Shown here in pieces: positions 1 through 33,581 of a stretch of DNA of 33,581 nt. The notes beneath the pieces are model-generated. The model did no database searches and was not told the origin of the DNA. It saw nothing but the letters and a program-made list of their open reading frames with translations. Origin of the DNA: Candidatus Cybelea tumulisoli (lineage in GTDB: Bacteria; Vulcanimicrobiota; Vulcanimicrobiia; Vulcanimicrobiales; Vulcanimicrobiaceae). Where the stretch lies: positions 1,090 through 34,670 of the forward strand of contig PMTY01000162.1 of NCBI GenBank assembly GCA_003167155.1, read 5' to 3'. Made by a program: the position numbers and the translations under genes. Every line of letters begins with the position of its first letter. The stretch's first letter is position 1.

Positions 1-1
1 C

Positions 2-100
2 GACCGGGTGGGCTTCTACACGCCGTACCCGATCGCCGACGAGACGCTCGCCCAGCTGGTCGCCGAGCTCGGCCCGGCCCCCGGAGGCGCACCGGCATGA
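2..100 (+). CDS. 3' end of an unidentified CDS
   Basis: A reading frame is open from the left edge and ends in TGA at 98-100, giving 32 residues that include GFYTPYPIADETL and a Gly/Pro/Ala-rich tail. The stop overlaps the ATG of the next gene in an ATGA tetranucleotide, so the two are probably cotranscribed and translationally coupled. Too little of the protein is visible to name a family. GC content and codon use match the following hydrolase and the lon fragment, not the rest of the window. Confidence 0.5.
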   Translation, partial: DRVGFYTPYPIADETLAQLVAELGPAPGGAPA

Positions 101-1017
101 GCGCTGCCGCCGGCGAAACCTACGACGAGTTCTCCCTCTTCGAGGAGAACGCCACCGAGGCCGGCCTGGCCTGGGACGGCCCGCCCGCCGTACGGCGCCG
201 GTCGGTGGTGGTGGCCCCTGATCGTCGGGTGAGCGCGCTGGTGTGGGGCACCTCCCCTGCCGAGCTGGTGTTCCTCCACGGCGGCGGCCAGAACGCCCAC
301 ACCTGGGACACCGTGGCCCTGGCCCTCGGCCGGCCAGTGGTCGCCGTCGACCTCCCCGGGCACGGCCACTCGGACTGGCCCGGCGACGCCCGGGCCCTCA
401 ACCCGGGAGGGATGGCCGACGACGTGGCCGCCACCATCGCCGAGCTGGCCCCCGGCGCCCGGTCGGTGGTGGGGATGTCGCTCGGCGGGATGACCTCGAT
501 CGCCCTCGCCACCCGGCACCCCGAGCTGGTGGAGCACCTGGCCCTGGTCGACATCACCCCGGGGGTCGACCACAACAAGAGCTCGGACATCGCCGCTTTT
601 CTGGCCGGTCCCGAGAGCTTCGCCTCGTTCGACGAGATCCTCGAGCGGACCATCCAATTCAACCCCACCCGGTCGGAGTCGTCCCTGCGCCGCGGCGTGC
701 TGCACAACGCGGTGCAACGCCAGGACGGGACCTGGACCTGGCGCCACCAGCTGGGCCGGCCCTCGGGGGCCGCCGGCCTCCACGTGGACTCCCTCGACTT
801 CGGCTCGATGTGGGACGACCTCGAACGGATCAGCGCCCCGGTGCTGCTCATCCGGGGCGACCTCTCCCCGGTGGTCGACGATGCCGACGAGGCCGAGTTC
901 CGCCGCCGCCGACCTGCGGACCAGGTGGTCAGGGTCAGCGGCGCCGGGCACAGCATCCAGGGCGATCAGCCCGTGGAGCTGGCCCGCATCCTCGCCGGCT
1001 TCTTCCCTACCGACTGA
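97..1017 (+). CDS. alpha/beta-hydrolase fold protein
   Basis: This 306-residue protein has the layout of the alpha/beta hydrolase superfamily. An HGGG oxyanion stretch lies near residue 61 (VFLHGGGQNAHTW), followed by the strand VVAVDLPGHGHSDW. The nucleophile elbow is GMSLGG (GxSxG) near residue 127. The acid is probably the Asp in LIRGDLSPVVDD near residue 255, and the catalytic His is in GAGHSIQGD near residue 286. There is no signal peptide, so it should be cytoplasmic. The substrate cannot be read from the sequence; esterase, lactonase or C-C hydrolase are all possible. It starts in a 4-nt ATGA overlap with the preceding frame and converges on the lon fragment with only 3 nt between the stops. 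The base composition is actinobacterial in style and differs from everything to the right of about 2200. Confidence 0.9.
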   Translation: MSAAAGETYDEFSLFEENATEAGLAWDGPPAVRRRSVVVAPDRRVSALVWGTSPAELVFLHGGGQNAHTWDTVALALGRPVVAVDLPGHGHSDWPGDARALNPGGMADDVAATIAELAPGARSVVGMSLGGMTSIALATRHPELVEHLALVDITPGVDHNKSSDIAAFLAGPESFASFDEILERTIQFNPTRSESSLRRGVLHNAVQRQDGTWTWRHQLGRPSGAAGLHVDSLDFGSMWDDLERISAPVLLIRGDLSPVVDDADEAEFRRRRPADQVVRVSGAGHSIQGDQPVELARILAGFFPTD

Positions 1018-1020
1018 TCC

Positions 1021-1797
1021 TCAGGCCGCGACCTGCCGGTCCTCGGGGGCCGGCGCCGACCGGCGACCCCCGTCCTCGGAGGCCTCGAGCAGCGCGGCGT
1101 CGAGGACCTCCCCGATGTCCGAGGCCAGATGGAAGGTCATCTCGTCGCGGACCGCCTCGGGCACGTCCTCGAGGTCGGGGCCGTAGCGGGCGGGCAACAC
1201 CACCGTGGGCAAGCCGGCCCGGTGGGCGGCCAGCACCTTCTGGCGTACGCCACCGATGGGCAGGACCCGGCCCTGGAGGGTGACCTCCCCGGTCATGCCG
1301 ACCACCGAGTCGACCGACGTGTCACGCAGCAGGCTGACCAGGGCGGTGGTCATGGTGACCCCGGCGGAGGGGCCGTCCTTGGGGATGGCCCCGGCCGGGA
1401 CGTGCACGTGGAAGCGCTTGCCGGCGAAGACCGCCGGGTCGATGGCCAACGCCTCCGCGTGCGAGCGCACGTAGGAGAGGGCGATCTCCGCCGACTCCTT
1501 CATCACGTCGCCCAGCTGGCCGGTCAGGGTGAGCCCCTCGGGACCGTCCATCATCGAGGCCTCCACGTAGAGCACGTCGCCCCCGGAGCCGGTGACGGCC
1601 AGGCCGGTGGCCACGCCGGGCACCGCGGTGCGATCGGCGGCCTCGAAGAAGAACTTGGGCCGTCCGAGCCATCCACGGACGTCGTCGGCGCCGACGGTGA
1701 GCGGGGTCTCCACCTCGCCAGCGGCGAAGCGGGCCGCCACCTTGCGCAGCAGCCGGCCGAGCTCGCGCTCGAGCGTGCGGACGCCCGCCTCGCGGGT
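1021..1797 (-). pseudogene. lon: Lon protease, C-terminal proteolytic domain (after an in-frame stop)
   Basis: This is the 3' part of an ATP-dependent Lon protease gene. Visible are the end of the AAA+ alpha-helical subdomain (TREAGVRTLERELGRLLRKV) and the S16 protease domain. The catalytic Ser is in PKDGPSAGVTM and the dyad Lys is in GGVRQKVLAAHRAG. Upstream in the same frame the Lon sequence continues, but a TAG at 1798-1800 sits where the family has Tyr in the motif DYTREAGVR, so one base change separates the two parts. A GTG at 1740 could start a shorter product, but without the ATPase it would not be a working Lon. The ATPase Walker A is also missing, because the sequence leaves Lon at about 2200. 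I read this as a broken or misassembled fragment of an actinobacterial lon. Confidence 0.85.
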
Positions 1798-2706
1798 CTA
1801 GTCGCCCACGATGCTCCGCAGGGCGTCGTCGGTCATGACCACCTCGTCGCTTGCCAGCGCGGCGCGCTCGAGTTGGCGCCCGACCAAGTGGTGGCGGGCA
1901 ATGGCCACCTTCTCGTCCTCGGTGTAGCCGTCGAGGCGGATGACCTCCATGCGGTCGAGCAGCGGCGCCGGGATGGTGTCGACCATGTTGGCCGTGGCGA
2001 TGAACAGCACCTTGGACAGGTCGAGCTCGACCTCCAGATAGTGGTCGCGGAAGGTGTGGTTCTGGGCCGGGTCGAGCACCTCGAGCAGGGCCGATGACGG
2101 ATCGCCGCGGTAGTCAGAGCCGAGCTTGTCGACCTCGTCGAGGACGATGACCGGGTTCATGGTGCCGGCCTCGCGCAGGGCGCGGACCTTGCGTTCGGCG
2201 ACCGCGCCGCCGCCAGCCACGACCACGCGGTTGGCCAGCGCGTCACCGCCCTGCCGCACGTCCGAGGCGCCGCCTCCGCCGCCGCCATCGCCGCCGCTCC
2301 CCGTGGTGCTGCCGCCGTCGCCGCCCCCGTTGAATCCGCCGTCAGTTGCACCCTCGCCGCCGACGAAGACCGCGAGCTTCTCTCCCGGCGTGACCGGGAT
2401 CGTCGCCTGCACGCTGCCGCCGGCGCCGCCGGCGGATTCACTGCCGTAGCCACCCGTGGAACCGCCGCCGCTAGCACCGTCGGCGACAAGCTTGATCGCC
2501 GTCACTCCTGCCGGTACTTCGAACGTCTGCCGGTGCCCGGTGTAGTTGAACCTTTGCGTATTTTTCAACGAGGAGACGTCGCCCGGAGCACTTAGGCCAG
2601 GTATTACTCCGCTGCTGCCATGAGTCGAGCAAGCGCAGAGAAGCGCCGCCAATAAGGCGCGCGACGTTACGCAAAGTGCACGACGGCCAAAACGTGAAAC
2701 TCTCAT
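1798..2706 (-). CDS. hybrid frame: glycine-rich lipoprotein N-terminus joined to the Lon ATPase fragment
   Basis: One continuous frame of 302 codons holds two unrelated parts. Residues 1 to about 165 are a secreted glycine-rich protein: a basic n-region, a hydrophobic core and a lipobox-like LLCAC, then a motif series shared with the propeller lipoprotein at 23256-25205 (YTG-xx-Q-x-F-x-VP, [29 protein letters not shown]). The rest is the Lon AAA+ domain with Walker B ([19 protein letters not shown]) and [19 protein letters not shown], ending at the TAG that interrupts lon. Walker A is absent, so the Lon part cannot be an active ATPase. The start is firm: AGGAGG lies 6 nt before the ATG. In its paralog the Gly-rich domain continues well past VVVAGGGG, so this copy is cut short at the junction. 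A chimera is far more likely than a natural fusion. Confidence 0.75.
2180..2215. other. composition and gene-content junction (probable chimera)
   Basis: Within this interval the minus-strand frame changes from the glycine-rich domain (last recognisable motif RVVVAGGG) to Lon (first recognisable motif [12 protein letters not shown]). To its left every gene looks actinobacterial; to its right the genes fit a diderm with many lipoproteins. The joining sequence is GC-only and repetitive (GCCGCCGCC), which is a plausible site for a mis-join. Confidence 0.7.
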
Positions 2707-2805
2707 CGTCTGCCTCCTGAAGCCTGAAGGGATGCTATGCCTTCGCCGCTACGCCTCAGTTTCATCGCAAGGACCAGTTCGCTACGCCCTGAAGGGGGAG
2801 AGTTT

Positions 2806-3435
2806 ATGTCCATAACGGTCATTGGGTCCGGCTTCGGCCGAACGGGCACGGCGTCGCTGAAGCGCGCGCTCGAGATGTTGGGCTTTGGCCCGTGCCACCA
2901 CATGGAAGAAGTATTGGAGAATCCGGAACAGGTGGCGCACTGGCAGGCGTTTGTTGCCGGAGAATCGGTAGATTGGTCCGAGGTTTTCAAAGGCTATCGC
3001 GCGCAGGTCGATTGGCCCGGCGCCCACGTTTGGCGCGAACTCGCGGCGGCTTACCCCGATGCGAAGGTCATCCATTCCGTGCGGCCGGATGATGCCTGGT
3101 GGAAGAGTTTTTCCGCCACCATCGGTCCCGTGCTCCTCAACTATAAAGCGATGCCGTCGCCCTCTCACGTTACCGCGATGATGGAGGCGATGCAGATCGC
3201 AATCGTCGAGCAGACCTTCGGCGGTAAAATTAGCGATAAGGAGAGCGCGTTGGCCGCCTACCGCCGGCGTACCGAAGAGGTCCGCGCCGCGATTCCGCCC
3301 GAGCGGCTCTTGGTCTTTGACGTGGCCGAAGGCTGGGCGCCGCTGTGCGCTTTTCTGAACGTGACAGCGCCGAACGAACCGTTCCCCCGCGTGAACTCAA
3401 CCGAAGAGTTCTTGCAAGCGGTCCAAAACCCGTAA
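2806..3435 (+). CDS. sulfotransferase-like P-loop protein
   Basis: The 209-residue product opens with a P-loop, GSGFGRTGTASLKRALEMLG, followed by GFGPCHHMEE. That pattern is typical of the sulfotransferase_4 type family, whose 5'-phosphosulfate-binding loop sits at the very N-terminus. Further on are VDWPGAHVWRELAAAYPDAKVI and VRPDDAWWKSF, also typical, and it ends with ERLLVFDVAEGWAPLCAFL, the usual C-terminal region of these proteins. The start at 2806 is chosen because GGGGGAG lies 5-6 nt upstream and the P-loop begins only a few residues in; a longer frame back to 2737 has no ribosome site. No signal peptide is present, so it is cytoplasmic. It is divergent from the glycine-rich gene across about 100 nt. 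The acceptor substrate is unknown. Confidence 0.85.
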   Translation: MSITVIGSGFGRTGTASLKRALEMLGFGPCHHMEEVLENPEQVAHWQAFVAGESVDWSEVFKGYRAQVDWPGAHVWRELAAAYPDAKVIHSVRPDDAWWKSFSATIGPVLLNYKAMPSPSHVTAMMEAMQIAIVEQTFGGKISDKESALAAYRRRTEEVRAAIPPERLLVFDVAEGWAPLCAFLNVTAPNEPFPRVNSTEEFLQAVQNP

Positions 3436-3485
3436 TGCGCGTGGTCACGTGGCAACCAGCGTAGAGGCTTCGCTCAAAAAACCGA

Positions 3486-3509
3486 GTATGGCCAAGGGAT
3501 AAGCCATAC
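3486..3509. promoter_or_regulatory. inverted repeat upstream of the propeller lipoprotein
   Basis: GTATGGC at 3486-3492 is mirrored by GCCATAC at 3503-3509 around a 10-nt centre. It lies between the sulfotransferase stop and the ribosome site of the next gene (AAAGGA, 3524-3529). It could be an operator or a weak terminator hairpin. There is no T-run after it, so I favour an operator or leader structure. Confidence 0.3.
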
Positions 3510-3537
3510 GGACCCCGCCATTAAAAGGATTACGACG

Positions 3538-5115
3538 TTGCTATCTCTCCGCTCTCCGTTCGTTTTCGCCCGTGTCGCCGCAGTCGCCGGCGTTGCCACA
3601 GCCCTGCTTACCGGTTGCGGCGGCCAATCGTCGCTGCCGAACGCGCAACTGGGCACGTTCGCGCAAGGCGGAGCGCGGCTCGTCCGCGCGAACAGTTCGC
3701 CGCCGGTCAGGGCGGCGCTGGAATGGCTCATGACCGACGGCACCGTGCTCGTTCAGTCGGGCAACAACGGCAACCAATGGTACAGCTACGCGCCCGACTC
3801 GTCCGGCAGTTACGCGGACGGAACCTGGACGCAAGATGCTTCGATGCCCGCGGGCTATAGTCCCGATGCGGGCGCCTCGCAAGTGCTCGCGGACGGCCGT
3901 CTCTGGTACAGCGGTGGTGAGTACAACGACAGCCGGTTCACCCTCACCAACCTCGGCGCGATCTACGATCCGGTGAAGAACACCTGGACGAAGCTCGGAC
4001 ATCCGCCGCATTGGGACTGGATCGGCGACTCGCCCTCAACCATGTTGCCCAATAACCTCGTTCTCATCGGCGACAAGCTGCACAAGTGGGACGCAACCTA
4101 CAATCCGAAGACCAATAAATGGGCCTCCGTCGGCGACGCCGGAAAGTCCGATTTCAACGCCGAGGAAGGCTGGACGCTGCTCGCCGACGGTACGGTCCTC
4201 ACCGTCGACGTAAAGAACGACCCGAACTCCGAGATATACAACCCCTCGACGCAAACGTGGAAGACCGCAGGCGATACGCCCGTTATCCTCGCCTCGCACT
4301 GGAACACGAGCGGCTGCCTCTCGTACGGTCCGAAGAAGAAAGATTGCTACTATCCGCCGGGTGAGATCGGCCCTGCCATTTTGCGTCCCGACGGCAGCGT
4401 CTTCGCGACCGGTTCGGGCCAAGGAACCAGCGGTACCGGAACCGGCCACACCGCCATCTATTATTCAACCGGAAGCAAAGCCGGCACGTGGGCTACAGGT
4501 CCCGATTTCCCCAACGACGATAACGCCGGCGATTCGTTCGGGCTTCTCGAGCCCAGCGGCAACGTGATGGTCTTTGGTGACAACGGCGGCGTCTATGAGT
4601 TCAACGGCAAGACGTTCACGGCTCTGAGCAGTGTGCCGTCCTGCCCGCCGATTCTGCTGCCCACGGGACAAGTCGGACTCTTCTGCTCGTCGGGGATCGA
4701 TCTCTACGCGCCGACGGGCTCGCCGAAATCCAGCTGGGCGCCCACGATCAAATCGTATCCGAAGAGTATCGCCCCCGGCAGCAGCTACAAGATTACGGGC
4801 ACGCAGTTCAATGGGCTATCGCAGGCAGAGGCCTTCGGCGACGAGTACCAAACCGCGACGAACTACCCGCTGGTTCGCATCACCAATAACGCGAGCGGCC
4901 ACGTCGTTTACGCCCGCACGCACGATCATAGCACGATGGGCGTTGCCACCGGTTCGAAGATCGTCTCGACCAACTTCGACGTGCCGTCGAGCATCGGCTC
5001 GGGCGCCAGCACGCTGATCGTGGTCACTAACGGCATCGCGTCCAAAGCGGTCGACGTAACGGTCTCGTCGGCACGACGCGTGCGCGCCGGCCTCGACAAG
5101 CGAACCGCGCCCTAG
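3538..5115 (+). CDS. galactose-oxidase/kelch-like beta-propeller lipoprotein
   Basis: The 525-residue product has a lipoprotein signal (AVAGVATALLTGC), so it should be anchored on the cell surface or in the periplasm. The body is a run of kelch-like blades, each with a W-x-x-x motif and a DG-hairpin: GTWTQDASMPAG, NTWTKLGHPP, NKWASVGDAG, QTWKTAGDTP, LLPTGQVGLF. The last 110 residues match the early-set (DUF1929-like) domain that closes galactose oxidase-type proteins, including NYPLVRITN and VYARTHDHSTMGVATG. The start is TTG at 3538, with AAAGGA 8 nt upstream; no ATG precedes the signal peptide. Whether it is an oxidase is doubtful: I could not identify the full copper-ligand set (Tyr-Cys pair, His). 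It is 12 nt upstream of the M28 peptidase and is probably in an operon with it. Confidence 0.8.
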   Translation: MLSLRSPFVFARVAAVAGVATALLTGCGGQSSLPNAQLGTFAQGGARLVRANSSPPVRAALEWLMTDGTVLVQSGNNGNQWYSYAPDSSGSYADGTWTQDASMPAGYSPDAGASQVLADGRLWYSGGEYNDSRFTLTNLGAIYDPVKNTWTKLGHPPHWDWIGDSPSTMLPNNLVLIGDKLHKWDATYNPKTNKWASVGDAGKSDFNAEEGWTLLADGTVLTVDVKNDPNSEIYNPSTQTWKTAGDTPVILASHWNTSGCLSYGPKKKDCYYPPGEIGPAILRPDGSVFATGSGQGTSGTGTGHTAIYYSTGSKAGTWATGPDFPNDDNAGDSFGLLEPSGNVMVFGDNGGVYEFNGKTFTALSSVPSCPPILLPTGQVGLFCSSGIDLYAPTGSPKSSWAPTIKSYPKSIAPGSSYKITGTQFNGLSQAEAFGDEYQTATNYPLVRITNNASGHVVYARTHDHSTMGVATGSKIVSTNFDVPSSIGSGASTLIVVTNGIASKAVDVTVSSARRVRAGLDKRTAP

Positions 5116-5127
5116 ATCGGCGGCAAG

Positions 5128-6246
5128 ATGCGCTCTCTGCGGTTGCGGATACTTGGGGGCGCCCTCGCCGCCGCGCTCGTTGCCTGTCATTCGGCAGGCT
5201 TTCAATCGAGCATGTTGCCCGCCGCAAGCAGCGTCGCTGATGCGATAAGCCCGCAGAGGTGCAAAGAGCGCGTAAACGACACGCTCGCAAAGCTCGAGGA
5301 ATGCATCCAACGCACCTCGCTGTGGCGCCACCTCGCAAAGTTTCAGCAAATCGCCAACGAGAATCCGGGCCCACATGGTCACGCAAACCGCGACACCGGC
5401 ACGCCCGGCTACGCGGCTTCGGTCGCCTACGTCGCCAAGCTCGTGCGAGCCGCGGGCTATAAGGTTACTATTCAGCGCTACAACTACACGAAGGAGGAGG
5501 TGGCCGGCAAGAGCCACATCGACTACAACCTCATCGCCGATTCGCCCTTCGGCGACCCGCGCAGCGTCGTCGTGATCGATGCACACCTCGACGCGATCTA
5601 CGGCGCGGGCATGCTCGACAATGCCTCGGGTTCGACGACGATTCTCGAGGTCGCGCTCAACCTGGCCAAAACCCACACACGCAACCGCCTGCGTTACATA
5701 TGGTTCGGCGGCGAAGAACTGGGCTTACTCGGCTCGCGCTATTACACCACGCACCTATCGCCTGCCGAGCTAAAGCGCATCGTCTTCGATGTCGATGCAG
5801 ACGTCACGGCCACGCCGAACTTCGATATCCTCATCGCAGACCCGGCCAATGCTGCGAAGGTCAAACGCTTTCCCCGGAACGTCGTCCCGCAATCGAGAAT
5901 CGGCAACCAGTACTTTGGCGATTTCTTCAACGCCGGCGGCGTCGTCTCTCGACCGGCGGCTTTTGGCAACAACGGTACGGACTCCCTCTCCTTTAGCCTG
6001 ACCGGCGTTCCGAACTCGGGCATCCTCACCGGACAAGACTGCTGCAAGCAGCGTTGGGAAACACGGCTGTGGGGCGGCTACCGCGGCGATTATGAGGGCG
6101 TCGTGCCTGGTTTTCACGAGGCTTGCGTCGATAAGCCGAATCGTTGGTGCGACAATCTTTCCAACAACGATCCATTCGTGCTGGAGCTGACGTCCAAGGC
6201 CGTGGCCTACGTGACCTTCAAGCTCGCAAACCGCCACTTGCCCTGA
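5128..6246 (+). CDS. M28-family zinc aminopeptidase, lipoprotein
   Basis: The 372-residue product has a short signal ending in the lipobox LVAC (Cys20). The M28 metal-site motifs are all visible: H153 and D155 in VVVIDAHLDA, the bridging D164 in GMLDNASG, the general-base pair E196-E197 in WFGGEELGLLGSRYY, an Asp in FDVDADV near 221-225, and the last ligand H330 in VPGFHEACVD. The N-terminal domain with NRDTGTPGYAASVAYVAKLVRAAGY is typical of secreted M28 aminopeptidases. It should cleave N-terminal residues from peptides outside the cytoplasm. Cys-rich segments near residues 305 and 333-341 (QDCCKQ, ACVDKPNRWC) suggest disulfides. It follows the propeller lipoprotein by 12 nt on the same strand, so the two probably work together. 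Confidence 0.88.
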   Translation: MRSLRLRILGGALAAALVACHSAGFQSSMLPAASSVADAISPQRCKERVNDTLAKLEECIQRTSLWRHLAKFQQIANENPGPHGHANRDTGTPGYAASVAYVAKLVRAAGYKVTIQRYNYTKEEVAGKSHIDYNLIADSPFGDPRSVVVIDAHLDAIYGAGMLDNASGSTTILEVALNLAKTHTRNRLRYIWFGGEELGLLGSRYYTTHLSPAELKRIVFDVDADVTATPNFDILIADPANAAKVKRFPRNVVPQSRIGNQYFGDFFNAGGVVSRPAAFGNNGTDSLSFSLTGVPNSGILTGQDCCKQRWETRLWGGYRGDYEGVVPGFHEACVDKPNRWCDNLSNNDPFVLELTSKAVAYVTFKLANRHLP

Positions 6247-6385
6247 TCCCAGCGGGCGCCGGTGGGCGGCCTGAACGTTTTGGTACACGCCATTCGCTAA
6301 AGTAGCTCCATCGGCGCTTCGCTCGGGCCTTGGGCCAGGAACGACCGGTACGCTGGCGCGTTTTCATTAAATAGGGAGAATATTT

Positions 6386-6613
6386 GTGCGACAGAAGAAT
6401 TGGCGTTTAATCATTAGTGGTCCGGTTTTTATGCTCGGAGCCGTGGCATTCTTTTGGGTCATGGCCGGCCAGATGCCGCAATCGACCGACCCCAGCGGCA
6501 TGATGCGGGACGTCGGAGAGGTAGCCGGCCTCATCGGGACGATCGGCCTGGCATTGCTGGTTGCGGGGCTTCTCGGGTGGCAAGGCCTCGCGAAGAAGCC
6601 TAACGGTGAATGA
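6386..6613 (+). CDS. small two-helix membrane protein
   Basis: The 75-residue product has two hydrophobic helices: ISGPVFMLGAVAFFWVMAG near residues 9-28, and a stretch around IGTIGLALLVAGLLG near 50-66. A Met/Asp-rich loop separates them, and the tail is basic and hydrophilic (LAKKPNGE). The start is GTG at 6386 with GGGAGA about 6 nt upstream. Its stop overlaps the GTG start of the next membrane-protein gene by 8 nt, so the two are coupled and may interact. I do not recognise the family. Confidence 0.65.
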   Translation: MRQKNWRLIISGPVFMLGAVAFFWVMAGQMPQSTDPSGMMRDVGEVAGLIGTIGLALLVAGLLGWQGLAKKPNGE

Positions 6614-7037
6614 CCGCGCGCCTCGGCCGATTTTAGCTATCGTCGCAACGGTCGTCTGGGGCATTCTGACGGTTCCCGGCTTCTTGATCGCCGCGGCCGG
6701 CGCGCCGATGGCCTTCGATGCCCCGGGCTCGAATGCAAATCCGCTGGTATGGCTGATCGTTTTTGCTTTCCTTGCGTTTCCCGTTGCGTGCGTCGCCTCG
6801 ATCGCTGCCTCTTGGATAACGTGGAGAATGCCGAAGGTGCGGGTCGCGATGGCGTGCATACCACTGCTTCCGATCGCAACGATCGTCGCGGCGATGGCGC
6901 TCTCCTCGGGACTAAATAATCCGTTCGGTCCGATGACGGAGACCCCGGTGCACCAGACTGCGATGCCGCAGGCTCCGGCACCGCAAGCCTCGTCAATTCT
7001 TGCAATACCGACGGTCCCGCCCGAATCGTCTCGCTAA
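6606..7037 (+). CDS. multi-pass membrane protein of unknown function
   Basis: The 143-residue product has three or four hydrophobic segments (ILAIVATVVWGILTVPGFLI, PLVWLIVFAFLAFPVACVAS, IPLLPIATIVAAMAL) and a Pro/Ala/Gln-rich tail that is probably disordered. The start chosen is GTG at 6606, inside the end of the previous gene, because the residues before it are charged and read in the shadow of that gene. The organisation as an overlapping pair suggests one inner-membrane unit. It ends 38 nt before the large BTAD regulator gene, on the same strand, so the three could share a transcript. Confidence 0.65.
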   Translation: MNDRAPRPILAIVATVVWGILTVPGFLIAAAGAPMAFDAPGSNANPLVWLIVFAFLAFPVACVASIAASWITWRMPKVRVAMACIPLLPIATIVAAMALSSGLNNPFGPMTETPVHQTAMPQAPAPQASSILAIPTVPPESSR

Positions 7038-7075
7038 GGAGCAAGGAACCGCCCGCAACACGCGAAGCGTGTTGC
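7036..7075 (+). promoter_or_regulatory. ribosome site plus start-abutting hairpin of the BTAD regulator
   Basis: Two purine-rich Shine-Dalgarno-like stretches (AAGGAG at 7036, AAGGAA at 7043-7048) are followed by a perfect 9-bp hairpin. GCAACACGC (7055-7063) pairs with GCGTGTTGC (7067-7075) across a GAA loop. The hairpin ends exactly one base before the ATG at 7076. Unfolded, the ribosome site is 27 nt from the ATG, which is too far. Folded, the effective gap is about 6 nt. The structure may therefore be needed for, or control, initiation. It could also be a terminator or operator, but there is no T-run. Confidence 0.5.
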
Positions 7076-10000
7076 ATGGCCCGACGTGGCGCCGCCGGAA
7101 GGGACCCGCCGAACTGCGGTCCCGAGCCCGAACTCCGCATCGGTCTGTTCGGCCACGTCGCCGTGGAAGTGAACGGAACGCCCTTTAAGCTCGCAACGCC
7201 CCGTAAAACGCTTCCGGTTTTTGCCTATTTGCTGCTCAATCGCGAGGCTCCAGTTGCTCGCGATTTTCTCGCGTACGTCATGTGGCCCGACGACGAGGAA
7301 GAGCCCGCGCGCACCAAGCTGCGCATGAGCCTCTACGATCTGGCTCGGGTTCTGCCCCCGGAGCTCGAAGGACGAGCGCTCATCGTCGACGGCGACAGCG
7401 TGCGCCTGCGCCACGATTTGCACTTGTGGCTCGACGTCGAAGAGTTCGACCGGCTCATCGCCGATCCGCAACGGATCGAGGAGGCCGTTAGCCTCTATCG
7501 CGGAGACTTGCTGACCGCGCTCTACGACGAGTGGGTCTTCCCCGAGCGCGAGCGCCACCGCAACGCTTTTCTCGCGGGGCTGCTGCAACTCGTCTCCCAA
7601 GCGCGCCGGCAGCGCAACTTCGTCCGCGGTATTACGCGGGCTCAGCAAATTCTCGCAATCGATCCATGGCGTGAAGACGTCGTGCGCCAAGTCATGGCGC
7701 TGCGCTGCGAATCCGGCGATCGCGCCGGCGCGCTCGCCGAATACGAACGCTTTGCGAAACTGCTTCGTCTGGAGCTGACGGTCCAGCCGATGCCCGAAAC
7801 GCTCACGCTGCGCGAAACGATTGCGCGCGGCGAGAGCTTTCAACCCGAAGCGCCGCTCGAACACCCCGCCACGCCGTCCATCGTTGCGGATTCGGCGACC
7901 CTGCCGTTTGTCGGCCGCCATACGGAGATGGGACAACTGCTCGAGACGTGGAGCCGCGTCGCCCGCGGCCGCGGCGCTTGCGTTTTCGTCGGCGGAGAGC
8001 CCGGTGTCGGCAAGTCTCGCCTGATTCTCGAGTTCGCGCACGCGGTCGAAGAGAGCGGCGGACGAGTCCTTATCGGCGCGACCGGCTCGCCGGAAGCAAC
8101 GCCATACGAAAGCATCGTCGACGCGCTCCGCTCCGCGCTGCCGTTGGTTGCGTCGCTGAAGGGCGGCATGTGGCTTGCCTGCATCGCGGAGCTGCTTCCC
8201 GAGATCCGCGCGCGCGTGCCCGGATTACCGGAGGTTCCGCACATCGACGCCGAGAGCGAACGCATCCGGTTGTTCGAGTCGCTCTTCCGCTGTTTCACCG
8301 GCCTCGCGCAGCCGCGCCCTCTGCTGCTCGTGCTCGAAGATATGCATTGGGCGCAATCCGCTTCAATTACATTGTTGCGCTCGCTGCTGCGCCGAGTTTC
8401 CGGCGCGCCGATAATGATCGTCGCAACCTATCGCGATGACGAAACGCCGCGGCCGCATCCGCTGCACCGCCTGCGAAGCGAGGCGCGGGCGACGGCCTGC
8501 GCGCAAAGCCTTTCGCTGCGAACGCTGTCACTCGACGACCTCCACGAACTGACAGGCGCGTTGCCGCAGAGCCCCGATTTGGAGGCCGCGAATCTGCTGG
8601 CCGTCTCCGCCGGGAACCCGCTCTTCCTGACGCAGTTTATCGACGATCTTCGGCACGGCGAACGGAGCGCTCCGCCCGCGAGTCTCGAAGCACTGGTATC
8701 GGCGCGTATCGGACAGCTCTCGGAGGAGGCGCGCACCGCTGCCGAGATCGCCGCGTGCATCGGTACGCGATTTTCGCACGACGCGCTTCGCGATGTCAGC
8801 GGATGGGATGAAGCCGCGCTCGGGAGCGCGCTCGACGAGCTCTTCGACCGGCGCATCGTGCGAGAAGCCAGCGGACGCGGACTCTTCGAGTACGCGTTCT
8901 CTCACCAGATATTTCAGGAGGCGATTGCCCGCGCGGTCCCGCCAGAACGAGCTTCTCCACGCCATCGCCGCGTGGCGCGCGTCCTCGAAGAGTTGTACGC
9001 CGACCGGGCATCCGAGCTTTCAGCGACGATCGCTCGCCATTACGAGCTTGCGGGCGACGCCGCAAACGCCGCCCGCTGCTACCTTACGGCGGTGCGGCGA
9101 TCCATCGGCCTGGGCGCGCTCGACGAGGCGCACGCGCTGAGCGATCGCGCGTTAGCGTTGACCGACGACCCGCGCGCGCGCGCCGAGATCCTTCTCGAAC
9201 GCGAAACCGTCGAGTTCCGCCGTGGCGATCGCGTCGCGCAAGAGTCTGCGCTCGCAAGCCTCGCGGAACTCGCCGCGATGCTCGCCGATCCGGAGCTGCA
9301 TCGCCTCACGCTGTTACGCAGGATCGAGTTTGCGGGGAGCACTTCCGATTCGGCGAGACTCGAAACGGCAATCCGCGAGCTGCGAACGTACGCGCTGCAC
9401 GACGACATTGCGTGGCAACTGCACGTCGCCGAGGCGAAGCTCGCGTTTTCCCTCGGCCGGCTCGCCGAGGCGCATGCATCGGCGGAAGCGGCGCTTGTCT
9501 GCAGCCGCGGATCGGCAAACGGTGCGGGAACAGCGCAGGCGTTGTGCTGTCTTGCAAACGTGGAGGCGGATCGCGGAAATCTCTCCGAGGCAGACGAGTT
9601 GTTTGCCGCAGCCGAACGAGCGGCAGTGGATGCCACCGATCACGCGCTGGAGTATCTCTCGTTGTCGAGTGCGTTTTCGATTGCGTACAATCGGCGCGAC
9701 GTCGAACGCTGCACGACCCTCGGCCAGCGCTGGCTCGACCGCGCCGCGGCGTTGGGTGACCGGCCCGCCGAAGCGCGAGCACGCAGCCGTCTGGGAGTAG
9801 CGCTCACGGCAGGCGGAACGCGGTATTCGGAGGCGCGCGAGCACTTCGCGCACACCGTGCTCTTCTATACCGACATGGGGGATATGAGCGGAACCGCCGG
9901 CGAGATGTTGAACGCGGCGGTGCTCGAAACGCGATTGGGATTTTTCGAAAGAGCCGTCGCGGCGACCGAGAAAGCCGTCGCGCTCTTTGAGAGCGTGGGC

Positions 10001-10585
10001 GACGACCGCGGTCGCGTCATCGGCCTAGCGAACCTCGGTTTCCTGCGGGCTTGCGTCGGAAACATCGAGGGCGCGCAGTCGGCCGCTCGCGAGGCCCGCC
10101 AACTCGCGCAACAACTCGAGTTCGGATTGATCGAGGCTTCCGCTCTGGAGAATCTTGCGTTTGCCGAAGCGGCGGACGGCAAGTTGACGGACGCGATCGC
10201 GCATGCGGAGGCGGCGCTCGAGGTTCGAGCGCGCTCGCAGTCGCAAGTTTGGGCGAGCAAGACGCGCGCCGACTTAGCCGTTTGGCACGCTGCTTGCGCC
10301 AATCTGCCGGCCGCGCGAGATCACGTGCGCCACCTGCTGGCCAACGAAAAGGGGATTGCAGACACGACGGAGTGGCCGGAATACTGCTATTGGGCGGCCG
10401 CGCAAGTCTTTCGCCTCGATGGAAATATACCCGAGGCCTCGCGTGCGCTCGACCGCGCGCGAGCGGTAGTGCAGGCGGCCGCAGAAGGCCTCGACGACGA
10501 CGATCGGGAGAGTTTTTCGGCGATTTCCTGGCACCGCGACATCGCGGCGGCGCAACGCGGAGTCTGGCCCGACCCGCCTCGTTAG
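7076..10585 (+). CDS. BTAD / AAA ATPase / TPR transcriptional regulator (AfsR/SARP-like STAND)
   Basis: The 1169-residue product is a large signal-integrating regulator. Residues 20-100 form a winged-helix OmpR/SARP-type DNA-binding domain (LRIGLFGHVAVEVNGTPF, then FAYLLLNREAPVARD and LRMSLYDLARVLP). Residues 105-250 form the helical BTAD domain (VEEFDRLI, SLYRGDLLTALYDEW, DPWREDVVRQVMALRCESGD). From about 275 comes an AAA_16-type ATPase with VGRHTEM, Walker A GGEPGVGKS near 305-314 and Walker B LLLVLEDMHWAQ near 416-425. The remaining 500 residues are TPR-like helical repeats. By family logic it is held inactive by the repeats and binds DNA as an oligomer when ATP and a ligand are bound. It follows two membrane-protein genes on the same strand. 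Target genes cannot be read; adjacent secreted-protein genes are candidates. Confidence 0.88.
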   Translation: MARRGAAGRDPPNCGPEPELRIGLFGHVAVEVNGTPFKLATPRKTLPVFAYLLLNREAPVARDFLAYVMWPDDEEEPARTKLRMSLYDLARVLPPELEGRALIVDGDSVRLRHDLHLWLDVEEFDRLIADPQRIEEAVSLYRGDLLTALYDEWVFPERERHRNAFLAGLLQLVSQARRQRNFVRGITRAQQILAIDPWREDVVRQVMALRCESGDRAGALAEYERFAKLLRLELTVQPMPETLTLRETIARGESFQPEAPLEHPATPSIVADSATLPFVGRHTEMGQLLETWSRVARGRGACVFVGGEPGVGKSRLILEFAHAVEESGGRVLIGATGSPEATPYESIVDALRSALPLVASLKGGMWLACIAELLPEIRARVPGLPEVPHIDAESERIRLFESLFRCFTGLAQPRPLLLVLEDMHWAQSASITLLRSLLRRVSGAPIMIVATYRDDETPRPHPLHRLRSEARATACAQSLSLRTLSLDDLHELTGALPQSPDLEAANLLAVSAGNPLFLTQFIDDLRHGERSAPPASLEALVSARIGQLSEEARTAAEIAACIGTRFSHDALRDVSGWDEAALGSALDELFDRRIVREASGRGLFEYAFSHQIFQEAIARAVPPERASPRHRRVARVLEELYADRASELSATIARHYELAGDAANAARCYLTAVRRSIGLGALDEAHALSDRALALTDDPRARAEILLERETVEFRRGDRVAQESALASLAELAAMLADPELHRLTLLRRIEFAGSTSDSARLETAIRELRTYALHDDIAWQLHVAEAKLAFSLGRLAEAHASAEAALVCSRGSANGAGTAQALCCLANVEADRGNLSEADELFAAAERAAVDATDHALEYLSLSSAFSIAYNRRDVERCTTLGQRWLDRAAALGDRPAEARARSRLGVALTAGGTRYSEAREHFAHTVLFYTDMGDMSGTAGEMLNAAVLETRLGFFERAVAATEKAVALFESVGDDRGRVIGLANLGFLRACVGNIEGAQSAAREARQLAQQLEFGLIEASALENLAFAEAADGKLTDAIAHAEAALEVRARSQSQVWASKTRADLAVWHAACANLPAARDHVRHLLANEKGIADTTEWPEYCYWAAAQVFRLDGNIPEASRALDRARAVVQAAAEGLDDDDRESFSAISWHRDIAAAQRGVWPDPPR

Positions 10586-10586
10586 G

Positions 10587-10760
10587 TTATACCTTCGCCA
10601 AGCCGAACATTGCGCGAGCAGCTTTTTGTTCGGGACTGTCAACCGGATCGAGAGAGACGCTCGCTCCGTGCCTTAAAACTTGGTCTTCAAGCATCGCGGC
10701 GCGGGCAGGGTCTACCAGACGACAGCGCATTATTTCCGCTATCGCGTTTTTGAGGTTCAA
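10587..10760 (-). CDS. candidate 57-residue small protein
   Basis: A short frame lies on the minus strand in the gap between the BTAD regulator and the OmpA-domain gene. It begins with TTG at 10760, has GAAAGG 6 nt upstream (10767-10772 on the plus strand), and ends in TAA one base past the convergent stop of the regulator. The translation is soluble and helical in character, with AIAEIMRCRLVDPARAAMLE and SPEQKAARAMFGLAKV. An in-frame TAG upstream limits extension. I do not recognise a family. The coherent composition and ribosome site argue for a real gene; the TTG start and small size argue for caution. The remainder of the gap (10761-10933) shows a G-run and no further gene. Confidence 0.4.
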   Translation of the reverse strand: MNLKNAIAEIMRCRLVDPARAAMLEDQVLRHGASVSLDPVDSPEQKAARAMFGLAKV

Positions 10761-10933
10761 TATGGGCCTTTCGGGCGTCTAAAGTGGGGGGGGCTATGTG
10801 CAGTTGCGTACGCAGATGCTAAAAGCCTCTAATTTAGGCATAATCCCATAGCGGGCGTAAAAGGGAAAACAATCCGGCGCGCGTGACCTATACTTTCGGT
10901 GGCTTTCCCGTCGCCTATATGGGAGGAAGTAGC

Positions 10934-13210
10934 TTGCAAATCCGGCAGCGTCTCGTTTTTGTCACAGTACTCTCGCTTTGCCTGGCCGCATGTGGCGGCG
11001 GGCAAGAATCGAGCTCGACGGCGACTGCGACCCCTACCTCTGCCGAAAGCGCTTCACCGGCAGCTGCGGGGACGCCGATCTCGGCACCTACGCCGACGGC
11101 CGATCCTAACTTGCTAAGCACCAGCAACGGCACGATCTTACGCACCTATTCACCTGCCGCGCTCGATGGAATGGGCGACGGCAACCTCGCGAACGCAGCC
11201 TACGGAATAGGTGCCGAGCTTCCCGATGCGGCTAAGCCGCCGTTCGTGTTTACGTTCGAACTACCCGGTCTTGCGATGATCGACGGATTCCAAGCCAACC
11301 TGCGCGACGCAGCGGCGAACGGCCCAACGCCGAGCGTCACGTTTGCGGTCTCGACGACCGGCGCCGACCGCGGTTTCAGCGACGTCGGTACGATCGCAGC
11401 CAACAGCACGACGTTGTCGGCCAATACGCAGGCACGTTGGGTACGCGCGACGGCAAATCAGCTCTTCAACTCGGTCGGGGCCACCGGGACGATGGCGGCG
11501 CCGCCGCCTGCGCTCGACCCAACCGGCATTTTCGTCGAGGACACCTACCCCGACAAGAACGGCGCGTTCGTGACGACCGGAGCGCACGACGGAGACCGGC
11601 GCGTGCGTTTCGTACGGGTCGGCTCCGCACTAGTCGGAACCGAATGCACGCAAACCGACTTGTATGGGCCCTACATCGGTCAGCTTCACGGCCGAAACTG
11701 GAACGCGAGGTACCCGGGGAATACGCACGGCAACCCGACTGCGGTCAGCGCCGTTGTTAACGACGACGCCTCGATCATCGCCGGAACGAATGTTTCCGGT
11801 CCTCCGATTTTCTTTTCACGCACGACCGAACGGCCCGCCTATTGCATGACTCGCTCCGCCGGCACGAGTCTCCACCGAGTCTTGGTGCTCGACCAAGACC
11901 CGATGGGAACCTTCTATCCGGCCGACAGCCAAGTGCCGCTTGCGGGATACGCGTTCGAAAGCATAGCTGCAAGCATGCTCGACGGCAGCGCGCTCGACGG
12001 GAAAGAGGCCGTGATCGCGCGCGACACGTGCAAGGTACCGGATCTGATGGCCCCTGAACAGCAGGCATTGCTATTGCAGTGGGTTACGGCAGGGCACAAA
12101 CTGCTGCTCGCGGGCGGCGAATGCGGAAACGGATCTGACTTTACCTGGCTTCCCTATCCGTTCACTTCGGTCGGGCCCGGTCCCGAAACGACGAACGCCA
12201 GCTTGATTCAAATTGAGAACAGCGCACTTGGCACCAACGACAAGAACGATACGCCTCACTTCGTAGACGTCAACGCGTACGTTCAGAGCCCCAACAACGG
12301 CCTGGCTAACTCGGCGGCCGTCACGACGACCGATCCGCACTGGTGCGGCCACCTTTTTGTCGCCAAGCCGACCAACGTTAACGGATTCGTGCAAACCTAC
12401 GCGGTCGATGGCGGCGGAATGTTCATCTACGATGGATTCAACGGAGATAACGATAACCCGACGCTGCAACGCATTCGCCAACTCGAAGTCGCTCTTCCGA
12501 TACCGGCCGGCCTTCCCTGTACGGAACTCGTCACCGAATCGTTCATCCTCGAGCCGAATCAGGAGGCCTCGTTTGCCGCCGGCTCGGCACAGACGGTGCG
12601 CGTACCGATGGAGGTGCTGGCAAACCAAGGCTGGAGCGGATCCGTTACAATTAAGACGACCGGCGATCTTCCCGCTACGGTTACTCCGAACAACTTCAAC
12701 CTGGCGGGCGGCACGATGAATCTCACCGTTGCCGTGAGCGTTCCGGCCTCAACCAAGGCCGGCGTCTATACGGTCAACGTAAATGCCGGCAACAGTGCGG
12801 GGAGGACCGCCCAGGCATCGGTCACGCTCACCGGAAATGCGCCACTCAAAAAGCAACTCACGCCCACTCAAAAGCGGATTCGTATCTACGGTATCCACTT
12901 TGATGTCGACAGCGCGGTCATCCAGGCGCGCTCCGAGCCAATAATCGGTGAAATCGCGCAGATTATGCGAGAGAACCCCAGTTGGCGCTTCCAAATCGAA
13001 GGCCACACCGATTCCGATGGCGGCGCAGCCTACAACCTGGCGCTCTCACAACGCCGGGCTCAAGCGGTCGTCGACGATCTTGTCAAACGCTACGGAATTG
13101 CGCGCAGTCGTCTGGTTGCGAAAGGATACGGCTTAACGAGACCGATCGCCTCAAATACAACCGGCCAAGGTAAGGCGCTGAACCGCCGAGTCGAACTTGT
13201 GCGCCTGTAG
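10934..13210 (+). CDS. lipoprotein with OmpA-like peptidoglycan-binding C-terminus
   Basis: The start is set at TTG 10934, because GGGAGGAAG (10921-10929) lies the right distance upstream; an ATG at 10919 would place that site inside the gene. The 758-residue product has a signal with lipobox LAAC and a Ser/Thr/Ala/Pro linker. A discoidin-like beta domain follows (about residues 70-210: FTFELPGLAMIDGFQANLRDA), then a large middle region of unknown fold with several Cys. An Ig-like/CARDB-type domain is next (VTIKTTGDLPATVTPNNFNL, SVPASTKAGVYTVNV). The last 110 residues are an OmpA domain with IHFDVDSAVI, FQIEGHTDSDGGAAYNLALS, RRAQAVVDDL and NRRVELVRL. OmpA domains bind diaminopimelate in peptidoglycan, so this protein probably tethers the envelope while carrying a ligand-binding head. 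It converges directly on the ABM gene. Confidence 0.85.
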   Translation: MQIRQRLVFVTVLSLCLAACGGGQESSSTATATPTSAESASPAAAGTPISAPTPTADPNLLSTSNGTILRTYSPAALDGMGDGNLANAAYGIGAELPDAAKPPFVFTFELPGLAMIDGFQANLRDAAANGPTPSVTFAVSTTGADRGFSDVGTIAANSTTLSANTQARWVRATANQLFNSVGATGTMAAPPPALDPTGIFVEDTYPDKNGAFVTTGAHDGDRRVRFVRVGSALVGTECTQTDLYGPYIGQLHGRNWNARYPGNTHGNPTAVSAVVNDDASIIAGTNVSGPPIFFSRTTERPAYCMTRSAGTSLHRVLVLDQDPMGTFYPADSQVPLAGYAFESIAASMLDGSALDGKEAVIARDTCKVPDLMAPEQQALLLQWVTAGHKLLLAGGECGNGSDFTWLPYPFTSVGPGPETTNASLIQIENSALGTNDKNDTPHFVDVNAYVQSPNNGLANSAAVTTTDPHWCGHLFVAKPTNVNGFVQTYAVDGGGMFIYDGFNGDNDNPTLQRIRQLEVALPIPAGLPCTELVTESFILEPNQEASFAAGSAQTVRVPMEVLANQGWSGSVTIKTTGDLPATVTPNNFNLAGGTMNLTVAVSVPASTKAGVYTVNVNAGNSAGRTAQASVTLTGNAPLKKQLTPTQKRIRIYGIHFDVDSAVIQARSEPIIGEIAQIMRENPSWRFQIEGHTDSDGGAAYNLALSQRRAQAVVDDLVKRYGIARSRLVAKGYGLTRPIASNTTGQGKALNRRVELVRL

Positions 13211-14158
13211 TTACAGCAGCCGCCAGAGCAAAGCGATCTCTAGCGCATAGCAGCAGAGCAGCAAAAGCGGACTGGTGAGCACGAGCCAGCGCGGCTGCTT
13301 TTCCGGGAAAAGCCAGGCGTGGAACGCGCCAATCGCAAGCGGCATCAGGGGCCACGTGGTTAGAGCCACACTCAGGGCATTTCCCACAAACGTTGCCAGC
13401 GCCGGATGGAGCATGCGTAGGCTCGGATTAAGGAACTTGAGTTCGAGCATGACAACCGGAAAGAGTGTGAGCAGAACGAGGCACGCCGTTTTCCATTTGC
13501 TGGGCGGTTTTCCAGTAGCCGGATCGGTCGGGACCCAGCCGGGAAACGACGTATCCACGCGCTGCGCGACGAAACCTTGCGTCAGGTCCTGGCTATCTTT
13601 GAGCAACTCCGCCCGCATCGGCGAACTCAGCCATCCATCGAGATTCGCTTCGGTGTCGAAGCGAAAGACGGTCGTCCAGCCACGTTCCTTTTGATGCGGC
13701 GGCTGCACGAACGAGCCCACGTAGCCTGGAAACGTCTCCTGCGCTTTTTGAATGCGCTCGGCAAACGCCCGATAGCCCTCCTCCTTGCCGGGTTTGATTT
13801 GCGTGATGATCAGTTCGGTAGCGCTGTGCTGCGGGATGTATCCCACGGCTGCCTGACCGGCGAGTTGCATAACGATTCCGCCCTCGACCAGCGAAACCGC
13901 TTGCGCAACGAGGGCTCGGCTTTCGTCGCCGTGACGCCAGCGGCGCATCGCATCGACGCTCTCGAAGGATGCGAGCACGATTGCTTCTTCTTGGTCGGGG
14001 GGCGCCGGGGGCCGGTATTCGAAGCTCAGAGCGCCGGGTGCCGCAAGCACCGCCGTCTGCCAGCGGACGTGCCACCGTGCGAACTCGGATTCTTTGTCCG
14101 GACGAATGCGCGCACAGAGAATGAGGCTTGCATTTCCGGAGTCGCCCGCGGATACCAC
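13211..14158 (-). CDS. two-domain antibiotic-biosynthesis-monooxygenase-like membrane protein
   Basis: The 315-residue product holds two ABM-like ferredoxin-fold repeats. The first, around residues 10-95, has LILCARIRPDKESEFARWHVRWQ and EAIVLASFESVDAMRRW. The second, around 115-210, has ATELIITQIKPGKEEGYRAF and GWTTVFRFDTEANLDGWL. A C-terminal membrane part of three helices follows (ACLVLLTLFPVVMLELKFL, a middle one near ATFVGNALSVAL, and LVLTSPLLLLCCYALEIALL). This architecture is a known ABM-superfamily membrane type of uncertain function; a role in small-molecule or heme-like oxidation is possible but not shown. The start is GTG at 14158, 4 nt after the lipocalin-like gene stop, with AGGAG almost touching it, so translation is probably coupled to that gene. 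Confidence 0.8.
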   Translation of the reverse strand: MVSAGDSGNASLILCARIRPDKESEFARWHVRWQTAVLAAPGALSFEYRPPAPPDQEEAIVLASFESVDAMRRWRHGDESRALVAQAVSLVEGGIVMQLAGQAAVGYIPQHSATELIITQIKPGKEEGYRAFAERIQKAQETFPGYVGSFVQPPHQKERGWTTVFRFDTEANLDGWLSSPMRAELLKDSQDLTQGFVAQRVDTSFPGWVPTDPATGKPPSKWKTACLVLLTLFPVVMLELKFLNPSLRMLHPALATFVGNALSVALTTWPLMPLAIGAFHAWLFPEKQPRWLVLTSPLLLLCCYALEIALLWRLL

Positions 14159-14162
14159 GCTC

Positions 14163-14681
14163 CTAGGCGCGCTTCCATACGAGGATATTCGAACTGCCCC
14201 AAATTTCCGGAGGCACGGTTCGAATGGTCAGCACGTCGCCTTCGATCTTGAACCGGCGCTCGAGTGTCGTTCCCATGAGGTTGGTAAACACACTTACTTC
14301 GACGTGATGGAAGACGCGATCGCCTCGTATGTCGTAGCGACCGGCATATGCGAGAAAATTCGCCAGGGCGAGCGTCCGCTGCTCTTCGGTTGACGAGCTT
14401 CCCGACGGCGACTTCAACTCGGGACGATGCGTTCCGGCGAGCACCGCAGCCATGTGTCCATCGGAGGTATAAAGCAAATAGCCGACCGGGTCTTGCCCGA
14501 AGCGAGGTTTGGACGAGCCGTCTCGTTCGTCGGTATCGAAGCTCGCGAGGCTCCACGCACCCACAACGCCTTCGCGCGGCGCGGCACTCGCGGTGACGTT
14601 GCCGATCGCTGCCAATACTCCGAACGATGCGGCGAATTCAAGTACGCCCTTACGCGAGATAGGCGGCGTTTTTATAGCACT
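14163..14681 (-). CDS. lipocalin-like domain protein, exported
   Basis: The 172-residue product matches the bacterial lipocalin-like family: GAWSLASFDTDERDG, FGQDPVGYLLYTSDGHMAAVLAG, and a middle with FLAYAGRYDIRGDRVFHHVEVS. An N-terminal stretch with RK followed by a hydrophobic run to TASAA looks like an export signal. The ATG at 14681 is chosen because GGAG lies about 6 nt upstream; the frame is open further but without a ribosome site. It is followed 4 nt later by the ABM membrane protein, and 14 nt separate it from the upstream PIN gene, so all four leftward genes from 15435 could share a transcript. The ligand is unknown. Confidence 0.82.
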   Translation of the reverse strand, partial: SAIKTPPISRKGVLEFAASFGVLAAIGNVTASAAPREGVVGAWSLASFDTDERDGSSKPRFGQDPVGYLLYTSDGHMAAVLAGTHRPELKSPSGSSSTEEQRTLALANFLAYAGRYDIRGDRVFHHVEVSVFTNLMGTTLERRFKIEGDVLTIRTVPPEIWGSSNILVWKRA

Positions 14682-14695
14682 CATTTCATCTCCAG

Positions 14696-15142
14696 TTAGT
14701 GGGTCCTTAAACCGCTGGGCTGACGTAGCCCTTCGCCAATCGCCGCCGCAACAAGACGCGCGTCGAACGAGAGAAATGTCAGTTCGGGAAGGTCGGCTTG
14801 AAGCGCCTTTGCCGTCGCCAGATGCCAAAGGTGCGCCCCGCGTAGAGACCAGGCTTGGGCTAAACTCTCTGCCATTTGCCAATCGGGTCCGAGGTTCACT
14901 CGCCGCCAGTGCGCATCGACGAAAGCCTCGCGCGCCGCTGTGGTCAAGGTGGTCGCAAGCATGCGATCGCGTTCGAGCTGAGCGATCACCGCGTGCGTTT
15001 CCGCCCAGGTAAGCGAGGAAAGAAGATGGACGCTATCCGTGCGCGCGATCGGTACCGCTCGCTCGCTGTGTTCGTCACGAAAGAGGGTTGCGAGAACGGC
15101 CGATGTGTCCCAGTAGATGACGGACGCAGTTGCTCGTTTCAC
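14696..15142 (-). CDS. vapC: PIN-domain toxin (VapC-like)
   Basis: The 148-residue product has the PIN RNase layout. D12 is in YWDTSAVLATLF, E48 is in SLTWAETHAVIAQLERD, and a late acid, D127, is in FLSFDARLVAAA. The usual third acidic residue lies in the motif R-x-x-D-x-x-HLATA. Here the segment reads RGAHLWHLATAKAL, so the Asp position appears to be His104. That would weaken the metal site unless another residue compensates. By family it would cleave RNA and be neutralised by the partner. It overlaps the antitoxin gene by 4 nt (ATGA at 15139-15142), the classic toxin-antitoxin coupling. Confidence 0.85.
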   Translation of the reverse strand: MKRATASVIYWDTSAVLATLFRDEHSERAVPIARTDSVHLLSSLTWAETHAVIAQLERDRMLATTLTTAAREAFVDAHWRRVNLGPDWQMAESLAQAWSLRGAHLWHLATAKALQADLPELTFLSFDARLVAAAIGEGLRQPSGLRTH

Positions 15143-15435
15143 TCTCCCCGGTCATCCTCGAGAAGGCGCCGCGCTAGGCCCGGTTCGACGGGCAATGGCG
15201 GCGGAAGCGGACGGGCGTTTGGCGAGGCGGGTTGCAGAACCCCACGGGCCTCAAGCGAGGAAAGACGCTCCTCTAGCGGACGAGCCTTTCGCGAAACCGG
15301 AACCAGGCGAGCAATGGGCGTACCGCGCGCCGTAATCGTCCACTCATGCCCGCTCCGGACGTCGGCGAGCATCCGGCTTAGATGGGCTTTGGCTTCCCTC
15401 ACGCCGCTCGAACGCCGGCCGGACGTGGTCTTCAT
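15139..15435 (-). CDS. vapB: Phd/YefM-type antitoxin
   Basis: The 98-residue product has the Phd/YefM DNA-binding fold in its first half: GVREAKAHLSRMLADVRSGHEWTI, then ARGTPIARLVPVSRK. A Pro-rich, charged C-terminal tail follows (PLEERLSSLEARGVLQ, PLPVEPGLARRLLED), which should wrap the PIN toxin. An upstream GTG at 15441 is possible, but the ATG at 15435 is preferred because the predicted transcription start falls on it. No ribosome site is visible, consistent with a leaderless mRNA. It should repress its own promoter, alone or with the toxin. Confidence 0.82.
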   Translation of the reverse strand: MKTTSGRRSSGVREAKAHLSRMLADVRSGHEWTITARGTPIARLVPVSRKARPLEERLSSLEARGVLQPASPNARPLPPPLPVEPGLARRLLEDDRGE

Positions 15436-15471
15436 GACCACATTATATTGTGACCACAGTAGTTACGTCAA
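15435..15471 (-). promoter_or_regulatory. near-consensus sigma-70 promoter and direct-repeat operator of the toxin-antitoxin pair
   Basis: On the minus strand TTGACG (15466-15471) and TATAAT (15442-15447) are separated by 18 nt. The A of the ATG at 15435 lies 7 nt past the -10 element, where transcription would start, so the mRNA is probably leaderless. The 8-bp direct repeat TGACCACA (plus strand 15435-15442 and 15451-15458, 16-bp pitch) flanks the -10 element. It is a good candidate for antitoxin binding and autoregulation. Confidence 0.65.
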
Positions 15472-15544
15472 GGCGCTTGGCCGAGGCATTCCCACACAGC
15501 CCGTGGAACCTGCCAAGCTTCTTTGCTCTATCTTAGGAGGCACG

Positions 15545-16180
15545 ATGCTCGTTTACGCTCGGCGTAGTCTTTTGTTATCTATCGTCGTCGCTCTGGCTGC
15601 GTGCTCGGGAACCGGGAACACCGGCACGTCACCTGGCTTGTCGGAGGCTGGTCCAGCGGTCAACGCGGCACATGCTGCTTTAAGCCAAACGTCATCAGAT
15701 GAACTTGTCTTAGCAGTTCTCGACTCAGCGCCCGAAGTGAGTGGGGGTCGCGAAATCACTCGGAGGCTCTCTTTCTCCCCAAATGCGAAGTCGTCGCCCG
15801 TCTTGATCAACTTCGTATCGGATGGTCCGGCTCAAGGCGGCGTCCCTTGCATCAACTGCGTCAACGGTGCCTCCAGCAGTGACAATATCGGTTTGACGGG
15901 ACCGTCGAGCTATATTCCCACCGGCGACACCTGGCAGTACTCGTTGTCGTTCACCGACATCTCCTACAAAGGAAAGTGCAAACTTGCCTGGGCCATTACT
16001 TCGGGGAAAAAGGTAGTCGACAGTTTCTCTGCTACGCTGAACCTCACGTCTTCGGGTGGATTCGTTCTCTACGCGCTCAACCGCGCCCGGCCCCAATACT
16101 CGGGTTCGGCCACGTTGACTGGAAAGATCACATGCGCAAGCACGACACAGATGGTCAAAGCGCCGCTAGAGTTCCAATAG
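15545..16180 (+). CDS. small lipoprotein of unknown function
   Basis: The 211-residue product has a clear lipoprotein signal (LLLSIVVALAAC). The mature part is Ser/Thr/Gly-rich and beta-like, with a CINC pair (VPCINCVNGASSSDN) and two later Cys (KGKCKLAW, KITCAST), suggesting disulfides outside the cytoplasm. The segment TWQYSLSFTDISYKGKCKLA looks like an Ig-like strand pattern. The start is certain: AGGAGG lies 5-6 nt before the ATG. The frame is open far upstream, but that stretch is antisense to the toxin-antitoxin genes. I do not recognise a family. It overlaps the next gene by 49 nt on the same strand. Confidence 0.75.
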   Translation: MLVYARRSLLLSIVVALAACSGTGNTGTSPGLSEAGPAVNAAHAALSQTSSDELVLAVLDSAPEVSGGREITRRLSFSPNAKSSPVLINFVSDGPAQGGVPCINCVNGASSSDNIGLTGPSSYIPTGDTWQYSLSFTDISYKGKCKLAWAITSGKKVVDSFSATLNLTSSGGFVLYALNRARPQYSGSATLTGKITCASTTQMVKAPLEFQ

Positions 16181-17379
16181 CTCGTTCGGCATTTCATGCC
16201 GGCGTTTTGCTGACGTTGGCCGCCCTGCTAGGAGGATGCGGCAGCGGGCCAAGCGTCGGCGTGCCGCGCTTTGCCCCGGAGCCGGCTCGCTTCGCTGCGG
16301 TCCCGGCGGGCTCCAAGATCTCGATCGTTGGCCCGGGGCGCAATCGAGCACTCGACCATCTCGTGGTTGCGTTCATGGTTGCGCAGCAGGTCCCCAACGC
16401 GCAGCTGGCGGTTTCCGTGAGAGGGAAAACGACGTTCTCGCATGGGTATACGTACCGTGGCGTGGCGGCCTCGACCACCACGCCGGCGACGATCATGCGC
16501 CTGGCGAGTAATACGAAGGCGTGGGTGGACGGAGCGCTCTTCAACCTAATTGAGGCCAAAACAATCGATCCGAACGCGAAGGTTTTCGCGTACTTGGGCA
16601 TCACCAAACCGCTTCCTAAGGGCGCCAAAGTTGATAAGCGCGTCTACGACATTACGATCGAAGACATGATCTTGCACGAGTCGGGGTGGGACGATTCGAA
16701 GCCGCCGTACTACGACCCTACGTTTGCGATGCGCACCATCGCCTTGGCGCTCAAGCTGAAAAGAGCCGTAAATCAGGTCGAGTACGTGCGTTACCAACTA
16801 TCGAAGCCGTTGCAAGAGAAACCCGGAACGGTTTATGCCTACTGCAACTTTTGCTACACCGTGCTCGGGATGGTGATCGCGAAGGCCTCGGGGTTAAGCT
16901 TCGCCGACTATATTGCGAAGGACGTTGCCGCCCCGATGGGCCTCAAGAACGTGCTTATGTCGCCCACCGTTGGAAAGCGGCTTCCGCAGGAAGTCGCCAA
17001 ATATTATTCGGCATACAAAGCGCTCTCCGCCGTCTACGTCAGGTCGGATAAGCGGTACCCCTACCCCTACGGCGGCGACGGCATGGTGCTCGAGGTTGCC
17101 GCGGGCGCGTCGGCAATCGCGACGAGCGCCGACTCCATGCTCGAGTTCATGAACAACTACTTGATTTGGGGGGTTGGCACGCCCGAACCCGGCGCAGACT
17201 GGGCGCGCGAAGGCTCGATGGCCGGCACGAATACTTGGGCGGAGCAGCTGCCCAACGGCAGCAACTATGCGTTTCTCGTCAATACACGACAGTACGTTTA
17301 TGGCAGCGATCCAACTGCGTTTGAAGCGCTGCAGTCCCAGTTAGAAGAGCGGATCGATCCAGGTTTTGCGCGACCCTAG
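16132..17379 (+). CDS. serine hydrolase, beta-lactamase/penicillin-binding fold, lipoprotein
   Basis: The 415-residue product has an N-terminal signal with lipobox LLGGC (Cys36), then a class C beta-lactamase-like fold. The catalytic S126-N-T-K129 is in IMRLASNTKAW, and Y237-C-N239 is in VYAYCNFCYTVLGMVI. The third motif (usually H-x-G or K-T-G) appears as REGSMAGTNTW, with Arg in place of the basic or His residue, so activity may differ from true beta-lactamases. Such proteins are usually peptidases or esterases at the cell surface. The start at ATG 16132 has GGAAAG upstream and lies within the end of the preceding lipoprotein gene. The gene ends immediately beside the convergent stop at 17380. 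Confidence 0.85.
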   Translation: MRKHDTDGQSAARVPIARSAFHAGVLLTLAALLGGCGSGPSVGVPRFAPEPARFAAVPAGSKISIVGPGRNRALDHLVVAFMVAQQVPNAQLAVSVRGKTTFSHGYTYRGVAASTTTPATIMRLASNTKAWVDGALFNLIEAKTIDPNAKVFAYLGITKPLPKGAKVDKRVYDITIEDMILHESGWDDSKPPYYDPTFAMRTIALALKLKRAVNQVEYVRYQLSKPLQEKPGTVYAYCNFCYTVLGMVIAKASGLSFADYIAKDVAAPMGLKNVLMSPTVGKRLPQEVAKYYSAYKALSAVYVRSDKRYPYPYGGDGMVLEVAAGASAIATSADSMLEFMNNYLIWGVGTPEPGADWAREGSMAGTNTWAEQLPNGSNYAFLVNTRQYVYGSDPTAFEALQSQLEERIDPGFARP

Positions 17380-18042
17380 TCACTCCCCCAGGACTGCATA
17401 GGCCAACTCGCTTCCGCTCACCGTGTCGCTCTGGTAGGGCGTCCAACCCGAACCGCTTCCGCAGTTGGATGGACAGTACGAAGCCTCGAGGAACGAGTCG
17501 ACTTGATCGGTGTCGTTGTACATCCAAGCGGCATTGGTCGTGAGTTCTGAGTCATTCGTGCTGACCACCACCCAATACCGCGTACCGGCCTTTAATGACG
17601 CGCCTTTTGCAAGCGTTGCGGTTTCAATCGTGCAGCACGTTCCGAACGCCGGTAAATTGCTCAGCTGTGCGGTGGCGATAGCTTTGCCTGGGACCCCCTT
17701 ATTGTCGCGGTTGAGGCTGAGCGCAAGCCCGTCGGTTCCGGACGCTAAGGCAACCGCGACCTCGATTATCGTTGCCGTGCGATTTGCACTCGGGGAAAAA
17801 GCCACCGCGCGCCAATTTTCGGGGAAGCCTTGTTGCCCCTCGGGTCCGGTGACGGGGCTGCCTTCGAATGCCCAGTACGGGCCCGATCGATACGAAGCCA
17901 GATTGCTGACGATCGTTACCAGCTTGGCGTGTGCGAAGTTTGCCGGCGCAGCAACCTGCGCAGCCGGCGTGATCGAATGTCCCCCGCACGCACTGAGGAA
18001 GACGCTCGTCGCCAACGGAAGCGCCGGCATTTTCCACTTCAT
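17380..18042 (-). CDS. secreted choice-of-anchor-R-like lipoprotein, paralog 2
   Basis: The 220-residue product has a lipoprotein signal (FLSAC) and a beta-sandwich pattern also seen in the gene just upstream. Shared motifs are SGPYWAFEGSPVTGP, NRDNKGVPGKAI, the paired Cys CCTIETATLAKGASLKAGTRYWVVVST, and a C-terminal AYAVLGE. The pattern VPG-x-AI...YWVV-ST resembles 'choice-of-anchor R' domains, which sit on secreted proteins; this is a resemblance only. The start is ATG at 18042 with AGAGG upstream. It is 10 nt downstream of its paralog, so the two are a tandem duplicate in one operon. Confidence 0.75.
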   Translation of the reverse strand: MKWKMPALPLATSVFLSACGGHSITPAAQVAAPANFAHAKLVTIVSNLASYRSGPYWAFEGSPVTGPEGQQGFPENWRAVAFSPSANRTATIIEVAVALASGTDGLALSLNRDNKGVPGKAIATAQLSNLPAFGTCCTIETATLAKGASLKAGTRYWVVVSTNDSELTTNAAWMYNDTDQVDSFLEASYCPSNCGSGSGWTPYQSDTVSGSELAYAVLGE

Positions 18043-18052
18043 ACCTCTAACC

Positions 18053-18781
18053 TCACTTCCCCAGCACCGCGAACGCGACGCCGTAGAGCGAGTGAAACGC
18101 AATCCACGCGTCATTCTGCAGGCCATACGAGGCGCAACTACCGCCGCGATCGTCCGAGCAGTATTGCGCCAGCGTCGCCCCATGCTTTTGGCCGAGTTCG
18201 CTCAGCGCCCAACCCGCCGAGGTGCCGGCTTCCGATGCATCCGTACTGAGAACGACCCAATATTGTGTGCCGCCCGCAAGCCGTAGGCCGGCTTTATCGT
18301 TCACCGCTTCAACCGTGCAGCATAACGATTGGGGAAGGTTCGTCAGCTTCCAGGCCTTGATAGCCGCGCCCGGTACGCCGTGCGCGTCTTTATTGACGCT
18401 TAGAACGAGTCCGTTGGGCCCGTAACTCCAAATCGCGGCGACTTCAAGTTTCGTCGCGGAGCGATCGGCGCGAGGCGTAAAGGGCGCCGCCGTCCACACT
18501 TCGGCCCGCCCGGAGTACGCCGGTCCATTGATCTCCGCTTCGGACCAGGCCCAGTACGGGCTCTTTGCATACTTTGAAAAACTATAGCCGATCGCGACTA
18601 ATCCAGCATCACCCGAATTGTTGAGCGGGACCGGTGCGGAGTGCCGCGCTGCGGCCGCAGTCGTGAAGGCTCCCTGCTTGTTGGTGATTCGCAGCACGTC
18701 GCTGGTCGCGAGGGCCGCTGCCGTCGCCGTGGTAACGGCGACCAGCGTTAGTGCAATCGCGCTTCTTTTCCGCATAAGCAT
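18053..18781 (-). CDS. secreted choice-of-anchor-R-like protein, paralog 1
   Basis: The 242-residue product starts with RKRSAIALTLVAVTTATAAALA, a Sec-type signal without a lipobox, unlike its neighbour. The mature domain repeats the neighbour's motifs: KSPYWAWSEAEINGP, VNKDAHGVPGAAI, SLCCTVEAVNDKAGLRLAGGTQYWVVLST, and AFAVLGK at the end. A Cys pair near the C-terminus (QYCSDDRGGSCASYG) matches the neighbour's SYCPSNCGSGSG. Function is unknown; the family is found on exported proteins. It is divergent from the XRE/NB-ARC regulator across 194 nt, so that regulator may control it. A second ATG 6 nt in is an alternative start. Confidence 0.75.
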   Translation of the reverse strand: MLMRKRSAIALTLVAVTTATAAALATSDVLRITNKQGAFTTAAAARHSAPVPLNNSGDAGLVAIGYSFSKYAKSPYWAWSEAEINGPAYSGRAEVWTAAPFTPRADRSATKLEVAAIWSYGPNGLVLSVNKDAHGVPGAAIKAWKLTNLPQSLCCTVEAVNDKAGLRLAGGTQYWVVLSTDASEAGTSAGWALSELGQKHGATLAQYCSDDRGGSCASYGLQNDAWIAFHSLYGVAFAVLGK

Positions 18782-18913
18782 TTCTCCCAGCTTCTTTCCC
18801 CGAAGCCGGGCTGACTTACCGCGATTGCAGCTCTAAACGTACGCGACTAATGCCATGTGCGTTGTTCTCCTTTACCCAATCATCGCTCGCGACGCGCGCC
18901 GGTCCCAGGGACG

Positions 18914-18934
18914 ACCCGGTCAGTTACCCGGTCA
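18914..18934. repeat. direct repeat in the regulator-1 upstream region
   Basis: ACCCGGTCA occurs at 18914-18922 and again at 18926-18934, a 12-bp pitch, 42 nt before the GTG of regulator 1 and in the divergent intergenic region. Two 9-bp copies close to one helical turn apart are typical of an operator for a dimeric HTH protein. Confidence 0.4.
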
Positions 18935-18975
18935 AATAGCGGGGAAGGGCCCGGCGAGCAACCGAAACGGACGGC

Positions 18976-21387
18976 GTGCACGCTCGGTCGACGGCCCCCG
19001 CGGAGTTCGGAGCGCTCTTGCGGCGGTTGCGCGGTGCGGCGGAGCTCTCGCAGGAAGAGCTAGCCGAACGGGCGCGCATGAGCGTCGATGCGATCAGTCA
19101 ACTGGAGCGCGGGCGCCGTCGAGCGCCGCAGCGTGAGACCGTCGATCTCTTACTGACGGCGCTCCAGCCCAATGACGATGATCGTGCGGCGCTCCTTGCG
19201 GCTGCGAGCCGTGCGCGGGTGCGCAGCGCCGAATCGCATTCGGGACCCGCGGCGTCGGGCCACAACCTGCCCGACCGGCTAACCGATCTTATCGGCCGAG
19301 AGAGCGTCGTCGCTGAAATCCACGCGTTGCTGGCCGATGCGCGACTCGTCACGCTGGTGGGCGCCGGCGGTATCGGCAAGACTCGCGCAGCGTTGGAGGT
19401 CGGTGCGCAGGAAGTCGACCGCTGGCCCGACGGCGTCTGGCTCGTCGAATTGGCACCGGTCGGCGATGCCGCGCTGGTTGCGGGGACGATTGCGCTCGCC
19501 CTGGGCGCCGTCGGGCAGTCGAATGAGTCGGCGCTCGAAACCCTGCTGCGCCATCTGAAGCATAAACACGTGCTGCTGCTCCTCGATAACTGCGAACACC
19601 TCATCGAAGAGGTGGCGCAAATTGCCGAAACGCTCTTGCGCGAGCGTCCGCGGCTGAAGCTCTTGGCGACCAGCCGCGAGTTGCTGCGAGTTGCGGGCGA
19701 ACGCGTCTATCCGATACCTTCGCTGGACGATTCGAGCGCCGCGGAACTCTTCGAAGAGCGAGCGCGCGCCGGCGATCCCGCGTTTACGCTCGGCGATCGA
19801 GATGTTCCGATCGTCGCGGAGATCTGCCGGCGGCTCGACGGCATACCGCTGGCGGTCGAGCTGGCAGCGGCGCGTGTGCGGACCTTGGCGCTGCCCCAGC
19901 TTGCGCGCAAGCTCGACGAGCGCTTTGCGATCCTCACCGGCGGTAATCGGACGGCATTACCGCGCCAGCAGACGATGCAAGCGCTCATCGACTGGAGCTA
20001 CGATCTTCTCACGCCGCAAGAGCAACGGTTCTTCCGCCGGCTGGCCGTCTTCGCCGGCGGCTGCACCCTCGACGCCGCCGCGGCCGTGTGCGGTGATCCT
20101 GGCGACGATGCGCTCGATCTCCTGGGTTCGCTAGTGGACAAGTCACTCGTCGTTACGCTTGGCGGAGGTGAGGAGCAGCGGTACGGATTGCTCGAGTCGA
20201 TGCGCGCGTACGCCCTGCAGAAGCTCGACGATTCCGGCGAGCACGACGCGATCTCGCGGCGTCATGTGGAGTTCGTTGCGCGTCTGGTCGACTCGCTTCG
20301 CTTGCGATCTCGCACTTTGGCCAGAGAGACTCTGAACCTTGAGATTGAAAACGTCAGGGCGGCGCTGTCGTGGTGCGCAAATACCGGCGACGCGCTGAAC
20401 CTTGGCGCGCAGATCTTGGCGAACACGAATGTATTCTATACGCAGAGGCTCCATGGCGAATACCTGGAACGGTCGCGCTTTTTCCTCGGTCACGCCGGCC
20501 TCATCGACCCCGCGGTGCAGGCCGGAATCTGGCTGGGCATCGCTCGCAGAGCCGTCGGCGTTCCGGCGCTCGACGCCGCCGAACGGGCAATCGCCCTGCT
20601 GGAAAAGACGGGAGATCGCAGCGCGACGTTGGTTCGCGCGCATCTCAAGCGCGCGAAAGCGCTCGCGGAGCAACATCGCATTCCCGAGGCGCTCGAGGCA
20701 AATATGCGTGTGATGCAACTGCGCGACGAACTCTGTCCGCAAGACGACGGCACGCTGGCCAGCATCCACCACCAGCGCGGCTTCCTGCTCGGCCAAATGC
20801 ATGACGCCGCTTTCGGCCGTCAAGAGTATCAGGCAGCTGCCGCCATCTATAACCGCATGGGCGACCGTAACGGGGAGGCGTACATGCGATGTAACATCGG
20901 AAACTGTTACTACCTAGAGGGTGACGTTGAGACCGCAATACGGTTGACGAGCGAGAACATCGCCGTCTTCCGCGAGCTGCGCAACTGGGATGGTGAAGCG
21001 TTCCTTCGGTGCAACCTAGCGGAGTTTAAAATCGTCAGCGGCGACCTCCTCGGTGCGGCCGAAGATATCGCCGCAGCCCTCGACGCTGCCCGGCGACTCG
21101 AAAGCGAGACGTGGCTAGCAGCGACGGCCTTCGCGGCGGCGGGGCTCGCCGCTCACTCCGGCGACCTTACAGCGGCAGCGCGGCTCTCGGGCTATGTGCG
21201 CTCGTGGAAGGCAGAACGCGCCTACTATGAAGCCGGCGACACCCGCGTTCAAACCGCGATCGAAACCCTACTCGAAGCTGGTCTGAGCCGCGAAGAGCGA
21301 GATCTGCTGGAGTTCGAAGGAGCGAATCTCCCGGAAGCCACCGTCACAGATATCATCCTCAGGAGCACGGCTGCCGTGCGGGCCTAG
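18976..21387 (+). CDS. XRE-HTH / NB-ARC / TPR regulator 1 (STAND family)
   Basis: The 803-residue product has three parts. Residues 11-66 form an XRE-type helix-turn-helix (FGALLRRLRGAAELSQEELA, then DAISQLERGRRRAPQRET). From about 105 an NB-ARC-type ATPase begins (DLIGRESVVAEI), with Walker A LVGAGGIGKT near 127-136, Walker B LLLLDNCEH near 200-208, an LLATSRELLRVAGE sensor segment, GIPLAVELAAARVR (GLPLA-like) and the winged-helix LIDWSYDLLTPQEQRFFRRL. The C-terminal 350 residues are TPR-like repeats that would sense a ligand. The start is GTG at 18976, where the HTH begins in register with its paralog at 27719. It is divergent from the tandem secreted paralogs. No ligand or target is known. 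Confidence 0.88.
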   Translation: MHARSTAPAEFGALLRRLRGAAELSQEELAERARMSVDAISQLERGRRRAPQRETVDLLLTALQPNDDDRAALLAAASRARVRSAESHSGPAASGHNLPDRLTDLIGRESVVAEIHALLADARLVTLVGAGGIGKTRAALEVGAQEVDRWPDGVWLVELAPVGDAALVAGTIALALGAVGQSNESALETLLRHLKHKHVLLLLDNCEHLIEEVAQIAETLLRERPRLKLLATSRELLRVAGERVYPIPSLDDSSAAELFEERARAGDPAFTLGDRDVPIVAEICRRLDGIPLAVELAAARVRTLALPQLARKLDERFAILTGGNRTALPRQQTMQALIDWSYDLLTPQEQRFFRRLAVFAGGCTLDAAAAVCGDPGDDALDLLGSLVDKSLVVTLGGGEEQRYGLLESMRAYALQKLDDSGEHDAISRRHVEFVARLVDSLRLRSRTLARETLNLEIENVRAALSWCANTGDALNLGAQILANTNVFYTQRLHGEYLERSRFFLGHAGLIDPAVQAGIWLGIARRAVGVPALDAAERAIALLEKTGDRSATLVRAHLKRAKALAEQHRIPEALEANMRVMQLRDELCPQDDGTLASIHHQRGFLLGQMHDAAFGRQEYQAAAAIYNRMGDRNGEAYMRCNIGNCYYLEGDVETAIRLTSENIAVFRELRNWDGEAFLRCNLAEFKIVSGDLLGAAEDIAAALDAARRLESETWLAATAFAAAGLAAHSGDLTAAARLSGYVRSWKAERAYYEAGDTRVQTAIETLLEAGLSREERDLLEFEGANLPEATVTDIILRSTAAVRA

Positions 21388-21527
21388 TTGCATACCGGCG
21401 AGGGGAGCCGCCGATCGGTTTGACAAGCCCAGCAAGAAGGCGCATCTTAGGCCGATAAGGGGCCCGAACCCCACGCAAAATCCATTCCGAAGCGATACAC
21501 GGTCTTCGGAGAGAGAGGTTAGAAACG

Positions 21528-22757
21528 ATGCGAGTTGCACCTTTAGCTTGTTATGCGTCGGCGTTTGTCTTTTGCGCCGTACTGCTCGCGGGATGCTCGG
21601 GCTCTTCGCCCAGCTCACAGAGCCTTCCGGCCGGTTCGATTGGACAGACGGGGCGCATCGAGGCCTCTGGCGGCACGATCGTGTTCAACGGCCGAAGCTT
21701 CAAGATTGGCTCCGCTGCTGCACAGGCGCGCGCCATCCAGGCGCGGGCAAAGATGAATATTGTGCTTCCACCAGGCGCACTCTACGTTGCCGATCCGTCG
21801 TTAAACGGCGTCATGGTCTACAACGAATTCTCGACTGGATCCGCGATCCTGCCCTACGGGATTCTCACCGGTCCCAAGTCACAGCTCAACGGTCCGGTCG
21901 CGGTCTCGGTCGGCACCGACCTGCCGTGCAACACGACCGGCATCTGCACGCAATATTTGTGGGTGTCGAACGCCGGCAATAACACCATTACGGCATACAC
22001 GTTGCCCCTGGGTTCTTGGAACCAGGCACCGGCCGGCGTCATCACTTATAACGGAACGGGCGCGTGCGGTCCCGGCATCTCTAATCCATACGGCATCGTG
22101 CACTACGGACCGTTCGGAACCTCGACATCGGGTACCATCCTCCAGACGAGCGAGACGGTCGTCTCCTCAACGAAGTACTACATCGTCGGGTTTCAGGCAA
22201 ACCTCTTCGGACTGAACCCGTGCAACGTGTCGTTCACGAGCCCGAACTACGACTCGCCGAGCGGCCCAAGCATCTATTACGGCTTGTCGGCCAGCATCTT
22301 CAATGCGAACAGGGACACAGTGACTTCGCAGGTGCTCAGCCCAGGACTTCCGCCAGGAATCGGCCCCCCGGGTATTGTGTGGGCCCTACCTCATTCTGCG
22401 GCCACAGAAGGCACGGCAATCCAGCAAGGAACAACGACCGCCAACAGCTACGTTTGGACGACGACGAGCGCAGACACGAACTATCCGAATGACGCGCTCT
22501 GGAGATGCCAGATCAAGGCGTTTACACTAGGGACCTGCGCGTCCGCCCGTGGAGGAGGGGCCACGCCGGTCTGCGTGAATCCGGGCGTCAGCCTCGACGA
22601 TCCGACTTTCCCAGCGACCTCTGCGAGGCAAAAGTGGATTTACGTTCCGAACATCACCAACGGCACGGTTACGTCGTATCGGCTCCGCGTACCCTGCACG
22701 CTTAAGAGCACGTTTGTAAACCTCGTGTCACCGTTTGGCGTCGCGGTGCAGTTCTAG
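21528..22757 (+). CDS. NHL/YncE-like propeller lipoprotein
   Basis: The 409-residue product has a lipoprotein signal (AVLLAGC) and blades with YVADPSLNGVMVY, YLWVSNAGNNTITAY and WIYVPNITNGTVTSY. That alternation is typical of NHL or YncE-like propellers, here with long insertions. Several Cys (LPCNTTGICTQY, ACGPG, NPCNV, WRCQIK, TCAS, VCVNPG, PCTL) suggest disulfides, fitting an extracellular location. The start is ATG at 21528 with GAGAGGT upstream. It sits between regulator 1 and the decayed MBL copy and seems to interrupt the regulator/MBL pair seen intact further right. A stable hairpin follows the stop. Confidence 0.75.
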   Translation: MRVAPLACYASAFVFCAVLLAGCSGSSPSSQSLPAGSIGQTGRIEASGGTIVFNGRSFKIGSAAAQARAIQARAKMNIVLPPGALYVADPSLNGVMVYNEFSTGSAILPYGILTGPKSQLNGPVAVSVGTDLPCNTTGICTQYLWVSNAGNNTITAYTLPLGSWNQAPAGVITYNGTGACGPGISNPYGIVHYGPFGTSTSGTILQTSETVVSSTKYYIVGFQANLFGLNPCNVSFTSPNYDSPSGPSIYYGLSASIFNANRDTVTSQVLSPGLPPGIGPPGIVWALPHSAATEGTAIQQGTTTANSYVWTTTSADTNYPNDALWRCQIKAFTLGTCASARGGGATPVCVNPGVSLDDPTFPATSARQKWIYVPNITNGTVTSYRLRVPCTLKSTFVNLVSPFGVAVQF

Positions 22758-22773
22758 GGGTAGCCTCGCTACG

Positions 22774-22801
22774 CAGCGGCTTCGCTTCGGCGAAGCCGCT
22801 G
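22774..22801 (+). terminator. stable UUCG-capped hairpin, probable terminator
   Basis: CAGCGGCTTCGC pairs perfectly with GCGAAGCCGCTG, a 12-bp stem closed by a C(UUCG)G tetraloop, one of the most stable loop types. It begins 17 nt after the stop at 22757. A short T-run (TTTTT) follows only about 12 nt after the stem, so it may terminate imperfectly or protect the mRNA 3' end instead. Confidence 0.55.
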
Positions 22802-22839
22802 TTGCTGGTGGGTTTTTCTGGAGGAGAGGGCAGGGTCGT

Positions 22840-23238
22840 GAGTCCGTTCGCCTGTTGTTCGGACCCCGCGGCGCCTGGCGTTATATGAACACGTTCGAGG
22901 GCTTCGGGATCACCGTACGTGAGACGCCGAGTGATGTCTCCGAACTGGCGATCCACAGCATTCCCGTCGATCGACTACTCGAAGATCTCGACGTGTCCGT
23001 CTACGCTGTTGCCGCCCCCCACGGAATGATGCCTTCGGTGGCATTTCGCGTCGACCACGCCAAGCCTTCTGCAGTTGGTTACACCGCGCAGCAGAGTGCT
23101 GCAAAAAGGCTGCTGTTGTCGCATCTTATGCCGCCCATCGAGAGCGATCTTACAGATTCTCTAGCGATCGTGCGACGTGCGTACGATGGTCCTATTGAAG
23201 TGGCAAGCGATCTCAAAGAGTACCAAATCGGCGCCTAA
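22840..23238 (+). pseudogene. decayed copy of the MBL-fold hydrolase
   Basis: This stretch translates to a protein closely matching the C-terminal part of the MBL-fold gene at 30382-31260, from VRLLFGPRGAWRYMNTFEGF to SDLKEYQIGA, at roughly 88% identity by eye. The N-terminal half with the metal-binding HLHIDH is missing: homology starts at about 22840, just after the hairpin. A 45-residue in-frame deletion also joins FRVD to HAKPSA, removing the SGD metal-ligand segment. It cannot be an active hydrolase. The frame still has no stops, so decay is recent or a short product persists (possible ATG at 22885). It ends 17 nt from the convergent propeller gene. Confidence 0.82.
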
Positions 23239-23255
23239 ACATCGGACACCGACGG

Positions 23256-25205
23256 CTATAATGGTGGCGGAATGCATCTACCTGCCTTGACGCGGCATGT
23301 GGCGATGCCGTGAGGATCGTAGCCCGCAACAAACGGCGATCCCTTCACCGGCTTTAACGCGCCGCTTGTCGCGTTTACAGTATAGGCAGAAACATTATTG
23401 GTACCGGCGTTGACCACATAAGCGAACGTGCCCGTATTATCGATTGCCACGCTAGAGGCCCCGATAACGGCGGCAAATGGCGATCCTTTCACGTTCTCCA
23501 ACACGCCGCCGGCGCCGATCGTGTAAGCGGAAACGGTGCTAGTGTAGCTGGGGTACGTGCCTTCGTTGACCGCATAGGCGAACTTGCCGGTAGGATCGAC
23601 TGCCACCGCGTCGGGAAAGCTCCCCGTGCTAAACGGCGATCCTTTCACGTTCTTCAACTCACCGCTGGCCGCGTTAATCGTGTAGGCGAAAACATTGTTG
23701 GAGTTGTAGTCGGTCACATAGGCAAACTTGCCCGTAGGATCGACTACGACCGCGTCGGGAAGGCTCCCCGCGCCAAATGGCGATCCCTTCACGTTCTTCA
23801 ACGCTCCACTGGCCGCGTCGATCGCAAAGCCGGAAACGTCGGCGGAGTAAGAGTTTGCCACATAAACGAACTTGCCTAGAGGATCGATTACCACGCTTTC
23901 GGGCTGCGTGCCCGCCACGAACGGGGATCCCGCCAGCGCCGTTAACGCGCCACTTTTTGCATCGATAGAATAACCGTAAATATTGTTAGAACTAAGGTTA
24001 ACCACATAGGCGAACTTACTCGTAACTGCCACGCCGACGGGATCGACGCCGGTCTTAAACGGCGACCCTGCCACCTGCGTCAGTCTGCCGTTGTTCGCGT
24101 CGACGGTATAGCCAGAAACGGTCTCGGTAGCAGCGTTGGCCACGTAGGCGAACTTGCCGGAAGGGTCGATAGCGATCGCGTCGGGATAGGAGCCCGTCCC
24201 AAACGGAGACCCCGGCACCGGCGTCAGTGCGCCGTTGTTCGCGTCGATCGCATAGGCGGAGACATTGTCGTCGAGAGAGTTGAGGACGTAGGCGAACTCA
24301 TGCCCCGATCCGCACTCTCCGCCGCTGTATCCCCAACAGATAATGGCCGATCCGTTGTCGCTATTCACGCCGCTTTGCGACGATACGTTAGTCGCGGATG
24401 GCTCCGCGTAACCCGAGCCCCCACCACCGTCGCCGCCATTCGCGCCGCCACCTCCGCCATAATAGCCTCCGCCGCCGCCGGCGCTCCAGTGGCGAACGTA
24501 ACCGGACTGATCGCGCACGCAGCTGCCCATGCCGCCGCCGCCTTTGCCTAACGAACCGCCGTTTTTCTTGCTTCCTCCGGAGCCTCCCGAGGTTTGCGTA
24601 CCGCCGCCACCGCTGGTGGGATTACCGGAATTGCAACCCGGATCTATGCCGGCGCCACCGTCCGGGATGCCTCCGCCGGCCCCGCCGGCACCGCCGTAGC
24701 CGCCCCCGCTTCCGGAACCGCCTCCGCCGGCCACGACGACGCGTTGCGCCAGACGATTGCCACCCCGGCGGACGTCAGTCGCGCCGCCGCCACTAGCGCC
24801 GTCTTGCGACGTCTTGTTTTTGGCGCCTCTGCCACCGCCGTTGAAACCCCCGCCCTTTGCGACGGACCCTTGACTACCGACGGTAACCATCAGCGTCTCG
24901 CCCGGCGTAACCGGGATGGTTGCGCTAACCGCACCGCCGTTTGCGGCATAGGCGCCCGCCGCCCCATATGCTTGCACGTAGACGCTTGTTGCACACTTCG
25001 GCACAGTGAATTGCTGCGCTTGGCCGGTGTAGCCAAAGACTTCCTCACCTGGGCACCGCGCGTCGGGCACCCCCGCCGAAGAGACGCTCGTGCCGAGAGG
25101 TTGATACGAGGCCGATGTCCAGCTGCCACTGCAGGCGGCAACGAGACATGAAGCCGCGATCCCGCTTAGAAGACGCGGCATTGCTCCTATACGAGCTGAA
25201 ATCAT
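23256..25205 (-). CDS. glycine-rich plus seven-bladed propeller lipoprotein
   Basis: The 649-residue product has a lipoprotein signal with lipobox LVAAC. Residues about 40-300 are a glycine-rich domain with [60 protein letters not shown] and long Gly runs. The C-terminal 340 residues are a seven-bladed YncE/lactonase-like propeller: seven GSPF motifs, each preceded by a VSAY-x-IDA-SGALT strand and followed by IDP-GKFAYV. It ends in CRVKAGRCIPPPL, a Cys pair probably closing the last blade. The start at ATG 25205 has AAGGAG 9 nt upstream; an ATG at 25181 with AGGAG is the alternative. It is third in a leftward operon after the S53 peptidase and another propeller lipoprotein. Its Gly-rich part is paralogous to the truncated gene ending at about 2200. 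Confidence 0.82.
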   Translation of the reverse strand: MISARIGAMPRLLSGIAASCLVAACSGSWTSASYQPLGTSVSSAGVPDARCPGEEVFGYTGQAQQFTVPKCATSVYVQAYGAAGAYAANGGAVSATIPVTPGETLMVTVGSQGSVAKGGGFNGGGRGAKNKTSQDGASGGGATDVRRGGNRLAQRVVVAGGGGSGSGGGYGGAGGAGGGIPDGGAGIDPGCNSGNPTSGGGGTQTSGGSGGSKKNGGSLGKGGGGMGSCVRDQSGYVRHWSAGGGGGYYGGGGGANGGDGGGGSGYAEPSATNVSSQSGVNSDNGSAIICWGYSGGECGSGHEFAYVLNSLDDNVSAYAIDANNGALTPVPGSPFGTGSYPDAIAIDPSGKFAYVANAATETVSGYTVDANNGRLTQVAGSPFKTGVDPVGVAVTSKFAYVVNLSSNNIYGYSIDAKSGALTALAGSPFVAGTQPESVVIDPLGKFVYVANSYSADVSGFAIDAASGALKNVKGSPFGAGSLPDAVVVDPTGKFAYVTDYNSNNVFAYTINAASGELKNVKGSPFSTGSFPDAVAVDPTGKFAYAVNEGTYPSYTSTVSAYTIGAGGVLENVKGSPFAAVIGASSVAIDNTGTFAYVVNAGTNNVSAYTVNATSGALKPVKGSPFVAGYDPHGIATCRVKAGRCIPPPL

Positions 25206-25219
25206 CTTCAAGTGCTCCT

Positions 25220-26421
25220 TCACAACGGCGGTGGAATGCATTTGCCGGCCGAGACGCGGCACACGGATATCGCAAAAGGTACGCTGCCCGTCTTAAACGG
25301 CGACCCCTTCACTTTCCTCAGCGCCCCACTCGCGGCAATGGTATAGGCGGAAACAGTGTTAGAGCGAGCGTTCGTAATATATGCGAACCTGCTCGTAGAA
25401 TCGACCGCCCCACTATAGGGAAGCGAGCCCGGATCCACAAACGGCGAGCCCGGCACCGGCGTCAGCGTGCCTCTCGTCGAGTCGATGGTGTAAGCCGAAA
25501 CATTCCAGGGAAAACCGCCGGCTTCAAAACCGTTGGGCACGAAGGCGAACCTGCCCGAAGGGGCGATTACAACTTCCAGAGGGCTGCTCGAGCCCGGATC
25601 GGCAAACGGTGATCCCGCAAGCGGCGTAAGTGCGCCCTGCCCGCGTTGATGGCGTAGCCGTAGATATTGTCGGAGCCGGGCGTAGCCACGTAGGCGAACC
25701 TACCCGTGGGATTCACGGTTACGCTAAAGGGCTCGCTCCCCGTCCGAAACGGCGACCCTTTTACCGGCGTCAGTGCGCCACTTGTCGCATCGATGGAGTA
25801 GGCGGATACGTCGTTGGAGCCGGAGTTTGAGATATACGCGAACTTGCCGGCAGGATCGACTGCTACGGCGTTGGGCCGCACGCCGGCCTTAAACGGTGAT
25901 CCCTTTACCGTTGTCAGTGCGCCGCTGCTTGCGTCGATCGCATAGGCGGAAACATTGTTCGAGCCGTTGCTGACGACGTAGAGGAAGCTGCCTGCAGGAT
26001 CGGCTGCCACTGCGACGGGACCGGTGCCTGCGCCAAATGGCGACCCCTTCACTTTGTTGAGGACGCCGCTGGTGGCGACGATGGAATAGGCGGAAATGTT
26101 GTTGGCGCGCGAGTTTGGGACATATGCAAATTTGCCCGTCCAATCGACGGCTATTCCATTTGGCGCGGTGCCTGCGCCAAATGGCGAGCCCTTCACTTGC
26201 GTCAGCGCACCGCTGGCCGCATCGATAGAATAGGCGGAAACACTGTTGGAGCCCACGTTAACCACGTAGGCGAACTGAACGGAGCCGCCCGATTGACGCG
26301 TGAAGGATTGGGTAGCTCCGGATGAAACCAGTGGCAACGCTCGCGGACCCGGCGTAGTGTTGGAGCATCCCGCGAACATTCCAGCGAGGAGCACGATCGA
26401 TGCGCGAAGCGTTGCGTTCAC
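25220..26421 (-). pseudogene. seven-bladed propeller lipoprotein, split by a frameshift
   Basis: Two adjacent frames, 25567-26421 and 25220-25540, are one gene. The first has a lipoprotein signal (LLAGMFAGC) and four complete blades, then loses sense after GYAINAG. The correct sequence continues in the next frame as GALTPLAGSPFADPG and runs to CRVSAGKCIPPPL. Restoring one missing base near 25637-25640 gives about 400 residues with exactly seven GSPF blades, as in the neighbour, so the break is a 1-nt deletion or a sequencing error. The start is GTG at 26421, in a GTGA overlap with the S53 peptidase stop. The tail CRV-x-AG-(K/R)-CIPPPL is shared with the downstream gene. It is probably a surface binding or scaffold lipoprotein. 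Confidence 0.8.
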
Positions 26422-27605
26422 AGTGCACCGATGCCGTTGGGCGTGCCCCAGCCGGTTGGGCCGGAGTAGGTTCCGAACTTATCGGTACCGGCGGTGCAGA
26501 GGTAGCTGCCCCGTAAGCGACGGGGGCAGCCGTTGCTGCCGCTACTGATGACGTGCAGATCCTCCTGGCGCTTCTTGTCCGACAACGTCCAGAAGGTTTT
26601 GCCGCCGTCTTGTTTGGTGGCGTTGCCCGCAAGCGCAAAGGCGCCGGCGACAATCGGCGACGCGATGCTCGTCCCGCCGGCGGTGAGCCAGCCGTTGTAA
26701 CTGTAGCTGTCATACTCCGCGGCGGCCCAAGCGACGGCCGCGACGTCGTTGGCCGTCCGCCCGGAGCAGCTGGGATCGTGTTGCCACGACGGTTTGGTGA
26801 CGTCCGGCGCGCAACCGCCGCCCGTGTCGGGCCAAACGACCTCACTATAAATCGACCCGCGTCTCGAAAGCAGAGTGCCCCCCACAGAGACGACGCTACC
26901 GAATCTACTTGGTTCGGCGGCAAAGTAAGCGCTGTCGCCGGCGGAAGCGACGTACGTTACGCCCGGCGCTCCGAAAGCTTCGGGCGCAAAGCAGTTCGCG
27001 GAGCATTCAAAGCTGTTGTTGACGACGTTCGCGCCAAGTTTCACGGCCTCCATTTCAGCCTTAGCAATATCCGTACTGTGAAAAAATCCGTTCGCCTCGA
27101 TCAGGTAGATCGTGCAGTTCGGACAGCTGGCCGAGACCATATCGACGTCGAGATCGATCTCAAAGCCCCAGTTCGCGTTGGGTTTGGGATAATGGCTCTG
27201 CTGCCCGTCTTGATTATACTTGTAGAACTTCGCCTTCGGCAGACCGTAATGGCTGCGGTATACCGCAAGGTCAGAGGCGACGTCGGGGTTGTCGTAAGCA
27301 TCGACGATCGCAACGATCTCTCCTGAGCCTCTGGTCGACGAAGGGAGATTGTGGGCCGTCTCGATATCTCGCGGGCCCCATCCCGGCTCTTTATCTTGAG
27401 GGCCATTGTTTAAGATCAGGGCTTGGCATTGCACCTGGCCTGGTGGGACGTCGGGACAGGCCCGGTGCGCGAGGTTCTGCGCTTGCCAATGCGGGATCGG
27501 GCGCGTTTCCGAGGCCGATTGGCTGATCGTCGCCGGCACTCCGGAGTCGCCGCCGTTGCAGGCCGCAAGCGCAAGCATGGCGACGACGAGTGCGATTAAT
27601 TTCAT
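26418..27605 (-). CDS. S53 (sedolisin-type) serine-carboxyl peptidase, lipoprotein
   Basis: The 395-residue product has a lipoprotein signal with lipobox LAAC (Cys16). Family S53 motifs are in order: the E149/D153 pair in WGFEIDLDVDMV, the oxyanion D224 in YVASAGDSAYF, and the nucleophile S313 in LTAGGTSIASPIVAG. A C-terminal segment with GTYSGPTGWGTPNG resembles the calcium-binding end. Only about 75 residues precede the catalytic domain, so the usual long activation prodomain is missing. By family it would be an acid-active endopeptidase outside the cytoplasm. The start is ATG at 27605 with AGGAT upstream. Its stop overlaps the next propeller gene in GTGA, and it is divergent from regulator 2 across 113 nt. 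Confidence 0.87.
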   Translation of the reverse strand: MKLIALVVAMLALAACNGGDSGVPATISQSASETRPIPHWQAQNLAHRACPDVPPGQVQCQALILNNGPQDKEPGWGPRDIETAHNLPSSTRGSGEIVAIVDAYDNPDVASDLAVYRSHYGLPKAKFYKYNQDGQQSHYPKPNANWGFEIDLDVDMVSASCPNCTIYLIEANGFFHSTDIAKAEMEAVKLGANVVNNSFECSANCFAPEAFGAPGVTYVASAGDSAYFAAEPSRFGSVVSVGGTLLSRRGSIYSEVVWPDTGGGCAPDVTKPSWQHDPSCSGRTANDVAAVAWAAAEYDSYSYNGWLTAGGTSIASPIVAGAFALAGNATKQDGGKTFWTLSDKKRQEDLHVISSGSNGCPRRLRGSYLCTAGTDKFGTYSGPTGWGTPNGIGAL

Positions 27606-27718
27606 TGCACGATCCTGACGCAAAATGGTGATCGCTGGAAGGCACAACCACTCGTACAACTTCGGGCGATCGGCTTCCGCGGGTACCTCCGGGCTCGGCC
27701 CGAACCTGACCGAATAGC

Positions 27719-30229
27719 GTGGAAAGCGAGAGCCGAGCGCAGGGATCGCCTGATTTTGGAACGCTCTTGAGGAGCTACCGGCTCGCCGCGGGACTCTCAC
27801 AGGAGGCCCTCGCCGAGCGCGCCGGGATGAGCTCCCACGGAATTAGCGCGCTGGAGCGCGGCTATCGACGCACCCCGCAGCGCGGAACGCTCGCGCTGTT
27901 GGCCGGCGCGCTGGCGCTTAGCGACGCGCAACGCCGGGAACTGGAGGTGGCAGCGGCGCGATGGGTATTGCTGCGAGAAGGCGCGAAAGCCGCGGTCCTC
28001 GTTGGCCCTTGGCCCGACAAACCCGCATCGAACCTGCCGCTCTCGTTGGCGAGCTTCGTTGGGCGCGAGGCCGAGTTGCGCGAGATCGCGTCGCTCGTAC
28101 GCGAGCATCGGCTCGTCACCCTCACGGGAAGCGGCGGCATCGGCAAGACCCAGACCGCGCTGCAGGTCGCGACCGCGTTGGGAGATGCCGGTGCCGTATC
28201 GTTTGTCGGACTCTCGCCACTGAGCGACCCTTCATTGGTGGCGGCAGCGATCGCGTCGACGCTGCGCGTGCAAGAAGCGCCCAATCGTTCGCCGCTTGAG
28301 ACGCTGCTCGAGTATCTGAAGGATAGGACGCTGTTGCTCGCCCTCGACAACTGCGAGCACGTCATAGGGCAAGCCGCCACGGTTGCTCAAACCCTGCTGG
28401 CCCGCTGCCCGCGCCTTCGGATCCTTGCTACGAGCCGCGAGCCATTGCGCGCAGCCGGCGAGCATACCTACCGGCTGCCATCATTAAGTACGCCGTCCCG
28501 CGAAGCCGCAGCGCGGCTGGCCGCGACCGATGCCGCGATGTATGGAGCGATCGAACTCTTTAGCGATCGCGCGCGCGCCATCGATCACCGATTCGTCCTC
28601 ACCGACGCAAATGCACCGGCTGTGGCCGAGCTCTGCCGGCGCCTGGACGGCATTCCGCTGGCGATCGAACTGGCCGCCGCTCGAATAAACTCGCTATCGG
28701 TTGTAGCGCTTGCGGAGAGGCTCGAAGATCGCTTTCGGATTCTCGCCAGCGGCGAGCGCACGGCCCCGGCCCGGCAACAGACCATGCGGGCGACGATCGA
28801 TTGGAGTTACGACTTGCTTTCCGCGCCGGAGCAGCGGCTCTTCGAGCGTCTCTCGATCTTCGCCGGCAGTTGTACCCTGGATTCCGCTACGGCCGTTTGC
28901 GCGGATGAGGGAAGCGTCGATCTCGATGTGTTTGACATGCTGTCGTCGCTGGTCGACAAATCGATGGTGGCGACCGATTTCGAAAGCGGCGAGCCACGCT
29001 TTCGACTACTGGAGTCGTTCCGGAAGTATGCGGGCGAGAAGCTCGCGGTGCGCGGCGAACAAGAGGCCGTGGCGCGACGTTACGCGCGCGCGTGCCTCGA
29101 CCTGGCCGAACGGCTCGAGTACTCGCCCGAGCCTTCGGACGTCTTCAATGCGCTAGCCCAGCGTGAACTCGACGACTGGCGAGCTGCGCTGCAGTGGGCG
29201 TTAGCTGAGCGCCATGACGTTGCCTTGGGGCAACGACTCGTCGGAGTGCTGCGGTTAACCTGGTCCGGCATTGCTGCCTTGGAGGGTCGGGATTGGATCC
29301 GCTCGGCATTCGACCTGGTTGATGAACGAGTTCCGGTCAAGGTGCTCGCAAAGCTTAGTCACGCGGAGGCAATGATCGCTGTCCGGCTTCACGAATATGC
29401 AGTTGCGCTCGCGAGCAGCGAAAGCGCGACCAAGCACTACCGGGTCGCCGGCGACTCGCGCGGAATCGCCAGTGCGCAGACTGTCGCGGGCCTTGCGCTC
29501 GGAGCTCTTGGGCGCGTCGCAGAGGCCCAGGCGACGCTACAAGAAGCCCTGGCAATCGCGCGCAGATTGGACGATCGCAGGCTCGTCGCTTTCGGGCTGC
29601 GTTGCCTCGGGTCTGCCAGCTGTAGTATGGGTGACATCGCCGCCGCTCGTGACTATCTTGCCGAGGCCCTGCCGATCTATGAGGCGATGGATGCGAAGCT
29701 CGGTATCGTCTCGGTGGCTTCCGATCTCGGTGAGTACGAGTTTCGTGCCGGCAATGTCGAGCTGGCACTTAGGCATGCGACGGATGCACTTGCGGTTGCC
29801 CGAGAGTTCAACCACCCTGCCGTAACCAACCACATTCTCGCAAGTGCATCGGGATATCTCGTCTCACTGGATCGGTATGGCGAAGCCAACGAATACGCAA
29901 GCGAGATCCTAGACCTCGTGCGTGGGGAGCCCTTGACCGTCGTCGCCGCGTGGGCTCTTCAGCGCATCGGGGCGATTGCCGCGTTGCGGCCGCAAATCGC
30001 GCAGCGGACACAATCATATGCGCACGCTGCACGGATCTTGGGCTTCGTCGACGCTCGCATCGCTGCGATGGGATCGGCGCGCGACTACGTCGGACAACAG
30101 GAGTACGATCGAGTCCTTGCCGTGCTGCGCTCGGCCATGGGTGCGGATGCAGTCGAGAACCTCATGTCTGAGGGGGAAGCGATGACCGAAGAGCAGGCGC
30201 TAAGGAATCGCTGGCGCCCTAGTACCTGA
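27719..30229 (+). CDS. XRE-HTH / NB-ARC / TPR regulator 2 (STAND family)
   Basis: This 836-residue paralog of regulator 1 has the same order of parts. The XRE helix-turn-helix covers residues 13-68 (FGTLLRSYRLAAGLSQEALA, GISALERGYRRTPQRGT). NB-ARC follows with SFVGREAELREI, Walker A LTGSGGIGKT near 135-144, Walker B LLALDNCEH near 205-213, LATSREPLRAAGEHTYRLPS, GIPLAIELAAARIN and TIDWSYDLLSAPEQRLFERL. TPR-like repeats follow to the end. The start is GTG at 27719. The first 14 codons recur in degraded form at 30290, upstream of the MBL gene. It is divergent from the S53/propeller operon, the most likely target set. The inducing ligand is unknown. Confidence 0.88.
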   Translation: MESESRAQGSPDFGTLLRSYRLAAGLSQEALAERAGMSSHGISALERGYRRTPQRGTLALLAGALALSDAQRRELEVAAARWVLLREGAKAAVLVGPWPDKPASNLPLSLASFVGREAELREIASLVREHRLVTLTGSGGIGKTQTALQVATALGDAGAVSFVGLSPLSDPSLVAAAIASTLRVQEAPNRSPLETLLEYLKDRTLLLALDNCEHVIGQAATVAQTLLARCPRLRILATSREPLRAAGEHTYRLPSLSTPSREAAARLAATDAAMYGAIELFSDRARAIDHRFVLTDANAPAVAELCRRLDGIPLAIELAAARINSLSVVALAERLEDRFRILASGERTAPARQQTMRATIDWSYDLLSAPEQRLFERLSIFAGSCTLDSATAVCADEGSVDLDVFDMLSSLVDKSMVATDFESGEPRFRLLESFRKYAGEKLAVRGEQEAVARRYARACLDLAERLEYSPEPSDVFNALAQRELDDWRAALQWALAERHDVALGQRLVGVLRLTWSGIAALEGRDWIRSAFDLVDERVPVKVLAKLSHAEAMIAVRLHEYAVALASSESATKHYRVAGDSRGIASAQTVAGLALGALGRVAEAQATLQEALAIARRLDDRRLVAFGLRCLGSASCSMGDIAAARDYLAEALPIYEAMDAKLGIVSVASDLGEYEFRAGNVELALRHATDALAVAREFNHPAVTNHILASASGYLVSLDRYGEANEYASEILDLVRGEPLTVVAAWALQRIGAIAALRPQIAQRTQSYAHAARILGFVDARIAAMGSARDYVGQQEYDRVLAVLRSAMGADAVENLMSEGEAMTEEQALRNRWRPST

Positions 30230-30289
30230 CAGCCCAGCAAGTCTGCCGGAAGGCGCACTACCCGCACAACCCGAACCCCGGCGAGCAAC

Positions 30290-30385
30290 GTGGAAAATGA
30301 GGCTCGAGCGTCGGGCTCGCCGGATTTTGGGAGCGCCCATGAAATCAGCGGAGCGTCTATCGACGGCAACGGTTACACCTCTTGA
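30290..30385 (+). pseudogene. stub of a third XRE regulator, now a short upstream ORF of the MBL gene
   Basis: The frame from GTG at 30290 reads VENEARASGSPDFGS, matching the N-terminus of regulator 2 (MESESRAQGSPDFGT) at 10 or 11 of the first 14 residues, with several synonymous differences. After that the match ends. The frame runs on to TGA at 30383-30385, which overlaps the TTG start of the MBL gene (TTGA). This looks like the remnant of a third copy of the regulator. It may now serve as a 31-codon leader that couples translation to the MBL gene. It is too short to encode an HTH. Confidence 0.6.
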
Positions 30386-31260
30386 GCTCGAGGTTATCGC
30401 TCACCGTGCTCGGCAGCGGCGGCCCGATCGCGGATCCAACGCGAGTCTCGGCCGGGTATTTGCTCTCAATCGACGGGAAGCCGCGGCTTCTCGTCGATGC
30501 CGGCGGTGGAACCTTCGAGCGCATTGGACGAAGCGGTCTCGATATTTCGTCCCTCGAGCAGATTCTGCTGAGTCACTTACACATCGACCATACATCGGAC
30601 TTACCGGCGGTCATCATGCACCTCTATATGCGGGACCGCAAGAGACCGATCGCCATAACCGGACCAACTGGTCGCCCCGGTAACGACGCCGCCCCCGAAA
30701 ACGCTTCACCCCAACCAGGAGTGAGAGAGTTCGTTCGCCTGTTGTTTGGACCTCGCGGTGCTTGGCGTTATATGAACACGTTCGAGGGCTTCGGGATCAC
30801 CGTGCATGAGACGCCGAGTGATGTCTCCGAGCTGGCGATCCACAGCATTCCCGTCGATCGAGTACTCGAAGATCTCGACGTGTCCGTCTACGCGGTTGCC
30901 GTCCCGCATGGAATGATGCCTTCGGTGGCATTTCGCGTTGACTGCGGCGCCGAGTCGGTTGTCTTCTCGGGTGACATCTCCGCATCGACCGCATCGTTCA
31001 TCGCGCTTGCCAAGAACTGTTCGATGCTCGTTCACGATTTTGCCTTACCCGAGCGTGACGTACCGCATGGAAATTTACACGCAAAGCCTTCTGCGATTGG
31101 TTACTCGGCGCAGCAGAGCGGCGCCAAGAGGCTGCTGTTGTCGCATCTTATGCCGCCCATCGAGGGCGAGCTTGCACAATCCCTGGCGATCGTGCGAAGT
31201 GAGTACGATGGTCCGATTGACGTAGCGAGCGATCTCAAAACGTACCAAATCGGCCCGTAG
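30382..31260 (+). CDS. MBL-fold (RNase Z/arylsulfatase-like) metal hydrolase
   Basis: The 292-residue product begins with LSLTVLGSGGPIADPTRVSAG, typical of the RNase Z-like branch of metallo-beta-lactamase-fold enzymes. The metal motif HLHIDHTSDLP lies near residue 65, a second ligand is in VVFSGDISAS near 194, LVHDFAL is near 217, and a final His is in RLLLSHLMPP near 252. There is no signal peptide, so it acts in the cytoplasm. The substrate is not evident: tRNA 3' processing, phosphodiester or sulfate ester hydrolysis are all compatible. The TTG start at 30382 has no strong ribosome site; overlap with the short upstream ORF suggests coupled translation. A truncated copy lies at 22840-23238. 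It converges on the GMC gene with 17 nt between the stops. Confidence 0.83.
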   Translation: MSSRLSLTVLGSGGPIADPTRVSAGYLLSIDGKPRLLVDAGGGTFERIGRSGLDISSLEQILLSHLHIDHTSDLPAVIMHLYMRDRKRPIAITGPTGRPGNDAAPENASPQPGVREFVRLLFGPRGAWRYMNTFEGFGITVHETPSDVSELAIHSIPVDRVLEDLDVSVYAVAVPHGMMPSVAFRVDCGAESVVFSGDISASTASFIALAKNCSMLVHDFALPERDVPHGNLHAKPSAIGYSAQQSGAKRLLLSHLMPPIEGELAQSLAIVRSEYDGPIDVASDLKTYQIGP

Positions 31261-31277
31261 GAACGCGAAACTCGATT

Positions 31278-32907
31278 CTATCCCGCCAGTTGCTTCCGCA
31301 TCGTCGCGGCCGCACGCAGCGCCAGCGCGGCAATGGTCAGCGTCGGATTTGCAGTTCCGGTCGTCGGGAAGACGCCGCTTCCAAGCAGGAAGAGATTTGG
31401 ATGATCGTGAGCGCGCAGGTCCGCGTCGACCACAGAATGCTTCGGGTCGGTGCCCATTCGATACGTTCCAATGATGTGTCCCGCGGACTGGAACACGCCG
31501 GAGTGCGCGCGGAAGGTCACACCGATGGCGTCGAATATCTTGTCATGCACGGCGCGCGCGCTGGCTAAGCCATCCTGCGCGTATCGATCGACACGGTAGT
31601 TGATGCGAGGCTGGGGAATGCCGATGGCATCGAGCTGGTCCCAGGCGGGCACGATGCGGTTGTTAGAGTCGGGCAACTGCTCGGTAAGGCTGGCCACGCG
31701 TAGTTCGCGCGCCATCTGATCGCGCAACGCCTGCTGTAGCTCCGTTCCGCGAAAACCGCGATCGATCAGCACCTTCGATGAGTCGGTCGGCCAGCCGAAT
31801 GGCCAGCTCCATCCGTCGTTGCCGATCTCGATACGGTATGCGGACCGTCGACTGCGGAACGGTCCGTCGCGGAGATTCTCTATGCCCGAGGTCGAGAGCG
31901 GTCCGCGGTACGGGTAGACCGGCTGCTTCGTGAGCGCCCAACTCAGTTGCGTCGGGTGGTCCGCGAGGTACCGGCCTACCCGATCGCTCGAATTCGCTAC
32001 GCCCTCCGGGCGCGAAGCGGTTCGCGACATCAGCAGCAGCTTGGGTGTCTCGATGGCGTGCGCCGCGATGACGAACAGTTTGCCCGAAGCTTGGTGTGCC
32101 GAACCGTCGGGGCGCTTGTAGTGGATCGCCACGACGGCGCCGTTTGCGTCGGTCTCGACGAACGTCGCGATCGCCTGCTCCACGATCTTCGCCCCGAATG
32201 ACGCCGCCAGCGCGGCATGCACCGTGGCATCGTACTTGGCAGCGATCGGGCACACGGGAATGCACGACGCGTTGCCGCAGCATGGCGGCCGGTCCTCGTA
32301 GACCTCCGAGTTGCGCGCTTGCGGAGTCGGCACCACGAGGTATCCGAGGGAAGCCACGGCAGAGCGCACTTGCGAGTCGAGGTAGGTCGGCGGAATCGGC
32401 GGCATCGGATACCTGCTGGATCGCGGAGCGCCGCCGAGATTCGCCTTGTCGTCGCCGGCAACGCCGAGCGCAGCCTCTGCTTGCCCGTACCACGGTTCGA
32501 GTTCGGCGTACGAAATCGGCCAGTCGGCTCCGACGCCGTACGTTGATTTCGTCCGGAAGTCGTTCGGTAACAGACGCAGCGCCGTCCCGAGCCAGTGCCA
32601 TGTCGTACCACCGACGCGCCGCTCATAGGTCGCTTTAAAGTCATCCGGTCCGTCCTGCACATAATAGTTGCGGGGATCGACCGACAGCGGCCGTGGGGCA
32701 TACGGAACGTCGGGATACGCCGATTCTGGGGTCTTCGCGACGGCTTTGCGAAACGATTCGACGGCGTCACTGCGGTTGACGCTCGGGCCCGACTCAAGGA
32801 CGAACTTTCGCTCCCGACCGCGCGAGTTGCCATGCCGCAAGGAGCCCCGCGACACCCGCGCCGACGATGACGACGTCGGCTGCGTCGGATTGTGTCTCAG
32901 TTGCCAT
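31278..32907 (-). CDS. GMC-family FAD dehydrogenase large subunit (frameshifted near the N-terminus)
   Basis: The gene starts at ATG 32907 with the FAD-binding GxGxxG (DVVIVGAGVAGLLAAWQLAR). The frame breaks near 32800-32810: the first frame stops at TGA 32794-32796, and the next continues as FVLESGPSVNRSDAV to the end. Two missing bases, or one extra, would explain it. The body fits the GMC alpha subunit of FAD-dependent sugar or alcohol dehydrogenases: GGTTWHWLGTALRL, the Cys-rich PPCCGNASCIPVCPIAAKYD (iron-sulfur site in FAD glucose dehydrogenases), active-site His in GHIIGTYRMG, and GTANPTLTIAALALR. It follows its small subunit by 12 nt. No cytochrome c subunit is encoded next to it, since the downstream gene is on the other strand. 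Substrate unknown. Confidence 0.85.
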
Positions 32908-32919
32908 CGCGCGTCTTGT

Positions 32920-33465
32920 TTAGGCGGGCGCCTTCGCCCAATAGCCGATTTGCCCGCCGCATGTCGCGGGCGGCTTTGTGAACGTGCAGGCTCGCCATGC
33001 GAGTGCCGTGTCCCAGGTTTGCGTGACGACGCCTCTATCTTGCGAGTACGTGCCCGAGAACCAGTGGGCGAGGATGAGCGATGTGAGCGCGAGGGACTCG
33101 GGCGCAGCAAACACGCCTTTCGCGCTTAACTGCGCGAGTGTCTTTGGCGGATCGCTTGAGGCGATACCTGAGCGCGCAATAAGATCGTCGAGCGCGGACG
33201 ACTGGGCCGCATCTGCGCGAATGCTCCGCAAATAGGCCCCCGCCACGTCCCTTTCGAGATCCGTAAAGCCGGTGAGGATCGTCGACAGTGCCACGAAATT
33301 CGAAAGATCAGGAGATGATGGGAGGGAGGTGTCGGCAACGAACTCATGGCCGGCCGTCGGGGGCGAGGGCGAGCCTGCGGAAAGCAAATTTTGGCGCGCT
33401 GACGTAGCTAGCGGCTCGGCCGCCGCCAGTAACGCCACAACGGAGAGGAAGCGCCTCCGTATCAC
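32920..33465 (-). CDS. FAD dehydrogenase small (gamma-like) subunit, Tat-exported
   Basis: The product, 181 residues from GTG 33465, starts with IRRRFLSVVALLAAAEPLA, a twin-arginine type signal. The mature part has FVALSTILTGFTDLERDVAGAYL, ILAHWFSGTYSQDRGVVTQTWDTALAW and a Cys pair ending in CTFTKPPATCGGQIGYWAKAP. This is the pattern of the D-sorbitol/FAD-glucose dehydrogenase small subunit family, which carries the folded large subunit through the Tat pathway. The start is uncertain: the frame is open to a TTG at 33522, but the short signal n-region supports 33465. It lies 12 nt upstream of the GMC subunit in one operon. Confidence 0.8.
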   Translation of the reverse strand: MIRRRFLSVVALLAAAEPLATSARQNLLSAGSPSPPTAGHEFVADTSLPSSPDLSNFVALSTILTGFTDLERDVAGAYLRSIRADAAQSSALDDLIARSGIASSDPPKTLAQLSAKGVFAAPESLALTSLILAHWFSGTYSQDRGVVTQTWDTALAWRACTFTKPPATCGGQIGYWAKAPA

Positions 33466-33558
33466 TACTCGAGGCTGTTCGTGCGGTGCGCGAGACCAAC
33501 CTGGACCCTGGAGACATCGCAAACAAACCCAAAGAGCCCACTTGTCCGTGCAGGGATT

Positions 33559-33581
33559 CGGAGAGGGTGGGATTCGAACCC
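33559..33581 (-). tRNA. 3' end of a tRNA (probably tRNA-Ser), cut by the window edge
   Basis: Reading the minus strand from the window edge gives the T-loop TTCGAAT, with GGG before it and the 3' T-stem strand CCCAC after it. The 3' acceptor strand CCTCTCC and a discriminator G at 33559 follow. CCA is not encoded. The acceptor strand would pair with GGAGAGG, typical of bacterial tRNA-Ser. The anticodon lies outside the window, so the identity is tentative. Confidence 0.75.

Follow-up and report, generated by a model that had tools for sequence, protein, structure and literature searches.

In Candidatus Cybelea tumulisoli, a leader open reading frame (ORF) of 31 codons directly upstream of a gene for an MBL-fold hydrolase is very probably chimeric in origin, with a head from a regulator gene and a tail from an alpha/beta hydrolase gene. 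It lies on the forward strand at 30290..30385 of a 33,581-nt stretch of DNA (the window; G000:C164:1090-34670) taken from a 3.7-Mb draft genome. Starting at GTG 30290, the leader translates as VENEARASGSPDFGSAHEISGASIDGNGYTS and ends at a TGA (30383-30385) that overlaps the TTG start of the MBL gene (30382) by −4 nt, so that stop and start together read TTGA (30382..30385, forward strand). Open frames of 31 codons are not rare in GC-rich DNA, and a TTG followed by an A always yields an overlapping TGA; what makes this leader more than a chance frame is homology at both of its ends in one shared frame. Taken as a whole, the account that we favour by a modest degree is that of a rearrangement scar acting as a replacement upstream ORF for the MBL gene, the leader probably keeping alive the stop-start overlap for MBL translation.

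Regulator and hydrolase ancestry of the leader

The head of the leader (30290..30332, forward strand; 14 codons plus 1 nt) matches the beginning of Reg2, an intact gene for an HTH_31/NB-ARC-like ATPase/TPR regulator of 836 aa (27719..30229, forward strand), with 60 nt between the end of Reg2 and the leader GTG. Over the first 14 codons, 32 of 42 nt and 11 of 14 residues are identical. When both strands of the window were scanned without gaps, this match stood 7.3 SD above the window mean (11, SD 2.9), its closest non-self competitor scoring 25/42; extending the comparison by 20 nt upstream gave 45/62 for Reg2 and 32/62 for the next site. The original prediction had reported this 14-codon match, which held, and had called its changes mostly synonymous or conservative, which is slightly generous: six codons differ from Reg2, three synonymously and three not (N/S, A/S and S/Q). 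A nucleotide profile of the 5′ ends of the regulator family, built without Reg2, also recovered the leader (E = 2.8e-5, rank 3 in the window after Reg2 and Reg1), and the matched segment (30284-30332) covers both the N-terminal coding sequence of the family and its start position. Judged by these matches, the head is a descendant of the N-terminus of the HTH_31/NB-ARC/TPR regulator family. When 36 relatives were searched with the 5′ DNA of the leader, only short and weak matches were obtained (best E 1.3e-4, in a part of the query outside the coding head). An identical 13-mer, CCCGGCGAGCAAC, is present just 5′ of Reg1 (18950-18962) and just 5′ of the leader (30277-30289).

One related locus (L097, from palsa_1478 and seen again as G119/L106) carries an intact regulator, hydrolase and MBL gene in this order up to the contig end, which cuts the MBL gene. 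Its regulator starts with MSKPPVERSNPVGD, an N-terminal leader unrelated to the head found here. A single simple deletion within this known cluster was ruled out for that reason, and the head would instead come from a regulator of the Reg2 type, be it Reg2 itself or a neighbour since lost, with 42 bases being too few to separate the two. A local duplication of part of the Reg2 5′ end, in place of a remnant of another regulator, is a possible but doubtful source of the head and would be compatible with our preferred account. Reg2 stands directly upstream and the similarity reaches ~20 nt above the GTG, but the two sequences have diverged by 24% and a regulator of G008 (L076) is equally close to the head (32/42). 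Truncated regulators elsewhere were considered as parallels and rejected: for a short regulator frame at L092 the downstream gene was not established, and three others continue past gaps or frame breaks or reach a contig end.

The tail (30359..30385, forward strand) consists of the last eight codons and the TGA, and reads IDGNGYTS before the stop. The closest relatives of the MBL gene are found in public records placed under Candidatus Eremiobacterota, with orthologs of ~90% identity in G003, G015 and G010 (same genus) and in palsa_1478 (another genus of the same family). In all four loci the gene 5′ of the MBL gene encodes an alpha/beta hydrolase, which ends in AQAVIDVNGYAS before the stop (VDGYAS in palsa_1478), and in 4/4 its TGA overlaps the MBL TTG as an identical TTGA. 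The blastn homology block between the window and these loci spans 30359-31265, and the tail before the TTG agrees with G015 at 21/23 nt, in the same frame and with the same stop (P ~1e-9 at a match chance of 30%). On this similarity, the tail is the retained end of a lost alpha/beta hydrolase, in the hydrolase frame. Since both the tail and the TTGA are the same as in the hydrolase-MBL relatives, the coupling site would be inherited from the hydrolase. Between head and tail, ~25 nt (30333..30358, forward strand) are covered neither by the match to the regulator profile nor by the blastn match to the hydrolase loci and constitute a putative junction filler. The idea that a dead regulator had become a translation signal is therefore only half right: the head does appear to be a regulator remnant, but the coupling end points to the lost hydrolase.

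The surroundings of these genes vary. A C-terminal regulator fragment precedes the hydrolase in G003, and a shorter one does so in G015. The hydrolase of palsa_1478 (L097, 4922-5980) is a mosaic, its 5′ and 3′ ends being near those of G003 and its middle 53-80% identical. The source genome of the window has a hydrolase paralog on contig C3 (~80% identity) whose tail differs and which is not followed by an MBL gene. On the right-hand side, homology to the relatives stops at 31265, shortly past the MBL stop codon; the next gene is a 610-codon reverse frame and differs from the relatives, with a zinc-alcohol-dehydrogenase-like gene (named by eye) at this place in G003 and G015. The locus may have arisen either by an in-place deletion or by the relocation of an MBL piece.

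Start sites and putative coupling of the MBL gene

The MBL gene (30382..31260, forward strand) encodes a protein of 292 aa with a beta-lactamase-superfamily domain and an intact HLHIDH motif. Its product resembles RNase Z/arylsulfatase-like MBL hydrolases (NCBIfam GntH and RNase Z models; PDB 8gyg and 1y44) in sequence and in the HxHxDH motif, but scores far below the NCBIfam GntH and RNase Z equivalog cut-offs (88.9 bits against 292.95 for RNase Z), as it does for every curated equivalog cut-off tried. Comparison with the relatives gave dN/dS values of 0.11-0.19, indicating purifying selection. A near-palindromic 30-mer (30469-30498) in the 5′ coding region has inverted matches in G003 and G010. 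The window also holds a second, partial and decayed MBL copy at 22837-23232, in which the parts for residues 115-187 and 233-291 are joined in an open frame, the two pieces being 93.5% and 85.9% identical in DNA sequence to the intact gene.

The original prediction that the leader frame ends in a TGA overlapping the MBL TTG was confirmed at 30382-30385, as was its claim that the MBL gene has no good ribosome site of its own: no Shine–Dalgarno sequence was detected before the TTG (−2.4 kcal/mol), 53% of random window sites being equal or better. Indeed, a Shine–Dalgarno sequence is missing from all five TTGA-linked MBL genes, the one in the window included (−2.4 to −2.8 kcal/mol, close to the random-site median), but present at the four MBL genes that have no intact hydrolase upstream (−5.8 to −6.7, with random sites as good in 4-11%); with nine loci, several of them closely related, this is a pattern and not a test. 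The latter four include L099, though a broken hydrolase tail is still present upstream. This locus, whose public record is placed under Verrucomicrobia, shows that a broken hydrolase tail also precedes the MBL gene (5989) in a second lineage, where the gene has its own ATG and Shine–Dalgarno sequence. The RNA structure around the MBL start in the window is ordinary (z = 0.08). The leader GTG has a weak Shine–Dalgarno sequence (−2.8), and a stronger initiation site at ATG 30339 (−6.5) opens an ORF in another frame that runs beyond the MBL start. Related bacteria, it seems, use the TTGA overlap for translating the MBL gene.

According to the review literature (PMC12548453), ORFs that lie close together are most often spaced as NTGA, and coupling works best at distances of −4 to +3 nt; a proposal that ribosomes are delivered by short upstream ORFs is reported there as well. 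As in the known NTGA (−4 nt) termination-reinitiation pairs (PMC6728339, PMC12548453), the upstream TGA in the window overlaps the downstream NTG, and the downstream start is likewise without a Shine–Dalgarno sequence; unlike in those gene pairs, the upstream frame would not be a gene but 31 codons pieced together from two dead ones, and the coupling is putative. The leader also shares with the ribosome-delivering short upstream ORFs (PMC12548453) its small size and a sole proposed role in translation of the next gene, but differs from them in having a traceable origin, as it appears to have replaced a real gene of which it kept the tail and the overlap. It is thus of a known kind (NTGA coupling, leader ORF) and of unusual origin. 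Given the missing Shine–Dalgarno sequence, the purifying selection on the MBL gene and the literature on NTGA coupling, we consider it plausible, by a slight balance, that MBL translation is functionally coupled to the leader. Arguments on the other side are the weak site at the leader GTG, the stronger one at ATG 30339, the ordinary RNA structure and the one-in-three chance of an in-frame join.

The leader could also be an inert scar, the MBL gene being weakly translated from its own TTG or on its way out, which we consider unlikely. Two pieces are joined in frame by chance in one of three cases, open frames of this length are common in such DNA, and the decayed MBL copy at 22837-23232 is in keeping with this reading. 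The low dN/dS of the intact gene argues against this, however, as does its start, which has no Shine–Dalgarno sequence, unlike the starts of MBL genes without an upstream hydrolase.

Upstream box and possible promoter

Many HTH/NB-ARC/TPR regulators of the genus share an upstream box (for example at 27632-27662, and at L011, L013, L084, L089 and L092), approximately CCG[TG]AAC-N2-ACA-N3-GACAACT-N4-CCGnACACTTG, often followed nearer the start by TGAGG[AG]TG and CGAA. Its consensus had no match in the source genome at ≤3 mismatches. The box is possibly an autoregulatory site. The ~27 bases 5′ of the leader (30245..30270, forward strand) agree with the upstream box of Reg2 at 21/27 nt, and random segments scored as well in 32/3000 cases for the box only and in 66/3000 for the whole upstream region (~1-2%). 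The profile of the regulator upstream box missed the leader; a possible box remnant is suggested only by the pairwise comparison with Reg2. A search of 29900-30500 for sigma-70-type promoters and terminators was negative. The proposal that a regulator-type promoter now drives the MBL gene is, in consequence, weakly supported by the box match, and read-through from Reg2 into the MBL gene is equally possible because Reg2 ends so close upstream.

A proposed route from a lost operon gene to a leader ORF

According to the rearrangement account that we favour, the ancestral order would have been regulator, alpha/beta hydrolase and MBL gene, as in the related loci, where the stop of the hydrolase forms a TTGA overlap with the MBL start. 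The lineage of the window would have lost the hydrolase body together with its regulator while keeping eight hydrolase codons, the overlap and the MBL gene. To these remains, the first 14 codons of a Reg2-type regulator, its start codon among them, would have been joined in frame via the filler, contributing a replacement start only. Ribosomes would start at the regulator-type GTG, read 31 codons and terminate at the TGA, then begin again at the MBL TTG that overlaps it, the leader thereby taking the place of the hydrolase as the ribosome-delivering ORF. We infer that the leader is translated and that the MBL gene depends on it. More tentatively, selection may have preserved the coupling site after loss of the upstream gene, such that an unrelated regulator fragment came to feed the TTGA overlap and the MBL gene came under a regulator-type start and perhaps promoter.

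It is very improbable that a third regulator paralog simply decayed in place, with its own frame drifting to end at the MBL start. The head does match the regulator family, but this homology is over by codon 14 and the profile did not extend past 30332 even when shifted-frame homology was searched for; the leader has no HTH domain and no Pfam match, and its coupling end is a hydrolase tail in the hydrolase frame. Moreover, the intact third regulator that the original prediction had led us to look for was not found at this position among the relatives examined, and the L097 regulator, as described above, begins differently. Least credible is an assembly chimera of unrelated pieces, for although the genome is a draft MAG of 201 contigs, a DNA search revealed no second copy of the leader stretch in it and neither piece recurs exactly in the other sequence of this genome compared here.

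If the ancestry alone is right, the leader is an ordinary deletion scar. If the whole account is true, it would reveal a traceable route to a short upstream ORF via the death of an operon gene, whose last codons and stop would have been kept because the next start is otherwise unreadable. It would also predict that TTGA-linked MBL genes lack a Shine–Dalgarno sequence and that other MBL genes have one, and it would caution that a leader ORF may be the scar of an operon gene that has been lost.
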